Assembly: GCF_000332195.1 (NCBI RefSeq)
Contig: NZ_KB235922.1
Location: 5,181,322 to 5,245,321, forward strand
Source of the DNA: Pleurocapsa sp. PCC 7319
GTDB lineage: Bacteria > Cyanobacteriota > Cyanobacteriia > Cyanobacteriales > Xenococcaceae
Length of the DNA stretch: 64,000 nucleotides
Direction: 5' to 3'
A program made the translations under genes and the position numbers. Below, piece after piece: positions 1 to 64,000 of this stretch. Numbering within the stretch: position 1 is the first letter of the stretch; every line of letters starts with the position of its first letter. The notes below the pieces were generated by a model, which saw nothing but the letters and a program-made list of their open reading frames with translations, had not been told where the DNA came from and made no database searches.

Positions 1-1176
1 ATAGGAAACTTTCTCCTCAATATAGCCCCCTGGCGTAAAGACATGGTGCGTCATAAAGTTGCCGCCGTTTTGGACGATGGCTGGAAAACCGCTGTTCAGC
101 TCGCTATCGATGACAACCACAAAAGAGTTCTCGTTCAGCTGGAGCGACTTGACGCTGGGATCGGTGTTTTCGCTCACCAGTCTCCGTATCGAAGCAGAGG
201 TATTGTTGATGACAAACCCTGCATTCTCCTGATTGCGAAGGGTAACATACTCAAAGTTGGGATGTGTGGGCAAAGCCGTGGATTGCTCATCCACGAAAAT
301 CCCCCGGTCAAAGCCAGACACGGTAATATCGCGATAATATCCCTGAGTAACGCTGATCGAGAACCATATGCCGCACACGCCGTTGCCCGCGACAGTCACA
401 TTACTGATTTCTGCGGTGTTGGCTCCTCCAAAGCGAACTCCAACCGCTCCCCTATATTTGCCAGTGTCGATGGTCAGGTTACGCAAAACGTTAGTAGCGA
501 CTTCGTTGTTTACCTCGGTATCCGGATGGGCATAGCTGAGCAGTGGCGTAGGCTCGTCCCTATTGTTGAAATATCCCTCGGGATCACCTGTCAGTCTGAT
601 GATTGTGTGTTCCCGGTTCTGACCCACGAAGCGGATAGCATGCTCTGCACCCTGATCATTCTCACGCAGCATTTGTCCCCCAGTGAAGAGAATTGGTCTA
701 CTCACTTCATAGATCCCTTCGGGCAAGTAAATGATGTTACTCAGGTACTCTCGCGACCAGGGGTATTTGGGATTTTTTAACACCGCCCGATACTTCCACA
801 CGACACAGTCATATGCAGTGATCAAGGCCTGGGTATCATCTTTGCCGTCATTGGGAACGGCCGAATGTACGCCAAGTTTAGTTACATCTATCACCCGACC
901 CCCCTCATAGTTAAGGGCTCCACTACAAGGATTATCGCCATCTCCCCAGCCATTGTCGGCTGTACCGCTCCAGCTAGAATTGGGTTCCCAGACAACCTCA
1001 GATGGATAGAACAAGTTGAAATCAACCCATTCTCCCCGATCTCCAACCCCAAGCCTGCTTTGGACTGGGGAACTCTCAGGCATAGGCGAGGCTTGCCAGA
1101 GTAAGACTGGTACGAGCAGCAGGAAGCTGTTCAACAGCATTGCCTTAACCCATCGTTTCCAGTACCGTGTTTTCAT
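1..1176 (-). CDS. Secreted parallel beta-helix (pectate-lyase superfamily-like) protein, 3' end outside window
   Basis: The minus strand is open from an ATG at 1176 to the left window edge (392 codons, no stop), so the C-terminus lies outside. A GGAG Shine-Dalgarno lies about 6 bases upstream of the ATG. The N-terminus (MKTRYWKRWVKAMLLNSFLL) has basic residues followed by a hydrophobic stretch, a signal peptide. Near residue 105 comes GVHSAVPNDGKDDTQALITA, the entry strand typical of pectate_lyase_3/GH28-type right-handed beta-helices (GAxGDGxTDDTxALxxAI). Later Asn-rich rungs such as VLRNLTIDTGKYRGAVGV fit the fold. It probably acts outside the cytoplasm on, or as part of, an extracellular polysaccharide. 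No catalytic residues could be assigned. The gene is clearly richer in G+C than its neighbours, which suggests transfer. Fold fairly sure, function unknown. Confidence 0.8.
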   Translation of the reverse strand, partial: MKTRYWKRWVKAMLLNSFLLLVPVLLWQASPMPESSPVQSRLGVGDRGEWVDFNLFYPSEVVWEPNSSWSGTADNGWGDGDNPCSGALNYEGGRVIDVTKLGVHSAVPNDGKDDTQALITAYDCVVWKYRAVLKNPKYPWSREYLSNIIYLPEGIYEVSRPILFTGGQMLRENDQGAEHAIRFVGQNREHTIIRLTGDPEGYFNNRDEPTPLLSYAHPDTEVNNEVATNVLRNLTIDTGKYRGAVGVRFGGANTAEISNVTVAGNGVCGIWFSISVTQGYYRDITVSGFDRGIFVDEQSTALPTHPNFEYVTLRNQENAGFVINNTSASIRRLVSENTDPSVKSLQLNENSFVVVIDSELNSGFPAIVQNGGNFMTHHVFTPGGYIEEKVSY

Positions 1177-1511
1177 TCCATTCTCCTTTGCTTGAATCCC
1201 ACATTTCGCGAGTTGCATTATACTTCTAAGAAGTTTCGATTCAAGTCCCTTACCTTAAAGCAGTTTTGGCGATTTGAATAGAAAATGTGTCATCGCAAAA
1301 AGTTAAAAATAATTCAAGACATAATAATGAAAATCTGACAAAAATAGTGATTTTTACAATTATCTATTGTGCTACATTCGTAACGTGCCTAATGTGGGGA
1401 TCAAGGTGAGGTGCGATGATCCTAAATTTTAAAAAGTGGACTTTCTCCGTCGCTTCGATATTTCTCAGATGGGGGAATTTTGGATTGCTGATGGTTAGGA
1501 GCTCAGATCCC
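1177..1511. other. Intergenic region, 335 bp
   Basis: AT-rich spacer between the start of the beta-helix gene and the stop of the next minus-strand gene. It must hold the promoter of the beta-helix gene. I see no gene, RNA or clear repeat in it. A minus-strand open frame crossing 1364-1579 has no start signal and overlaps the end of the neighbouring gene, so it is not called. Confidence 0.4.
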
Positions 1512-2126
1512 TTACGGCAATTGTTCAAATGGGGATTCTTCAATGGTAGTAATTCCTGGAGAATCTTCATTACTATCATTATTGGGTACTCCTAGTAAGC
1601 TATCTTCTGCTATCGGCTCAACTAAACTGTTGTCATCAGATTGATTAAAGTTATTATTAGAAGACGGACTACTATAATCAGGTCTGGTTATATCAAAATT
1701 TTGCTGTCTCAAGCGATTGCGTTCTACACTAGAACCATATTGCTCGGACAAACTAGATGAATAATCATCTGAATAATCAAAAGAATTAACTGAAGTGGGA
1801 GGATTAGAATAGGTGCCTGTAGGTATGCCCGTTTCAGAACTAGGATCTATTCCTGACCTACCACCTCCTTCAACTTCTGTCGGCGCAGGTGCAACTATAA
1901 TATTCTTGTCTGATTTTTCCGCTTCTAATTGACTATTCTTCTGAGCAAAATCTGGTGAATTCTCTGTTTGTTCTTGAACAGCTTCACTTTGAGTAAAGTA
2001 ATATATTATTCCCCCCAGCCCAAGGACAGCAACAGAAAGCATCACTACCCCAATTACTACTGGTAAATTTTCTGAATTTTTCCTCATTTTACTAATATGC
2101 ATCTGCAATTCATTAAAGCTGGTCAT
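1512..2126 (-). CDS. Single-pass membrane protein with low-complexity Ser/Asn-rich tail
   Basis: Unrecognised protein of about 204 residues. A short polar N-terminus (MTSFNELQMHISKMRKNSEN) is followed by one transmembrane helix (LPVVIGVVMLSVAVLGLGGI). The rest is an acidic, Ser/Asn/Pro-rich, probably disordered tail that would lie outside the membrane. The frame extends five codons upstream to a TTG at 2141, but I chose the ATG at 2126 because TTAGG lies just upstream of it. It stands alone, with spacers on both sides. The anchor-plus-disordered-tail layout resembles many cell-envelope proteins of cyanobacteria, but nothing points to a specific role. Confidence 0.6.
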   Translation of the reverse strand: MTSFNELQMHISKMRKNSENLPVVIGVVMLSVAVLGLGGIIYYFTQSEAVQEQTENSPDFAQKNSQLEAEKSDKNIIVAPAPTEVEGGGRSGIDPSSETGIPTGTYSNPPTSVNSFDYSDDYSSSLSEQYGSSVERNRLRQQNFDITRPDYSSPSSNNNFNQSDDNSLVEPIAEDSLLGVPNNDSNEDSPGITTIEESPFEQLP

Positions 2127-2439
2127 AAAACCTAAAATCAAATGCAGAAATTAAGTTGATCGATAGCCAAGTTTACTTTACATAACTGTCACAGATTTAA
2201 CGGCTTGCTTATGCTTTAGAATGTCCTGCATTTGAATGCACAACTATTGAATTTTCGTTTACTATTTCCTTAACTTTTAGACATTAGTTAGCAAAAGTAA
2301 AATAACCGATTATCATTGGCGAACAGCAGTTAATCTATGGAATCTAGTACCAGAATAAGTTTGAATTGAGGGGTAATCTTCTGACTCTGAACTCCGAACT
2401 TGTTTAGTATCCATCATTTTACAATTGGCAGACTACTAG
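2127..2439. other. Intergenic region, about 310 bp
   Basis: AT-rich spacer upstream of the membrane protein gene and downstream of the glycine-zipper gene, both on the minus strand. It should contain the promoter of the former. I see no other feature. Confidence 0.35.
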
Positions 2440-2946
2440 TTAGGACTCGTAACTTTGAAGCGTCTCAGGAGATAACTTCCGTAGAATGGGAACAGCGCGA
2501 TCGCCTAAATCACCCAAATTTTCTACGAGTATTAAATATTTATCTGCCTCTAAATATTCACGGTAGGGAACAGTATCACTACCTGTGTTTGTCGCCCAAC
2601 CTACACCACCACCGACTAGGACGCTGCCCATTGCGCCTCCAATAGCACCCAAAACTCCACCTACTATATGGTTGCCTGGTTCTCCTGCCCAACTGAAGGT
2701 ATCTAACCCCGTAATTAGGTCAAATACATACCCGCCGAAAAAACCAAAGGGGATCAACCAATACGCCATAAAAATCGCTTTTTTCTTGGCCTGTATTACA
2801 GGATCGATTAAGCCTAGCTCATCAGCAGTTTTATAACCTTTTCCAGCGATCGCAATCTTCGCTAGAGGAATACCTCCCTTTTCTAACGCTGTATAAGCTT
2901 CTTCCGCCTGAAAGCGATCAGGTACAACAGCAATTAGATAATTCAT
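2440..2946 (-). CDS. Glycine-zipper membrane protein of the general-stress-protein (GSP17M/DUF1269) type
   Basis: This 168-residue protein starts with a beta-alpha-beta-like module (MNYLIAVVPDRFQAEEAYTA, then a conserved IAGKGYKTADELGLIDP) as in general stress protein 17M-like domains. A hydrophobic central region follows (AYWLIPFGFFGGYVFDLITG, then GGVLGAIGGAMGSVLVGGGV). The repeated GxxxG spacing is a glycine zipper that packs membrane helices. A short soluble C-terminus ends in RKLSPETLQ. Proteins of this layout are widespread and conserved in cyanobacteria but uncharacterised. It begins at an ATG and is a single-gene unit. Membrane location is well supported; any stress role is only by family analogy. 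Confidence 0.7.
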   Translation of the reverse strand: MNYLIAVVPDRFQAEEAYTALEKGGIPLAKIAIAGKGYKTADELGLIDPVIQAKKKAIFMAYWLIPFGFFGGYVFDLITGLDTFSWAGEPGNHIVGGVLGAIGGAMGSVLVGGGVGWATNTGSDTVPYREYLEADKYLILVENLGDLGDRAVPILRKLSPETLQSYES

Positions 2947-3095
2947 TTCTTAACTCTTAACCCAATCAAACATCAATTAAAATCCTAGCGCAGTAGAGTA
3001 TTGAAAATTCATTATTTAATTATGTAATTGTCAATTGTTTACCTCTGAGGGTAGGAAATGTTAGTCAACCACAGGTTGCAATTTCTGTTTGAGCC

Positions 3096-3133
3096 TCGAA
3101 TCCCACAGCTAAAAGCAGTGGGAGTAGGTCAAT
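3096..3133 (+). repeat. Degenerate IS605-type right-end hairpin (possible relic)
   Basis: The DNA reads GAATCCCACAGCT, a short loop, then GCAGTGGGAGTAGGTCAA. This resembles the hairpin-plus-GTGTCAA end seen twice more in the window (31149-31200 and 33837-33894), but the stem has an A-A mismatch and the terminal motif has two extra bases. If real it is an old remnant. No transposase remains beside it. Confidence 0.3.
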
Positions 3134-3338
3134 TATGTTCAACAATTAGCTTAAATGAGGTGGAATTGGAAATATTAGTAATCGATGCTCGATTAGTCAC
3201 TCCAGTATTGTACCGTTGTAAATCAGATAAACAACATAAACAGGCGATCGCCAATAAGCCAGTTAAAGATAAATTTCGTACAAAAGTCAAATCTTGTCTC
3301 AGCTTTATCATTTCTGCAGTAAGTTGGTTTAGTAGCAT
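3129..3338 (-). CDS. Possible small membrane protein
   Basis: A 69-residue minus-strand frame starts at an ATG with AAGG seven bases upstream. It has a polar N-terminal helix, one hydrophobic segment (LSLTGLLAIACLCCLSDLQR) and a Ser/Asn-rich tail. I do not recognise it. A competing plus-strand frame covers 3058-3351 but has no Shine-Dalgarno and no recognisable domain. Its C-terminal 15 residues overlap a possible IS605-type hairpin relic at 3096-3133, so it may also be chance coding. Confidence 0.35.
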   Translation of the reverse strand: MLLNQLTAEMIKLRQDLTFVRNLSLTGLLAIACLCCLSDLQRYNTGVTNRASITNISNSTSFKLIVEHN

Positions 3339-3580
3339 TTTATTACCTTGATAGACTGCTAGTTATGTGATTTATCCCTTGCGCAACTTTTTTTAGCTAT
3401 TGTTTAAATAAGATTTTCAGAAATAAGACGATGTCAGAGATTGTCTATATCCTTATTCTTTCATAAAAATTTGCATCACAAGTTTTAGATATGATGTAAA
3501 GACGATTGATATGCGGTTGGTTGTTTCCTAATCAGGATAAAGTTTACTCTGTGTTAGTAATTTAGAAGCATAATTGACAT

Positions 3581-4336
3581 ATGAATCAATGGAATGTGGC
3601 ACTTTATGAAGAAAAACATAGCTACGTTTGGCAATATGGCTCAAAAATCATAGAAATACTTGGACCTCAGTCAGGAGAGCGTATTCTAGATCTAGGTTGT
3701 GGAACTGGGCAATTAACAGCGGAGATTGCGGCAACTGGTGCAGAAGTAGTCGGTTTAGATAGTTCAGAATCAGCGATCGCTCAATGTGTTCAAAATTATC
3801 CTCAGATTGAATTTAGAGTTGCCGATGGTGCCAACTTTTCCTGCCAACAACCCTTTGATGCCGTTTTTTCTAACGCAGCTTTACATTGGATTCATCCTCC
3901 AGAAGCTGCAGCTCAATGTATTTATCAAGCTTTAAAGCCAGGAGGACGATTTGTAGCAGAATTTGGTGGCAAAAATAATATCAAACAAATCATTGAAGCA
4001 ATTAATCGAGCTTTGGCAACACCTCAATACAATCCTTGGTATTTCCCTAGTATTGCTGAATATAGCAGTCTCCTCGAACAATGTGGATTTAATGTTGGTT
4101 ATGCATCGCTATTTCCTCGTCCAACAAAATTAGACGGTGAAAATGGGTTGTCAAACTGGCTCAAAATGTTTGCTGGCGATCGTTTTTCTACCCTGGAACC
4201 AAAAAAGAGAACGGCCATCATGAGTCAGATTGAGTCTGAATTGAATTCTGCTCTATTTCGAGATGGTCATTGGTGGGCAGATTATCAAAGAATACGTATT
4301 GTCGCTACTAAACCAGATAATCAACTTTTATATTAG
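3581..4336 (+). CDS. Class I SAM-dependent methyltransferase
   Basis: This 251-residue protein has motif I at residues 35-44 (ILDLGCGTGQ), the SAM-binding loop. An acidic residue ends beta-2 (VVGLDSSESAI), and a motif IV region reads FDAVFSNAALHWI. The last motif, followed by KPGGRFVAEFGGKNN, is typical of the Methyltransf_11/25 group and closest in feel to trans-aconitate 2-methyltransferase (Tam)-like proteins, which are about the same length. It should transfer a methyl group from SAM to a small-molecule substrate in the cytoplasm; the substrate is unknown. It is followed after 19 bases by the alpha/beta hydrolase gene on the same strand, so the two are probably co-transcribed. Confidence 0.85.
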   Translation: MNQWNVALYEEKHSYVWQYGSKIIEILGPQSGERILDLGCGTGQLTAEIAATGAEVVGLDSSESAIAQCVQNYPQIEFRVADGANFSCQQPFDAVFSNAALHWIHPPEAAAQCIYQALKPGGRFVAEFGGKNNIKQIIEAINRALATPQYNPWYFPSIAEYSSLLEQCGFNVGYASLFPRPTKLDGENGLSNWLKMFAGDRFSTLEPKKRTAIMSQIESELNSALFRDGHWWADYQRIRIVATKPDNQLLY

Positions 4337-4355
4337 TACAAGATAAAAAAATGTT

Positions 4356-5267
4356 ATGTCATCTAAAATTGCAGTAGCGATCATTCATGGAATTTGTGTC
4401 GGAACAGAGTTTGATGAGGTGGAAAGTTATAAATTCACTAGTGGAATGGCACAAGCCCTAAAGCTAAAAGTAGCGGATATAGCAGGACAATCAGGAAGTG
4501 AAGACCAAAAAATAGAATGGGCTGATTCCAAGTTAGCTATCTCGGCAATCAATTGGACTCCCGTATTACGAGATGAACGCAAGAATCTTTATGAAAGATT
4601 AGGAGTAAATCAGCTAGATAGCTTTTTCGGTCTACGAGAATTCGTCTTTCAAGCGATCGCTGATAGCTTAACTTATCAAGTTACTCACTCTAAGATGGAG
4701 GATCTTTGGGGTTATGACGGTATTCATCGTTGTTTTGCAGAGAGTTTAAATAGTTTGGCACAGGAAGAACAAGCGGGAAAAGATGCACCGTTATGTATAA
4801 TTGCTCATAGCTTGGGAACTGTAATTGCAAGTAACTACATCTACGATATGCAAACCCAAAAAAGTCAAATCGATATTGGCGATACGCCACTAGAAAGAGG
4901 AGAAACCCTTACTTCTGTTTATACTTTAGCCAGTCAAATTCCTTTTTGGTCTTTGCGACATTCTAACTTCGACCATCCTATTCAAGTCCCCTCAGAAAAA
5001 CTTGATCGTCACCATCCAGATTTGAAGGGTGAATGGATAAATTTTTTCAATAAGAGCGATATTCTGGGATATCCATTGAGATCGTTAAACGAAGCTTATT
5101 CCAATGCGGTGACGAAAGACCGAGAAGTTAACGACGGGGGTTTATTAGAATCTTGGAATCCTTTATCCCACTGTAGTTATTGGACTAGTGAAAGTGTAAT
5201 CAAGACTATAGCTGCTGGTTTACACAAGATTTGGCAGCAGCTTGAATCATATTCTGATGGCTGTTAA
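4356..5267 (+). CDS. Alpha/beta-hydrolase-fold protein
   Basis: In this 303-residue protein an N-terminal beta strand with HG (VAIIHGI, residues 7-13) matches the oxyanion-hole region. The nucleophile elbow is CIIAHSLGT, with Ser152 as the likely catalytic serine. A candidate catalytic acid and histidine lie in the C-terminal third (for example DRHHPD or SHCSYW), but I cannot assign them securely. There is no signal peptide, so it is cytoplasmic. It lies 19 bases after the methyltransferase gene and probably shares its transcript. The substrate is unknown; esterase, lipase or a non-catalytic member are all possible. Confidence 0.7.
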   Translation: MSSKIAVAIIHGICVGTEFDEVESYKFTSGMAQALKLKVADIAGQSGSEDQKIEWADSKLAISAINWTPVLRDERKNLYERLGVNQLDSFFGLREFVFQAIADSLTYQVTHSKMEDLWGYDGIHRCFAESLNSLAQEEQAGKDAPLCIIAHSLGTVIASNYIYDMQTQKSQIDIGDTPLERGETLTSVYTLASQIPFWSLRHSNFDHPIQVPSEKLDRHHPDLKGEWINFFNKSDILGYPLRSLNEAYSNAVTKDREVNDGGLLESWNPLSHCSYWTSESVIKTIAAGLHKIWQQLESYSDGC

Positions 5268-5580
5268 GTCAACCAGACTTCCGCCCACGATAACCAATTG
5301 ATTTTAGAACTCGATTTAGTTCCTTACGCAATTCAATACTGCTAAACGCTTCTTTATCAAGGCACTTAAAGCTAATAAATAATACCAAGATCTAAAATTA
5401 AAACTTAGACTTGGCAGTTATCAGAAGATAAAGTCATAATATGAATGAAGAATGCACTCTAGCAACATATATTGACTGTATTTTGGGCTACAGATATGAG
5501 AAAGAAATAGACGAGATCCAAATTTATTGCTAATTTTTCAATCAAATTAAATTATTTAAAATAAGTCTCAAATTTAGATA
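5268..5580. other. Intergenic region with a possible 30-codon ORF
   Basis: AT-rich spacer. An ATG at 5441 opens 30 codons ending at 5533 (MNEECTLATYIDCILGYRYE...). It has no clear Shine-Dalgarno and I do not recognise it, so I do not call it a gene. Otherwise nothing stands out. Confidence 0.3.
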
Positions 5581-5784
5581 ATGTCATATTATTCCAAACA
5601 AATAGAAAATGGACGGTGGGGTATTTATATCGATCACCAACTAGTTGCTACAATAGGCTGCTTTGATACTTGTCAAAAGATCGTCCAATGTTTAGAAACT
5701 CGCTTGGTAAACTCAGAAATATCCGACTTGACGAGCAAAAACTCTGTAGTTCCTTATTTTATGAAGATGAAATTGAGAGCATAA
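5581..5784 (+). CDS. Small conserved-looking cyanobacterial protein
   Basis: A 67-residue protein starting MSYYSKQIENGRWGIYIDHQ. The pattern (GRWGIYxxxxLxATxGxxxTCxKIxxxLE) looks like a compact structured domain rather than random coding, and similar short proteins are, from memory, common in cyanobacteria. It contains two cysteines in the central part (GCFDTCQK) and a basic C-terminus. It is convergent with the SDR/CIA30 gene, 39 bases away. Function unknown. Confidence 0.6.
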   Translation: MSYYSKQIENGRWGIYIDHQLVATIGCFDTCQKIVQCLETRLVNSEISDLTSKNSVVPYFMKMKLRA

Positions 5785-5823
5785 GCTACTCTCAATGAAC
5801 TACTCATCCTGCTGGCGCATTAA

Positions 5824-7275
5824 CTAACTATCCTGTTGTAAATTAGCAAACAAATTCTGCCAGTCGGTTTTTCCCTGTTGTGATTCCTCTCTCACCTCAA
5901 AGGTTTTATTGACAGCTTGGGGTAAATTCATTGCCTGGATACATAACTCGGCGATCGCATCTCGGCTAACTTGCCCTCTAATATTATCCCCTTGTTCAGC
6001 GTATAAAATTTTATCTCCAGGTTGTTCGGTAAGTGCGCAAGGACGAATAATGGTGTAGGTTAAGCCACTTGCTTTAATAGCTTCTTCTCCCTTCAATTTC
6101 CAGGTTAAGATTCCTCCTAGTTGCTCATTCATGCGCACAGCAGGTGGTTCTTCTTCGAGGTTTATGCCTGGACGACCAGGACGGGTAACTCCCGCTGAAC
6201 TTATTTGAATAAATTGGGGTTTAGCTTGACCACCATAGGCTTTGATATATTCTACTTGTAAGGTAAATGAACCAGCTTCAAACTTTGGATTTAGTTCACC
6301 ATCGTATTCAAACTTACTCAACATCAACTGCATTGAATATATTTTGCTGGCATCTATCTTGTTGGCATCTTCAACGGTTTTAGCCCGAAATACAGGAATC
6401 AAATCCTGAAAGGGAATCCGAATAGTGGTGGGAAAATTGTAAACTGTATCAAAGGAATAACAGTAACCGATACCATCCCATTTACCTTCACAACGAGCAA
6501 TAAATTTATAACGTTTGCCGTCACCAATGACTCTTAATTCAATTCCTTCATAATCTGATAAATCTAGTGGAGTATCAAAGTTTCGAGTACGTACAGAAGC
6601 AAACCCCCCATTATTATCTGTAGAGACAATACCGGAAAAGATAGCTTTACCATCCGCTAGACGAATATTACTTTGACTAACGCCTCCCATAACTACGTCA
6701 TCTATTGCTCCCCAAGTTTCTTTAATCTCGGCATTGGGATTAGTAAAATCAAAAATTAGTTTGTTAGTCGCAGGAGGAATATGAGCAGAAACAACTTTGA
6801 CTAAGTTTTTCATGCCTTCATATTCCACTAGTTCAGGAGTATCTACTACTTCAGGCAGATAAAATTTGATTCCCTGATAATATTTTTCCCTCGTTGGCGT
6901 ATCACCTTCTACTGGTTGTACCTTAGTTCCTGTGCAGCAAATAACTGTGCTAACATCCTGCATCATTTCTGGTTTTAAGGTTTCTGGAATAGTGATATCG
7001 GCTTCAAATAATTCAACCCGGCTATCTAACATATCTTTAGCCCTAGCTACATCTCTAATCAAAGCTCGCACTTGGTAATTTTGTTCTAGTAAATTTTTGA
7101 CGACTCTCTTGCCAACTCCACCTGTTGCTCCAGCTACTAGAATTACCATACTTGTTTGTTGTTTAGATTTTTGTAATTGACTACGTTTAAATATACGTTG
7201 CCAGCAGTTAATAAAAGGAATAACCTCAAAATAAGTTAGAGTTTGCCAAAGTCTACCCAACTCCCACTTCGCCAC
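5824..7275 (-). CDS. NAD(P)-binding SDR protein with inserted CIA30 domain (HCF173-like)
   Basis: This 483-residue protein starts at a GTG codon. After a 42-residue N-terminal extension comes an NmrA/atypical-SDR Rossmann motif (VILVAGATGGVGKRVVKNLL). At about residues 165-350 a CIA30 domain is inserted (IFDFTNPNAEIKETWGAIDD, then VVMGGVSQSN). The Rossmann fold resumes with QFIQISSAGVTRPGRPG and ends with a NAD-epimerase-like tail (TYTIIRPCALTEQPGDKILY). The same domain order occurs in plant HCF173, which binds psbA mRNA and promotes D1 synthesis. By that analogy it may act in photosystem II assembly at the thylakoid surface. The catalytic SDR Tyr-x3-Lys motif is not obvious, as expected for non-enzymatic members. 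An alternative start is Met43. Confidence 0.8.
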   Translation of the reverse strand: MAKWELGRLWQTLTYFEVIPFINCWQRIFKRSQLQKSKQQTSMVILVAGATGGVGKRVVKNLLEQNYQVRALIRDVARAKDMLDSRVELFEADITIPETLKPEMMQDVSTVICCTGTKVQPVEGDTPTREKYYQGIKFYLPEVVDTPELVEYEGMKNLVKVVSAHIPPATNKLIFDFTNPNAEIKETWGAIDDVVMGGVSQSNIRLADGKAIFSGIVSTDNNGGFASVRTRNFDTPLDLSDYEGIELRVIGDGKRYKFIARCEGKWDGIGYCYSFDTVYNFPTTIRIPFQDLIPVFRAKTVEDANKIDASKIYSMQLMLSKFEYDGELNPKFEAGSFTLQVEYIKAYGGQAKPQFIQISSAGVTRPGRPGINLEEEPPAVRMNEQLGGILTWKLKGEEAIKASGLTYTIIRPCALTEQPGDKILYAEQGDNIRGQVSRDAIAELCIQAMNLPQAVNKTFEVREESQQGKTDWQNLFANLQQDS

Positions 7276-8144
7276 AACATCACCTTGCGCGCAATAATAA
7301 ATTGATCTTAAACTTTTTTGTCAGTTCTTTGCTAAAGGTACTTCTTGGTTATACCAGGTTACTTAAATAGTTAAATACGATGATTAAAAGGAAGATGCTA
7401 GGAGATTGTGTTTTAACAAGTGAGTCTTAGAAGTCTATTCCGTTTTTTGATTTCAAGCCACCAAAACCGTTTAATTTTATAATCCTAATTTAAACCATGC
7501 CTACTATCTTGATTTTTTTATAAGTAATACATTCGTGCTGATCTCGTTAGGATGCATTTTTTGAGAGGGCATGAATGATTACGGTTGAAACTTTAAAATA
7601 ATTATTAGGGAATAATCAAGAACATCAAATCAATTAGCTTAAATACGAAAACTTGACTGTGGGCTTATTTGATTAAACTCAATAGTTTTAAGAATCCCCA
7701 GAACCAACTATTTAAAGCAACTAAAATAATTGCTTATGTTTTCTTCACTAGTTAATAAGCTTTATTTACTTAATGTGAATAGCTGACCTTATTTCCATTA
7801 AACAACTTTGTATATCTGAGCAAAAAATTATTGATTGATTGTTAGTCGTTAGTAAAAGGTAAAGGGTTATTCGAATAAATACAAAGATTACTATCCAGTT
7901 TTTATCAATTTTCTAATTTTTCATCTCTAGAGCTTTATATTTATTTAATTTTTGCTGAAAAGTATTTTATTAAAGGTTTTTGGGGATTATCTGTTTTTTC
8001 ACTTTTGTTGTTACATGACTACTATTTATTGTTTTAAAAAGCTTTCTGATTTATCAAGAAAAAATATTTCTCTAACTATCATTTTCTTTACTTTTTGATT
8101 CTATCTTGTAGAAACCAAGCAAAAAATTAATCTAAAGAATAATC
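7276..8144. other. Long AT-rich intergenic region, 869 bp
   Basis: This spacer lies between the divergently transcribed SDR/CIA30 and repeat-lipoprotein genes. It is very AT-rich, lacks HIP1 octamers and has no open frame worth calling on either strand. It should hold two outward promoters. I see no tRNA, riboswitch or clear inverted repeat. A small regulatory RNA cannot be excluded. Confidence 0.4.
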
Positions 8145-8924
8145 ATGAAACTTCAATTTAAAGCTTTATCTATTACTCTCGGTTTAGTTGCTCTTTTAGG
8201 AGCTTGTACTTCTGTTAAAAGTGGAACTCCTGATATTTCTGATACTGACAGTGCAGTAGAAGTATCTCCCGATGGAATCGAAGGCACTGAAATGGAAGCT
8301 AGTGAAGAACTAGAAGGTACTGACCTAGAAACTAGCGAAGAGCTAGAAGGTACTGAACTAGAAGCTAGCGAAGAACTAGAAGGTACTGACCTAGAAGCTA
8401 GCGAAGAACTAGAAGGTACTGACCTAGAAGCTAGCGAAGAGCTAGAAGGTACTGAACTAGAAGCTACTGAAGAGCTAGAAGGTACTGAACTAGAAGCTAG
8501 TGAAGAACTAGAAGGTACTGAACTAGAAGCTAGTGAAGAAATCGAAGGTACTGACCTAGAAGCTAGCGAAGAGCTAGAAGGTACTGAACTAGAAGCTAGC
8601 GAAGAGCTAGAAGGTACTGACCTAGAAGCTAGTGAAGAGCTAGAAGGTACTGACCTAGAAGCTAGCGAAGAGCTAGAAGGTACTGACCTAGAAGCTAGCG
8701 AAGAGCTAGAAGGTACTGAACTAGAAGCTACTGAAGAAATCGAAGACGCTGAAAATGCTGAAATTCAAACTCCTGAATTAGAAGCTACTGAAGAAACAGA
8801 ACCTACCGATCAATCAAGCATTGAAGGCACTGTTGATAATGCTCTAGAAACTGGCGATAATGCTTTAGAAACTGGTGAAGAAGCAGTTGATAACGTTGTT
8901 CCTGAATTAGAACCTGCTCAATAG
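8145..8924 (+). CDS. Acidic lipoprotein made of 11-residue repeats
   Basis: This 259-residue protein has a lipoprotein signal peptide with lipobox L-G-A-C at residues 18-21, so Cys21 should be lipidated and the protein membrane-anchored. Residues 49-202 are fourteen tandem 11-mers of consensus (D/E)LEASEELEGT; the last unit is degenerate (ELEATEEIEDA). The tail holds two short DNALETG repeats. Leucine spacing in the 11-mers gives a hendecad pattern that could form a right-handed coiled coil or an amphipathic helix, as in LEA-like proteins. The mature protein is extremely acidic and nearly lacks basic residues. No enzymatic domain is visible. A structural, ion-buffering or desiccation role is possible but unproven. 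A strong terminator follows. Confidence 0.85.
   Translation: MKLQFKALSITLGLVALLGACTSVKSGTPDISDTDSAVEVSPDGIEGTEMEASEELEGTDLETSEELEGTELEASEELEGTDLEASEELEGTDLEASEELEGTELEATEELEGTELEASEELEGTELEASEEIEGTDLEASEELEGTELEASEELEGTDLEASEELEGTDLEASEELEGTDLEASEELEGTELEATEEIEDAENAEIQTPELEATEETEPTDQSSIEGTVDNALETGDNALETGEEAVDNVVPELEPAQ
8289..8750 (+). repeat. Tandem 33-bp coding repeat, 14 units
   Basis: Fourteen in-frame 33-base units encode the 11-residue repeats of the lipoprotein. Units differ mostly at third positions and at the alternating GAC/GAA codon (D or E). Near-identity between units implies recent expansion by slippage or unequal recombination, so copy number may vary between strains. Confidence 0.9.
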
Positions 8925-8983
8925 TCTCAATTCACTCGTCGAATATGATGAGATTTAACTGAATTTTAATTAGAGTTATTAAA

Positions 8984-9019
8984 AAAATCTTCCTAAAATT
9001 TTTAGGAAGATTTTCTTTT
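8984..9019 (+). terminator. Rho-independent terminator of the lipoprotein gene
   Basis: A near-perfect AT-rich hairpin (AAAATCTTCCTAAAA pairing with TTTTAGGAAGATTTT) is followed by CTTTTT. It sits about 60 bases after the lipoprotein stop and just before the convergent pyrG stop. The A-run on the left arm would let it serve pyrG from the other strand too. Confidence 0.85.
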
Positions 9020-9055
9020 TATTGCTTGCCCACATTCATCAACTAAATTTCTGAA

Positions 9056-10708
<1,653 letters not shown>

Positions 10709-10866
10709 TCATATTTTTATTGGATGGTAAGTAAATTAATCTAGTAATCTATGACTAATCAAATAGACTAAAATCAGGACTGATTTAGTCCATAAGCTTA
10801 TAACGTTACTGGAATCAGGTACTTCATACAAGTATTTTTCTTGGTATTTTAGCTAAAAAATTACTT

Positions 10867-11517
10867 CTAAAAATCTATTTGCCAATGAGATGCTAAATAA
10901 TCTCGCACATCAAAAAAATCTTGCCACTGAACATAGGATTTTTTTTCATCATCTAGATATTCCGTGAGGCGATCGCGGGCAAAAACCAAATCAGCCGCCA
11001 ATGCCATATTAATATCAGTTACAGAATCACCAATAGCAATTTTCTCTATTGCTGGATATTTAGCCATCGCTTTAACTTTAGCCACTAGTTCGGTATCACT
11101 TTCAATTGAGGAATAAACTCGTAAATATTGACCTGTTTGATCGACTTCTCCCGCATAAATTCCAGCTATCTTATTTATTAGCTGTTGACGTTCTAATAAT
11201 GCTTTGACAACGTCTGTTAATCCCCCAGAAATGATGACACAAGGAGTTTTGACATAGTTAAGAAAATCTAAAAAATCTTTTAATCCTGGACGAATTGGTT
11301 GATTAGCAGTATGTTCAATAATCTGCGGGTAATAATTAGTTGAAATTGACTCTAGAGTTTGTCGAACACCTTCTTTTAGAGTGATTTGACGGCTGAAAAT
11401 CATCGGAAGTAGCTGAACGGATACTTCGGGAGCAAATTTTTTGACCATAGTGACAAAAGTATCCTGAGTGGTTATTGTGCCATCAAAATCACAGAAAACA
11501 ACTCTTGAAAATTTCAT
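10867..11517 (-). CDS. HAD-family phosphatase, MtnX-like
   Basis: In this 216-residue protein the HAD motif I is FCDFDGTI (Asp10 nucleophile, Asp12), motif II is VIISGG, and motifs III/IV are in KAMAKYPAIEKIAIGDSVTD, with the Gly-Asp-Ser and Asp that bind Mg2+. Length and motifs match the HAD-IB MtnX subfamily (2-hydroxy-3-keto-5-methylthiopentenyl-1-phosphate phosphatase) of the methionine salvage pathway. No other salvage gene is nearby, so a different small phosphomonoester is possible. It starts at an ATG. It precedes pyrG on the same strand with a 167-base gap, so a separate transcript is likely. Confidence 0.8.
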   Translation of the reverse strand: MKFSRVVFCDFDGTITTQDTFVTMVKKFAPEVSVQLLPMIFSRQITLKEGVRQTLESISTNYYPQIIEHTANQPIRPGLKDFLDFLNYVKTPCVIISGGLTDVVKALLERQQLINKIAGIYAGEVDQTGQYLRVYSSIESDTELVAKVKAMAKYPAIEKIAIGDSVTDINMALAADLVFARDRLTEYLDDEKKSYVQWQDFFDVRDYLASHWQIDF

Positions 11518-11617
11518 TATTATTAATACAAAGTGTTCAACAGACTAGTTTATTGCAGGACCAGAAAACGTTATGATCGACTCATAACTATCTCATTGAT
11601 AATCAATAGTTTATATT

Positions 11618-11833
11618 ATGGGAGAAGCAAAGCGCCGGAAAGAAGCATTGGGAGAACAATATGGACAAAATTCTGAGAGGATTTTGCCCTGGATACCCAT
11701 CACCAAGGCTCAATCAGAAAAATTTCTGAAACTGACAAGTACAGGAGCTTGGATTGGTATTGGGATTATGATCGCTGTTTGGGTAACGGTTAGATTCATT
11801 GGACCAGCATTTGGGTTTTGGGAAGTTTATTAA
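11618..11833 (+). CDS. DUF2839 small membrane protein
   Basis: This 71-residue protein starts with MGEAKRRKEALGEQYG, the hallmark of the cyanobacterial DUF2839 family, and has one C-terminal transmembrane helix (WIGIGIMIAVWVTVRFIGPA). Family members are short, conserved in cyanobacteria and of unknown function. The basic N-terminus should face the cytoplasm. It is followed 64 bases later by the CPP1-like gene on the same strand, a likely two-gene unit. Confidence 0.85.
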   Translation: MGEAKRRKEALGEQYGQNSERILPWIPITKAQSEKFLKLTSTGAWIGIGIMIAVWVTVRFIGPAFGFWEVY

Positions 11834-11897
11834 AAAAAACAATCTGGCAGACTTGAAAAATTTAAAATTAGTTTAGGTACATAAAGCAGGTTAAGAG

Positions 11898-12524
11898 ATG
11901 AGCGAACAAAATCCCTACGAACAACTTGGGGTCACGGAAAATTCTTCTTTTGAAGAAATACAAGCTGCTAAAAAACGGCTGTATGAACAACACGGGAATG
12001 ATAGTACTGTTTTAGAAAGTGTCGAAATCGCTTACGATACCATTATTATGGACCGTTTGCGGTTACGCCAAGAAGGCAAGATTAAAGTGCCAGAGAAGAT
12101 TCGCTTTCCTGAACGTACAGTTGAAAAATCCTTGAAAGTACCGCAGATGGTCAACGATAATTCAGCTGCTTGGTTACAAGATTTTATTGATACTCCCTCT
12201 CAAGCTGATATTTTGTGGCCGACTGGAATTTTCTTGACTTTATCAGCGATCGCTGTATTTTCTCAGAATACAGAGGCCTCCATAGTGCCACTGCTCATGG
12301 CTTTAGGCTTTATTGCTAATATCTATTTTCTTAATCGCAAAGAAGGTCGTTCTGGGCGAGCGTTTTTAATGAGCTTTGTTACTCTATTTGCCGGAATTGC
12401 TCTTGGCACAGTATTGGTTAACTTGCTTTTTAGCCAAGGTAATGTGACAGTCTTAGGAGGAGATCAATTTACTTCAGCAGTGACTTTTTGTCTTTTTTGG
12501 CTGGTTAGCTGTTTTTTACGTTAG
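11898..12524 (+). CDS. CPP1-like membrane protein with degenerate J domain
   Basis: In this 208-residue protein the first 70 residues form a J-like domain (NPYEQLGVTENSSFEEIQAA). The HPD motif needed to stimulate Hsp70 is absent; the loop reads QHGND. At least three transmembrane helices follow in the C-terminal half (GIFLTLSAIAVFSQ, SIVPLLMALGFIANIYFL, FLMSFVTLFAGIALGTVLV). This layout matches the CPP1/Cdf1 family (PF11833). Its plant member CPP1 is a chaperone for protochlorophyllide oxidoreductase, and others take part in chloroplast protein import. A role in stabilising a membrane or chlorophyll-synthesis enzyme is inferred by family only. Confidence 0.85.
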   Translation: MSEQNPYEQLGVTENSSFEEIQAAKKRLYEQHGNDSTVLESVEIAYDTIIMDRLRLRQEGKIKVPEKIRFPERTVEKSLKVPQMVNDNSAAWLQDFIDTPSQADILWPTGIFLTLSAIAVFSQNTEASIVPLLMALGFIANIYFLNRKEGRSGRAFLMSFVTLFAGIALGTVLVNLLFSQGNVTVLGGDQFTSAVTFCLFWLVSCFLR

Positions 12525-12913
12525 TTTTAAATCTCAATGTCGATTCGATAATATTTTCATTTATGCAGAGAATAAACCTCTACTTGCCAGTTAACTAGAG
12601 GAAGAATAAACAATAATTTTACGACACTTGCTTTCTTGGTTGTTTCCCAAGAGGCTTGCTTTTCATGTCTATAGCCACTTATTTTAAATACGATTTGCTA
12701 TGAAAGTATTTTTTATCCAATAACGAATTTATTTGATTCTAAAAGCCAACCTGTTGCCCTATTAGCTTGCCAAGAAAAAAGCTGTTGGAAAAGTTATCTT
12801 GTTCAGATGGAGATAGAGGTCTCATCTGAACAGTTCCGCTTATGAAGGCTATCAGTTACTTTTTTAGTTCTCAAGATAAGTTGAGAGATAAGATACTAAT
12901 AGCTGACAGCAAT
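12525..12913. other. Intergenic region between convergent genes, with one stem-loop
   Basis: A 389-base spacer with no convincing gene. Around 12800-12830 there is an inverted repeat in which GTTCAGATG pairs with CATCTGAAC around a 13-base loop. It could be a transcription end for either flanking gene, but no T-run follows on either strand. Confidence 0.45.
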
Positions 12914-13351
12914 CTATTTTCCAACACTGGATAATACATCAGTAGCATGGGTACTAGTATTTACATTGTCATCAACATGAGTAATATTACCGTTGCCATC
13001 AATAATGTAAGTTACGCGTTTAGCATACCCCCCACCATCAACATCATAAGCTTTGGTAATTGCTCCATCGCTATCAACTAGAAGCTTAAAGGGCAAGCCA
13101 TACTTTTCTTTGAATTGTTGATGAGATGCTTGATCGTCCATGCTCACACCTAAAACTACCATGTCTTTATCTTGGTATTCCGCAAAATTATCGCGGAAGC
13201 TTTGGGCTTGTTTGGTGCATCCGGGAGTGTCGTCTTTAGGATAGAAATACAAAACAACTATTTTGCCAGCAAAATCTGATAAAGAAATGCTGTTCCCCTC
13301 ATCATCGGTAGTTGTAAAAGCTGGAGCAGTTGTGCCTACTGATAAAGTCAT
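12914..13351 (-). CDS. Peroxiredoxin of the PrxQ/Bcp type
   Basis: A 145-residue thiol peroxidase that reduces hydrogen peroxide and organic hydroperoxides. The active site is YFYPKDDTPGCTKQAQSFRD with peroxidatic Cys45 and the supporting Pro and Thr. In most PrxQ/Bcp proteins a resolving cysteine follows five residues later; here that position is Gln50 and no other cysteine is present, so the enzyme should work as a 1-Cys type. It starts at an ATG, has no targeting signal and is a single-gene unit. Confidence 0.93.
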   Translation of the reverse strand: MTLSVGTTAPAFTTTDDEGNSISLSDFAGKIVVLYFYPKDDTPGCTKQAQSFRDNFAEYQDKDMVVLGVSMDDQASHQQFKEKYGLPFKLLVDSDGAITKAYDVDGGGYAKRVTYIIDGNGNITHVDDNVNTSTHATDVLSSVGK

Positions 13352-13441
13352 AGTCTAAAAATCCTATTTAATCTGGCTTTCACTTTTAAACTTTAACGTA
13401 ATTAGACGATGACAGATTAATTAGGTGTGTAATAATTCGAG

Positions 13442-13460
13442 CTTTAACTGGGCTTAATAA
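13442..13460 (+). promoter_or_regulatory. Weak Pho-box-like direct repeat upstream of pstC
   Basis: CTTTAACT, three bases, then CTTAATAA resembles the cyanobacterial PhoB/SphR box (8-base CTTAACCT-like repeats spaced by three). A further pair, CTTTTAAA and CTTTAACG, lies at 13383-13398. The match is imperfect in AT-rich DNA and rests mainly on its place ahead of phosphate transport genes. Confidence 0.25.
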
Positions 13461-13566
13461 ATATATGGTAAAAAAATATTTAGTAAAATACTGAAATTAA
13501 CGAAACTTCAAATTCTAATTAGAAATAGTATCTTTGGCAACAATTAAAAGTAAATAAATAAATTTT

Positions 13567-14463
13567 ATGAATAAAAGTTACGAGCCGAGAATTGAACCCC
13601 GTTCTAGTATTGAAAGAATTTTAGATAATAGTTTTTATTGGATCGCCAAAATTTTAGCTTTTGCGATCGCAGGTGTTTTGGTTTGGATTACAATCCAAGT
13701 AGCGATTAAAGCCATGCCTGCTGTTCAACAATTTGGTTTAGACTTTCTGACTACTAGTAGCTGGAACCCTGTTAATAATCAATACGGAGTCTGGCCGGCA
13801 ATTTACGGTACTCTGGTCAGTTCATTAATTGCTCTGGCAATTTCTGTGCCGATTGGTCTGGGAGTAGCTATTTTTCTCAGTGAAGATTATTTTCCCCCGG
13901 CAGTTCAGCGAATTATCGTTTTTTTGGTAGAGCTATTAGCTGCTGTACCTAGTGTGGTTTATGGACTCTGGGGCATTTTTGTTTTAATTCCTTTTCTCAA
14001 AGGTTTTACCCCCTTAAGGGGTCCAGGGATGTTACCAGCCGCTTTAGTTCTATCGGTAATGATTTTACCTACTATTGCTGCCATTTCAAGAGATGCAGTA
14101 ACTAATGTAGATATAGGTCTACGTCAAGCTGCGGTAGGCTTAGGGGCGACTCGTTGGGAAGCAATTTTACAAATCATTTTACCAGCTGCGTCTTCAGGTA
14201 TTATTGGTGGCATTATGTTGGCTTTAGGGCGTGCATTAGGAGAGACAATGGCTGTCACAATGCTGATCGGGAACTCCAATAAAGTAGACCCTTCAGTGTT
14301 TGCACCTTCAAATACAGTTTCTTCTCTCTTAGCTAATCAATTTGCGGAAGCCAGTGGTTTACAGGTAGCGGCGTTAATGTATGCAGCATTAATTTTATTT
14401 GTCATTACCTTGGTGGTAAATGTGCTTGCTCAGTTACTAGTAACCAGACTACAAAAAATTTAA
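13567..14463 (+). CDS. pstC: Phosphate ABC transporter permease PstC
   Basis: A 298-residue inner-membrane subunit of the high-affinity phosphate importer. Six transmembrane helices are visible. The cytoplasmic EAA-type loop that contacts the ATPase reads RQAAVGLGATRWEAILQIIL. The family region LVELLAAVPSVVYGLWGIFV is intact. It starts at an ATG 215 bases after the divergent peroxiredoxin start, and pstA follows after 39 bases on the same strand. The partners pstS and pstB are not next to it. Confidence 0.94.
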   Translation: MNKSYEPRIEPRSSIERILDNSFYWIAKILAFAIAGVLVWITIQVAIKAMPAVQQFGLDFLTTSSWNPVNNQYGVWPAIYGTLVSSLIALAISVPIGLGVAIFLSEDYFPPAVQRIIVFLVELLAAVPSVVYGLWGIFVLIPFLKGFTPLRGPGMLPAALVLSVMILPTIAAISRDAVTNVDIGLRQAAVGLGATRWEAILQIILPAASSGIIGGIMLALGRALGETMAVTMLIGNSNKVDPSVFAPSNTVSSLLANQFAEASGLQVAALMYAALILFVITLVVNVLAQLLVTRLQKI

Positions 14464-14502
14464 AAACATCATCGAGATTAAGTAAAACGAGTTAATAAAA
14501 TA

Positions 14503-15402
14503 ATGACTGTAAAACAAACCCCAAAACATGAGGATTTTGAAGTAGTTAGCCTAAAACGCAATCCCACCTCGCCTCGTACCCTTTTCGGTTTAGTTATGAG
14601 TGGCATTGCTGGTTTATTTACTTTCATAGCAATTGTGCCTCTATTTATTATTCTGACTTATCTCCTAACCAAAGGGATCAGCTCTCTCTCAGCCTCTGTC
14701 TTTACGGAATTACCCCCTCCTCCTCTAGTCGATGGAGGTGGTTTTGGTAATGCCATCTTAGGAACAGTTATTATGGTGGGAATTGGAGCACTGATAAGCG
14801 TTCCTCTGGGAATTATGGCGGCGATTTATCTCTCAGAATTTAATGAGGGCAAAGTTGCCGACTGGATCCGTTTTGCGACTAATGTTTTGAGTGGTGTACC
14901 TTCAATCATTGTGGGCGTATTTGCCTACAGTGCTATTGTCTTGACTACCAAAAACTATTCGGCATGGGCAGGTGGTTTTGCTTTAGCGATTTTGATGTTA
15001 CCAATTATTGTCCGCACAACTGAAGAATCTCTGAAGCTTGTGCCTCAAGAAGTTCGTCAGGCATCGGTCGGTGTTGGAGCTAGTCAATATCAAACAGTTT
15101 TACAAGTCGTTTTGCCTGCGGCGATACCAGCCATTATTACAGGGGTAACATTAGCGATCGCTCGTGCTGCTGGGGAAACTGCACCATTACTCTTTACGGC
15201 TTTGTTTACTCAATATTGGCCCAACTGGGACAACTTACTAGTTGAACCGACTGCTTCTTTAGCAGTATTAGTTTATAATTTTGCGATCGTTCCTTTTAAA
15301 AATCAGCAGGATTTAGCTTGGGGGGCAGCATTTATTTTGGTACTTTTGGTTTTAGCAACCAGTATCATTTCTCGTTTAGCAACGGCAAAACGTACATATT
15401 AA
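14503..15402 (+). CDS. pstA: Phosphate ABC transporter permease PstA
   Basis: A 299-residue second permease subunit of the phosphate importer. It has PstA features: NVLSGVPSIIVGVFAYSAIV, and the EAA loop VRQASVGVGASQYQTVLQVV ahead of AIARAAGETAPLLFTALF. Six helices are predicted by eye. It lies 39 bases after pstC, surely co-transcribed. In most bacteria pstB follows directly; here the next gene is an unrelated one on the other strand, so the ATPase and the binding protein must be encoded elsewhere. Confidence 0.94.
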   Translation: MTVKQTPKHEDFEVVSLKRNPTSPRTLFGLVMSGIAGLFTFIAIVPLFIILTYLLTKGISSLSASVFTELPPPPLVDGGGFGNAILGTVIMVGIGALISVPLGIMAAIYLSEFNEGKVADWIRFATNVLSGVPSIIVGVFAYSAIVLTTKNYSAWAGGFALAILMLPIIVRTTEESLKLVPQEVRQASVGVGASQYQTVLQVVLPAAIPAIITGVTLAIARAAGETAPLLFTALFTQYWPNWDNLLVEPTASLAVLVYNFAIVPFKNQQDLAWGAAFILVLLVLATSIISRLATAKRTY

Positions 15403-15476
15403 TCAAGCTTGGCTATTAGCTATCAGCTCTAATCTTTTCCCTACAAAACAATGGTATTCACGACAAATAAATCATA

Positions 15477-15502
15477 AGGGCGAACGACCGTTCGCCCCTA
15501 CA
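15477..15502. repeat. Short GC-rich palindrome (dispersed cyanobacterial type)
   Basis: GGGCGAA, loop CGACCG, TTCGCCC, flanked by AAG and CCTACAAA. Such GGGCGAACG.. palindromes are scattered in many cyanobacterial genomes. It sits between the convergent pstA and DUF4126 genes and may also help end transcription. Confidence 0.65.
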
Positions 15503-15521
15503 AACGGTAATGATCGTGTTT

Positions 15522-16118
15522 TTAATTTAAATGGGTATCATTTGCCCTGGTTTGTTTGCGTCGGCGAGAAGCAATCAACCTCGGTAATTTAGTGAGTGCC
15601 ATAATCAAAAGGCTAATTACTAAAGCAGCAGCCAGAAAAGGTAGAGTTAAAGCCAAAATAGACAAAACTCCAGAGCTTAAGGCTTCAATAGTTGCGACCA
15701 AGAAATTGCCTGTTCCTCCTGTCATTCCTGTAGAAGCTGCCCGAGTCATAGCCGTAAAGGTTTCAATTATTCCTGCTGTTCCCCCTCCGGCGATCGCTGC
15801 CAGACCCCATTGCAACACGGGATTTATATCACCTAAGTTAGCGGCAGTTAAAATCGTCCCAATAGCAACTGCGGTAGGGATTTCAATCGTATCTAGTAGA
15901 TTATCTACAACGGGAACATAGTAAGCTAAGATTTCGACAATCGTAGCAATTCCCAAGGCGATCACTGCTGGATAAGTTCCCAACCACTCAAATCCAGATG
16001 ATAATTGCAAATCTCCAAAAAGAGAGGCTAAACTCATCGCTAATGGTGGCAAAAATAAGCGAAATCCAGAAGCTGCACTCAGAGTAACTCCCAAACAGAG
16101 AGCTAATATAATTTCCAT
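15522..16118 (-). CDS. DUF4126 membrane protein
   Basis: A 198-residue, highly hydrophobic protein with about four to five membrane segments and a basic C-terminus (RLIASRRRKQTRAND). The start MEIILALCLGVTLSAASGFR and the Gly/Ala-rich segment WGLAAIAGGGTAGIIETFTA match the DUF4126 family as I know it. Function unknown; a channel or transporter-like role is only a guess. It faces pstA convergently and starts at an ATG. Confidence 0.75.
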   Translation of the reverse strand: MEIILALCLGVTLSAASGFRLFLPPLAMSLASLFGDLQLSSGFEWLGTYPAVIALGIATIVEILAYYVPVVDNLLDTIEIPTAVAIGTILTAANLGDINPVLQWGLAAIAGGGTAGIIETFTAMTRAASTGMTGGTGNFLVATIEALSSGVLSILALTLPFLAAALVISLLIMALTKLPRLIASRRRKQTRANDTHLN

Positions 16119-16206
16119 ATCTTTTCGGCTATAGAATTAAAATAAATTTTTCAGTAAAATTTTTCAGTAATAAGTAACGACGAATAAATAACAACGAACG
16201 ATAGAA

Positions 16207-18519
16207 CTATAGTTGTTTGTTCAGAGAACTTAACAGTATTTTTCTTTCCGCACGAGCGATCGCCTGATAAGTTTTTTCGACTGCATTTGGTTCAACGGAA
16301 ATTGCAGTAACTCCCCATTTCACCAGTTCCTCAATCAGATTAGGATACTCTACTGGTGCTTGACCACAAATACAGCAATCGATACCGTTATCTTTAGCAG
16401 TAGTAATTAACTCAGAGATCGCCTTGTGCATAGCTGGATGATTAGCATTTAAACCACGATCGCTCAAATCAGACTGTTCTCGATCCGCCCCCAAAAGTAA
16501 CTGGGTTAAATCATTAGTACCAATAGCAATACCTTGAACCCCGGCACGGATATAATCAGGGAGTAAAAAGATTACCGATGGGACTTCTGCCATAATCCAG
16601 ACTTGAAATGATTTTTCAGCAGTTAAACCAGTATTTTCTAAACAACGATAACAAAATTTGAACTCTTCGACACTGCGAACAAAGGGCAAAATCAAATTTA
16701 GATTTGAATAACCTTCTGCTGTAATATTTGCTAGTGCTTCTAATTCTAAAGAGAATAAAGTAGGATCGGCTAAATAACTATATGTACCTCGAGAACCTAA
16801 ACTAGGATGGTGTGAGTCTTTAGCATACCAATCAAGAGAGCGATAAAATACAGGACGAGGGGCAAAAGCTGCCACAAATTGATAGAGAGAATCAGTCAAG
16901 GCAGAGAGAAACTGAGTTCGAGATAATTCTTCTCGCCAATGGTCTATTGACTGAGAAGCCAATAAATCTGCCAGCATCAATTCTGAACGTAATAGCCCAA
17001 CTCCATCCACCGGTAAATCAAGAGCATTGGCAAGGCTTTCCGGCTGAGAAAGGTTAACCATGAGCTTAGTAGCGATGGGATAGTTGGGCGTAAACAAATG
17101 GTCAGGAGACAGATGAGACCGTGATAATTGTTTGGCCGCAGCAGCGGGATAAACATTGCCGTCATTCCCATTCAATAACACCTCTAATCCATTGTGAAGA
17201 ATCTTAGTCGCATTGACAGCATTAACCACCGCCGGAATACTTAATTCTCTAGCGATAATTGCTCCATGACTGGTTTTGCCACCTGTTTCGGTAATGATTC
17301 CCTTAACGTGCTTAATCAAAGATACCTGATCGGGAGTAATGTTTTTAGTGACCAAAATGCTAGCAGCAGGAATAGAGAATGATTGAGTTTCAAAATTCTC
17401 AATGACGATCACCTTCGCTAGAACATTACCTGGAGAAGCTGCAATACCAGTTAATAAGGGTCGTATTGATGATGAAGGTAGTAAAACTTGAGTTACTTTC
17501 TTGGGAAGTAGATTGGTAGACGAAGCTAAAAGATGATTAAACTGAGTGAAGTAAAAATGTGATATCGACTCAGATTGATCTTTTATCTCTGGCGCTACCC
17601 AAATTAGATATTTAATCTGTGGTTGTTTCTCTAAAATATCTTGGGTCAACTCAAGTAGTCTGGCGATCGCCTTTGGCTCTAAAACATAAGTATCCGAGGA
17701 GGTTTCCTGAGGAATATAGCCTTCCAAACAATCGGATAATGGTGAGGTGAGGTCTATTTTTTGGGGACGATATGCATAGTTTTTATGTCCCAGATGGCGT
17801 GATATTACATAGCCTGAATGACGATCTACATAATATTCATCTGGTTCTACGTCTCCTTGGATTAAACTCTGCTCTAAACCCCAACTAGCTTTGATTCGGA
17901 ACAAACCCGAAGCAACTTCAATACTACCCGAAGCATAAGCAGATTTTAATGGTCTAACTAAAATCGCCAGCTCGATTTTTTCGACACTCACCCCTAATTT
18001 ATGCCAATATAATAAACTTTTGGCAGTAAATAATTCTGACCAAACTCGTTTGATTGCTTGAGCTAAAGCTTCGGGATTATTATTGCAAGTATGCGATCGC
18101 CATAAACCGTTACTATCTAGATGTTGATGATGGGGAATGGTGACAAAAGGTTGCAGAATAAAACTGTCCGCATTTAATTGCTGTACTACTTGAAAGATCT
18201 CTGTTTGCCATGCTATCGGCAATTTAGCCTGGTTAATTATTTGCCGGCTTTGGCTGGCAAGTGACTGTAGAGCTTGATAGTCATTAACATTTAAATATTT
18301 CCAGGAATCAAACAAACGATAAATTAAAGACTGTTCCTCTTTTAGATTGGCTAAAAACTGATGTAATAGGTCATTACTTAAAACTAATCCGGGGAAAATT
18401 GAACATTCGTGTTGAAGTAATTGGCTGAGGATAAATAGTTGTTCCCCAACCAAAAACTGTTCTGAATGCTGAATTTGTGAAAGCCAGTAAATATAGCTCA
18501 CTGTTTTACGTAACAGCAA
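16207..18519 (-). CDS. PEP synthase-like protein (PEP-utilising enzyme family)
   Basis: A 770-residue homologue of phosphoenolpyruvate synthase/PPDK. Residues about 150-310 resemble the ATP-grasp PPDK_N domain (ASWGLEQSLIQGDVEPDEYY), but the domain is shorter and diverged. The mobile phosphohistidine domain is clear (ETGGKTSHGAIIARELSIPA, His418). A C-terminal PEP/pyruvate-binding barrel has MAEVPSVIFLLPDYI, GTNDLTQLLLGADR and the catalytic Cys region CICGQAPVEYP. It could interconvert pyruvate and PEP or be a regulatory paralogue. Its first 14 bases overlap the end of the ParA gene, so the two are translationally coupled. Start at an ATG. Confidence 0.82.
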   Translation of the reverse strand: MLLRKTVSYIYWLSQIQHSEQFLVGEQLFILSQLLQHECSIFPGLVLSNDLLHQFLANLKEEQSLIYRLFDSWKYLNVNDYQALQSLASQSRQIINQAKLPIAWQTEIFQVVQQLNADSFILQPFVTIPHHQHLDSNGLWRSHTCNNNPEALAQAIKRVWSELFTAKSLLYWHKLGVSVEKIELAILVRPLKSAYASGSIEVASGLFRIKASWGLEQSLIQGDVEPDEYYVDRHSGYVISRHLGHKNYAYRPQKIDLTSPLSDCLEGYIPQETSSDTYVLEPKAIARLLELTQDILEKQPQIKYLIWVAPEIKDQSESISHFYFTQFNHLLASSTNLLPKKVTQVLLPSSSIRPLLTGIAASPGNVLAKVIVIENFETQSFSIPAASILVTKNITPDQVSLIKHVKGIITETGGKTSHGAIIARELSIPAVVNAVNATKILHNGLEVLLNGNDGNVYPAAAAKQLSRSHLSPDHLFTPNYPIATKLMVNLSQPESLANALDLPVDGVGLLRSELMLADLLASQSIDHWREELSRTQFLSALTDSLYQFVAAFAPRPVFYRSLDWYAKDSHHPSLGSRGTYSYLADPTLFSLELEALANITAEGYSNLNLILPFVRSVEEFKFCYRCLENTGLTAEKSFQVWIMAEVPSVIFLLPDYIRAGVQGIAIGTNDLTQLLLGADREQSDLSDRGLNANHPAMHKAISELITTAKDNGIDCCICGQAPVEYPNLIEELVKWGVTAISVEPNAVEKTYQAIARAERKILLSSLNKQL

Positions 18520-19420
18520 CCAACTCTTGCTCTTTAACTAAAGCTTTTGCTAAGAATTCGTCACTTAATTTCATAAATGCCTTGGAACCTCCAGAATTTG
18601 GCATGGCTAAAGTGACAGGGGTAAATAAATCAACTGCCTTGGCAACATTAACATCCATCGGAATTGATTGTTCAAATAATTGTTCAGGATAAAAGTCATC
18701 TTTAACTCTTTTCATAACCTGTTTATAATATCTGCCCATCAGTCCACCGGCAGAGAGAATAAACACAATTCCCAAAAGATTTACATCTAGAGGCTGAATA
18801 TTTTTATGGCTTTCTCTTAGTTTGGCAATTCTCCTTTCTAATAGTTGAATTCCCACTAAAGATAAAGGTTCGGGTCGCGCAGGCAACAGATAATAATTAC
18901 TAGCAGCAATACCACTACGGGTTAGTAGATTATATCCTGGGGCACAGTCAAGAATAATGAAATCATATTGATCGATGACTGGTTCAATAATTTGTTTGAT
19001 CAGAATTCTCTCAAAGTTATCCCAAACTTTTTGAAACTCTTGTTCATCATTTTCAACAGCTTGTTGATGTAACATTTCTGAGACTCGATACTCATCATAA
19101 AGTTCAATATCTCCCGGAAGTAATTCTAAACCATCTATTTCGCAAATATTGGGGACAATGATATCTTGAATCTCTAATTTACTCCAAGGATTAGGATTAA
19201 TTACATTATCCAGGAGATAGCTTAAAGTATGTTTCTTCTTACGTAATTTTGCAAAATCGTGGGGCGAGACCAAACTCAAGGTGGCACTAATTTGTGAATC
19301 TAAATCTAAAACTAATACACGCTTGTTATGTCTTTTAGCCAAACAGGTAGCAAGATTAACAGTTAGAGTAGTTTTACCTACTCCACCTTTCATGTTGACG
19401 GTGCTGATGATAGTTCCCAT
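18506..19420 (-). CDS. ParA/Soj-family ATPase
   Basis: In this 304-residue protein the deviant Walker A is MKGGVGKTT (residues 10-18, with signature Lys11 and Lys16). Walker A' is VLVLDLDSQISATLS and Walker B is YDFIILDCAPG. These mark the ParA/MinD group, which forms ATP-dependent dimers that bind DNA or membrane to position cargo. No parB and no obvious parS cluster lie nearby, so it is probably not a chromosome-partition pair. It overlaps the PEP-synthase-like gene by 14 bases, an unusual pairing. An AGGA lies upstream of the ATG start. Confidence 0.88.
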   Translation of the reverse strand: MGTIISTVNMKGGVGKTTLTVNLATCLAKRHNKRVLVLDLDSQISATLSLVSPHDFAKLRKKKHTLSYLLDNVINPNPWSKLEIQDIIVPNICEIDGLELLPGDIELYDEYRVSEMLHQQAVENDEQEFQKVWDNFERILIKQIIEPVIDQYDFIILDCAPGYNLLTRSGIAASNYYLLPARPEPLSLVGIQLLERRIAKLRESHKNIQPLDVNLLGIVFILSAGGLMGRYYKQVMKRVKDDFYPEQLFEQSIPMDVNVAKAVDLFTPVTLAMPNSGGSKAFMKLSDEFLAKALVKEQELVAVT

Positions 19421-19923
19421 GTTTGAAATTCCTAACAGTCTCAGTTAACGTAAGTGTGCCAGAAGATATTGTGACAAGGATAAATCATAATATTTCCTAA
19501 AGTTTTTTAAGTCAATAAAGATAACTATACCTAGCAATAAATCTGGAGACTTGTGGGAATAATTTACTTTGGCGAACTCGTATTTAATCGAATACTGCTG
19601 ATTTTTATCAATCTAAAACAATTTTTGAGAGCTATAAAATATGAAGTTAATTTTAGAATAGTTAATTAAATGCAGTTTTTTTTAAAAAATTAGAACATAG
19701 TAGTTGGCAGCTTTTATTTAGTTAGTAGTTTTGAATTCTAAGCTGTAAATTGAGGGTCTATTAATGGCGGTATTTTAGGCAAAATTTCATGATTAAGGAT
19801 AAATCTTGGTTCCCTTTAGGCGATCGCTAGATCAACTAATTGACAATAGACTATTAACTATCGAGCAGTTAGCAGTTTAGGATAGATGTAGCAATAATTC
19901 AAACTACAGCTTGACTTAGAAGA
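19421..19923. other. Intergenic region, about 500 bp
   Basis: AT-rich spacer between the divergent ParA and CLC genes, with one HIP1 octamer near 19820. It should contain both promoters. No gene, RNA or clear operator is seen. Confidence 0.4.
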
Positions 19924-22545
19924 ATGAAAAATCTGCTTGCCAACTGGCGTAAATCTTCGTGGTTCGCAAGTAGTTCTCTAGATACTCGCTACGCACTGAT
20001 CGAAGCTTGTTTAATTGGGTTGTTTTCGGCGTTAGCTGCTGTATTACTTAAGCAGGGGATTAGCTGGCTAGGAGGATGGCGCATTCGGACAGTCCATATA
20101 GTAGGGGCAAAAATCGTCTTACCTTTGGTAGGTTTGATTTTAGGCACTTTAGCAGGGGCGGTTATCGAGCTATTATCTCCCTCTGCTGCCGGTGGTGGTA
20201 TTCCTCAAGTAAAAGCAGCCTTGGCTAAATACCCCATTATTTTGAACCTCAGAACAGCTTTAGTGAAAACTCTGGCAACTATCTTAATTGTTGGGGCAGG
20301 TTTTACTTTAGGTCGTCGTGGCCCGACAGTACATATTGGTGCGGCATTAGGGGCGCAAGTTAGTCGCTGGATTCCTAATTCCCCTACTAATCGTCGTCAA
20401 ATGATTGCGGCGGGGGCAGCAGCCGGATTGGCGGCAGGATTTAATACTCCTATTGCCGGAGTCTTGTTTGTAGTCGAAGAGTTGATGCGAGATATTTCCG
20501 GTTTAACTCTCGAAACGGCGATCGCTGCCTCTTTTACGGGAGCGGTTGTTTCTCGGATTTTAGGTTCAGCGGATCTTAATGTGCCGTTGGCAGTAATCGA
20601 CTCGGCTCGTCGGGGCAGTTTTGCCCCTCCCGAAATTCCTTTTTATATCTTGCTGGGTATCCTAGCGGGTATCCTTGGAGGGGTTTTTAACCGTGCCATT
20701 ATTAGAGGCATGAAGTTTAGTCGCCGTTTGCCGTTTCCCATCCCACTTCGTATTGGCTTAGCAGGATTGATTTCGGGAACCATCGTCGCTTGGCTACCGC
20801 CCTTTTTTCAGGATAATGCTGGTTTAAGAGAACTACTGATTGCCGGACAATTCTCTTGGCAAATGACAGCTTTAGTATTTGTCGCCCAGTTTTGTCTCAC
20901 CATCTTAGCTTATAGTGCCGGTGCGCCTGGTGGCTTGTTTGCTCCGGCTTTGGTCTTGGGTTCGGCTTTAGGATATCTAGTAGGGGCTGCTGAAGTTGCC
21001 CTAATTAGTTCTGAATCTGCTTATACTTTTGCGCTAGCAGGTATGGGAGCTTTTTTTACGGCAGTGGTGCGAGTTCCGGTCACGGCAATTATCATTGTCT
21101 TTGAAATGACTGCCGATTTTAACTTGGTATTGCCTCTGATGATTAGTTGTGCAATTGCCTATATTGTCGCAGAAAGTGTTTCTCAGGGGTCTTTATATGA
21201 ACATTTATTAGAAGCTAGTGGCATTGAATTAACCGAAGAGCATCCCCAAAACGACTTTATGGCAGAACTGACAGCAGATGATGTCATGCAGTCAAGGGTA
21301 GAAACTTTTCCCAGCAACCTAACTCTTCCAGAGTTAATTCAAGCTATGTCGCGATCGCATCATCGTGGTTTTCCTGTGGTGGAGGAAGGAAAATTAGTAG
21401 GCATTATTACTCAATCAGATATTCCTGAAGATAGCCAAAAAAACGCCGCTACTTTACTTAAAGATATTATGACCTCCCAGCCCATCTCAGTTAGTCCTGA
21501 TACTTCTCTAGCTGATGTACTTTATCTGCTGAACCGTTATCAATTGTCACGTTTGCCGGTAACGGAAGGTTATAGACTACTGGGAATTATTACCCGTAGC
21601 GATATTATTAAAGCTGAAGCCAAACAGTTGAATTGCGAGCATCAACCAAAGGCTAGATTTGAACCTTCCTATGTGGTCTATCAAACTCGTTCCCCAGCTA
21701 CAGGAAAAGGTCGGATTTTATTGCCCGTAGCTAATCCTGAGAATATTCAGGCCTTGGTAGAAATTGCTGGTGTAATTGCCAGATACCATCAGTATGAAAT
21801 TGAATTTTTACAGGTCATATGCGTACCCAATCATATTTTTCCAGCACAGGCAGGGGTAGAAACCGCCAAAAATCGACAGTTGATGCAAAGTCTAGAAAAC
21901 TGGGGCAGCAAATTAGCTATTCCCGTGCATACTCAAATTCGCGTTGCTACCGATGTTAGTGAAGCAATTTTGGAAACCGTTGCCAGAGAACATATAGATT
22001 TACTTTTGATGGGTTGGAAAAGTCAAACCATTAGTATTGAGTCAATTTTTGGAACTGTAACTGACTCTTTGATTAAACAAGCAAGTTGTGATTTGATGCT
22101 AGTCAAACTTGGCAAATCACCTCATGCTTTTCCTCAAGAACGCGATCTGCGACATAAGTGGCTTATTCCGACTACAGGAGGCGATCGCATTAAGAAACTA
22201 TTAACTATTTTACCCCCTCTGGCTGGTTTGGATTGTGTACCGCCAAAGTTACAGCTATGTCATATCTATCCTCCAGACGAATCTAAGCCTTCTACTAATG
22301 ATTTTCAGCAAGCTACTGAGTTGCTCAGAAACGCTATGAACTGCCCAATTATTCCGTTACTAATTCCTTCCTACTCGGTTTCTGAGGCTGTTGTTCACCT
22401 TACTCGACGTAAAAAGTATGGTTTAGTCATTTTAGGGGCTAGTAACGAAGGTATGCTCCAAAATGCTGTCAAAGGCAATATTCCTCATGCGATCGCTAGA
22501 CAGACAGAAACCACAGTAATTATTTTTCGTAGTTTTAATCAGTAA
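19924..22545 (+). CDS. CLC chloride transporter with CBS pair and two USP-like domains
   Basis: This 873-residue protein has a CLC membrane domain (about 25-430), two CBS domains (about 445-555, DDVMQSRVETFPSN and IMTSQPISVSPDTSL) that usually bind adenine nucleotides, and a long C-terminus with two universal-stress-protein-like folds (ending ILGASNEGMLQNAVKGNIPH). The anion filter SAAGGGIPQ (87-95) is normal in form. At the gating motif, where many CLC proteins have GREGP, this one reads GRRGP (130-134), so the gating glutamate is replaced by Arg132. That predicts channel-like or altered coupling. It probably moves chloride across the plasma membrane under energy control. It starts at an ATG and is a single-gene unit. 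Confidence 0.93.
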   Translation: MKNLLANWRKSSWFASSSLDTRYALIEACLIGLFSALAAVLLKQGISWLGGWRIRTVHIVGAKIVLPLVGLILGTLAGAVIELLSPSAAGGGIPQVKAALAKYPIILNLRTALVKTLATILIVGAGFTLGRRGPTVHIGAALGAQVSRWIPNSPTNRRQMIAAGAAAGLAAGFNTPIAGVLFVVEELMRDISGLTLETAIAASFTGAVVSRILGSADLNVPLAVIDSARRGSFAPPEIPFYILLGILAGILGGVFNRAIIRGMKFSRRLPFPIPLRIGLAGLISGTIVAWLPPFFQDNAGLRELLIAGQFSWQMTALVFVAQFCLTILAYSAGAPGGLFAPALVLGSALGYLVGAAEVALISSESAYTFALAGMGAFFTAVVRVPVTAIIIVFEMTADFNLVLPLMISCAIAYIVAESVSQGSLYEHLLEASGIELTEEHPQNDFMAELTADDVMQSRVETFPSNLTLPELIQAMSRSHHRGFPVVEEGKLVGIITQSDIPEDSQKNAATLLKDIMTSQPISVSPDTSLADVLYLLNRYQLSRLPVTEGYRLLGIITRSDIIKAEAKQLNCEHQPKARFEPSYVVYQTRSPATGKGRILLPVANPENIQALVEIAGVIARYHQYEIEFLQVICVPNHIFPAQAGVETAKNRQLMQSLENWGSKLAIPVHTQIRVATDVSEAILETVAREHIDLLLMGWKSQTISIESIFGTVTDSLIKQASCDLMLVKLGKSPHAFPQERDLRHKWLIPTTGGDRIKKLLTILPPLAGLDCVPPKLQLCHIYPPDESKPSTNDFQQATELLRNAMNCPIIPLLIPSYSVSEAVVHLTRRKKYGLVILGASNEGMLQNAVKGNIPHAIARQTETTVIIFRSFNQ

Positions 22546-22829
22546 AGTGTCTAACACTACAGATCATTTTAATGATTTAAATCAAAATATCTCTAAGTTA
22601 TTTTAGGAAGCAATTTTTTTTTAAGGGTTGCTTAGCATTTGCTTGTCAAAAATGACAGTGGTCTTTAATTAAAACTTAAAGTTTGTGGAGCTGTATTGTT
22701 GCAGATTTTGACAATTTACTTACATCTCAAAAATATTCTTTATATTGGATATATATATCCGTTACGAACTCTTTAAATTTTAAATATTTCTTTAACTAAA
22801 TCATTGTAAATACAAGGTAAATAAGACCC
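22546..22829. other. Intergenic region with possible terminator and an AT palindrome
   Basis: After the CLC gene, AAGCAA (22608-22613) and TTGCTT (22628-22633) can pair around a T-rich loop, a weak terminator candidate. A palindrome GGATATATATATCC lies at about 22747-22760 ahead of the zinc-ribbon gene. Its role is unknown. Confidence 0.35.
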
Positions 22830-23045
22830 ATGAATAATAACTCTTGTCCCTGCTGTTCCGGCTCAATGCTTCGCCACCTAGGAAACCAGCGTAGTTACTG
22901 GTTCTGTTCTCATTGTCGTCAAGAGATGCCCGACTTAGAGACAAAAGCTACAGCAACCACAAAAAATAAAATTCAGCTTAATTCATCTTTAATTCAAGCG
23001 GCAATATCTTCTCAGCAAAAAACTGAACCAATACCAGTTGTGTGA
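22830..23045 (+). CDS. Small zinc-ribbon protein
   Basis: A 71-residue protein with two CxxC knuckles: CPCCSG at residues 6-11 and CSHCRQ at about 27-32, with aromatic residues between (RSYWF). This is a compact zinc ribbon, followed by a Thr/Lys/Gln-rich tail. Similar short proteins recur in cyanobacteria. It may bind nucleic acid or a protein partner; the function is unknown. Start at an ATG. Confidence 0.72.
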   Translation: MNNNSCPCCSGSMLRHLGNQRSYWFCSHCRQEMPDLETKATATTKNKIQLNSSLIQAAISSQQKTEPIPVV

Positions 23046-23364
23046 AATTATTAATTTATTTAGTTGCTTTATTTACAAGTAGATAATTGTCATGACTTGA
23101 TAACTTAGTTTTTGGCTATGATTTTAACATTTGAGATGTTAAGCTACAGCTTATATCTAAAAATACACTGAAATATTTTTTCACAAACTTCAAGATTTTA
23201 ACAGATAAAACAAATTATTATCAGAATAACCTTTGATAAATATCTGTATTATTCTCCACTTTTTTTGAATAGACTCACATTAATAAATGTAATGTAAAAT
23301 TTTGATGTTTCACATTTGTTTTTAATCATGATAATTTTGAGCTAGAAAACTTGGCAAATATGGT
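23046..23364. other. Intergenic region, 319 bp
   Basis: Very AT-rich spacer between the zinc-ribbon gene and the convergent SLC13 permease gene. No hairpin with a T-run and no open frame of interest were seen. Confidence 0.35.
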
Positions 23365-25155
23365 TTATAAACCATACAAACCAATAATTAGGGCGGGAGT
23401 AATTAGAGTGATAATAAGACTTAATGGTGTTCCTAAACGAATGAAATCAATGAATCGATATCCCCCTGGTCCATAAATCATAGTATTTGTCTGGTAGGCA
23501 ATGGGAGTCATAAAGCTATTGGAAGCAGCAAAAGTAACTGCCATCATAATGGCAAAAGGATTTAAATCTAGTGATTGAGCTACTTGAACACCAAGAGGAA
23601 TCATCAGTAAAACAGCGGCATTATTAGACAAAATTGAGGTCAAGATTGTTGTAATCAGATAGAAGAACAACAAAATCCAGTAACCTGATAAATTGTTGCC
23701 AATAAATAATATAGGCTTGGCTAAATATGCCGTTGCACCGGAATTTTGCATTGCTGTCCCCAAAGGAATTAATCCAGCTAATAAAAAAATCACATCCCAA
23801 CGCACTGCACCATAAATTTCTCCTGGTTTGAGGCAGCCAGTTAAAACCATCAAGACCACACCAGCCAAGGCACTAACCAAAATTGGTGCTAAATTAAATG
23901 CCGCAGTCAGAATTACCGCCAAACAGATAAAAACTGCAACCATAGCTTTGTCTAGCCTTAAGTTTTCTACATCTCGTTGCTCTAAGACTAGTAATTCACG
24001 GGAAGTCTGCAAACCTAAAAAACTTTGTTTAGGACCTTGAACTAAGAGTAAATCACCAAAACGTAAGGGAACTTTCCCTAGTCTGTCTCTTAGTACTTCC
24101 TGTCCTCGGCGAATTGCCAATACGGTAGCATTTCGTCGTTGGCGAAAACGCAAATCTTTCAGGGTTGCGCCAATAAAACGGGAGTTAGATAGAATCAAAA
24201 CCTCCCCAATTTTTTCTTCTCCCGTATTTAACTCTGCCTCTAATTGCTCTTGATTGAACTTGACATCAGGTAAAATTTCAATACCTCTTTCAGCTTTAAT
24301 TTGTAGAAGAGTATCTTTGCTACCTCTTACTATTAAAATATCTCCAGCTCTAATTTTTTTGTCGGCAATTGGTTGGGGAAAATGAGTACCATTATGGATC
24401 ATTTCTAATACGTCAACATCAAACTTACGCTGGATCTCGCTTTGACGTAGCGTCTGCCCAATAAGACTAGATCTAGGAGAAACTACGACCTCAGTGACAT
24501 ACTCTTTGATTTCATAGTCTTCACTCAAACGGCCGGTCTTACCAGTTTTATGATTACGCAAAATTCTCGGTGCGACAATCACGATATACAATAAACCAAT
24601 AAAAAAAATAATAATTCCTAACTTTGTAAACTGAAATAATTGAAACTCTCCTTGACCTAATTTTTTCGATAAACTACTGGCTAAAATATTAGTTGAAGTG
24701 CCAATTAAAGTTAATGTCCCCCCTAAAATAGAGGCGAAAGACAAGGGCATCAGCAATTTAGAACTGGCAATTCCTCTCTTTTGGGCAAAATCTTCAATGA
24801 TGGGAATAAAAATTGCCACTACTGCCGTATTATTGATAAATGCACTAATCGGTCCCACGATTATACCCATTACAGCAATCTGCTGATAAATATTTTTGCC
24901 ACTCCAGGACAACAGTAAATCTCGCACAACCTGAATTGCTCCCGTTCGAGTCACACCTGCACTAAGGATAAACATCGCCATCACTGTAATTGTCGCCGTG
25001 TTTCCAAACCCTGCAATCCCTTCTTCGGGGGTAACTAACCCCAGCAACATCAAAATGATTGCAACCATGATGGCTGTTAAGTCCACAGGAAACCATTCGA
25101 AGATAAACGCAACCAAAGCTAGGGTTAGAATACTAAAAGTCAGATAAATCTCCAT
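23365..25155 (-). CDS. SLC13-family anion permease with two TrkA-C domains
   Basis: A 596-residue permease. N-terminal and C-terminal membrane halves (FNLAPILVSALAGVVLMVLT in the second) flank a soluble middle with two TrkA_C/RCK_C domains (VVVSPRSSLIGQTLRQSEIQ and ILSNSRFIGATLKDLRFRQR). The substrate-site hairpins include GTSTNILASS in the first half and SFMTPIAYQTNTMIYGPGGY in the second. Members move sulfate, dicarboxylates or similar anions, usually with sodium; several cyanobacterial ones are sulfate transporters. It starts at an ATG and stands alone. Confidence 0.9.
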   Translation of the reverse strand: MEIYLTFSILTLALVAFIFEWFPVDLTAIMVAIILMLLGLVTPEEGIAGFGNTATITVMAMFILSAGVTRTGAIQVVRDLLLSWSGKNIYQQIAVMGIIVGPISAFINNTAVVAIFIPIIEDFAQKRGIASSKLLMPLSFASILGGTLTLIGTSTNILASSLSKKLGQGEFQLFQFTKLGIIIFFIGLLYIVIVAPRILRNHKTGKTGRLSEDYEIKEYVTEVVVSPRSSLIGQTLRQSEIQRKFDVDVLEMIHNGTHFPQPIADKKIRAGDILIVRGSKDTLLQIKAERGIEILPDVKFNQEQLEAELNTGEEKIGEVLILSNSRFIGATLKDLRFRQRRNATVLAIRRGQEVLRDRLGKVPLRFGDLLLVQGPKQSFLGLQTSRELLVLEQRDVENLRLDKAMVAVFICLAVILTAAFNLAPILVSALAGVVLMVLTGCLKPGEIYGAVRWDVIFLLAGLIPLGTAMQNSGATAYLAKPILFIGNNLSGYWILLFFYLITTILTSILSNNAAVLLMIPLGVQVAQSLDLNPFAIMMAVTFAASNSFMTPIAYQTNTMIYGPGGYRFIDFIRLGTPLSLIITLITPALIIGLYGL

Positions 25156-25351
25156 TTAGCTTGGTCTGAGTAATCAATAATATAAACCTGTTAATTATAC
25201 TCATGGTCAACTTAAGCTCGCTGCAATATCGAACCCTGTTAGAACAGATATTTTACAAGCGGATTTTGTATAATGAGGAACAAAAAGTAGCGGTTGATAC
25301 AGAATTTATGATATATTTGTGAATGTGTAAAAAGAAAATCAAAAAAATCCA

Positions 25352-25543
25352 ATGTCTATTCAAAACCAAGCTCGCTCTTTGCTAACGCGCCAACAAAAAT
25401 TAGTCATGAAGCGTAAACAATCTATGCTGGCTCGGACTGCTACCGAAATTGGCGTAGATGTCGATCCCCAATTTCACAGTCATATTCAAGGTAAAACAAT
25501 TAACGATATAGGTAGTAATCGTAGCAACGCTGCGATGAGCTAA
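25352..25543 (+). CDS. Small basic protein of unknown function
   Basis: A 63-residue protein starting MSIQNQARSLLTRQQKLVMK, with a strongly basic N-terminal half (KRKQSMLAR) that could bind nucleic acid or membrane. The second half is neutral. It lies 8 bases after AAGAAAATC, without a strong Shine-Dalgarno. I believe similar short proteins occur in cyanobacteria but cannot name a family. Confidence 0.55.
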   Translation: MSIQNQARSLLTRQQKLVMKRKQSMLARTATEIGVDVDPQFHSHIQGKTINDIGSNRSNAAMS

Positions 25544-25805
25544 AGACTAAACTAACTTTCAAAAAAATTTAATAACTTAACTTTAAAGCAAATGCGACTT
25601 ATTTTGAGGCATTTGGCATTACCTAAGAAATGGGGTGTATTTCTAGTTTAGAAGCACCTCATTTTTTGAGACAGAATCCCACAACTCTTCATGGAGAAGA
25701 TGTACTGCTAGGTTTTGTTCTGAATTTAAAAAATAAACTGTTACACCGTTGTGGGTAATTTGAATCTTGCCGTCCAGTCTGAGAGGATGTCTGAAAAGTA
25801 TTAGA

Positions 25806-26134
25806 TTATGCCAACCTTCTTAACATCAAACGAATCATAGCGACTCGAATCATAGTTTCGGAAGTGGCAGGTAAAACTTCATAATCTTTGTTCAAACGGC
25901 GACACCAATTGAACCAGCCGAAAGTACGCTCGACTACCCAACGTCGGGGTAAAATCTTAAATCCTTTCTGTTGGTCTGAACGTAGGACAGTTTCTATTAT
26001 CCATCGATAGGTGTCCATGACCCATTCATTTCATAAATTCCTCTCCTCTATATCCCCCATCAACCCAAATTTTGGCGTTTGGTCAAAATTTTGTCTGTTC
26101 TTTTTTGACTTTTGCCAAGACTAACTTAGCACCT
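25806..26134 (-). pseudogene. IS5-family transposase, C-terminal part (broken)
   Basis: This is the downstream part of the transposase whose first part is at 28206-28676. Read through the insertion, the frame continues AGAKLVLAKVKKEQTKF, a TGA where a Trp codon is expected, then [15 protein letters not shown], the second catalytic Asp region (DGGY). A duplicated 4-base CATT at 26023-26030 then shifts the frame. After it comes the conserved end [20 protein letters not shown], which carries the catalytic Glu. The protein cannot be made. Confidence 0.9.
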
Positions 26135-26195
26135 GCTCTTTCCTGACTTTTCACGGCATCTTTGGAAAAGAGTATAAGTTAGGTAACAATGTTCG

Positions 26196-26588
26196 CTAAC
26201 CTTTGCTGAATCTTGATGCTTCCTCTACCAAATCCTCCAACCCCATTGAAAGTGTACTCATCCCTCGCTCCAATGCTTCAATTCGGCCACGACGAGATAG
26301 AGCTTCAACCGCGTTCAAATAATCTTTACTTCCAGCTTTGCCTAAATATCGATGACGAGATGGAGTCCCATTTTTGGTGACAAAAATCGGTTCATGGGAC
26401 ATCCATTTGTAATACCAATAACGACCCCCCTTTTGTCCTTTGGCTTGGTAACGGACAATCCAACAACCAGACGGAGCAATTTCTCCTTCAGAGCGGATGT
26501 CTTCAATATCTTGTTGGAGTTGTTTGAGAAGATGTTTAAGTTCATCTAGACGACTGGCTACATCCTTCTGTTGACGGGCATTGGGCAT
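26196..26588 (-). CDS. Passenger protein of the IS4-family element
   Basis: A 130-residue protein inside the element, 95 bases downstream of the transposase gene on the same strand. An N-terminal heptad-rich helix (RLDELKHLLKQLQQDIEDIR) should form a coiled coil. A compact basic and aromatic domain follows (KGGRYWYYKWMSHEPIFVTK, then RHRYLGKAGSKDYLNAVEAL), and a final helical tail. The RYWYY..RYLGK pattern recalls small proteins of mobile elements, perhaps DNA-binding, but I cannot name the family. It is not needed for simple transposition in Tn5-like elements, so it is either a regulator or cargo. Start at an ATG. Confidence 0.7.
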   Translation of the reverse strand: MPNARQQKDVASRLDELKHLLKQLQQDIEDIRSEGEIAPSGCWIVRYQAKGQKGGRYWYYKWMSHEPIFVTKNGTPSRHRYLGKAGSKDYLNAVEALSRRGRIEALERGMSTLSMGLEDLVEEASRFSKG

Positions 26589-26683
26589 AGTTAAGACCAG
26601 AAAAAGTCCTAATTCATTATGTAATAAAGTTCGCTAACCAAATCCTTATCCTACTCCCGCACCTCGTAGCAATCAACTCCCTC

Positions 26684-28084
26684 CTAAACTTTAAAATGGG
26701 AGCGTAATTGCCATCCTTCACACAAAGATTGCAATTCTAAAAATCCGCGCCATAAAACGGTAATACCAATATTACTTTTCTTTCGATGACTCAAGTAACC
26801 GCCCAAACGAGCTACAGCTTGCATCGCCCAGGCTACCGTCAAATCTACTACGGGGACTGATTTTCTTCCTTTGGCAGCTAAAACCTCAAGTTGTACCTCA
26901 TTTAAAACCGAAGATGCCGGTGCTTCTGGTTCGGTTCGATTTAAATAAGTCATTTTTAACAATTGTGCCGCAATATTTGTTAAAAATCCTAATAATACCT
27001 GCATACTATTTCCAGATAGACGATAGCTTTCCGCCTTACATCCTGACTTGAGAATTTTATGATATTCTTCAATTCGCCAACGGTAAGTGTACCACCGTAA
27101 AATGGTTTGTGCCTGTTCCTCATTTGTAACGGGTTCTGTAGTCAAGATCATCCATTCTACGCGTTCACAGCCCTCTGGGGGGTCAATTTCTACGGCATAA
27201 ACCCCATAAACTTCAAAAGATTCTGGTTCTTTAATTCTGGCGGGACTACGAAGTTTAATAGGTGCATATCTAATTGCCAAAACTGCGATTCGCTCTGTCC
27301 TCTGTTTGGTTTTGGCTAGTTCTATCGCTACTTCCATCTTGATCGGTTGGGATGGTAGCCATGACCATAGATAACTGTTTTCTCCCTCAAGTGCTCGATT
27401 ATGTGCTGCTCTTACTACTAACCCTGTATTTGAGGTTTTACTGACTTGAGCAAAGACTTCCGCAATGTCCCCTTCTCGGTCAAATACATGGATAATTTTG
27501 GGCCTTGTAGGCTCTGGAACGGAGATTTTTAAGAGTTTTTCGACTTCTTTGAGAGCTTCTATCCATTTATAAGATTCTTTCTCTTCAATTGGGCGTTTTC
27601 TGGCTTCTGCTTGTTTTTTCTTCCTCTGTTTCTTCGTTAGATTTTCCCCTTTTTCTTCATGCTCTCGATGCCACAGTTTTTCTGTTAGTAATCCTATTGG
27701 TTGTCCATTGTCGGCATCAAGGGCTAAGGTGCTATGTAGAATTAGTCCATTTCCCCCATTGCCAATCGGTCCATATTCGGCTCTTTTGTCGAGGATTTTT
27801 TTGTAATCGAGATAGGTTGTATCTCCCACTGCTAATACGATGGGGAGTGCTTTAATCTGAGCTGCTGTTTGAAGATGATAGGGTTGGCACACACTGCTTA
27901 AGCTAGTTTTCGGATTGGCAAAGAATTCATAAGCTCTTTTCAGGTCACTTGCTCTCTCAAAAATCTCTGAGAGTGGCTTGCCATATTTTAACGATAATCT
28001 TGATTCGATGAACATCGCCCTTTTGGTTAAACGTTGATCTCCAAAGTCGCATTTTTCCGTTATTGAATTTTTGGTCTGATTCAT
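26684..28084 (-). CDS. IS4-family transposase (Tn5-like)
   Basis: A 466-residue DDE transposase. The N-terminal DNA-binding domain begins with DFGDQRLTKRAMFIESRLSL. The first catalytic Asp is in VLAVGDTTYLDY, the second in IHVFDREGDIAEVF. The YREK signature is YTYRWRIEEYHKILK with the same spacing as in Tn5 (Tyr, Arg+3, Glu+7, Lys+14), carrying the catalytic Glu. Tn5-like enzymes cut and paste through hairpin intermediates. Length is normal and no frameshift is seen, so it should be functional. Start at an ATG 126 bases inside the right end. Confidence 0.95.
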   Translation of the reverse strand: MNQTKNSITEKCDFGDQRLTKRAMFIESRLSLKYGKPLSEIFERASDLKRAYEFFANPKTSLSSVCQPYHLQTAAQIKALPIVLAVGDTTYLDYKKILDKRAEYGPIGNGGNGLILHSTLALDADNGQPIGLLTEKLWHREHEEKGENLTKKQRKKKQAEARKRPIEEKESYKWIEALKEVEKLLKISVPEPTRPKIIHVFDREGDIAEVFAQVSKTSNTGLVVRAAHNRALEGENSYLWSWLPSQPIKMEVAIELAKTKQRTERIAVLAIRYAPIKLRSPARIKEPESFEVYGVYAVEIDPPEGCERVEWMILTTEPVTNEEQAQTILRWYTYRWRIEEYHKILKSGCKAESYRLSGNSMQVLLGFLTNIAAQLLKMTYLNRTEPEAPASSVLNEVQLEVLAAKGRKSVPVVDLTVAWAMQAVARLGGYLSHRKKSNIGITVLWRGFLELQSLCEGWQLRSHFKV

Positions 28085-28205
28085 TCATAACTTACAATCG
28101 GCTCAATTATTTTGCTCTATCGAGAGCGCAGATTTCTCTAAATGAGTAATTGTTAGCGAATATTGTTACACAACTTATATTTCCTCCAAAAGATGCCGTG
28201 AAAAG

Positions 28206-28676
28206 TCAGGCTCTTTCAGGTAAATTAGCTGCTGTGACTACTACCACAATCAAAAGTCCTAGAGTATCAACCAGAACATGACGTTTACGTCCTTTGATTT
28301 GCTTGGCACAATCGTATCCAACATCACGATGGATCATTGTTGCTGTCTTAATAGATTGACTATCCAAAACGGCTGCCGATGGACTGGGATGATGATCTTC
28401 AATTGCTCGAACCCATTTTCTCAACTGTTCATGAATACGTTCCCAGTCCCCACTGATGCGCCATTGTCTGAAGTAATGATAGACTGTTTTCCATTTCGGA
28501 AAATCATGTGGCAGTAAACACCAGGCACATCCAGCCACCAAGACGTAAAAAATTCCATCCATTACTCCTCTCATATCTACCGTTCGAGGACGACCGCCAG
28601 TTTTAGCTGCTGGGATTAAGCTTTTGATTATTTCCCATTGTTCATCGGTTAAATCGCTGCGATATGATTGTCTCAT
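28206..28676 (-). pseudogene. IS5-family transposase, N-terminal part (interrupted)
   Basis: Residues 1-153 or so of an IS5-family DDE transposase: MRQSYRSDLTDEQWEIIKSL at the start, then RRPRTVDMRGVMDGIFYVL-like HTH region, and the first catalytic Asp in AAVLDSQSIKTA. The true coding ends with AANLPERA at the insertion; the last bases to the TGA come from the IS4 end. The rest of the gene lies at 25806-26134. Start is ATG at 28676. Confidence 0.93.
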
Positions 28677-28842
28677 GACTCTCGTTTTCTGTCTTTTTAA
28701 GCTATTGACAGATTTAATTTAACGAGAGTTTTTCTAATTTTTATCAGCGATCAGCTTTGCTGGTACGCGGAGCGCAATCGCATTTATTTTGACTTTTTAG
28801 ACATCCTCTGAGTAATATTTTTGAAAATAGAGATACCAAGCC

Positions 28843-29637
28843 TTAAGCCCGATCTAATTTCGGGGGTTTAATGTCTAACCTGCCATCGGGAGAAATATTA
28901 ATTTCTGCCCCTAATTCTTTGAGTTTATTGAGAATATAGTCCTGAGTTTTAGGATCCTGACTATTAGATAAAACAGTCATCCAAGCTCCAAATTTTGCTT
29001 CAGTTGGATCGGGACCGGTCGCTAAGAATTTAGCTGTATTTTGAAAGCGATCTGCCATTTTGTTGCCTAAATCATCCTGGCGTAAACTTGCCCATTTAGA
29101 AGCCATTTTATAAGAATTTTTAGCTGCTTCAATATCACCCAAAAATAAAATTTCATCTGTAGCCTTATACGTCCAGAGAAAAAAAGGATAATAAGGATTT
29201 TTTGGATTAACTGTTTCTAAAGCTTGATTAATTAAATCTATGGTTTTTTCAGGTCGTGCTGCAAATAGAGAATTAGCAGTAGACATGACCAATTGAGACT
29301 GAATAAAATTAGGATCGCGATTGACTATATCTTCAAAATAATCTGTTACTAAAGAGTAACCTGTAACTTGTCTTGCTTCTCCATCTCCAAAATACTGAAC
29401 GAATTGTAAATAATTCCAATCAGCAAAAAGATTATCAAAGCCAAATACAGGCATCTTTTTTTGAAATTTTACTCTGGTCTTTAAATATTCTTCTTCTTCA
29501 AGATAATTACTTTTTTCTTCAAATGCCCTTAGTTGAGATAGTTGTTTTTTTTGAAGTTGAATCAAGCCTACAAAAATCAAAATTATACTAAGAGAGATAG
29601 AAACATATTTACCAAATTTTTGATTTAAAATTAACAT
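28843..29637 (-). CDS. Membrane-anchored helical-repeat protein next to pilins
   Basis: A 264-residue protein with an N-terminal transmembrane anchor (YVSISLSIILIFVGLIQLQK). The soluble helical body looks like degenerate tetratricopeptide units (DPNFIQSQLVMSTANSLFAA, FLGDIEAAKNSYKMASKWAS) and ends with an acidic C-terminus. It follows the second pilin gene after 32 bases on the same strand, so they are likely co-transcribed. It may assist pilus assembly or minor pilin handling, but that rests on position only. I do not recognise a named family. Confidence 0.65.
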   Translation of the reverse strand: MLILNQKFGKYVSISLSIILIFVGLIQLQKKQLSQLRAFEEKSNYLEEEEYLKTRVKFQKKMPVFGFDNLFADWNYLQFVQYFGDGEARQVTGYSLVTDYFEDIVNRDPNFIQSQLVMSTANSLFAARPEKTIDLINQALETVNPKNPYYPFFLWTYKATDEILFLGDIEAAKNSYKMASKWASLRQDDLGNKMADRFQNTAKFLATGPDPTEAKFGAWMTVLSNSQDPKTQDYILNKLKELGAEINISPDGRLDIKPPKLDRA

Positions 29638-29669
29638 TATTTTCCTACCAAGTAATTTAGATTTTTTAT

Positions 29670-30170
29670 TTAACGAATTTTAAATCCTCCATTAGTACAA
29701 GAATTCCCAGCAATATTAGGCGCTTCAACAGTATCTCCGACTTTTGCTGCCTGACAAAAAGCGAATTCATAAGCACCAGCATCATAGTAAATACCTATAG
29801 CGTAATCTCTAGTTACATTATTGATAGAGTCTATTGAAGTAGCTTTTTGTTTTACTAAAGAATTAGTAGCTATGTCAGGATTAGGATAATTATAGTATTC
29901 CCCAACAAAATTACCAGCCAACTTGACTAAAGTATCAGCAAACACTTGTTTTTCATAATGATGTGCTTGCTGAGCGCGAGCCATTGCTCCTAAATTATTT
30001 TTTGCCTCTGACTCTTTAGCTTTTCCAACTTGACCTAAAAAACTAGGTAAGGCTATAGCTGCTAGGATACCGACAATAATAACTACTACTAGCAATTCAA
30101 TTAAGGTAAAACCACTCTCGTGACTAGATTTCTTCTTCTGTAATAAAAGATATAAATATTTAACATTCAC
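29670..30170 (-). CDS. Type IV pilin-like protein
   Basis: A 166-residue prepilin. A 20-residue basic leader ends in Gly20, followed by the processed N-terminus FTLIELLVVVIIVGILAAIA with the conserved Glu5. This is a type IV prepilin peptidase site and the hydrophobic assembly helix. The globular part has a C-terminal pair of cysteines (about CQAAKVGD and SCTNGG) forming the usual D-loop. It should be a pilus subunit or minor pilin. It sits between pilA-like gene 30265-30789 and the helical-repeat gene, and is preceded by a hairpin that may lower its transcription. Confidence 0.92.
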   Translation of the reverse strand: MNVKYLYLLLQKKKSSHESGFTLIELLVVVIIVGILAAIALPSFLGQVGKAKESEAKNNLGAMARAQQAHHYEKQVFADTLVKLAGNFVGEYYNYPNPDIATNSLVKQKATSIDSINNVTRDYAIGIYYDAGAYEFAFCQAAKVGDTVEAPNIAGNSCTNGGFKIR

Positions 30171-30210
30171 TTTTAGTTTTTTTAAATCAGATTTTGTTTA
30201 TGAAATAAGT

Positions 30211-30240
30211 AAAAAAACAGGTAAATAATACCTGTTTTTT
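30211..30240. terminator. Bidirectional-looking hairpin between the two pilin genes
   Basis: AAAACAGGTA, short AT loop, TACCTGTTTT, with runs of A on the left and T on the right. On the minus strand it follows the first pilin gene by 25 bases with a T-run, a classical intrinsic terminator. Read-through would give the second pilin at a lower level. Confidence 0.85.
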
Positions 30241-30264
30241 CCAAATTTAAGTTAATACCAATAA

Positions 30265-30789
30265 CTAGCGAATCAAAGTAGTATCGGTAGGACAATCGGT
30301 AGCAGTCGCACCCGCAGGGGCTGCTACAGTACCTCCTACAGTGTCAGTTTGACAGACGATAGTAGCAAAAGCACCCGAACCATAAGAAACAGCACCAGCA
30401 TAATTTCTGACACCATTGTCGGCTGCCGCAGTCCCTGCATCTGCTGTAACAGTACCGAGATCAGCATCACCAGCGATGGTATAACTATAAATACTTGAAG
30501 TAGGAACTACAACTCCCAGTAGGTTATCAGCAAGAGTCAAATTAATACTATCAGCAAATGTAGGTCTTTCGATGCGATTAGCTTGCTGAGCTCTATTAAC
30601 TGCACCAACAGTAGTTTTGGCTTCAGTTTCACGAGCTTTACCAACTTGACCTAGTAGGTTGGGAAGAGCAACAGCAGCTAGTACACCGATGATAATTACA
30701 ACAACTAATAATTCAATTAAAGTAAAACCTTTATTACCTTTTTTGTTATTTAGGTTTTGTAATAATTTAGCAGTAAATACGTTATTCAT
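30265..30789 (-). CDS. pilA: Type IV major-pilin-like protein (PilA)
   Basis: A 174-residue prepilin with a 21-residue leader ending in Gly21, then FTLIELLVVVIIIGVLAAVA with Glu5 and the assembly helix. The Ala/Gly/Thr-rich globular domain has two cysteines near the end (VCQTDTV and DCPTDTT). This composition matches cyanobacterial PilA used for motility and DNA uptake. The long upstream gap and the terminator after it suggest it is the main, strongly transcribed pilin of the pair. The first about 60 mature residues are closely similar to the neighbouring pilin, so the two probably arose by duplication. Confidence 0.9.
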   Translation of the reverse strand: MNNVFTAKLLQNLNNKKGNKGFTLIELLVVVIIIGVLAAVALPNLLGQVGKARETEAKTTVGAVNRAQQANRIERPTFADSINLTLADNLLGVVVPTSSIYSYTIAGDADLGTVTADAGTAAADNGVRNYAGAVSYGSGAFATIVCQTDTVGGTVAAPAGATATDCPTDTTLIR

Positions 30790-31358
30790 GTTTATATCCT
30801 TCAGTTAATAAGTGTTTGTGTTTTGTGTGTTTGTTTAGGGTTTTGTTTTCCTATTTAGAAATTACCCCAAAGATCAGCAAAACATATCACCCTTAAAAAC
30901 TTTTTTTTAGAAATATTTGCTAATAGTTAAATAAAATGTTAACAGCGATCTAAATCACAATTTAGAAGGATATTTAAACACGATTAAATTGAAAGATTTG
31001 ATTATTTTGCCTACTTAGCCTTACAAATTATGGGCTACCGTGTCCAGACAAATTAATTAATTTCTCGACGTAATCGATTTAAGCGCTAATCAAAAAACGA
31101 GGTCAACAACGTACGGATGCCATTCATGTCTTGGCTACAATTCGGAGGTTGACACTCCCACAGCTAGAAGCTGTGGGATTCTTGATTCATCCCAAGACAA
31201 GCATTCATCAGAGATGAAATCCGAATTAGATGGTTAGAGGTCAACAGCGATCGCGACTTGAACCAAGCGCTTTTGACCACACCCTTGATACGGGGACACG
31301 GAGAATGAATTGAGTCCCCGCCACAATATCATCCCGCAGAGATGCAATGCCAAAAAAA
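30790..31358. other. Intergenic region upstream of pilA, with an IS605-type relic
   Basis: The AT-rich first 230 bases should hold the pilA promoter. From 31149 to about 31345 lies a solo IS605-type right end (listed separately). No coding region is seen. Confidence 0.5.
31149..31345 (-). mobile_element. Solo right end of an IS200/IS605-type element (tnpB side)
   Basis: On the minus strand it reads TCTTGGGATGAATCAAGAAT, a perfect 9-base-pair hairpin (CCCACAGCT, loop, AGCTGTGGG; 31157-31177), then AGTGTCAA at the outer end (31149). The same three-part module occurs on the plus strand at 33837-33894 with a different hairpin sequence. Inside it, GGGGAC and GTCCCC can pair around 31300. In tnpB elements this zone is the right end and omega-RNA source. 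No tnpB is attached, so it is a relic or a minimal mobile unit. The inner limit at 31345 is approximate. Confidence 0.7.
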
Positions 31359-31568
31359 CTAACCCAATACTATCGTCTCCGCAGAATTAAATGCATTGAT
31401 ATTGCTTACGTCCAGATTATTCTGCTGACAAAAATCAAAAATCTCTTGATACTGCTGTTGTTGCTTATTTATATGTTGATACTCACTTTTATGTTGTAGT
31501 TCACTTGCAGTTTCTTTATTGCCTGAGTTTGTGTCGTTTTTACTCCAAGTTTCCAAAAAACTTTTCAT
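31359..31568 (-). CDS. Doubtful small Gln-rich ORF
   Basis: A 69-residue frame starting MKSFLETWSKNDTNSGNKET, with a polar Gln/Asn-rich sequence and no recognised domain. The ATG lies in the T-run of the ccsA terminator, so it would be read only by read-through or from a promoter inside ccsA, and it lacks a Shine-Dalgarno. It may be a non-coding frame. Confidence 0.25.
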   Translation of the reverse strand: MKSFLETWSKNDTNSGNKETASELQHKSEYQHINKQQQQYQEIFDFCQQNNLDVSNINAFNSAETIVLG

Positions 31569-31569
31569 A

Positions 31570-31597
31570 AAAAAAGGATGCTCTGAAAGACATCCTC
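31570..31597 (-). terminator. Rho-independent terminator of ccsA
   Basis: On the minus strand AGGATG, loop, CATCCT is followed by seven T. It begins about 30 bases after the ccsA stop. Confidence 0.75.
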
Positions 31598-31626
31598 TAA
31601 TTTAGAGCGAAAAATTAAAATTATTA

Positions 31627-32628
31627 TCAGAAAAACCAACCGTAGGAATGTAGACCTTTACCTAATAAGTTAACTCCTAAGTAACAAACCCAAACGACGA
31701 CAAAGCCGATCGCCGCCAAAATAGCAGGTTTTCTACCTTGCCAACCGCGAGTAATTCTAGCATGGAGATAGGCCGCAAATACCAACCAGGTGATAAATGC
31801 CCAGGTTTCTTTAGGGTCCCAACTCCAATATGAACCCCAAGCTTCGTTCGCCCAAACACCGCCAGCAATGATACCGATAGTTAATAAAGGAAACCCTAAA
31901 CCAATTACGCGATAGCTAATATTATCCAAAGTGTCAGCCAGACTCAGGCGTTCGGGAGACAGTTTGACAGTTTCGGTTTGAGGTAAATCTAGAACTGCGG
32001 TGTTACCAGTAGCCGAAGTACTCGCAAAAACACTATCTGCACTGGAAGCAGGATTTAAGCTCGTCTTTTGCTTTACACGATCGCGAAAACTACCAGTACC
32101 TACTGAACTACCTTTTAGTTCAACTTTTTGTCCACGAGTCACAATTAAAAAACCAATAGCGATCGCGCTGCCCACCATCAAAGTAGAATAGCTGAGCATC
32201 ATAACGCTGACGTGCATCATTAACCAATTTGATTTTAGTGCTGGTACTAATGGTGCAGACTGCTGCATTTCCACCGGTAAACTCAAGGCAGCAAAAGCTG
32301 TAATTCCCATCGCTACTGGGCTAGTAACCACTCCGACTAAACGACTCCGACTCATTCTTTCGGCGATAAAGTGAATAGTGGTAATGCCCCAAGCCAGAAA
32401 GAATAAAGATTCATAAAGATTGCTCAGGGGAAAATAACCAGCCTCTAACCAACGGGAACCTAATAAGGTAGCCATACAAAGATTGGCGATCGCCATGCCT
32501 GTAGTTCCCAGAGTTGCTAAATAGGGAAGGTTCGGAAAAGCTGCACCACCCCAGTAGATCAACATAGTGACTAGTAAAACCCCAAAAGAGGTGTTATCTA
32601 AAAAACTCTCAAGTGCAATTAAATCCAT
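31627..32628 (-). CDS. ccsA: Cytochrome c biogenesis protein CcsA (annotated as CcsB in some systems)
   Basis: A 333-residue haem-handling membrane protein of the system II cytochrome c maturation pathway. It has the tryptophan-rich haem-binding motif [20 protein letters not shown], flanking histidines in membrane helices (for example MMHVSVMML) and about eight helices. It moves haem across the thylakoid or plasma membrane for attachment to apocytochromes c by CcsB (Ccs1), which is not in the window. A polar insert of about 50 residues ([20 protein letters not shown] and after) separates the two halves. ATG start; followed by its own terminator. Confidence 0.94.
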
Positions 32629-32960
32629 AATTTTGTTCTAGAACCGTTCTTAAATTCCCGACTGGCAATTGTTTGATATTCAGTATCATCCAATCAGTGT
32701 ATTTTGCTATTATCTCTCTTTACTTTAGTTTAGAGGCAAGTCGGTAGTCTAGGTCACTCTTGAAGCTGTAAGCTCTAAGCCATAATCTTTAAGCTTTAAT
32801 AAACTACCCGCATAGTAGCTGATAATTTATAGCTAGTATGGATTAGAAGCCTCGCTCTTTAAGGAGTATATAGTAGGGAGGAGTTTAAGCTCCATTCTGC
32901 TACTTAGCTGATAGCTGATAGCTAGTAGACAAAATCTCAAAAATACTTAAAATTGATTGA
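32629..32960. other. Intergenic region with short AGCTGAT-type tandem repeats
   Basis: 332-base spacer upstream of ccsA and downstream of the DUF1295 gene. It contains AGCT-rich word repeats, clearest at 32906-32930 (TAGCTGATAGCTGATAGCTA). Such heptamer tracts are common between cyanobacterial genes. No gene is seen. Confidence 0.5.
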
Positions 32961-33623
32961 TTAACTATTAATTGCTGCTTCTGATTGCTCGGACTTTGCT
33001 AATTTATTGATAAATAATTTTGGTAATAGTAAACCCGAATGCTCTTTATAGGCAGCAAACTCTGGATAGCGTGAAAGAGACTGATCTTTCTTCCGCATAT
33101 TGGGCACAAATACTAAGGAAACAAAAACTCCCAAAATTAAAAAGGGTAGCCAGTGTTGCGCTAACATGGCAAAACCAAGATAAATTAAGATTTCGCCTAA
33201 ATAGTTAGGGTTACGACTACGACTAAAGAAACCCTCGGTAATTAAGCCTTTTTGATATTTAAGAGTGAAATACTTTTGAGCATCGCTACCGTAATGAAGC
33301 ATTATTCCCGTTAGATTAGTGGCGATCGCCATACAGATTAAAGCAGCAGAAGGTGTGATATTACTGCTAATCAGGATATAGGGAGCAACCCAATATAAAC
33401 CCAACAGAATGAAAGTAAAAATTCCCATCGGGACGGATATGTCTTCTTCCCACTTAGGATCTGGATAAAGACTGTCTTTAACTAACCACAACATACCGTA
33501 AGTTCCATGAAGAGCAAGGTATACCCAAGGAGCGATCGTAAAATTTTGATAAAAAGCCATTAATCCTAAAATATAGGCAAAGGTGAGAAATTTATGTAAA
33601 TTAATTGCGTGTTTTATCTTCAT
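32961..33623 (-). CDS. Integral-membrane methyltransferase (DUF1295/isoprenylcysteine-type)
   Basis: A 220-residue protein with about five membrane helices. The conserved C-terminal motif is GLITEGFFSRSRNPNYLGEI, ending in SRYPEFAAYKEHSGLLLPKL. This Gly..RNPNYxGE pattern is shared by the steroid 5-alpha-reductase C-terminal/DUF1295 and isoprenylcysteine methyltransferase (ICMT) families, in which it binds NADPH or SAM. The substrate is unknown; a lipid or isoprenoid is likely. The start is an ATG. Solo IS605 right-end sequence begins right behind its promoter region. Confidence 0.85.
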   Translation of the reverse strand: MKIKHAINLHKFLTFAYILGLMAFYQNFTIAPWVYLALHGTYGMLWLVKDSLYPDPKWEEDISVPMGIFTFILLGLYWVAPYILISSNITPSAALICMAIATNLTGIMLHYGSDAQKYFTLKYQKGLITEGFFSRSRNPNYLGEILIYLGFAMLAQHWLPFLILGVFVSLVFVPNMRKKDQSLSRYPEFAAYKEHSGLLLPKLFINKLAKSEQSEAAINS

Positions 33624-33660
33624 TTATTTTTTATCTAAATTATTTATTTCAGCAAAAAAT

Positions 33661-33894
33661 ATTTTAGCGGTCGGGCAGACCGTGTTGCGGTGCGACCCTG
33701 GCGATTTTCAATCGCCCAAGGAACGCGCACCAAGACATGCTTGTGGATCAAGCTCTAGCGGTGAAGCAGTCCGTTGGCGGGGTTCACCCGCTTAAAGGAA
33801 CTGCTGAACCCTTTAGGGGGATGCGTCAAAGACGGATCTAGCTATCTTGGGATGAATCAAGAATCCCCTCGCCTTCTAGGCAGGGGAGTGTCAA
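33661..33894 (+). mobile_element. Solo right end of an IS200/IS605-type element with structured omega-RNA-like region
   Basis: Plus-strand counterpart of 31149-31345. Three hairpins precede the end: CGGTC/GACCG (33668-33682), GGCGATT/AATCGCC (33700-33716), and GCAGT/ACTGC enclosing GCGGG/CCCGC (33766-33804). Then TCTTGGGATGAATCAAGAAT, the terminal hairpin CCCC..GCCT-TCT-AGGC..GGGG (33865-33886), and AGTGTCAA ending at 33894. Such stem-rich sequence before the right end is where tnpB elements encode their guide omega-RNA. No tnpB frame is attached. The G+C content is clearly above the surroundings. Confidence 0.75.
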
Positions 33895-33960
33895 AAGAGT
33901 ATTGTTTCCAGAATTTCAGCTAAAAGAAATATTTTTGGGGTTTAATTCCTTCCTTTAATT

Positions 33961-34380
33961 TTAACTAGCTGATTCCTCAGGGACAAATTTCAAAGAAACA
34001 CCATTCATACAATAGCGTTGACCTGTAGGTTTAGGTCCATCATTAAACACATGACCTAGATGTCCACCACAGCGATCGCAATGTACTTCGGTTCTCGTCA
34101 TAAATAAAGAGCGATCAACAGTTGTACCGACTGCGTCTTCAAGTGGTTGATAGAAACTGGGCCATCCTGTACCACTATTGAATTTAGTATCAGAACTAAA
34201 TAAAGGTTGACCACAACCAGCACAGAAATAAGTTCCCTCTGAGTATACTTTATCCAAAGGACTTGTTCCTGCTCGCTCTGTGCCATGTTTGCGTAAGACT
34301 CGATATTGTTCAGGAGTAAGAGCTTCTTTCCATTCCTGTTCGCTTTTTTGAATTTCGTATTGATTTTCTGAAGTTGCCAT
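33961..34380 (-). CDS. msrB: Peptide methionine-(R)-S-oxide reductase MsrB
   Basis: A 139-residue enzyme from ATG 34380 that repairs oxidised methionine (R-isomer) in proteins. Two zinc-binding CxxC pairs are visible ([10 protein letters not shown] and [10 protein letters not shown]). The catalytic core is [10 protein letters not shown] and [11 protein letters not shown] with the active-site Cys. Length is typical. An upstream hydrophobic extension to 34413 exists in frame, but the ATG at MATSENQ gives the normal family start. No signal peptide from that start, so cytoplasmic. Confidence 0.95.
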
Positions 34381-34521
34381 AATAACTAAATTGATAATTA
34401 TGAAGAATTGCAAATATTATTATTATGATTCACTTTTTAATCTAGGTGGGAATCAGATCTAAAAAATAGACTTTTAGATAAATCAATTGTTCTGTACTTA
34501 CCATCGTTACCGAAGTTTAAG

Positions 34522-35391
34522 CTATCTAGATTCCAAGGTAATCATCGTAACTTCCGGGGGACAGAAAAAACGACCAGGAAGATAAGTACCTAAGCCTCGA
34601 TTAACATACAGTTGGTTGATACCTACCTGGTGCCAACCCTCCGACCAATTCCAATGCTTGACAACCTTGGCACAGTCTTTGAGGTAGGGAAGATGATTAC
34701 GCAGAGATTTAGGCACATATTTCCTGATTTTGGGTAAAACAGCAATTAGGGGACCGTATTCGGGAATCACGATTTGTCCACCGTGAGTATGTCCAGAAAG
34801 CTGTAGATCTACTCGCCATTGCTTCAGTACCACAGCGGAGTCAGGATTATGAGACAAGACAATACGGGGAATATCCGTGGGAATTTGCTCTAGTACAGGG
34901 GCTGGGTTGAATTCTCCTGACCATAAATCGGCTAAACCGGCGATCGCCAAACCATCACCCAGTGGATAAACTACTTCATTCCACAATATCTTGAGGTTAA
35001 TTTGAGCTAGAGCTTCGATTATTTTCTGTCCCGCAGATGGGGGAATTGCATCGTGATTGCCTAAACAACCATACACTCCATATTTACTTTTTAATTGCTT
35101 TAGGCGTGTCGCCAATTTATAAATGGGTTGGGGGTTGTCGGTAACAAAATCTCCCGTGATAATAACTAAATCTGGATTGGCTTGATTACTGAGAGCGATC
35201 GCCTGTTGTAGAGTTGATTCTGATAAACGTATCCCGTCATAGTGTAAGTCTGATAGTTGAACTATTTTGGTGCCAGACAAATGAGAGGGTAAATTCTTAA
35301 TGGCGATCGCAATTTTCTCTACTTTAATTGGTTCAGTAATAATCAAGCTCATCTCATACCCTTTTGGAATTAATATTACTTTAACCAACAT
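34522..35391 (-). CDS. Metallophosphoesterase (calcineurin-like, YkuE/YaeI type)
   Basis: In this 289-residue protein all metal-binding motifs are present in order: QLSDLHYDG, TGDFVTDN, GNHDAIPPS, LSHNPD and SGHTHGGQ. They coordinate two metal ions. The last part (LYVNRGLGTYLPGRFFCPPE) is typical of the YkuE/YaeI group, which removes phosphate from lipid or small molecules near the membrane. The start at 35391 or an internal Met at 35352 (MSLIITEPIKV) are both possible; the latter fits the family better. The substrate is unknown. It is divergent from the neighbour at 35430 across 38 bases. Confidence 0.9.
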   Translation of the reverse strand: MLVKVILIPKGYEMSLIITEPIKVEKIAIAIKNLPSHLSGTKIVQLSDLHYDGIRLSESTLQQAIALSNQANPDLVIITGDFVTDNPQPIYKLATRLKQLKSKYGVYGCLGNHDAIPPSAGQKIIEALAQINLKILWNEVVYPLGDGLAIAGLADLWSGEFNPAPVLEQIPTDIPRIVLSHNPDSAVVLKQWRVDLQLSGHTHGGQIVIPEYGPLIAVLPKIRKYVPKSLRNHLPYLKDCAKVVKHWNWSEGWHQVGINQLYVNRGLGTYLPGRFFCPPEVTMITLESR

Positions 35392-35429
35392 TAATCATTT
35401 TCTGAGGTCTTTTTAAGATATAGATCTTT

Positions 35430-35966
35430 ATGTCGGTCGTTATTTGTCCTGGTATTCATGCACCTCAATTAACAGAGGATTTTGTTCAAGACATTAAAAA
35501 CAACACAGTTGACCAAAATTGGTTGATTTTTCCAACTACCAAATATCGACCCTACCTTGCTATCGATATTTATCTATGGCTCAAACAGAATCAACTTATG
35601 CCTGCTGAGTCTCAACCTCTACACTTTATCGCCTTTAGTGCTGGAGTTGTCGGGGCAATTGGTGCAGCTTGGGCTTGGCAGTTTCAAGGAGGGAAGATTG
35701 CCAGCTTTGTTGCTTTAGATGGCTGGGGAATGCCTTTATTAGGTAATTTCCCAATTTATCGAATTAGCCATGATTATTTTACTCATTGGAGTTCGGCTCT
35801 TTTAGGTGCTGGAAAAGAAGGCTTTTATGCCGATCCTGAGGTCGAACATCTAGACTTATGGCGATCGCCCAGCAATTGTAGCGGATGGCGAGTAAATAAT
35901 TCTGGTCTAAAGACTCGTGATTCTCTAACTAATTACTTGATAAATATCATCGATTCCTCACATTAA
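35430..35966 (+). CDS. Small alpha/beta-hydrolase-like protein, conserved in cyanobacteria
   Basis: In this 178-residue protein the first strand ends VICPGIHAP and a nucleophile-elbow-like segment reads FIAFSAGVVGAIGAAWAW, with Ser as the possible nucleophile. Later DGWGMPLL and HLDLWRSPSN could carry the acid and a histidine. It is shorter than standard hydrolases and may be non-enzymatic. It starts at an ATG, divergent from the metallophosphoesterase. Function unknown. Confidence 0.65.
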   Translation: MSVVICPGIHAPQLTEDFVQDIKNNTVDQNWLIFPTTKYRPYLAIDIYLWLKQNQLMPAESQPLHFIAFSAGVVGAIGAAWAWQFQGGKIASFVALDGWGMPLLGNFPIYRISHDYFTHWSSALLGAGKEGFYADPEVEHLDLWRSPSNCSGWRVNNSGLKTRDSLTNYLINIIDSSH

Positions 35967-36021
35967 TCAAGTAATTAGTCGCTGAAATAAGGAACCTATG
36001 ATTACCACAATATATAATTAT

Positions 36022-36040
36022 TCGAGGGTCGCTCCCTCGA
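36022..36040. repeat. Short stem-loop between genes
   Basis: TCGAGGG, loop TCGCT, CCCTCGA, a perfect 7-base-pair stem 56 bases after the preceding stop and 120 bases before ilvB. No T-run follows, so it is either a weak terminator or a dispersed palindrome. Confidence 0.45.
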
Positions 36041-36160
36041 CAGAGAGAACAAACTAACTTATATTAGTAAATTTAACCTTAAAAATTAAGCTAGTTTTTT
36101 GTTGCAGATTAGACAGCAAAATTTACAATAAAAGATAAGAAAATTAGGCGGATAGCAAGC

Positions 36161-38014
36161 GTGGTATCTACAAGTATTCCCAAAGGCTCACAATCAACCC
36201 AGACTCCCCAGCGTCAGACAGGTGCATTTGCATTAATGGACAGTCTACGTCGTCACGGTGTCCAGCATATTTTTGGCTACCCTGGTGGAGCAATATTGCC
36301 GATCTATGATGAATTATATCGTTCAGAAGCAAGGGGAGAAGTCCAGCATATTCTAGTTCGTCACGAACAAGCTGCTTCCCATGCAGCAGATGGGTATGCT
36401 CGTGCGACAGGGAAAGTGGGAGTTTGTTTTGCGACTTCTGGGCCAGGAGCTACTAATCTCGTTACAGGTATTGCGACTGCTCATCTTGATTCTATTCCCA
36501 TGGTGGCAATTACGGGACAGGTAACTCGTCCGGCAATTGGAACGGATGCTTTTCAGGAAACAGATATTTTTGGTATCACTACACCCATAGTTAAAAACTC
36601 TTATGTGGTACGTCATGCTAAAGACATGGCAAGAATTGTTGCCGAAGCTTTTCATATTGCTAGTACGGGCCGTCCTGGACCAGTCTTGATTGATGTACCC
36701 AAGGATGTTGGCTATGAAGAATTTGATTATGTACCTGTGTCGCCAGGACAGGTAAACCTCAGAGGTTATAAACCTACTGTCAGGGGAAATCCTCGCCAAA
36801 TTAGCGCTGCTCTCAAGTTGATAGCCAAAGCAGAAAGACCTCTGATGTATGTTGGTGGTGGCGCAATATCTGCCGATGCTCATGGTCAAATTAAAGAACT
36901 GGCAGAAAAATTTCAGATTCCTGTAACTACTACTCTGATGGGCCTAGGAGCTTTTGATGAATATCATCCCCTATCGGTAGGAATGTTAGGCATGCACGGT
37001 ACAGCTTATGCTAACTTTGCCGTCAGTGAATGTGATTTGTTAATTGCCATTGGTGCCAGATTTGACGATCGCGTTACAGGTAAATTAGACGAATTTGCCA
37101 ATCGAGCTAAAGTAATTCACATCGACATCGATCCTGCCGAAGTTGGCAAGAATCGCGCTCCTGAAGTGCCAATTGTGGGGGATGTTCGCAAGGTGCTAGA
37201 GCAAATGCTCGAAAGAGCGAAAGAAGCTAACTTTAGTTCTAACTCCAACATTACTCAGCCCTGGCTAGATAAAATTAATCACTGGCGGGAAGAATATCCC
37301 TTGGTTGCTCCCCACCCTGAACAAGGTATCTCTCCTCAGGAAGTGATTGTTGAACTAAATAATCAAGCACCCCACGCTTATTACACTACTGATGTTGGAC
37401 AACATCAAATGTGGGCAGCGCAATTTTTGAAAAATGGTCCTCGTCGTTGGATTTCCAGTGCTGGTTTAGGTACTATGGGCTATGGTTTACCTGCAGCTAT
37501 GGGTGTTAAAGTTGCTATTCCCAATGAAGAAACTATCTGTATCAGTGGGGATGCCAGTTTCCAAATGAATCCTCAAGAGTTGGGGACTTTAGCTCAGTTT
37601 GGGATCAATGTTAAAACCGTAATCATCAATAACGGTTGGCAAGGAATGGTTCGTCAGTGGCAGCAGACTTTCTTTGGTGAGCGATATTCTTCATCCAATA
37701 TGGAAGTAGGTGCTCCAGACTTTGAAATTTTGGCTAAAGCTTACGGTCTCAAAGGAATGATTGTGCGCGATCGCTCTGAATTGGCTCCAGCTATTGCCGA
37801 GATGTTAGCCCACGATGGTCCGGTATTAATGGATGTCCAAGTAACCAAGGATGAAAACTGTTATCCAATGATTGCCCCTGGCAAAAGCAATTCTCAAATG
37901 TTGGGATTACCTGAGAAAGAACATCCTGCTGCTGAGTTTATTAACTGTACTGACTGCGGTACAACTAACCCTGTTGCTAATAAGTTCTGTCCTGAATGTG
38001 GTAGTAAGTTGTAA
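36161..38014 (+). CDS. ilvB: Acetolactate synthase large subunit with C-terminal zinc ribbon
   Basis: A 617-residue enzyme from a GTG start (AGGCGGA upstream). It joins two pyruvate, or pyruvate and 2-ketobutyrate, in branched-chain amino-acid synthesis. The N-terminal thiamine-diphosphate domain has the catalytic Glu in [16 protein letters not shown]. The C-terminal ThDP-binding motif is [20 protein letters not shown], running on to VIINN. After the usual end, residues 595-614 form a small zinc ribbon with Cys596, Cys599, Cys610 and Cys613 ([20 protein letters not shown]), an unusual addition. The regulatory subunit ilvN is not adjacent. Confidence 0.95.
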
Positions 38015-38228
38015 TTGTTTATGCAGATGCCCAAACTTCAGTTTGTGCTAATTGTTAAATAAATCTCAATTCAAGATGTTCTAAAGCAGATATTGATCTT
38101 CATAGAACTGGAAAGTTAAGGGCGATCGCACTGACATAGAGCCAATCAAAAACGATCACCTGATTCAAATAAACAAACTCGGTGAAACTTTAAAATATTC
38201 TCCCAGTGCTTTTGCCTGTGCTTTAGTG

Positions 38229-38263
38229 ATGTACCTACACCGATGCTTCGCATACGGATGTAG
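38229..38263. repeat. Strong hairpin at the 3' end of the tnpB remnant
   Basis: CCTACA, CCG and ATGC pair with GCAT, CGG and TGTAGG around a TTC loop, with single bulges. It spans the end of the remnant, where tnpB elements usually begin their structured omega-RNA. It is probably left over from that region. Confidence 0.5.
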
Positions 38264-38564
38264 GCTTCTCCAGACCCCGTAGGGAAGAGAGAACTAGCTT
38301 GGAGGTACTATTAGTAGTAGATGAGATAACTACTGGATTTCCTCTACGCCGTTTTATGGTTGGGAACACATCCAGCCCAACCCTCTTCACGTTGACCGAA
38401 GAAGCAATATCTCGGTCAACCCAGAGCTTTAATTCTTCATCCCAATACTTTCTGATACTGACATCGGTAAAGACAAACTCGTCTTTGTAAGGCAATATCA
38501 TTGAGGTATACGCGGGATTTACTGCGACAACTGAAGCACCAGTTTTTTCGCCTATGTACTTCAT
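38235..38564 (-). pseudogene. tnpB remnant (IS200/IS605-family OrfB, C-terminal part)
   Basis: A 109-residue fragment. KTGASVVAVNPAYTSMILPY matches the region before the TnpB zinc finger, and WVDRDIASSVNVKRVGLDVF is the RuvC-III motif with the catalytic Asp. The tail KRRRGNPVVISSTTNSTSKL is typical of cyanobacterial TnpB ends. The cysteines expected after NPAYTS are missing, as in some cyanobacterial versions. About 300 N-terminal residues with RuvC I and II are absent, so it is inactive. Confidence 0.85.
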
Positions 38565-38679
38565 AAATTAGAGTAAGCAATCTTATCAAAAATAAGGGTC
38601 ATTTTTCCATTTATCCTTATCGCATTCAGAATGAGTTAAAAAATATTTGTAATAAACAGTCTGGTTAATGAATATGTTG

Positions 38680-39243
38680 CTAAAAATTGAGGCTGGATCC
38701 TGTGCGTTTAATAAAAACCCACAGAAAAGCTCGTCCAAAATCCCGTACAATTTTGAATTTTGGTTCAGATGGTCTATTGGTGGCTAGGGAAACAGGAGTA
38801 TAAGTAATTCCTTGGCTACCTAGAATCACAAACGCGATCGCTTTTGCTCTGGGAAGATGAAAATCAGAAGTAATTAAATAAATATGGTTAATATTTTGTT
38901 GTTTAAAATCAGCAACTACAGTTGTGAAGTTAGTTACTGTATCTGTTGCCCGATAATCAAGATGAAATCGATGATTGTCAACACCTGCACTCTCAAAAAT
39001 TTCTCTAGCTCGAACTTCGTTAGTACCTGAAGAAACCCATATTGGTAAATTAGGATGTGACCTAGCAAATTCTGCGGTAAATACTTCCCGTTGATGACCA
39101 CCACCAAGAGTCAAAATTGCTTGAGGACTAGGTGATTGATAACGGGCGATCGCTAGCTTGAGGGGAATAATACTAATGATACTAATTAGAACACTTATGG
39201 TTGTGATGAGGATTAACTTCTGGTTTTTCAATAATATTTTCAC
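38680..39243 (-). CDS. DUF218 (YdcF/SanA-like) membrane-anchored protein
   Basis: A 187-residue protein with an N-terminal membrane anchor (LILITTISVLISIISIIPLK). The DUF218 core follows: PQAILTLGGGHQREVFTAEF, IWVSSGTNEVRAREIFESAG, and the last motif IYLITSDFHLPRAKAIAFVI. The family is linked to envelope integrity and polysaccharide or lipid steps, with SAM or other ligand binding reported for some members. It should face the periplasm. It starts at an ATG and stands alone. Confidence 0.88.
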   Translation of the reverse strand: MKILLKNQKLILITTISVLISIISIIPLKLAIARYQSPSPQAILTLGGGHQREVFTAEFARSHPNLPIWVSSGTNEVRAREIFESAGVDNHRFHLDYRATDTVTNFTTVVADFKQQNINHIYLITSDFHLPRAKAIAFVILGSQGITYTPVSLATNRPSEPKFKIVRDFGRAFLWVFIKRTGSSLNF

Positions 39244-39412
39244 GAAAGGAAATTTGGCGTTGCATCCCTGCGGAATAATCTGAATGAGATATAAAGCTTT
39301 TTATTTGATTCGCTTTTCTAGAGCGAGCCACTCTCTATCAATTCAGCGTTAACGTATTGGTGAGCGGCTCAATAGTGATGTTGCTAATACTCTGTTATCT
39401 GCTTTATTGAGT

Positions 39413-40060
39413 TTAGAATGACTTATCTCCAAGTGTATACATTTTAGGATTACCGTCGGCAGTAGTTTGTAAACTTTGTTTGAGGACTTTTTTCACAGTG
39501 TTTTCAACTTGCTCCATTTCTTCCGGTTTGTTGGAATTGAGATATTCATCTGGTATCAGTACCCCAGCTATAGTACTTTTTCCTACTTGAACTTGAATGT
39601 TTTGGTGTGTACCAGTATTACCTTGAACATCAATCCTAGGGTCAGTTGAGTTATTAGACTTATGAATTGAACCAGATCCACGTGCGAGATCTGCATATTG
39701 AAGTCCATCTATTGCAACCTCGGCTTTTTCCTTGGTTTTTTTATTTGGTCTATAACCTTTAGTGTCCATATCTTGCTCTTTATGCTTCCCATTTAACGAA
39801 GTGCTATCTTGAGAACTAGAGCTAGGTTGAGAAGGGTTAGTGATAGAGCTAGGTTTAGGAGGGTTAGGGTTAGGGTTAGTGCTAGTTCCTCCAGTTTTTT
39901 TTCCTTTTCCTTTTCCTTTTCCTTTTCTAGTTGCTATAAGAATTTCTTGCTGGTTCTGTTGCTTGATAGTATCGACCAAACTATCATTAGCTGTAGCAAC
40001 ACTATTAAAGCCGAAAGTTGTAATTAATAAAGTACCAACAATTGCAACTGTAGATTTCAT
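39413..40060 (-). CDS. Secreted low-complexity protein with Gly-Lys and Asn-Pro tracts
   Basis: A 215-residue protein from the ATG at 40060, which has AGGAGA eight bases upstream (a longer in-frame start at 40087 is less likely). A signal peptide (STVAIVGTLLITTFGFNSVA) precedes a low-complexity zone with RKGKGKGKGKK and NPNPNPPKP. A folded-looking C-terminal part follows (AEVAIDGLQYADLARGSGSI, IQVQVGKSTIAGVLIPDEYL). The mature protein should be exported, perhaps to bind polyanionic cell-surface material through the lysine tract. No known domain is recognised. Confidence 0.65.
   Translation of the reverse strand: MKSTVAIVGTLLITTFGFNSVATANDSLVDTIKQQNQQEILIATRKGKGKGKGKKTGGTSTNPNPNPPKPSSITNPSQPSSSSQDSTSLNGKHKEQDMDTKGYRPNKKTKEKAEVAIDGLQYADLARGSGSIHKSNNSTDPRIDVQGNTGTHQNIQVQVGKSTIAGVLIPDEYLNSNKPEEMEQVENTVKKVLKQSLQTTADGNPKMYTLGDKSF
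39861..39931. repeat. Simple repeats inside the secreted protein gene
   Basis: Three GGGTTA units (39861-39879) encode the Asn-Pro tract and about five TTTTCC units (39895-39928) encode the Gly-Lys tract on the minus strand. Both are in multiples of six bases, so slippage changes length without breaking the frame. Confidence 0.85.
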
Positions 40061-40329
40061 AATTAATTTCTCCTGATTCAAATTCATTTAAATTAATCGT
40101 AGAGATTCGACTAGGGAAAAACATCTGAAAAACGTCTCGAATCTACCATCAACGAAAGAAGTAATCCTCCTGCAACTTTCGCTGAAACCTAAGTGTATTT
40201 ACCTAAGACTAAAGCTTACTAGCTGCAATATCAATTGCCACTAAAGTGATAAATTCCCGCTTTGTACTAGCGATCGGAAAACATTTCGCAGTTTAATAAA
40301 GAGATATTCAGCTGCTCATTATAGTTACC

Positions 40330-41514
40330 ATGCTTTCCTCTATCAAATTTCTGCCCAATCCTTTTCGCTTTTTGCTTATTGCCGAATGGATCATGCTTGC
40401 CAGTTGTGGTGCTTTGGCTGTGGTGGAAGCTTGGCAGGGTCATATGATTCCTGTCCGACATATCTCAATTCTAGTTGTGCTGGGTTTGATGGGTTTAATC
40501 TTGCCTACTGGAAGACTTCTCGTCAAAATTATCTATACTGTCCTCGAAATTGGCTTAATTTTTTACGGGACGTTTTTGGGATATCTTCATGTCTTACCGA
40601 CCTTGTATTTAATTGTGGTAATGCGGAGTTGTTTTTTGTTTGAAAATCTTGGTCGATGGGTAGTTACTAGTGTGGTCTTTCTTCTCTTTCTGAGCGACCA
40701 GTTTAAATATATTCAGCGCGCATTACCAGAAGCACCAGAAGATCAGGTTAATTTTGGGATGCACATAATAGCTGAAACTCTTGTTTTTGGCTTAGCGATC
40801 TTTTTTGTGTTGCAGCTGACTAATAAAATGCTCAACGAACGTCAGATGCGGCAAAAGCTAGCTCACGCTCACGAGAAGTTACAGCAGTACTCCCAGAAGA
40901 TAGAAGAACTGGCAACGGTACAAGAGCGTAATCGTATTGCTCGCGATATCCATGATTCTTTAGGTCATGCCCTCACCAGTTTAAACATTCAGATGCAAAC
41001 TGCTGTCAAACTCTGGGACAAAGAACCAGCTCAAGCTCATTCGTTTTTAACGCAAGCCCAAAAACTAGGTAAGACTGCCATGCAGGAAGTGCGTAAATCT
41101 ATTAGTACACTTAGAGAAGATGCTCAAGACGAACCACCTCTCGAAGTCAAAATCGATACTTTGGTTGATGATTTTCGCAAAGGAACTGGTCTAGAAATTT
41201 GTGCTAACATTAGTCGCTGTGGCTCAGTTCCATTACCAGTAGCCCAAACTGTTTATCGAATCGTACAAGAAGCATTGACCAACATCTTTAAATATGCCCA
41301 AGCTACAGAAGTACAAATTCAACTGAGCAGTTCCCAAAAAGGACTAAATTTGACCGTAGAAGATAACGGTAAAGGATTTGATTTAAACCAAAAACGTTCT
41401 GGATACGGACTTCAAGGAATGCAAGAGAGAGTAACTGCCGTCCAAGGTCATATCCAGTTACACGCTTCACCAGGAAATGGCTGTCGTATAGAAGTTGAAA
41501 TTCCTACTGTTTAG
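40330..41514 (+). CDS. NarL-type membrane sensor histidine kinase
   Basis: A 394-residue kinase. The N-terminal half holds about five to six transmembrane helices without a large sensor loop, so it senses something in or near the membrane. A coiled linker (QKLAHAHEKLQQYSQKIEEL) leads to a HisKA_3 dimerisation domain with the phospho-acceptor His in RNRIARDIHDSLGHALTSLN. The HATPase_c domain has the N box QEALTNIFKYAQAT and G boxes DNGKGFD and GYGLQGM. A NarL/FixJ-type response regulator would be its partner, but none adjoins it. ATG start. Confidence 0.92.
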   Translation: MLSSIKFLPNPFRFLLIAEWIMLASCGALAVVEAWQGHMIPVRHISILVVLGLMGLILPTGRLLVKIIYTVLEIGLIFYGTFLGYLHVLPTLYLIVVMRSCFLFENLGRWVVTSVVFLLFLSDQFKYIQRALPEAPEDQVNFGMHIIAETLVFGLAIFFVLQLTNKMLNERQMRQKLAHAHEKLQQYSQKIEELATVQERNRIARDIHDSLGHALTSLNIQMQTAVKLWDKEPAQAHSFLTQAQKLGKTAMQEVRKSISTLREDAQDEPPLEVKIDTLVDDFRKGTGLEICANISRCGSVPLPVAQTVYRIVQEALTNIFKYAQATEVQIQLSSSQKGLNLTVEDNGKGFDLNQKRSGYGLQGMQERVTAVQGHIQLHASPGNGCRIEVEIPTV

Positions 41515-41530
41515 ACCGCATCTAGTTTGA

Positions 41531-41572
41531 GCGTGGGGGATGCTGAATTTAGTTCAGCATATCCAACCACGC
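41531..41572. repeat. Long imperfect stem-loop after the NarL-type kinase gene
   Basis: GCGTGG with CCACGC and GGATGCTGAA with TTCAGCATATCC form a two-part stem 16 bases after the kinase stop. No T-run follows. It may end transcription or be a decayed mobile palindrome. Confidence 0.5.
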
Positions 41573-41610
41573 TGTTGAAACCTGTAGTTTTTAATGTAAC
41601 TGTTCGAGAA

Positions 41611-41650
41611 AGTAACAAGTAGCAAGTAGCAAGTAGCAAGTAAAAAGTTG
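41611..41650. repeat. Short tandem heptamer repeat
   Basis: AGTAACAAGTAGC followed by two more AAGTAGC units and an AAGTAAA end. Seven-base tandem repeats like this are a known class of short repetitive DNA in cyanobacteria. Confidence 0.75.
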
Positions 41651-41757
41651 TTGTTGACCCTTCTAACTCAAACCCTATTTAACCAGCAAAACTCCAGTTT
41701 TCAATGTGGACGGGGTTTAAGAGCTTTATACTTTTTGTTTAAGTATTGACACTTTGA

Positions 41758-42048
41758 TTGCCAAGGCAATCTCCTCAACCAAAATTGACCCCTAGAAGAG
41801 TTGCACAGTCTATCTTGGCACTTTTTGCCGAGATTGGTTCTCCAACCACTTCGCCCAAACTCCGTGGAAATTCTTCTGAATTGAAAGGATTAATATCACC
41901 TCGACAATTCCCAGATCGTCTAGAGATTTATGGATTTGATTTTACTGAAAAAAATATAAATTTAGATCCCTATTTTGGGAATCTTAAAAATAGCATTTTT
42001 CAGCAATTACAAATTTTACTTTTAATGTGCTTGTCTTTTGAGAGCTAA
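41758..42048 (+). pseudogene. Transposase C-terminal remnant
   Basis: The frame begins right after an in-frame TGA at 41755-41757 and has no proper start. Residues 2-45 (PRQSPQPKLTPRRVAQSILA, then LFAEIGSPTTSPKLRGNSSE) look like the tail of a cyanobacterial DDE transposase, in which arginine-rich, Pro-rich ends with KPRGxSxG are usual. Beyond that the frame runs into unrelated sequence. Everything before the tail is lost. Family assignment is from memory. Confidence 0.45.
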
Positions 42049-42086
42049 TTAACGAAATAAAAGATATTTCAGCCATTGCCAGTTAT

Positions 42087-43730
42087 ATGAATAATTTATT
42101 CTACGAGGAAAATTTAGACCAGAAACACCGCGTACCAGTATGGCTGGTATTAATAGGAGTGACTTTTATCTTTACTGCTACAGCGATTTCAATCAATCGT
42201 ATTAATCAATGGGCAGAAACAAACAAACATATTCAAACTCTTTTAGTAAACCTGAAAGAACAGTTGAGTAGGACTAATTCTTTGGAATGGGAAGCTATTG
42301 CCAAAGGAAAACTAGATGATAATGTCAGAGAAGAATTAACCGAGAATGAGGAAGATACCGAGGTACTACTCGCTCAAATTCAGCAAATAAACCTGAAAAA
42401 AAATAAATTTGATCGCTTTTTTCTGCTTTACAATCGCTATCAAACAGAAGTAGAACGAGCTTTAAATTTAATAGCTGCTCAACAATTAGAAAAAGTTCTC
42501 GAAATTAGTGAAGAAGAAATAGATGAAATCTACGATGAGTTATATGCAGAAATTGTTACTTTAGAAAAAGTTTATCTAGATCGAGAGCAACAAGCAAGAA
42601 CAATTGCCAGTTTTGGTACTACTTTATCTTTACTGTTAGCTGGTCTGACTTTAGGAGGAGGATTTTGGCAGTTTAATCGTCAGCTATGGACTAAAAATCA
42701 AGATTTAGAAACAACATTAACCGAACTCAGACTAACTCAAGGACAGTTAATTCAACAAGAAAAAATGGCAGCATTAGGACAGCTTGTAGCTGGAGTAGCC
42801 CACGAAATCAATACTCCTTTAGGAGCAATTCAAGCTTCTGCCAATAATATCACCAAAGCATTAAGAGAAGCTCTATCAGAATTACCACAACTCAATCAAA
42901 TTCTTAATGCAGCTCAACAAGAATGCTTTTTCGATTTATTAGCTCAGGCCACAGAGAATAAAACCGTTCTGACTTCCAGTGAAAAACGTCCCTTAAAACG
43001 AAAGCTGACTAAGTGGTTGCAAGAGCAAAAGATTGATAACGCCAGAAATATAGCTGATATTTTGCTCGATATTGGAATCTATGAGAGAAAAATGGCAACA
43101 GATAATCAGTATCTGTCTTCATTTTTACCTCTACTGAAACATCCTCAAGTTGATTGGATTTTACAACTTGCCTACAACTTAACTCGCCTACTTGGCAATA
43201 ATCATACTATTTTGACCGCAATAAAAAGAGCATCCAAAGTAGTCTTTGCACTTAAAAACTATGCTCGGCAAGATCAAACTGGCGAACAACAACTGATACA
43301 AATTACTGATGGGATTGAAACCGTCCTGGAAATTTATCATAATCAGATCAAACGAGACATTGAAATAATTCGTAATTATCAATCTTTACCTGAGGTAAAG
43401 TGTTATCCTGATGAGCTAATCCAAGTCTGGACGAACTTAATTCACAATGCAGTTCAGGCGATCAAAGGAAAAGGTCAGATAGCAATTATTACGGAGCAGG
43501 TCGAAAAAGGTGTTCAAGTTCAAATTACTGATTCTGGCTCTGGTATCGATTCAGAAATACAAGCAAGAATCTTTGAGCCTTTTTTTACCACTAAACCAAT
43601 GGGAGAAGGGAGCGGTTTAGGTTTACATATCTGTCAAAAAATTATTAAGAAGCACCAAGGAAGTATCAAAGTTGAAAGTCATCCTGGACAGACTAAATTC
43701 AGTGTTTGGCTTCCAATTAGTTGTGCTTAA
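42087..43730 (+). CDS. Sensor histidine kinase with periplasmic helical sensor
   Basis: A 547-residue kinase with two transmembrane helices (VPVWLVLIGVTFIFTATAIS and TIASFGTTLSLLLAGLTLGG) flanking a 145-residue, probably four-helix extracytoplasmic sensor. A HisKA domain has the phospho-acceptor His in GVAHEINTPLGAIQ, interrupted by a long helical insert (about residues 265-400). The HATPase_c end has NLIHNAVQAIKGKG, DSGSGID and GEGSGLGLHICQKI. It is followed after 37 bases by a response regulator and then by a REC-PAS-GGDEF-EAL gene, so it probably signals to c-di-GMP turnover. The insert in the dimerisation domain is unusual. Confidence 0.93.
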   Translation: MNNLFYEENLDQKHRVPVWLVLIGVTFIFTATAISINRINQWAETNKHIQTLLVNLKEQLSRTNSLEWEAIAKGKLDDNVREELTENEEDTEVLLAQIQQINLKKNKFDRFFLLYNRYQTEVERALNLIAAQQLEKVLEISEEEIDEIYDELYAEIVTLEKVYLDREQQARTIASFGTTLSLLLAGLTLGGGFWQFNRQLWTKNQDLETTLTELRLTQGQLIQQEKMAALGQLVAGVAHEINTPLGAIQASANNITKALREALSELPQLNQILNAAQQECFFDLLAQATENKTVLTSSEKRPLKRKLTKWLQEQKIDNARNIADILLDIGIYERKMATDNQYLSSFLPLLKHPQVDWILQLAYNLTRLLGNNHTILTAIKRASKVVFALKNYARQDQTGEQQLIQITDGIETVLEIYHNQIKRDIEIIRNYQSLPEVKCYPDELIQVWTNLIHNAVQAIKGKGQIAIITEQVEKGVQVQITDSGSGIDSEIQARIFEPFFTTKPMGEGSGLGLHICQKIIKKHQGSIKVESHPGQTKFSVWLPISCA

Positions 43731-43767
43731 TTAGAAGGGGACAATTGAGAAAGGAGAAATTTTAACA

Positions 43768-44157
43768 ATGTCTAATGCAGCAATTCTTTGTGTTGATGAT
43801 GAAATAGTCATATTAGATAGCCTCAAAGAACAGCTTAAACGTTGTTTTGGCGAGCAATATATTTATGAAGTAGCCGAAAGTGCCGAAGAAGCTTGGGAAG
43901 TAATTGAGGAGTTACATGATGATGGGATTAAAATTCTCACAATTGTCTCAGATTGGTTAATGCCAGGGATAAAAGGAGATGAATTCCTGATTCAAGTCCA
44001 TCAAAAATTTCCTCAACTAATTACTGTAATGCTCACCGGACAAGCAGACGAAACTGCCATCGAACGAGCGCAAAAAGAAGCTAATCTCTATGCTTGTCTA
44101 CACAAACCTTGGACTGAAAAAGAGTTATACCAAACGATCGCTTCAGCTTTGGAGTAA
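43768..44157 (+). CDS. Single-domain response regulator
   Basis: A 129-residue REC domain. The acidic pair is in AILCVDDEIVILDS, the phospho-acceptor Asp in TIVSDWLMPGIKGDEFLI, then the conserved Thr in VMLTGQAD and Lys in CLHKPWT. There is no output domain, so it works by protein contact or as a phosphate relay. AAGGAGAA lies nine bases upstream of the ATG. It sits between its likely kinase and the GGDEF-EAL gene, which begins four bases after its stop. Confidence 0.93.
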   Translation: MSNAAILCVDDEIVILDSLKEQLKRCFGEQYIYEVAESAEEAWEVIEELHDDGIKILTIVSDWLMPGIKGDEFLIQVHQKFPQLITVMLTGQADETAIERAQKEANLYACLHKPWTEKELYQTIASALE

Positions 44158-44160
44158 ATA

Positions 44161-46272
44161 ATGACTAAGGCCGCAATTATTTGTGTGGATGATGATTTTG
44201 TAATTCTCAATAGTTTAGGAGAACAACTGAAACGTAGTCTTGGTCAAGAATATGACCTCGAACTGGTTGATAGTGCTGCCGAAGCAGTTGCACTTTGTGC
44301 TGAATTAGTAGCAGAAGAAATCGAGATTCCTCTGATTATTTCCGATCAAATCATGCCTGGAATGACAGGAGACAGATTACTGATTCAACTACATTCCCTT
44401 TATCCGAAAAGTTTAAAAATTCTCTTAACCGGACAGGCTGACGCTGATGCAGTGGGGAGTCTTGTAAATGCCGCGGCTCTCTATCGTTATGTTACTAAAC
44501 CCTGGAATGAAACCGACTTAATTCTAACTGTCAAAGAAGCTTTAAAACGCTATCACCAAGAACAACAGTTAGCCGCACAAAATGAAATCTTAAGGGACGT
44601 TAATCAGCAATTAACTAGCTCAATCTCTTTACTACAAGCTACCTTAGAGGCTACAGCTGATGGCATTTTAGTTCTAGACAACGGTGGTCAAGTCGTCAGT
44701 TACAATCAGAAATTGGTTGACATTTGGGGAGTACCTTCAGCAGTTAAAATTGATCGTCAACAACTCCTTAATTTATTCCTCGAACAGCTGGCTGACCCCT
44801 ATGCTGATAGTTTGAGAAAAAATTTGACTCAATCTGCTGAGAATATTTATGATTGTCTGGAATTGAAAAATGGTCGAATTTTAGAATATTATTCCAAAGC
44901 ACAGCAGCTTCAAGAACAAACAGTGGGTCGTGTCTGGAGCTTTCGCGATGTTACCGAACAAAAGAAAGCCCTGACCATAATTCAACATCAAGCTTTTCAT
45001 GACTCTTTGACCAATTTACCTAATCGTCATTTTTTCGAGCAGCAACTAATTCAAGCTTTGAACCAAGCTCACAGTAACAATCAAATGTTAGCGGTGATGT
45101 TTCTAGATTTAGACCGCTTTAAAATCATTAACGATACCTTGGGTCATGCAGTGGGCGATCTTCTCCTAAAAAAAGTAGTTGAAAGACTTAAGCACTGTCT
45201 GAGACCACAGGATTTTATTTCTCGTTGGGGAGGAGATGAATTTACTTTACTACTGCCTGAAATTAGTCATCGAGAAAATGTTACTACGATCGCCAGCAGA
45301 ATTTTAGAAATTCTCAAACCAGGTTTTGATTTGGATGGACATTATTTACACATTTCTTCTAGCATGGGGATTGCTATTTTTCCTGATGACGGTAAGGATG
45401 CTGATACATTGCTAAAAAATGCTGATGCTGCTTTGTATCGAGTTAAAGACCAAGGGCGAAACAATTATCAATTCTACACTCTAACCATTAATTCTCAAGC
45501 TTATGAATTATTGAATTTAGAAAATGATTTACATTTCGCTTTAGAGAGGGAAGAATTAATTCTTTACTATCAACCCATTGTTGAAGTTACTACGGGAAAG
45601 ATAGTAAAAATGGAAGCCTTAATACGTTGGCAGCACCCGAATCTTGGTTTACTTTCTCCCAATTTATTTATTCCTATTGCCGAGGAAAATGGTTTAATTA
45701 TCTCCCTAGGAGAATGGGTAATACAAACAGCTTGCGCTCAAAATAAAATTTGGCAGGAGATGGGTTTATCCCCCGTCAAAGTTGCAGTTAATCTATCTGT
45801 GCGTCAATTTTGCAACCATTATTTAGTAGCAACAGTAGCTAAAATTTTACAAAAAACTGGCTTAAATCCCTATTGGTTGGAGTTAGAAATTACCGAGACG
45901 ACGACCATACAAAATACAGATATAACCAAGGAAATCCTACTTGATTTAAATCAAATGGGAGTTTCTCTGGCAATGGATGATTTTGGCACAGGATATTCTT
46001 CTCTTAGCTATATCAAAGATTTTCCTTTTCATACCATCAAAATTGACAGTTCTTTTATTAAGGATTTAAGAACCAATTCTAAGAATTTAGCAATTATCAA
46101 TGTTATTCTTGCCCTAGGGAAAGAGCTAAATATGCAAATCATTGCCGAAGGAGTGGAATCAGAACAATTAAAAAAATTACTGGAAAATTTACATTGTGAA
46201 TATATGCAAGGTTATTTTTTCAGTCCACCTGTAACTGTCGATCAAGCTACTAATTTACTAGTTGAATCTTGA
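44161..46272 (+). CDS. REC-PAS-GGDEF-EAL protein (c-di-GMP synthesis/breakdown)
   Basis: A 703-residue protein with a REC domain (residues about 1-125; Asp in LIISDQIMPGMTGD), PAS domain (about 150-270; ATLEATADGILVLDNGGQVV), GGDEF domain (about 275-440; active site RWGGDEF with the allosteric I-site RPQD five residues before it) and EAL domain (about 455-700; KMEALIRWQHPN, MDDFGTGYSSLSYIKDF, IIAEGVES). All catalytic motifs look intact, so it could both make and degrade cyclic di-GMP. Phosphorylation by the kinase two genes upstream would set the balance. It begins four bases after the response regulator gene. Confidence 0.95.
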   Translation: MTKAAIICVDDDFVILNSLGEQLKRSLGQEYDLELVDSAAEAVALCAELVAEEIEIPLIISDQIMPGMTGDRLLIQLHSLYPKSLKILLTGQADADAVGSLVNAAALYRYVTKPWNETDLILTVKEALKRYHQEQQLAAQNEILRDVNQQLTSSISLLQATLEATADGILVLDNGGQVVSYNQKLVDIWGVPSAVKIDRQQLLNLFLEQLADPYADSLRKNLTQSAENIYDCLELKNGRILEYYSKAQQLQEQTVGRVWSFRDVTEQKKALTIIQHQAFHDSLTNLPNRHFFEQQLIQALNQAHSNNQMLAVMFLDLDRFKIINDTLGHAVGDLLLKKVVERLKHCLRPQDFISRWGGDEFTLLLPEISHRENVTTIASRILEILKPGFDLDGHYLHISSSMGIAIFPDDGKDADTLLKNADAALYRVKDQGRNNYQFYTLTINSQAYELLNLENDLHFALEREELILYYQPIVEVTTGKIVKMEALIRWQHPNLGLLSPNLFIPIAEENGLIISLGEWVIQTACAQNKIWQEMGLSPVKVAVNLSVRQFCNHYLVATVAKILQKTGLNPYWLELEITETTTIQNTDITKEILLDLNQMGVSLAMDDFGTGYSSLSYIKDFPFHTIKIDSSFIKDLRTNSKNLAIINVILALGKELNMQIIAEGVESEQLKKLLENLHCEYMQGYFFSPPVTVDQATNLLVES

Positions 46273-46297
46273 TATAGGCTGGCACCGACAAAATTGT

Positions 46298-47281
46298 TCA
46301 AAAAAATTGTGGGATGACGATGATTTTGCCCATAATAAGACGCTTTTCCATCTGAAGCAGTGCCTCAGTCACATCTTTTAGACTAATTTCTCGATCAATC
46401 ACCGGTTGTAACTTTCCCTCAGCCACGGCAGGAATTACCAGATTACCTAGTGTGGACAAAGCCGTTTGATAGTCGCTGTTATACCAGAGAGCAATCCCGT
46501 AAATTGTTGCATTGCGTCCCAATAGTTTCCCTATTGGCAGCCTAGCATCCATACCAGTAGTAGTACCATAGGAAACAATACGACCATTATTGGCGATCGC
46601 TTCTAAGCATTGGGCAAAGGTAGCTTGACCTGCACCATCTAGTGCTACTTGGACTCCAGAGTTATCGGTAATTTTTAAAACCTCGGCAGCTACATCTTGA
46701 CAGCTATAGTCAATTCCGTAATCTGCACCTAATTCTATTACTCGCTGCATCTTGGACTTGTTGCCCGCAGTGGCAATAACCCGCCCTCCTAACAATTTAG
46801 CAAGTTGAACTGCTGCGGTACCAACTCCCCCACTACCAGGGTGAATCAGCACCCATTCCCCCTTCTGAATCTTCGCTTTATGAATTAATGCCATGCTAGC
46901 AGTCATATAGGCGATCGGTAAGCTAGCGGCTACAGAAAATGGAACTTCATCTGCCAAGGGTAGCAACTCGGTTGCGGACCCAATTGCCATTTCGCCAAAA
47001 GTTCCCTTAACGTGTCCCACGACATGCATTCCTGGTACAAAATCCGTAACTCCTAAACCCACAGCATCAACCTCACCAGCAGCCTCTTGACCTAGTATAT
47101 GGGGCAGTCCTTCATAGCCAGGTCCTCGATAGTTTCCATAGGTTGTCTGCAAGTCAGAATTGTTAATTCCAGCAGCACCTACCCGAATCCTGACTTCACC
47201 TGAACCAGGTTCCAAAACATCTATTTCATCTATCTGTACAGCAGTTGGACCACTAAAATTATGAATACGAGCTACTTTCAT
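46298..47281 (-). CDS. NADPH:quinone oxidoreductase-like protein (MDR superfamily)
   Basis: A 327-residue zinc-free medium-chain dehydrogenase/reductase. The N-terminal GroES-like domain has GPGYEGLPHILGQEAAGEVD. The Rossmann motif is LIHPGSGGVGTAAVQLAKLL. No structural-zinc cysteines are present. Such enzymes reduce quinones or enones with NADPH. Its ATG overlaps the stop of the amidohydrolase gene by four bases (ATGA), so the two are translationally coupled and probably act in one pathway. Confidence 0.87.
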   Translation of the reverse strand: MKVARIHNFSGPTAVQIDEIDVLEPGSGEVRIRVGAAGINNSDLQTTYGNYRGPGYEGLPHILGQEAAGEVDAVGLGVTDFVPGMHVVGHVKGTFGEMAIGSATELLPLADEVPFSVAASLPIAYMTASMALIHKAKIQKGEWVLIHPGSGGVGTAAVQLAKLLGGRVIATAGNKSKMQRVIELGADYGIDYSCQDVAAEVLKITDNSGVQVALDGAGQATFAQCLEAIANNGRIVSYGTTTGMDARLPIGKLLGRNATIYGIALWYNSDYQTALSTLGNLVIPAVAEGKLQPVIDREISLKDVTEALLQMEKRLIMGKIIVIPQFF

Positions 47282-48747
47282 TTGCGGTTTAAATAATGTC
47301 CAGTGGGTTCACCGATTACTTGTCCTCGGTCGTAAATTTTATTACCTCGTAAAAAAGTTGTTTTGACTCGTCCTGTCAACTCTACCCCCTCAAACGGTGA
47401 GTAGCCTTGCTGTGATAACGAATCACTAGCACTCACGACAAACGTTTCATCGGGGTCGAACAATACTAAATCAGCATCGTAACCAATTGCAATATCCCCT
47501 TTGGTACTCAAGCCAAATCTTTGGGCAGGATTCCAGCATAATAACTCAGCCATATGATTGTAAGACATACCACGCTTACTACCTTCACTAAACACACCAG
47601 AAAGCAGATATTCAGTCCCGCCAAAGCCTGATTTGGCTAGCCAAATATTATTAGGCTCTTGTAGACTAGCTTTCTTCTCCGCCGAACAACAAGCATGATC
47701 GCTGACAATCCAGTCAATTTTACGTTCCAGTACAGCTTGCCATAGGTATTCTACGTCAGTACGGGAACGAATCGGCGGATTAACTTTTGCCCATTTGCCT
47801 GTAGGAGTATCTACATCTAATAATAAATGTCCGACAGTTACTTCTCGACGGAAATTGATGTGGGGAAAAACGGTTTGCATCATCAAAGCTGCTTCTACTG
47901 CCTTACGAGAACTGAGATGTAGGAGATTTATATTCAGGCAATTAGTTTCATGTGCCAAATAAGAAGCGATGCAAATAGCTAATCCTTCAGAATGGGGTGG
48001 ACGGGCAGCACTGTATGCTTTGAGCCCTGTAAGGCTTGAATCCGACTGGACAATTTTAGTATAGGCATTGAGAATTTCGGCTACTTCGCAATGTAAACTG
48101 AGACTGAGGCGATCGCTTGCTTCGGGGTGTAATTCTCTCAGTTTAGTTAGACCGCGCATAATAAATTCAAAGTGGGCGAAGTCATATCTTTCCTCTTTAT
48201 TAATCATCAAAAAGAGGTTCTGTTGGTCAGATAGTCCATGTAAACCATAACCACCATAAAACATAAAAATTTTGAATGACCCAATCCCATAATTCTCAAA
48301 CAGCATTTGCATCTCATCAATATGAGTTCCACTGATGGGGGCAATATGGTAGCCGTAGTCAACAAAAAAATTTCCTTGGGATAATGCCAATACTTCCGGA
48401 AAAAAATCTCTGTAAGAACCGCCTTTATTAAGATAATACTGTCCTGTACGGATGTAATTCAGGCTAGTAGTGACTCCTCCCATTGCTGCTGCTTTGCTTT
48501 CAGTAACTGCATCGCGATCGAGCGGTTGATAGATACCAATGTGCATATGGGCATCTACCACTCCAGGAAATCCCAGCAAGTTTTGGGCATCAAAAACTTC
48601 TTTCCCTATATCTGGGTTAAGATCGGGTGCTATTTGGGTAAATTTGCCATTCTTAATTCCCAAATCGACTGGTTGCACAGTATCATCATGGGGACGAATT
48701 AGCCGTACATTTTTGATAATCAGATCTAATTTTGGAACTTCAGACAT
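47278..48747 (-). CDS. Cyclic amidohydrolase (hydantoinase/dihydroorotase family)
   Basis: A 489-residue amidohydrolase from the ATG at 48747, chosen because GAGG lies six bases upstream (an in-frame GTG exists at 48759). The metal motif is VVDAHMHIG. A later Lys in GSFKIFMFYGG may be the carbamylated metal bridge. Further histidines are in LHCEVAE and LLHLSS, and the last Asp in DWIVSDHACC. Members open cyclic amides such as dihydropyrimidines, hydantoins or allantoin. Overlap with the oxidoreductase suggests a joint catabolic role; the substrate is unknown. Confidence 0.87.
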   Translation of the reverse strand: MSEVPKLDLIIKNVRLIRPHDDTVQPVDLGIKNGKFTQIAPDLNPDIGKEVFDAQNLLGFPGVVDAHMHIGIYQPLDRDAVTESKAAAMGGVTTSLNYIRTGQYYLNKGGSYRDFFPEVLALSQGNFFVDYGYHIAPISGTHIDEMQMLFENYGIGSFKIFMFYGGYGLHGLSDQQNLFLMINKEERYDFAHFEFIMRGLTKLRELHPEASDRLSLSLHCEVAEILNAYTKIVQSDSSLTGLKAYSAARPPHSEGLAICIASYLAHETNCLNINLLHLSSRKAVEAALMMQTVFPHINFRREVTVGHLLLDVDTPTGKWAKVNPPIRSRTDVEYLWQAVLERKIDWIVSDHACCSAEKKASLQEPNNIWLAKSGFGGTEYLLSGVFSEGSKRGMSYNHMAELLCWNPAQRFGLSTKGDIAIGYDADLVLFDPDETFVVSASDSLSQQGYSPFEGVELTGRVKTTFLRGNKIYDRGQVIGEPTGHYLNRK

Positions 48748-49215
48748 GATAAACCTCACATTTCTGCATGAGAATGACTAGAGACAAGATTAAGACTAAG
48801 CAGTGCAAAGAAAAATCAAGGGTTTTAGCTATTGGAATCAAGGAACAGTAAACTACCCATCCTAAATCAAAGATTTAGAACGGGCTTTAGCCCTAGCTAC
48901 ATCTTGTAGAGAACAAAACATATACCGGCTTTCTTTTAGTAGCGACAAAGCTGTTTTCAATCGAGAGAAAAAGGTGAAAACCCTATTGCTATAATTACTT
49001 GAGTGTCTCTCGGCTTCAGCCCCTCGAATCTATAAAGAGCCATATTTAAAGTTAAAAAAGGTAAATATTTAGTGTTCTTGTCTCTAGTTTGTCTCTTATC
49101 AGGAGGTAATTTGTAGATATTGATGGCAGAAAAAACATATCAAAATTATTCAATTCAATACAGCTAGGAGTTACCAACAACTTTGACAACATAATTATAT
49201 TTACTTACGAAACCA
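48748..49215. other. Intergenic region with two short palindromes
   Basis: 468-base spacer between the divergent amidohydrolase and ion-channel genes. It holds CTAAATC-AAA-GATTTAG (48863-48879) and GGGC-TTTA-GCCC (48883-48894), a pair often seen between cyanobacterial genes. A perfect AGGAGG at 49100 is followed by a 14-codon ATG frame at too long a spacing, so it is not called a gene. Confidence 0.5.
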
Positions 49216-50427
49216 ATGAAATTTAGATTAATCGGTTACAAAAGTTTATTGTTGATTATGTGTTTCGTGTTAAGCCTTACCTCATCTTTAATGGTGAATT
49301 TTATTTCTGCCATTGAAGTTGGAATAAGTGCTCAAGATAATCCTAGCCTTCAGCAACCAAGAGAAGTATCCTCTGCTGCTTGCTCACAGGTAGATTATAA
49401 ATTACCCAAAACTTCTGGAGCTAAAAATCCTGAAGCACAATTTGACTTTGAGGAAGCAGTTTTTGTTAATTCGCCCAACCCTAATGGAACAACAAAGGTT
49501 GATATAGGTCTCTACGTTATCAATATTTCTAATGTCAATGCTGTGGAAACTACTTATAGGCTTGAAGGTTTAATCAATTTAGTTTGGTGTGACCCACGCC
49601 TCCAACACAATAGTCAAGATCAACAACTCCAAAAACAGACCTATCTGGAAGAAGATGCAGCAGTCAAGCTCAAACGAATCTGGTGGCCCAGTATTACTTT
49701 CGTTAATCAAGTAGAAGAATATTTTAGAAAAAATGAAGAACTGATTATCTTGGCTGACGGTACTGTTGAGTATCAAGAAAAATTTAGTGTTGAACTTAAA
49801 TCTTTCTTCGACTTAACGAAGTTCCCTTTTGACGAGCAAACTCTGGATGTTGAGATTGAGTCTTTTGCTTGGAGTGAGAATTATTTGGAATTAGATAGAG
49901 AAGAGAAAAAAATAGGATTTAATCCTAATCTTAATCTGCCTGAGTGGGAAATTGGAGATTTAAAAAGTCGGATAGAGCAAAAGCAGGAAGTAAGAGGAAT
50001 AGAACCATTTTCCAAGTTTTTAATGCACATCAAACTAATCCGAAAACCAGGGTTTTATCTGTGGAAAATTATAATCCCTCTAGTTATATTGGTAATAATT
50101 TCTTGGTCTGTGTTCTGGATGGGGGAAGAAAGCTTAGCTGATCGCATTAGCTTTTCCTTAACAGGTATTTTGACAGTTGTTGCTTATCAATTTCTAATTT
50201 CAGAAAATCTTCCCAACATTTCCTACCTAACATTAATGGATGCAATTTTATCTCTTTCCTTTGTTGTAATGGCGTTAACTGTTGCCGAAAATATTGTGAT
50301 TGATGGATTAAATAAGGCAAATCTAAAGTTTATTGCCATTCAATTAGATCGTATATGTCGATTTGCATTTCCAACTATATATGTAGTTGCGTTATTTACC
50401 CTGGGCTTTTTTTACATGGTTGATTAA
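49216..50427 (+). CDS. Pentameric ligand-gated ion channel (GLIC-like, Cys-loop superfamily)
   Basis: This 403-residue protein has a signal peptide (1 to about 33). The ligand-binding beta-sandwich (about 60-275) has YRLEGLINLVWCDPRL and the loop FPFDEQTLDVEIES (Phe-Pro-Phe-Asp, 203-206), which lacks the flanking cysteines as in prokaryotic members. Then four membrane helices: M1 281-301, M2 about 310-329, M3 about 340-362, M4 about 384-402. By hand alignment to GLIC, M2 has Asp at -1', Arg at 0', Ser at 2', Thr at 6' and Leu at 9', the classical gate. M2 leads into SENLPNISYLT, matching GLIC ETNLPKTPYMT. The ligand is unknown; protons are one possibility. The Asp-Arg start of M2 suggests cation selectivity. 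Confidence 0.92.
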   Translation: MKFRLIGYKSLLLIMCFVLSLTSSLMVNFISAIEVGISAQDNPSLQQPREVSSAACSQVDYKLPKTSGAKNPEAQFDFEEAVFVNSPNPNGTTKVDIGLYVINISNVNAVETTYRLEGLINLVWCDPRLQHNSQDQQLQKQTYLEEDAAVKLKRIWWPSITFVNQVEEYFRKNEELIILADGTVEYQEKFSVELKSFFDLTKFPFDEQTLDVEIESFAWSENYLELDREEKKIGFNPNLNLPEWEIGDLKSRIEQKQEVRGIEPFSKFLMHIKLIRKPGFYLWKIIIPLVILVIISWSVFWMGEESLADRISFSLTGILTVVAYQFLISENLPNISYLTLMDAILSLSFVVMALTVAENIVIDGLNKANLKFIAIQLDRICRFAFPTIYVVALFTLGFFYMVD

Positions 50428-50536
50428 CCGTACTCAGCAAATTATTAGTACAGGACAAGTGGTGAAAGCTAAGATTCTCAATAGTTTGGATTTTCTCAGC
50501 GCGCCTTTGTATCCACCTAATGATGATGTTTTAAAA

Positions 50537-50608
50537 CTCCCCAGGTAGGATTTGAACCTACGACCAATCGATTAACAGTCGACCGCTCTGCCACTGAGCT
50601 ACTGAGGA
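50537..50608 (-). tRNA. tRNA-Asn (anticodon GUU)
   Basis: A 72-base minus-strand cloverleaf. Acceptor TCCTCAG pairs fully with CTGGGGA (one T-G pair), the D arm contains AGCTCAGTGGCAGAGC, the anticodon loop is CTGTTAA with anticodon GTT, and the T arm is GTAGG-TTCAAAT-CCTAC. Discriminator base G. CCA is not encoded. Confidence 0.97.
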
Positions 50609-50755
50609 AAGCTTTTGTAGCCATAAACAATAATAACGAATGGAAAAACAATTAGCAAGTATTTAATAAAACTATTTTCGAGTCTACCAATCTACATTAT
50701 TTTGAGGATATCCTAGAGAGAATATGAGCTTCGGCAAAAATACTTGTTTTTCTAC

Positions 50756-51238
50756 ATGTTAGTGAACCGCTATAAAAGTGTTTATCTTTCCTTTATCTCT
50801 ACAGATTTACCTGTCTGGAATGTGATTGAGGCGACGGCATCTCTTTATCAAAAAGATCAAGAGAGATTCCATTTACTACTAAATCAACAAAATTTACCTT
50901 GTTCAGACTCTCTTGTACTAGATGAAGAAGATAAACCTAAATCTAATCAAGGATTATTTTGGTTAGAAATCTCTCCTTATCGAGTGATGCTAACAATGCA
51001 GAGTAATAGCCAGTTAAGTTATAGACACTTTTGGGAAAGAGGAGTATACGGTGTGAGCCGATATTGCCTTAATACTGATTCTAATCAACCGAGTAAATCA
51101 ATACGTTTTCGCAACTTTACCCGTTACTTAAAAGTTGAGAACGCTCCTTTTCCTAAAAATCTCCAGATTGAATATGAAATGTGGTCAGAAAAAGTACACT
51201 TGGGTTCTTATATTTTACATTTGGATATCGAGTCTTAA
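50756..51238 (+). CDS. Hypothetical protein, 160 residues
   Basis: Unrecognised protein starting MLVNRYKSVYLSFISTDLPV. The composition is that of a folded soluble protein (LFWLEISPYRVMLTMQSNSQ, then IEYEMWSEKVHLGSYILHLD). ATG 50756 is favoured over an in-frame TTG at 50744. A 12-codon frame beginning with ATG at 50723 (MSFGKNTCFSTC) ends in a TAG that overlaps this ATG, so coupling is possible. Its beta-rich end resembles small conserved cyanobacterial proteins. Function unknown. Confidence 0.6.
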   Translation: MLVNRYKSVYLSFISTDLPVWNVIEATASLYQKDQERFHLLLNQQNLPCSDSLVLDEEDKPKSNQGLFWLEISPYRVMLTMQSNSQLSYRHFWERGVYGVSRYCLNTDSNQPSKSIRFRNFTRYLKVENAPFPKNLQIEYEMWSEKVHLGSYILHLDIES

Positions 51239-51389
51239 ATAGACATCGAATAAAAATGTTAAGTTAGGATGCTTTATTTTTTGGACTTCCCTTAGGTGTA
51301 TTTTTGTAGTATATTAGGTTGATAATCTAACTATATTAAAATTTTTAATTCAACGATTAACCCAAGTATAGTATGCATTTCATTTGTTT

Positions 51390-52349
51390 ATGATCTACAA
51401 ATATTTAGGAACAACTTTGGGCTTAACTGCGGTTTCTTGTAGTTTGAACTTGTTGATGATCGACCAAGTCAACTCCCAAACCACTCAACCTACTAATATT
51501 AAGGAAATTGAGTGGCGTAGTAGTATTGATAGTTTTAGACTAGATAAACCAGAAAATATTGGTCAACAATTCACTTTTAAATGTAGTCCTGCCCCAATTG
51601 ATTTTAGACCTTCAAGTTTTTCGGTATGGGGAACGGATAACTACACGACCAACTCCAGCATTTGCAAATCAGCTCTTAATGCAGGGATGATTAGCATCCA
51701 GGGGGGAATTGTCACCTTAAGTATCGATCCCGGACAACCTTTCTATGCTGGTAGCGAGCGTAATGGTGCTAAAACTTGGGATTATGGAGCCACAGATAAC
51801 AGTTTTTCATTTATCGGTACTCCAGTGGCCTCGCAACATATTTCAACCAACCAAGAACAACCTCCAGAAGTCATTAGAGAAATTGATTGGCGTAGCAGTA
51901 TTAGTAGCTTCGATCTTGATAAACAAGCATACATTGGTCGTCAATATACTTTTGAATGTAGTCCTGCCCCGATTGATTTTAGACCTTCGAGTTTTTCGGG
52001 CTGGGGAACTGATAATTACACAACTAATTCCAGTATTTGTAAATCAGCTCTTAATGCAGGATTGATTACTATCCAAGGGGGAATTGTCACTCTACGTTTA
52101 AATAACGGACAGCCCTTTTATACTGGTAGCGAACGAAATGGTGCTAAAACTTGGGATTATGGAGCTACTAATATGAGTTTTGCTTTTATCGGTAGTCCTG
52201 TAGTCAATAATAACTCTAATCCTTCTACTTCATCCACTTCCAATTCCCCTGCTTCTGGTCGTCCTAATCCAGTTGAAGAGGGAGTTAGAAAAGGCGTGGA
52301 AGATGGTATTGAAGATGGTGTCAGAGATGCACTTCGAGGTTTATTCTAA
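51390..52349 (+). CDS. Secreted protein with two tandem LCCL domains
   Basis: A 319-residue protein from the ATG at 51390. A signal peptide precedes two near-identical LCCL domains, at about 45-145 and 170-270. Each has the hallmark CSPAP start, GTDNYTTNSSICKSALNAG with the conserved Cys and His-less pattern, GGIVTL, SERNGAKTWDYGAT and SFxFIGxPV end. LCCL domains are known from limulus factor C and cochlin and take part in extracellular binding, in cochlin to lipopolysaccharide. The C-terminus is a Ser/Thr/Asn linker and an acidic helical tail (EEGVRKGVEDGIEDGVRDAL). It is likely exported and binds surface glycans. The repeated DNA is about 85-90% identical by eye, so the duplication is recent. 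Confidence 0.88.
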   Translation: MIYKYLGTTLGLTAVSCSLNLLMIDQVNSQTTQPTNIKEIEWRSSIDSFRLDKPENIGQQFTFKCSPAPIDFRPSSFSVWGTDNYTTNSSICKSALNAGMISIQGGIVTLSIDPGQPFYAGSERNGAKTWDYGATDNSFSFIGTPVASQHISTNQEQPPEVIREIDWRSSISSFDLDKQAYIGRQYTFECSPAPIDFRPSSFSGWGTDNYTTNSSICKSALNAGLITIQGGIVTLRLNNGQPFYTGSERNGAKTWDYGATNMSFAFIGSPVVNNNSNPSTSSTSNSPASGRPNPVEEGVRKGVEDGIEDGVRDALRGLF

Positions 52350-52739
52350 TAGCCTAAAAAAGCGCTGCCTATAGTTAAGACAGCGCTGTACAAAAATTGA
52401 TGATTAATAAAATTATGGTTAAAGCGGGAAAATCATTACATTGAAGCACAAATTTTCATCTCTCTTTGTCTTTTCCCCGATTAAGTTTTAGTAGCTTCAT
52501 GTTACTAGTACCCCTACAAATCCTACTTAGTACTCACTGTTAACAGCTAAGTCATAGACTGTAATCAATACTAGCAAGAGAGAAAGAGACAATATCTCCA
52601 TACAAAGTGGGACTCTTCTCTTGCGTGTAACTGTAAATCAATATACAGTTTGGTGATTAATTCGATATTAGACTATTTTATTAAACCTTGTCAAATATAT
52701 CAGTAACTATTAATAAACAAAAATTATTAACAATCAACC
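52350..52739. other. Intergenic region with a stem-loop
   Basis: 390-base spacer. At about 52360-52387 AGCGCTG pairs with CAGCGCT after the LCCL gene; the T-run lies on the minus-strand side, so it is a weak terminator for the LCCL gene. The rest is AT-rich without a gene and contains no trace of the missing half of the next transporter. Confidence 0.5.
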
Positions 52740-53327
52740 ATGAGTAAGCCTAGTATGCCCATTGGCGTGCTGGCAATGATTTATGGTGTAGCTCTATTTT
52801 ATATGGTGGCGTTTTATCTAATTCCCGTACAGCTGCCGTTTTATCTGCAAAACCTTAATAATTCTACTGCTTCTGCTTCTGGTCTGGCGATCGCTGGTTC
52901 TACTTTAGCTAGTGCGATCGCTTCGCTGAGATATGGCTTTGTTAAAGAACGTTTGGGCTTTGTCAGTATTGTGGTAACTGCTTTTGGCATTGCAGCAGCA
53001 GGCTATTTAGTCATCGGGATAGCTGGCAGTTACAATATCGTTCTTATTGGTTTGATTATTGCTGGTTTAGGCTTTGGCTTGTTGATGCCCAATCTTAATG
53101 TCTGGCTGTCCAGTATTATTCCCGATAGTTTGAGAGGTAGGGCTTTGGGCGGTCTAACTACTTTTTTCTTTCTGGGTCAGTTTTTATCTCCCCTAGTTTC
53201 TCAACCCATCACTAATATGGTTGGCTTAGATCAAACTTACGTTTTTACAGGAATTGCTTTGCTGTTTGTGGCGATCGCCTTTTTCGCTCTCAAAAAACAA
53301 ATTAAGACTTTCTGCCGAAATTGTTAA
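52740..53327 (+). pseudogene. MFS transporter, C-terminal half only
   Basis: A 195-residue frame with about six membrane helices that match the second half (TM7-12) of a major facilitator: MSKPSMPIGVLAMIYGVALF (cytoplasmic loop into TM7), GLAIAGSTLASAIASLRYGF, then SSIIPDSLRGRALGGLTTFF, the typical motif after TM10. Full-length members are about 390-400 residues with a matching N-terminal half. That half is absent upstream. It is therefore a truncated gene, unless an internal start gives a half-transporter that dimerises. It has an ATG, so it may still be translated. Confidence 0.75.
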
Positions 53328-53385
53328 GCGATCGCCCTAACCTTCCAAGTCGTGTCTATCAAGTTATTGTTGTATCGGGTACAAA

Positions 53386-55083
53386 TCATTTTACTATTTG
53401 AGAATGATGCAAGATCTCTTGCTCTGAAGCATGAGTATCGAAAAAACTTAGTGCTACATTCAAAGCAGAATCGCAACTAGGTAAAAAATTCTCTGCTGGC
53501 AGCGTATCTTGTACGCGAAACCTTCGTAATCGTTGTTTCACCTGACCACTAGCCCCAACAATAAAAATCTCTCCCTGCTGTTGGCGACGGGCTGCTTTAA
53601 TTTCCGCTTCAATAGTCATCGCTGCTGTTACACCGATTAATGGTACATTGGTCAGATCGAGAATTAGAATGTCAAAATTTTGCCCCATATGAAAAGAGAT
53701 CGCTCTTGCTGCCCCATAGCTCATTGGACCACTCATATGAACTAAAATAATTTGCCCTCGTTCCTGAACCTGACGCAGAAGTTCGCATTCATATGGGGTT
53801 AACTCGGTTATGAACTCATCATCAGTACTGGTGATCGCCCGAACCTGATTAACTTGAATGCTGGTTAAGCGATGAATAGTGAGTATATTTGCCACAAAAG
53901 CTCCAACCACAACAGCCGTGACTAAATCGACAAACACTGTCAGGAGCAACACCCCATATGTAACCAGTGTAGCTCGCATAGACACCTGACATATGCGCCA
54001 CAAAAAGCTCCAGTCAACAATCTTAATCCCTACTTGAATTAAAATACCAGCCAGCACAGCGTGAGGGATTTGAGCTGTAGTTTCTCCAGCCCAGAGAACT
54101 ATGCAGAGCAAAATTAGGGCGTGAAACATTCCCGATAAGGGCGTACTTCCTCCCGCCTGTACATTAATAGCCGTACGCATGGTTGCTCCCGCCCCAGGAA
54201 GCCCACCAAACAATCCAGATAGTAAATTGCCAATTCCCTGACCGATTAATTCTTGTTCAGAATCGTGGCGAGTGCGGGTAATATTGTCAGCGACTAAAGA
54301 GGTTAACAATGAGTCAATAGCTCCCAGGGTAGCCAGCATTAAAGCATAACTGACAATATCTCTAATCTGATTGAGATTGAGTCGGGGCAACTGCAATTGA
54401 GGAAATCCCTGGGGAATGTCGCCAATACGAGCAATATCGCTGTTGGGAAATACAAAAATTGAGATTAAAGTGCAAACAATAAGTGCTAGTAGAGGTGAGG
54501 GAACAATTTTCGCCAGTTTTCCAGACCACCCAAACACAATTGCCAAGGTGAAAATGCCCAATCCTGCTGCTACGGGATCGGGATTTGTCAGAGCTTCGGG
54601 TAACTGCTGTAGTCCTGCAAGGACGCTACTCTGAGCTGGATGACCCAACAAAGGTGCAAGTTGTAGTGCAACGATAATTACGCCAATACCAGACATAAAG
54701 CCAGAAACTACTGTGTAAGGCATTAGAGTAATAAACTGTCCCAGGCGCAGGATGCCAAATAAAATTTGAAACACGCCACTTAGCATCACTGCCGTAAAAG
54801 CCATAGCCATGCCATTTTCAGGGTTTTCAGCTATCAGCTTGGTAAACACAGTAGCCATTACTACAGTCATTGGACCAGTCGGACCCGTTACCTGAGATGG
54901 AGTACCCCCGAATAAAGCGGCAAAGAATCCTGTAAAGATAGCTCCATAAAGCCCCGCGATCGCTCCTGCTCCCGAAGCCACCCCAAAAGCTAAGGCTAAG
55001 GGTAGCGCAACTATGGAGGCGGTTAATCCGCCAAACAAATCTCCTTTTAGATTATCGAACTTAAAGCGGTTAATTAGCTGCAT
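53386..55083 (-). CDS. bicA: SulP-family transporter, BicA-like (bicarbonate)
   Basis: A 565-residue protein from the ATG at 55083 (AGG five bases upstream). A longer frame to 55191 would add 36 residues, but the chosen start gives the BicA-like N-terminus MQLINRFKFDNLKGDLFGGL and about the length of BicA from Synechococcus PCC 7002 (566, from memory). The transport domain has FGGTPSQVTGPTGPMTVVMA and GGLPGAGATMRTAINVQAGG. A STAS domain follows (SYGAARAISFHMGQNFDILI). BicA is a sodium-dependent, high-flux bicarbonate carrier of the plasma membrane. Sulfate transport is a possible alternative in this family. Confidence 0.85.
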   Translation of the reverse strand: MQLINRFKFDNLKGDLFGGLTASIVALPLALAFGVASGAGAIAGLYGAIFTGFFAALFGGTPSQVTGPTGPMTVVMATVFTKLIAENPENGMAMAFTAVMLSGVFQILFGILRLGQFITLMPYTVVSGFMSGIGVIIVALQLAPLLGHPAQSSVLAGLQQLPEALTNPDPVAAGLGIFTLAIVFGWSGKLAKIVPSPLLALIVCTLISIFVFPNSDIARIGDIPQGFPQLQLPRLNLNQIRDIVSYALMLATLGAIDSLLTSLVADNITRTRHDSEQELIGQGIGNLLSGLFGGLPGAGATMRTAINVQAGGSTPLSGMFHALILLCIVLWAGETTAQIPHAVLAGILIQVGIKIVDWSFLWRICQVSMRATLVTYGVLLLTVFVDLVTAVVVGAFVANILTIHRLTSIQVNQVRAITSTDDEFITELTPYECELLRQVQERGQIILVHMSGPMSYGAARAISFHMGQNFDILILDLTNVPLIGVTAAMTIEAEIKAARRQQQGEIFIVGASGQVKQRLRRFRVQDTLPAENFLPSCDSALNVALSFFDTHASEQEILHHSQIVK

Positions 55084-55739
55084 ATTACCTAAACCAAGTA
55101 ACAAATTTGGTTGTTTGATTTTTGTATGCCAATTCATAGCTGCGATCGTGAAAGCTACGGACAACGCTCGCGCTCTGCACACTAGCTTCATAGATTGCTC
55201 TGATCACAACGTTTAATCGCTTTTTAAAAATTGCGATCCGAACGAATATGCTATTTAAATGGCTTAAAAATCAAGCAATGATATTTAAAATGTTAAATCT
55301 CTAATCTTTGATATTAGACAAATTAACCCGCTCTTTTCGTATCAGTTTTGACTAATCAATAAATTTTTCCCTATTTTTTGGTAAGTCAAGAAAAAATAGT
55401 TTTTAAATTAGCTTTGTAGATAAATCATGACATTGTAAATAAACTGCATTAACCAATATAAAGAAATATTAAAAAAAGCTGCGCTCAAGAGTTTGTGTGC
55501 TTTTAGATACATTTAGCCGATGCCACTCACACTAGGTTTGATTATTAATTGGTCTTTGATTAAAACTAATAATGTTTGCAGTGAGAATGTCGTTATTCAT
55601 AAAATTACTGTGTTTTTTGTTCAAATTACACAAATAGTTTGAATATAAATTAACTGTATTTAAATCTATTTGTCCGAGGTAAAACTGCAAAAAGACTAAA
55701 AATTTAAAAAGCTGTAAGTATCAAAGAAGTGAATATTTT
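55084..55739. other. Intergenic region between bicA and nrtP
   Basis: 656-base AT-rich spacer with both promoters divergent. I searched by eye for an NtcA box (GTA-N8-TAC) before nrtP and found none convincing. No gene or RNA seen. Confidence 0.45.
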
Positions 55740-57248
55740 ATGTCTGGAATTTTTTCCTTTAGCGGTCGCTACCGCATTTTACATTTAACTTGGTTTGCCT
55801 TTTTCTTGAGCTTTGTTGTCTGGTTTAACTTTGCTCCTTTTTCGACAGCAATCCAGACAGAATTTAATTTAGAGCCAGCACAAATTAGAACAATTGCTAT
55901 TTGTAATGTTGCTCTTACCGTTCCCGCACGAATCATTGTCGGGATGATTCTTGATCGTCTTGGTCCTCGAATTACTTATTCTTGTTTGCTAATTTATGCA
56001 GCTATCCCCTGTATCATTTTCGCACTCGCACAAAACTTTACTCAGTTGGTAATCAGCCGTTTAGCTTTGAGCATTGTTGGTTGCGGTTTTGTAATTGGCA
56101 TTCGCATGGTAGCAGAATGGTTTAATTCTGAGGAAATCGGTTTAGCAGAGGGAATATATGGGGGCTGGGGAAACTTTGGCTCAGCTGCATCGGCGTTTAC
56201 CCTGCCAACTATTGCTGCGATAACGGCTGGTTTAACTGCGAGTCAACTTAACTGGAGACTGGCGATCTCTTTAACAGGAGTTATTGCTGCTCTCTATGGC
56301 GCATTCTATTTCTTTAACGTTCAAGATACACCTCCTGGTAAAGTCTACCAGCGACCTGAAAGTAGCGCGGGATTAGAGGTAACTACGAAAAAAGACTTCT
56401 GGTTTTTGCTAGCTATGAACGTTCCTTTAGTGGGAATTTTAGGCGTAATTGCTTGGCGTTTACAAAAAGTGGAGCTGTACGGCACAGGTACAATGTATCT
56501 TATCTGGGCGGGACTGGTAGCTCTATATTTATTCCAGGCATTTAATATTTATCAAGCCAATCGCCAACTCATAACTGGGGTCAAGCGCTATCCTGCCTCA
56601 GATCGTTACCAATTTTCTCAAGTGGCACTTTTGGAACTGGCTTATATCGCTAGTTTTGGCTCGGAATTAGCAGTAGTTTCGATGTTGCCAGCCTTTTTTG
56701 AAAATACCTTTGGTTTGACAGCCGCATTGGCGGGGGGAATTGCGGGGATGTATGCCTTTATGAATTTAGTCGCTCGTCCTGGAGGCGGTTTTCTATCTGA
56801 CAAGATTGGTAGCCGAAAGTGGACATTAGCTGTAACCCTGGCGGGTACGGGAATTGGTTATTTAATCTTTAGCAGCTTGGGTAAAATAGCTTTGCCTTTA
56901 ATCGTAATTATGACTATGTGTGCTTCTTTCTTTGTGATGGCAACAGAAGGTGCAACTTACGCCATTGTTCCTCTGGTAAAACATCGCGTCACTGGTCAAA
57001 TAGCAGGTAATGTCGGTGCTTATGGAAATGTCGGGGCAGTGGCATATCTTACTATCTATAGCTTACTTCCTGAAGGCGGAGGTGGAGATAAATTCTTTTT
57101 TCAAATGTTAGGGGTTGTAGCGTTGATTGTGGCTAGTCTTTGTGCCTTTTTCCTCAAAGAACCCACAGGAGAGCATGGAGAATCAACAGCGCACTTTACT
57201 CCAGAAGAATCAGCCGTATATCAAGCAGGGGCAAATCGAAATAAATAG
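55740..57248 (+). CDS. nrtP: Nitrate/nitrite transporter, NrtP/NNP-type MFS
   Basis: A 502-residue twelve-helix carrier. NNP signature regions are GWGNFGSAASAFTLPTIAAI (nitrate signature 1) and GNVGAYGNVGAVAYLTIYSL (signature 2). The MFS motif is DRLGPRITYSCLLIYA, and the second half has GAGGGFLSDKIGSRK-like RPGGGFLSDKIGS. It imports nitrate and nitrite across the plasma membrane for assimilation. The long cytoplasmic middle loop and polar C-terminus fit cyanobacterial NrtP. The nitrate reductase genes are not in the window. Start at an ATG. Confidence 0.9.
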   Translation: MSGIFSFSGRYRILHLTWFAFFLSFVVWFNFAPFSTAIQTEFNLEPAQIRTIAICNVALTVPARIIVGMILDRLGPRITYSCLLIYAAIPCIIFALAQNFTQLVISRLALSIVGCGFVIGIRMVAEWFNSEEIGLAEGIYGGWGNFGSAASAFTLPTIAAITAGLTASQLNWRLAISLTGVIAALYGAFYFFNVQDTPPGKVYQRPESSAGLEVTTKKDFWFLLAMNVPLVGILGVIAWRLQKVELYGTGTMYLIWAGLVALYLFQAFNIYQANRQLITGVKRYPASDRYQFSQVALLELAYIASFGSELAVVSMLPAFFENTFGLTAALAGGIAGMYAFMNLVARPGGGFLSDKIGSRKWTLAVTLAGTGIGYLIFSSLGKIALPLIVIMTMCASFFVMATEGATYAIVPLVKHRVTGQIAGNVGAYGNVGAVAYLTIYSLLPEGGGGDKFFFQMLGVVALIVASLCAFFLKEPTGEHGESTAHFTPEESAVYQAGANRNK

Positions 57249-57249
57249 C

Positions 57250-57474
57250 TTATTTTCTTTCTCCAAGTATCCTCCAAAGTTCAGCTTCACTGCTGTAAAT
57301 CGTGGTTGTGGTTTGTTCTGGCGTTCCAGTCAAACTTAGAACGAGCGGAATTGAACCTACAGCGATCGCCGATACGAAAATCAACAAAGTTAGTATTATT
57401 TTCTCGCCAATGTTAAAACTCCTCAAATAAAGAGGGACATACAACACATCTGGGGACATTTTTGGGGATTTCAT
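57250..57474 (-). CDS. Possible small membrane protein
   Basis: A 74-residue minus-strand frame with one transmembrane helix (IILTLLIFVSAIAVGSIPLV) and polar ends. Its stop lies just after the nrtP stop (convergent). ATG start with a weak AGAG upstream. Not recognised. It could be chance, but the membrane-helix layout and position between genes argue for a real small protein. Confidence 0.45.
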   Translation of the reverse strand: MKSPKMSPDVLYVPLYLRSFNIGEKIILTLLIFVSAIAVGSIPLVLSLTGTPEQTTTTIYSSEAELWRILGERK

Positions 57475-57650
57475 TTCAATCTCTGGTAACTGATAGATAA
57501 GTTTTCGGACATCACGTAGTCCCTTCTTTTGAAGCTCATAGCGTCTATCTTAATCATACAAAAATATGCAGCAAAATGTAGCTATTGTTACCGTTTGCTC
57601 TAAATAAGTATAAATATTAACAGATTTTTTGCGAATATTAGGAGTCACAT

Positions 57651-59078
57651 ATGTCCTCGAATGGTCAAGTTGAGATCGGCAATTGCCACGAAAATGACAA
57701 GAGCCTGAAAAGAATCAACAATGATAGACAACTTACTTACTCACAGCTTTATCTTTGTGCGGTAATTATCGGTATCTTTGGCGGGATGGTTGCTACTGTA
57801 TATTACTTCGTATTAGAAACCATGATGCACGGTATGTGGCATAACCTGCCTGAAATAATTAAGCCTTATTTTCCTAGTTGGCTTGGAGTTAGCAACTATG
57901 TCTGGATTGCCACCACTATTGGTGGATTCTGCGTTGGTTTGGCTCTTTATTTCTTTGGGCTTCCTGGGGAAATGGCTCAGGTAGTGGATAAAATTCATGA
58001 CCCAGGCAAAATTGATATTCGCAAAACCCCATCAATGATCGTTGCTTCTCTAATTGCCATTACTTCTGGGGGGAGTGCGGGACCCGAAGCACCCTTAGTT
58101 CAAGTTAATGGTAGTTTCGGTAGCTGGTTGGGAGATAAATTAAAGCTTGCCAAAACTTCAGTCAGAATTCTCACTTTTTGCGGGATGAGTGCCGCTTTAG
58201 GTGCTTTTTTTGGCGCACCCATTGGTGCAGCTTTATTTGCTCTGGAAATTCCCCATCGTCGTGGTTTGCAGTATTTTGAAGCGATCGCTCCTGCGATTAT
58301 TGCCGCCATTTTTTCCTTTGCCGTATTCCGACTCAATACGGGCATAACTATCGGCGGTTTTTACCACTTTGAAGAAGTTCCTGCCCTTTCTCCCCAAAAC
58401 TTATTAGAAGGCTTAGTTTTGGGCATAATTGGTGCTGGATTGGCAGTTCTGTTTATTGTGATCTTTCGCATTATCGGTAAGTTACTCAAACCTTTAGAAC
58501 ATTATCCAATTCTCTTAGCAACTCTAGGTGGTTTATCAATCGGTTTAATTGCTTTTGCTTTCCCGCAGACCCTATTTTTTAGCGAAACACAAATTCAGAC
58601 TGTAATTGAAACGGGTGCTGGTTTAGGTGTTGGTTTGTTACTGGCGATCGCCCTAGCTAAGATGTTTGCTATCAGCTTTACCCTCCATTCTGGTTTCTTA
58701 GGTGGTTTTATCTTCCCTTTATTTTTTATTGGTGCAAACGTTGGTTATGCAGTGTCTTTAGCAGTACCTCAAGTTCATCCAACGGTGGGTATGGTCTGCT
58801 TGATGGCAGCAATTAATGTAGCTGTTACCAAAACTCCAGTTAGCACTAGTATTATCCTTAGTGTGCTGTCTGGTACTGCGATGTTACCAGTCATTGCGAT
58901 CGCCTCTTTCGTCAGTTTTGTTTTGACTAGCCAAATTACCATGATTAAAACTCAAAGATGCCGAGACTTGCAAGAAGTCGATCCATCTAATTTAACTCTG
59001 GAACAAGTAGTATTGGCTGGAGAAAAAGAAACTACAATTCCTGGATTAGCAAGACTGAAACAATTAGTAAGTATCTAA
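57651..59078 (+). CDS. CLC chloride channel/transporter, short form
   Basis: A 475-residue CLC membrane protein without CBS domains, about 12 membrane segments. The ion-path motif is SGGSAGPEAPLV (139-150), with Glu146 in the place of the gating glutamate. Later helices include KMFAISFTLHSGFLGGFIFP and MAAINVAVTKTPVSTSIILS. Unlike the larger CLC at 19924 it keeps a glutamate at this site, so the two may differ in transport mode. It starts at an ATG with TTAGGAG about nine bases upstream. Confidence 0.9.
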   Translation: MSSNGQVEIGNCHENDKSLKRINNDRQLTYSQLYLCAVIIGIFGGMVATVYYFVLETMMHGMWHNLPEIIKPYFPSWLGVSNYVWIATTIGGFCVGLALYFFGLPGEMAQVVDKIHDPGKIDIRKTPSMIVASLIAITSGGSAGPEAPLVQVNGSFGSWLGDKLKLAKTSVRILTFCGMSAALGAFFGAPIGAALFALEIPHRRGLQYFEAIAPAIIAAIFSFAVFRLNTGITIGGFYHFEEVPALSPQNLLEGLVLGIIGAGLAVLFIVIFRIIGKLLKPLEHYPILLATLGGLSIGLIAFAFPQTLFFSETQIQTVIETGAGLGVGLLLAIALAKMFAISFTLHSGFLGGFIFPLFFIGANVGYAVSLAVPQVHPTVGMVCLMAAINVAVTKTPVSTSIILSVLSGTAMLPVIAIASFVSFVLTSQITMIKTQRCRDLQEVDPSNLTLEQVVLAGEKETTIPGLARLKQLVSI

Positions 59079-59160
59079 ATATGTATCTAATATGGAATTT
59101 ATTAAGATGGTAAATAAGTTATCTAACTGAGATTCAAGAGTATTGAAAATAACTCAAGCT

Positions 59161-59526
59161 ATGAAAACTACTCGCTGTCTACATACAACTATTCTGGTTT
59201 CAGATCTAGACAAGGCAGAACAATTCTATACTCAGGTTTTGGGTTTAATTAAATCTTCAAAGCGATCGCTTCAATTCTCTGGTACATGGTATCAAATTGG
59301 AGAACATCAACTACACCTAATTGTTCATCCTAATTATGTTTCTCCCATAATCAATCAAGAGAAATGGGGAAGAAATCCGCATCTTGCCCTAGCAGTAGAT
59401 AATATTCAACAAGCGAAAGTCAAATTGGAAAGTCAAGGATATCCTATCCAAATGAGTGCTTCGGGACGCCCTGCTCTATTTACACAAGATCCAGATGGTA
59501 ACATCATTGAACTTAGTCAAATATAG
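59161..59526 (+). CDS. Glyoxalase/VOC-superfamily protein
   Basis: A 121-residue single-domain protein from the ATG at 59161; an in-frame TTG at 59143 would add six residues without benefit. The betaalphabetabetabeta units are plain: TTILVSDLDKAEQFYTQVLG and HLALAVDNIQQAKVKLESQG, ending GRPALFTQDPDGNIIELSQI. Metal-ligand candidates are His6 or so, His in GEHQLHLIVH and the final Glu. VOC proteins include glyoxalase I, dioxygenases and resistance proteins; which one applies here is not clear. Cytoplasmic. Confidence 0.85.
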   Translation: MKTTRCLHTTILVSDLDKAEQFYTQVLGLIKSSKRSLQFSGTWYQIGEHQLHLIVHPNYVSPIINQEKWGRNPHLALAVDNIQQAKVKLESQGYPIQMSASGRPALFTQDPDGNIIELSQI

Positions 59527-59548
59527 TAACGTCAATTAACAATACCTC

Positions 59549-60592
59549 CTAGTTTTGATACTGATTTTGATAAATTTCGATGCGATTTCGTCCATGTTGT
59601 TTGGCAAAATAGAGTGCTCGATCCGCAGTCATGATTAAATTTGAAGCTTGAGAATTATGTGCAGGAATTGTACTGGCAACACCTAAACTAATTGTTAGGC
59701 GATCGCTTATTTCTGAAGTTGCATGGGCAATATTCAAGGCTTTAACCTGAGAGCGAATATTTTCAGCAACTACCGCGGCACCATCAATGTCAACATTAGG
59801 TAAAATTACGATAAATTCTTCACCACCATAACGTGCTACCAAGTCTTTAGAACGTTTGATTGTGGCATCAATAGTCTGGGCTACTTGCCTTAAACATCGA
59901 TCTCCTTGGGGATGACCATAGGTATCGTTATACAGTTTAAAGCGATCAATATCAATCATAATTATCGATAATGGCACCTGATTTCTGATGGCATCACCCC
60001 ATTCCCGCTCCAGAAAATCTTCCAAACGATAACGATTAGCAATGCCCGTAATTCTGTCGGTCGTAGCCAGTAAAAATAGCTTTTTGAGTTCCTGATTTTG
60101 GTACTTTAGTTCAAAAGTACATTTTTTAACTCGTTTTTCTAATTCGCGATTTATTTGTTGTAAACGTTCTTCACTTTGAAATAACTTTTCGACGTGGTGC
60201 ATTCGTTCAATAGCATAATTAATCGAACGTAGCAATACATTTATCGTCGTTTGTTCTTTGACTAAGTAATCTTGAGCTCCTTGTCTAATAGCTTCTAGAG
60301 CTAAAGACTCATCGTTTAATGTTGTTAATAGAACTATCGGTAAATTTGGGACTATTTCTTCTAACGATAAAAAAGTAGCTAATCCATGACTATCTGGCAA
60401 ACTAAGATCGAGCAAAACAACATCAAAACTTTCTTGTTGTAAACATTGAAGTGCTTTTTCAAGTCTTTCAACGTGAGTTAAATTGAATCGAACTTCTCTA
60501 GTGTCGGCTAATTTTTTTCTCAATGAAAATGCATCTTCTTGGTTATTCTCAACTAACAGAGTTTTAATTTGCTTTTGCTTGATATTGGACAT
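59549..60592 (-). CDS. Response regulator with GGDEF domain (diguanylate cyclase)
   Basis: A 347-residue protein from the ATG at 60592; a TTG at 60616 is in frame but has no advantage. REC domain (about 5-125; phospho-Asp in DVVLLDLSLPDSHG) with a coiled linker (LQQINRELEKRVKKCTFELK) and a GGDEF domain whose active site is RYGGEEF, the functional GGEEF variant. The allosteric inhibition site RSKD sits five residues before it, so product feedback is expected. It should make cyclic di-GMP when phosphorylated. No kinase adjoins it. Confidence 0.93.
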   Translation of the reverse strand: MSNIKQKQIKTLLVENNQEDAFSLRKKLADTREVRFNLTHVERLEKALQCLQQESFDVVLLDLSLPDSHGLATFLSLEEIVPNLPIVLLTTLNDESLALEAIRQGAQDYLVKEQTTINVLLRSINYAIERMHHVEKLFQSEERLQQINRELEKRVKKCTFELKYQNQELKKLFLLATTDRITGIANRYRLEDFLEREWGDAIRNQVPLSIIMIDIDRFKLYNDTYGHPQGDRCLRQVAQTIDATIKRSKDLVARYGGEEFIVILPNVDIDGAAVVAENIRSQVKALNIAHATSEISDRLTISLGVASTIPAHNSQASNLIMTADRALYFAKQHGRNRIEIYQNQYQN

Positions 60593-61106
60593 TAATTTGT
60601 AGTGAATATTAACCAAAACAAAATCAATATTTTTAATCTTAATGATTGCTAAGCTTTATCCGGGATGGTGTAATATAAATAACATTTATGCTCTGATTTA
60701 AGATGCTTCTCAAATTTTACAGTCATGACGCTAGGTAATTTTATGACGAATTACTAATTCATTACTTTTTCATTAACAGATATTCGTATTTTGCATGAAA
60801 ACAGTGAAAGGTTCGGATGATCATAACAACATGTATCTTAAGATAGATTGATTCCAGTCCATCTGCTTGGGATTTGTAACGGTTATTACTTTTGTTGAAC
60901 TTTTATTACCAGTTTCCATTCTAAAAAACTTTGAGGAAGAAGCCAGAAGATGCCTTTTAGGTTGTGGTTAACTTACAGTAAGAAAATAAAATTATTAGCA
61001 TTGTATGTAACAGAAGAAATAATATTCAAAACTTAGATAACTATAAAGTTTTTTCAATCAGCAACTCAATAGAAGATCTTCTATGCCTTGAATCTCTCAG
61101 AAAACA
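60593..61106. other. Intergenic region downstream of sufB
   Basis: AT-rich spacer of about 510 bases between the cyclase gene start and the sufB terminator. It should hold the cyclase promoter. No sufC or other gene is present. Confidence 0.5.
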
Positions 61107-61108
61107 AA

Positions 61109-61135
61109 AAAGGTGCATTGTCAAAACACACCTTT
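61109..61135 (-). terminator. Rho-independent terminator of sufB
   Basis: On the minus strand AAAGGTG, loop, CACCTTT is followed by TTTGTTTT, about 40 bases after the sufB stop. It indicates that the transcript ends after sufB. Confidence 0.8.
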
Positions 61136-61176
61136 AGATTAAGTTTTATTAAGGTTAAAGTTAAAAGTAGAGATTA

Positions 61177-62616
61177 TTATCCGACTGTTCCTTCTAATTT
61201 TAGGCTTAATAATTTATCTGCTTCGGCGGCAAATTCCATCGGTAATTCATTAAGAACATCTTTACAAAAACCACTAACTAACATGGAAACAGCATCTTCT
61301 TCAGAAATACCTCGTTGTGCAAAGTAAAATAGCTGTTCTTCGCCGATTTTGGCAGTGGAGGCTTCATGTTCTAATTTGGCAGTATTATTATCTACCTGGA
61401 TATAAGGAAAAGTATTCGCCTCAGCATTATCGCCAATTAGCATAGAATCACACTGGGAATAGTTGCGCGCACCAGCGGCTTTGTTACCAATTTTGACTAA
61501 GCCCCGATAACTACCCTTAGAATCACCAGCGGAGATACCTTTAGAAATAATCGTGCTGCGAGTATTTTTGCCCACATGGATCATTTTTGTCCCTGTATCA
61601 GCCTGTTGCTTATTGTTAGTTAAGGCAATGGAATAAAATTCACCCACGGAATTGTCTCCTACTAAGACACAACTGGGATACTTCCAGGTAATCGCAGAAC
61701 CTGTTTCTACTTGTGTCCAAGAGATTTTAGAATTAACTCCTTTACACAAACCACGTTTGGTAACAAAGTTATAAATACCACCTTTGCCGTCTTCGTCTCC
61801 GGCAAACCAATTTTGCACAGTAGAATACTTGATATCAGCATTATCTAATGCCACTAATTCGACTACCGCAGCGTGAAGTTGATTGGTATCAAACATAGGT
61901 GCAGTACAGCCTTCAAGATAGCTAACAGACGCACCCTCTTCGGCAACTATGAGAGTTCGCTCAAACTGTCCAGTATCGCCATCGTTAATCCGGAAGTAAG
62001 TTGATAGCTCCATGGGACAGGTGACACCTCTGGGAATAAAAACAAAAGAACCGTCACTAAATACCGCTGAATTTAAAGCTGCAAAAAAATTATCCGCTAC
62101 AGGAACAACGCTCCCTAAATATTTTTGTACTAGTTCAGGATATTCTTGTAAAGCTTCAGAAATTGAGCAAAAAATCACTCCATCTTCTGCTAACTTCTCT
62201 TTGAAAGTGGTACCAATCGAAACACTATCAAAGATGGCATCTACTGCCACATTCCCCAATCTTTTTTGTTCGGAAAGAGGAATACCTAATTTGTCAAAAG
62301 TCTCTAATAAAGCAGGATCTACATCATCTAAACTACCCAACTTCTCTTGTTTTTTCTTCGGCGCAGAGTAATAAACAATGTCTTGATAATCGATCGCTGG
62401 ATATTCAACATGAGGCCAATCAGGTTCGCTCATCTTAAGCCACTGACGATAGGCTTTAAGGCGAAACTCTAGCATAAATTCTGGCTCGTTTTTCTTGGCT
62501 GAAATGAGGCGAATGACGTCTTCGCTTAGACCACGAGGGATGGTATCAGTCTCAATATCGGTAACGAAACCATATTTGTAGGGTTGATTAACTAAAGTTT
62601 TAACGTTGGCACTCAT
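61177..62616 (-). CDS. sufB: Fe-S cluster assembly scaffold SufB
   Basis: A 479-residue core subunit of the SufBCD scaffold that assembles iron-sulfur clusters, cytoplasmic. The N-terminus is typical ([20 protein letters not shown]), the beta-helix core carries [20 protein letters not shown], and the C-terminal part contains [20 protein letters not shown] with the conserved Cys/His cluster ligands. The length is full. It is divergent from sufR, with SufR-type operators between them. The usual downstream genes sufC, sufD and sufS are missing here; a terminator follows instead. Confidence 0.96.
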
Positions 62617-62743
62617 AGTAAGGAATTAAATAGACTATTTTTTTCTGAGTTATTAAAATTTTATGGAGCAGTAACAGGGAGTATGGTTAATGCTTCGGTA
62701 AAATTAACTTAAGGGACTTGGTTGAAGGAAATTACTTCTGAGT

Positions 62744-62768
62744 TTAACAATAAATTTGTTGTTTAAGT
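62744..62768. promoter_or_regulatory. SufR-like operator, copy 1 (sufB-sufR intergenic)
   Basis: Core CAATAAATTTGTTG (62748-62761) fits the SufR inverted repeat CAAC-N6-GTTG with one mismatch, inside a longer palindrome (AACAA..TTGTT). An identical 25-base copy lies 40 bases away. Position between divergent sufB and sufR is the known SufR control region. Confidence 0.75.
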
Positions 62769-62783
62769 ATATTGTAGGTTACA

Positions 62784-62808
62784 TTAACAATAAATTTGTT
62801 GTTTAAGT
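62784..62808. promoter_or_regulatory. SufR-like operator, copy 2 (sufB-sufR intergenic)
   Basis: Exact 25-base repeat of copy 1, core at 62788-62801, spacing 40 bases centre to centre (about four helical turns), about 60 bases before the sufR start. Two sites on one face of the DNA would allow cooperative binding and separate control of the two genes. Confidence 0.75.
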
Positions 62809-62866
62809 CAAAAAAAATCTTTTTGATATCATTTCTTTATTAGACCAAAATATAGCTCTCAAGACG

Positions 62867-63511
62867 ATGACAACCACTGGTTTACCGTCTACCAAACAAA
62901 ATATCCTGCAATATTTGCTCAAGCAGGGTCAAGCAACAGCCCAACAGCTAGCTCAAGACCTTGAGATTAGTGCGCAAGCAATTCGTCGCCATCTCAATGA
63001 ATTGGATGCAGATGGATTAATTGAATACCAGTCCGTACAGCAGGGGATGGGTAGACCGCAGCATTTATACTATTTGAGTCCTCAAGGGCGCGATCGCCTT
63101 AGTCCGCATAAGTATGGTGATTTTGCGGTTTCTTTTTTAGATACTCTGGCGGAAACTGCGGGAGAGGAACAGGTTAGCAAGGTTTTAGAAAAACAATGGC
63201 AACGCAAAGCAGCCGAATATCGCGATCGCCTCGGTAAAGGAACTCTTAAACAGCGTATGGCTAAACTAGTTCAACTGAGAAAAGATGAAGGCTATATGGC
63301 GGAGTTGCATCAAGTATCACCCAAGAATAAGCAGCAGTTTATCTTGGTAGAACATAACTGTGCAATTTCTGAAGTTGCCGAGTCTTATCCCAGTATTTGT
63401 GGGCACGAATTGGAAATGTTTGCGGCTGTTTTACCAGACTGTATTGTGACCAGAACTCAGTGGATTAATGATGGAGAACATCGATGTGGGTACTCTATTG
63501 AGGTTAAGTAG
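62867..63511 (+). CDS. sufR: Iron-sulfur-sensing repressor SufR
   Basis: A 214-residue DeoR/ArsR-like regulator. The N-terminal winged helix-turn-helix is TAQQLAQDLEISAQAIRRHL. The C-terminal cluster-binding part has EHNCAISEVAESYPSICGHE, then LPDCIVTRTQWINDGEHRCG, giving the four conserved cysteines, of which three or four hold a [4Fe-4S] cluster. With cluster it represses the suf genes and its own; loss of the cluster under iron limitation or oxidative stress relieves this. It lies divergent from sufB across the two operators. Start at an ATG. Confidence 0.95.
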   Translation: MTTTGLPSTKQNILQYLLKQGQATAQQLAQDLEISAQAIRRHLNELDADGLIEYQSVQQGMGRPQHLYYLSPQGRDRLSPHKYGDFAVSFLDTLAETAGEEQVSKVLEKQWQRKAAEYRDRLGKGTLKQRMAKLVQLRKDEGYMAELHQVSPKNKQQFILVEHNCAISEVAESYPSICGHELEMFAAVLPDCIVTRTQWINDGEHRCGYSIEVK

Positions 63512-63521
63512 AAGAGTACTT

Positions 63522-64000
63522 TTATTCCCTCTTGAGATAAGCTCGTGCCATATAAAAACTGGCGATCGATTTCCCATCTATAGGTTCACCAGCAAGAATA
63601 GCGGCTTCTAATTCTTCCTCAGTCATCAAGACCACTTCAATATCCTCATCGTCGTCTTGTTGAGGCGGCTCCTCCAATTTTTCTAAGTCTTGTGCTAAGA
63701 AAGCATAGATATATTCATCAGAATATCCAGGTGCCAGGATAAATTTGCCCATATCCTGCCATTTATTAGCTCGATAACCTGTTTCTTCCTCTATTTCACG
63801 TTTGATGGTGGCAAAAGGTGATTCATTTGCTTCTACAGTTCCCGCAGGAAATTCTAAGAGCCGCCCATTAACAGTAAAGCGGTATTGTTTAACTAAAATA
63901 AATTTACCGTCTGAAGTTACAGGAACAGCTAAGGCTCCTCCTGGATGGCGAATACACTCCCATTCTCCCGCGACACCATTGGGTAGACGGAGTTTGATTA
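63522..64000 (-). CDS. Nudix hydrolase (ADP-ribose pyrophosphatase-like), 5' end outside window
   Basis: Minus-strand frame open to the right window edge, so the N-terminus is missing; about 159 codons are present. The Nudix box GTVEANESPFATIKREIEEE continues to TGY and fits G-x5-E-x7-REUxEExGU exactly. Before it comes GGALAVPVTSDGKFILVKQY, typical of the ADP-ribose diphosphatase (NudF) group, and after it ILAPGYSDEYIYAFLAQDL. It should cleave a nucleoside diphosphate linked to another moiety, such as ADP-ribose. It is convergent with sufR, ten bases between stops. The internal Met at 63752 is not the start. Confidence 0.93.
   Translation of the reverse strand, partial: IKLRLPNGVAGEWECIRHPGGALAVPVTSDGKFILVKQYRFTVNGRLLEFPAGTVEANESPFATIKREIEEETGYRANKWQDMGKFILAPGYSDEYIYAFLAQDLEKLEEPPQQDDDEDIEVVLMTEEELEAAILAGEPIDGKSIASFYMARAYLKRE

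Follow-up and report, generated by a model that had tools for sequence, protein, structure and literature searches.

In the genome of Pleurocapsa sp. PCC 7319 (GCF_000332195.1), one insertion sequence (IS) lies inside another and the inner one encodes a second, small protein beside its transposase, which raises the question of what this passenger gene does and whether the short DNA sites around it belong to the gene or to the transposase. We analyzed the locus in a window of 64,000 nt (NZ_KB235922.1, positions 5,181,322–5,245,321 of the forward strand), to which all coordinates below refer. By direct reading and repeat finding, a Tn5-like element of the IS4 family at 26143–28209 sits within a broken IS5-family element at 25783–28808, both on the minus strand. 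Such a nested arrangement is by itself ordinary.

The initial annotation had described the outer element as bounded by 17-base inverted repeats and TGA duplications, and both descriptions were confirmed. Its ends GAGGATGTCTGAAAAGT and GAGGATGTCTAAAAAGT (25783–25799 and 28792–28808) were identical at 16 of 17 positions and were recovered by repeat finding as a pair of 21 nt at 90% (I2), with TGA at 25780–25782 and 28809–28811. The transposase model NF033580 (IS5_3) matched the N-terminal part at 28218–28676 (minus strand, within the ORF 28206–28676; model positions 1–152, E = 3.9e-42) and the C-terminal part at 25806–26018 (minus strand; model positions 201–258, E = 2.3e-15), which together with the 17-bp ends and the 3-bp duplication places the element in the IS5 family. 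An origin of the two halves from different IS5 elements, named in advance as grounds for rejecting the nesting, was thus not borne out. Since both halves fit one model at complementary positions and the reading frame crosses the junction, the proposed order, IS5 first and the Tn5-like element later, was supported. The restored 951-base element held in part: the joined flanks measured 951 bp and the frame was open across the junction, but an in-frame stop and a frameshift followed downstream, so that the outer transposase was broken apart from the insertion and has no working frame. The outer element was the only full copy of this IS5 in its own genome, where no uninterrupted copy was found. 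No empty target site was found with the left flank (25000–25779) among 13 genomes of the genus including its own, 8 of which (its own included) matched this flank, the other seven over parts only.

The inner element had been proposed to carry similar ends and an exact 8-base duplication, and it did: its terminal arms of 66 nt were 82% complementary (I1) and start with CTGACTTTTCACGGCATCTTT, and direct reading and copy comparison placed GCTCTTTC at 26135–26142 and 28210–28217. Ends unlike those of other copies would have spoken against these borders; the ends instead matched further copies in the same genome, and two full copies of the 2067-bp element elsewhere in it, both 100% identical, indicate that the borders are real. 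One of these copies was flanked by a 10-bp duplication (CTAAATCGAA) and the other by none, so that duplications of 8 and 10 bp accompany two of the three full copies; the ends were compared over the letters CTGACT. A sibling element, in which an IS630-like insert splits the passenger gene, was present in 8 full copies, against 3 of the element with the gene intact, and 6 of the 8 had duplications of 9–10 bp. The inner transposase (466 aa; 26684–28084, minus strand) matched NF033590 (IS4_3, E = 8.2e-101), with Tnp_DNA_bind and DDE_Tnp_1 above the cut-off and the dimerisation part below it. It reads as a Tn5-type DDE transposase, and YTYRWRIEEYHKILK contains Y-2-R-3-E-6-K, the spacing of the YREK signature. 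For the IS50 subgroup, a typical size of 1350–1550 bp, ends starting with CW and direct repeats of 8–9 bp are given (PMC2266710). The inner element resembles the IS50/Tn5 subgroup in its Tn5-type transposase and apparently also in its ends, which begin with CT, and its duplications of 8–10 bp. It differs in having a second gene, an internal copy of an end-proximal site and a length of 2067 bp; the added module takes it beyond this size range, which describes typical members and sets no strict limit.

The passenger gene (26196–26588, minus strand) encodes 130 aa of an unnamed family and is proposed here as a candidate DNA-binding regulator. It was not mentioned in the initial annotation. The protein was modeled as a helix, three strands and a helix (pLDDT 94.3), for which no informative fold match was obtained. 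No DNA-binding domain was recognized in it and no PHROG matched the window protein below 0.01, and Pfam, NCBIfam and PADLOC searches with 44 members of the family gave no curated family, only matches by single members (best E = 0.0016). The product was called hypothetical in all 8 annotated plasmid regions examined. A literature search, conducted mostly without subscription papers, found neither the gene nor its sites, although a family member may have been mentioned before.

Homologues were found in at least 22 of 386 cyanobacterial genomes, its own included, and in 41 plasmid records, all cyanobacterial; from 102 relatives, 80 were kept as loci. Seven kinds of transposase adjoin the gene: Tn5-like, IS4_1, ISKra4, IS1182, NF041680, DUF6399 and an unassigned kind that is IS4/IS701-like, the neighboring models being NF033590, NF033592, NF033551, NF041680 (in two pieces), NF033572 (ISKra4) and DUF6399. 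The passenger of Tolypothrix sp. PCC 7601 is of the ISKra4 type and that of Halotia of the Tn5-like type. By tblastn, 49 of the 80 loci matched Tn5-like (18), IS4_1 (20) or ISKra4-like (11) transposases, fragments included, and 30 matched none of the kinds queried. The passenger module is therefore tied to no single transposase, and seven kinds carry it in cyanobacteria.

Three 25-bp sites accompany the gene in the window: one at the passenger-side end (26177–26201, minus strand; GGTTAGCGAACATTGTTACCTAACT, 9/12 dyad pairs, D1) overlapping the last bases of the gene, one between the transposase and passenger genes (26615–26639, minus strand; GGTTAGCGAACTTTATTACATAATG, 5/12, D1) and one at the transposase-side end (28151–28175, plus strand; TGTTAGCGAATATTGTTACACAACT, 6/12, I3). 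This layout, with sites at the far end, before the gene and behind it, is that of the relatives, in which the common form is a 25-bp dyad GTTCGCG-N9-CGCGAAC and the types GTTAGCG, GTTCGCG and TATTCGCG were distinguished. As 18.6% of the 25-mers in the window reach 5 pairs and 7.0% reach 6, the window's own sites appear as weak dyads recognized by place and comparison, and the dyads look stronger in the listed relatives. At up to one mismatch, 68 of the 80 loci had at least one site and 12 had none, a few of the latter with variant dyads; the passenger loci of the own genome fail the strict pattern, L176 having no site and L199 one outside the element. Of the 143 sites, 139 lay in the three places of the layout and 4 did not: they were just behind the gene (62), just before it (42), at the far end as judged by distance (35) or elsewhere (4). 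A spacer of 9 gave these 143 matches and every other spacer from 0 to 24 gave 0–5, for a spacer and core chosen after inspection of the same loci, many of which are close relatives. With exact sites, 8 of 19 passenger genomes scored against 30 of 354 others among the matches listed (Fisher p = 1.9e-4; 19 of the 22 passenger genomes were used, since the set of 373 searched did not include G376, G382 or G385). Among the matches listed, those 30 passenger-less genomes hold single exact sites, and in only 7 of 33 pattern loci, representing six genes, does a passenger lie no more than 1.5 kb away.

Do the sites follow the small protein or the transposase? If the dyads were targets of some host protein or of the transposases themselves, and the small gene an unrelated passenger, this would accommodate both the putative nature of DNA binding by a protein with no recognizable domain for it and the large agreement between passenger clades and transposase kinds, most of which have a clade of their own (ISKra4 has two). 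Transposase relatives without the gene, however, mostly lack the sites: among the matches listed, they occurred in 0 of 28 Tn5-like loci, also with the TTAGCG form, and in 2 of 26 IS4_1/ISKra4 loci against 14 of 14 with the gene, that is, in 2 of 54 passenger-less loci from 35 genomes, the 14 passenger loci coming from five. In addition, the half-site GTTAGCG was found in the window, where the transposase is Tn5-like, in L096 and in the ISKra4-type elements L067, L250 and L251, whose passengers form one clade with that of the window (support 99/96); L250 has no annotated transposase in the stretch read, so the ISKra4 side is L067 and L251. In the remaining Tn5-like and ISKra4 elements the half-site is TTCGCG, and one genome holds both types, which also speaks against a host protein or transposase as the binder. 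Because clades and transposase kinds otherwise largely coincide, only the window clade separates the two possibilities, and in this case the half-site tracks the small protein. We therefore regard binding by host or transposase as quite improbable. Frequent exchange between transposases, suggested by a first tree (Tn5-like 4 and ISKra4 3 changes) in which 16 of 49 rows without an assigned transposase had been counted as a group, was withdrawn after rebuilding: the passenger tree of 40 rows, restricted to those with an assigned transposase plus five further plasmid rows and with L250 unlabelled, required 7 label changes where the least possible is 6 (ISKra4 2, Tn5-like 3).

We consider it probable, if well short of certain, that the passenger is a DNA-binding regulator, dimeric and carried by IS elements, which moves together with its operators, was acquired by several IS families and controls both itself and transposition. 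On this reading, the Tn5-like element that entered the broken IS5-family element brought a module of small gene and own sites, and the coiled-coil protein would bind the 25-bp dyad as a dimer just inside both ends and before its own gene. Occupancy before the gene would control its own synthesis, and occupancy of the ends would control access of the transposase to them or their pairing. Binding of DNA as a dimer is the most likely property, and autoregulation and an effect on transposition are predicted from it, with negative control slightly more likely than assistance. Against this reading, the multiplied sibling with a split gene shows that the element can do without the gene in cis.

That same sibling weighs against a positive architectural factor that pairs or bends both ends for the transposase, with autoregulation through the site before the gene, since its copies multiplied without an intact helper, and quite different transposases would all have to require the same one. 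The occurrence of sites close to both ends whatever the transposase family, in either gene order, and the far-end site of IS4_1 elements, which lies behind the transposase gene and away from its promoter, fit such a factor, and we consider it unlikely but a serious candidate. The dyads might also fold, as single-stranded DNA or as RNA, into hairpins of the REP/RAYT or IS200 kind that the small protein binds, as their near-perfect 25-nt palindromes and the covariation of dyad positions between elements (133 sites, with duplicates and sites containing N removed) would suggest. The positions mostly do not covary between sites of one element, however (43 loci with at least 2 new sites; 111 sites), apart from a slight excess at pair 2/24 (22/2000), and this combination is expected of a duplex site recognized by a protein. 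At positions 9/17 to 12/14, the two halves of a site also matched each other no better in complementarity than halves taken from separate sites in the same element, and the transposases are DDE types, which act on duplex ends, making hairpins the least credible reading. An ordinary nested IS with an incidental gene would suit the weak dyads of the window and the passenger genes already known from IS (PMC3942029), but is very improbable given that the gene recurs next to seven kinds of transposase with a repeated layout and a spacer fixed at 9 bp.

The regulator reading sets the module apart from most IS control, which is usually private to each family and relies on shortened or frameshifted transposases or antisense RNA. 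The inhibitor of Tn5 is itself a shortened transposase, whereas the putative regulator here is a separate protein. TNPA of maize En/Spm and the Mu repressor resemble the proposed regulator as element-coded proteins whose sites recur close to the element ends and in a promoter; neither is known to extend beyond one element family, whereas the passenger occurs in several. TnpB works as an RNA-guided nuclease and has about 400 residues, whereas the passenger has 130 and no domain of that type was found in it. Both are accessory IS genes dispensable for mobility, as stated for TnpB of IS200/IS605 (PMC8612924). Transposons of the ISAzba1 group carry a pRiA4_Orf3-like protein shared within one monophyletic branch, and some ISKra4 elements, four of them tabulated, carry extra genes of unknown function (PMC3942029). 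These are likewise small genes beside a transposase, and ISKra4 also hosts the passenger; the ISAzba1 ORF stays within one branch, whereas the passenger family has its own sites and several transposase families. A transferable transposition-control module, in which DDE transposons from several families have acquired a protein family along with its cognate operators, is a tentative proposal whose chances we put just short of even. If so, a common regulator would sit on both ends of such transposons, so that within a single cell members of separate families would come under matching or distinct operator types, and Tn5-like, IS4_1, ISKra4, IS1182 and other elements in IS-rich cyanobacteria would share a control layer. 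The proposal gives a hypothetical protein a testable function and provides a DNA signature for finding further members; a search of the own genome with the site pattern yielded two more passenger genes absent from the homologue listing, which adjoin IS1182 and a DUF6399 protein.

The initial annotation had described an IS5-family element (25783–28808) interrupted by a Tn5-like element of the IS4 family (26143–28209, 2067 bp). For the outer element, the TGA on both sides was borne out, but its 17-base ends carry one mismatched base and are not identical. The inner ends start with CTGACTTTTCACGG and GCTCTTTC flanks both sides, as reported; the terminal arms extend over 66 nt and are 82% complementary. 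Both outer transposase halves matched the IS5_3 model NF033580 at complementary positions and thus belong to one IS5 element. Rejoining the flanks gave the expected 951 bp with a frame open across the junction, and the proposed insertion order, IS5 earlier and Tn5-like later, is secure. The claimed continuous reading did not hold further on, where a stop and a frameshift follow, and the outer transposase gene is therefore broken in more than one way. In the 7.39-Mb genome of this strain, the inner element recurs in two more full copies at 100% identity, one with a 10-bp duplication and the other with none; a second full copy of the outer element was not found there. Another inner-element copy (L050, contig C4 202012–205245) is interrupted by an insert of 1164 bp, the two borders of which have 3 bases in common. 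A short stretch of the outer element (28731–28781; IS5 right-part positions 514–564) matches about 22 other places in the genome and is possibly a small dispersed repeat.

The inner element encodes a Tn5-like transposase (26684–28084, NF033590 match) and a passenger gene of 130 codons (26196–26588, minus strand) that matched no family in Pfam, NCBIfam or PHROGs. Passenger homologues were detected in 22 of 386 cyanobacterial genomes and 17 of 142 genera, this strain included. A one-genome-per-species scan returned 102 relatives, 80 of which were kept, all titled cyanobacteria save one bin labelled Gracilibacteria (L155). All 41 plasmid records with a passenger were cyanobacterial, and a search in phage found none. 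In all eight annotated regions opened, the gene was called a "hypothetical protein". An alignment of 44 members, for which no curated family was found, has an invariant core (R46 Y47, Y57, Y59 Y60 K61 and L82–G86). The predicted structure (pLDDT 94.3) consists of a helix (4–34), three strands (43–50, 56–63 and 79–83) and a second helix (88–129), and fold searches with it gave no informative match.

We screened the 80 passenger loci with seven transposase fragments, counting fragment matches. A same-strand Tn5-like match was obtained at 18 loci, an IS4_1 match at 20 and an ISKra4-like match at 11; one more locus matched only the L076-type transposase and 30 matched none of the seven. In family scans, IS4_1, ISKra4 and IS1182 beside passengers scored above cut-offs, as did ISKra4 at L251 of Tolypothrix and at four other loci. 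NF041680 matched a split gene in two pieces, and an IS4/IS701-like piece was assigned no family. DUF6399 proteins (Pfam, function unknown) stand at the transposase's place in passenger-bearing elements (L209:1537–3021, L123:2306–3490, L122:2271–3551 and L255:1283–2857) and may also be transposases. Some of these hosts, such as the IS4 subgroups, are distantly related to each other and others are different superfamilies; ISKra4 is Mutator-like (PMC3942029). The passenger lies behind the transposase on the same strand in Tn5-like and ISKra4 elements and is divergent from it in IS4_1, IS1182 and DUF6399 elements. On a passenger tree of 40 rows, 39 with an assigned transposase, the transposase kind changed 7 times over all kinds (least possible 6); most kinds formed their own clade, IS4_1 a single one (95/97), and ISKra4 occupied two places. 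A 4.8-kb unit with ends CTATCCATTACCCGCATCTT, present in Calothrix sp. PCC 7716 as five near-identical copies (L126–L130; possible 9-bp duplication in L126), holds an IS4_1 transposase, a passenger and, as a second transposase, a Tn5-like one (29% to that of the window), with no strict sites.

When full Tn5-like elements with CTGACTTTTCACGG ends were compared, one palindrome occurred three times, about 35 bases inside either end and between the genes. With the pattern TTCGCG-N9-CGCGAA (up to one mismatch), whose core and spacer were picked after viewing such loci, the 80 non-independent loci gave 143 matches at spacer 9 and 0–5 at every other spacer from 0 to 24. These sites lay directly behind the gene (62), directly before it (42), at the far end as judged by distance (35) or elsewhere (4). 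At least one was present at 68 of the 80 loci, both flanking sites at 39 and no strict-pattern site at 12. Gene and sites lie together inside elements delimited by ends and duplications in L105 (2114 bp, 10-bp duplication), the ISKra4 elements L164, L168 and L175 (8-bp duplications), and L116 and L117 (10-bp duplications). The three window sites can be mutually aligned, yet pair at just 9, 5 and 6 of 12 dyad positions; they were counted on account of where they lie and how they match the passenger locus L096.

Among the matches listed, no site was found at the 28 Tn5-like relatives lacking a passenger, nor was the TTAGCG form, and IS4_1/ISKra4 loci had sites in 14/14 cases with a passenger (five genomes) versus 2/26 without, both of the latter only partial transposase matches. 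In the Pleurocapsa genome, the pattern with up to one mismatch occurred at 15 places versus 2 for a reversed control, and exact matches led to two passenger genes absent from the initial homologue list: an IS1182 transposase accompanies the first, which has three sites, and a DUF6399 protein the second, which has two. Exact sites occurred in 8 of 19 genomes with a passenger versus 30 of 354 others (P = 1.9e-4). An exact site by itself is not diagnostic: among the matches listed, a passenger lay no further than 1.5 kb away at only 7 of 33 pattern loci (six genes). One genome without a passenger match (G011) has GC-rich palindromes of the form TTCGCGGGCGCAGCCCGCGAA (six matches counted, five listed), probably an unrelated dispersed repeat.

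Sites mostly read GGTTCGCG in other Tn5-like elements, TGTTCGCG or TGTTCTCG in IS4_1 and TATTCGCG in the main ISKra4 clade. The GTTAGCG half-site is found in the window, L096, L067, L250 and L251. The transposase is of the ISKra4 kind at L251 and, by way of the near-identical copy L089, at L067; none is annotated within the stretch read for L250. Since the window's passenger forms a single clade (99/96) with those of L067, L250 and L251 across Tn5-like and ISKra4 hosts, and L096 groups beside the window's in another tree, the half-site here follows the protein and not the kind of transposase; this clade is the sole comparison separating protein from transposase, which elsewhere coincide. In a set of 133 distinct sites, covariation was seen at positions 1/25, 2/24, 9/17 and 10/16 (0/2000 shuffles), was weaker at 11/15 (3/2000) and was absent at 12/14. 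Within an element, complementarity between the two halves of a site did not exceed that between halves taken from different sites, apart from a slight excess at 2/24 (22/2000). Because covariation thus arises between elements and scarcely within one, a two-fold protein on duplex DNA fits better than a hairpin. Rippkaea (L253) has a GTTCTC dyad, and in Okeania sp. SIO1I7 (L139) the passenger is followed by a variant dyad, AGTTAGTGTAAACTTTACGCTAACT, and preceded by a similar one, which is another half-site type.

Related elements in the Pleurocapsa genome, about 87% identical, have the passenger interrupted by an IS630-like insert, 968 bp long and bounded by a duplicated TA. The insert is itself broken; two of three ORFs tested matched NF033545 weakly (E 0.00065 and 0.0046). 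We read eight full copies (L051–L054 and L056–L059; insert at element nt 195–1162), of which five are mutually identical, one has one difference and two have one-base length changes; duplications are 9–10 bp in six and virtually none in two (2 and 3 matching bases). The insert and the element around it form a second nested structure, multiplied as a unit, and these copies show that the element multiplies despite a broken passenger, at least with intact copies present. A 968-bp internally deleted derivative of this related element (L061, contig C9 19361–20328), at whose ends no exact duplication was seen, retains both ends without the transposase and is MITE-like.

A passenger dimer would most likely occupy the site ahead of its own gene and those at both element ends, where it would keep its own level steady and limit or order transposase access. 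Such a module would require only DNA sites near the ends and be usable with any transposase; this would account for several families having taken it up. That control acts as restraint is a guess from one genome, prompted by sites at the ends and by more copies without the intact gene than with it. A literature search brought up no description of a single regulator whose operators, along with the regulator, are common to different IS families. End-binding regulators exist in other transposons, and the passenger module may be likened to these and to the passenger genes of IS elements. The latter include an ORF shared by one ISAzba1 branch and unnamed extra genes in four ISKra4 elements (PMC3942029).
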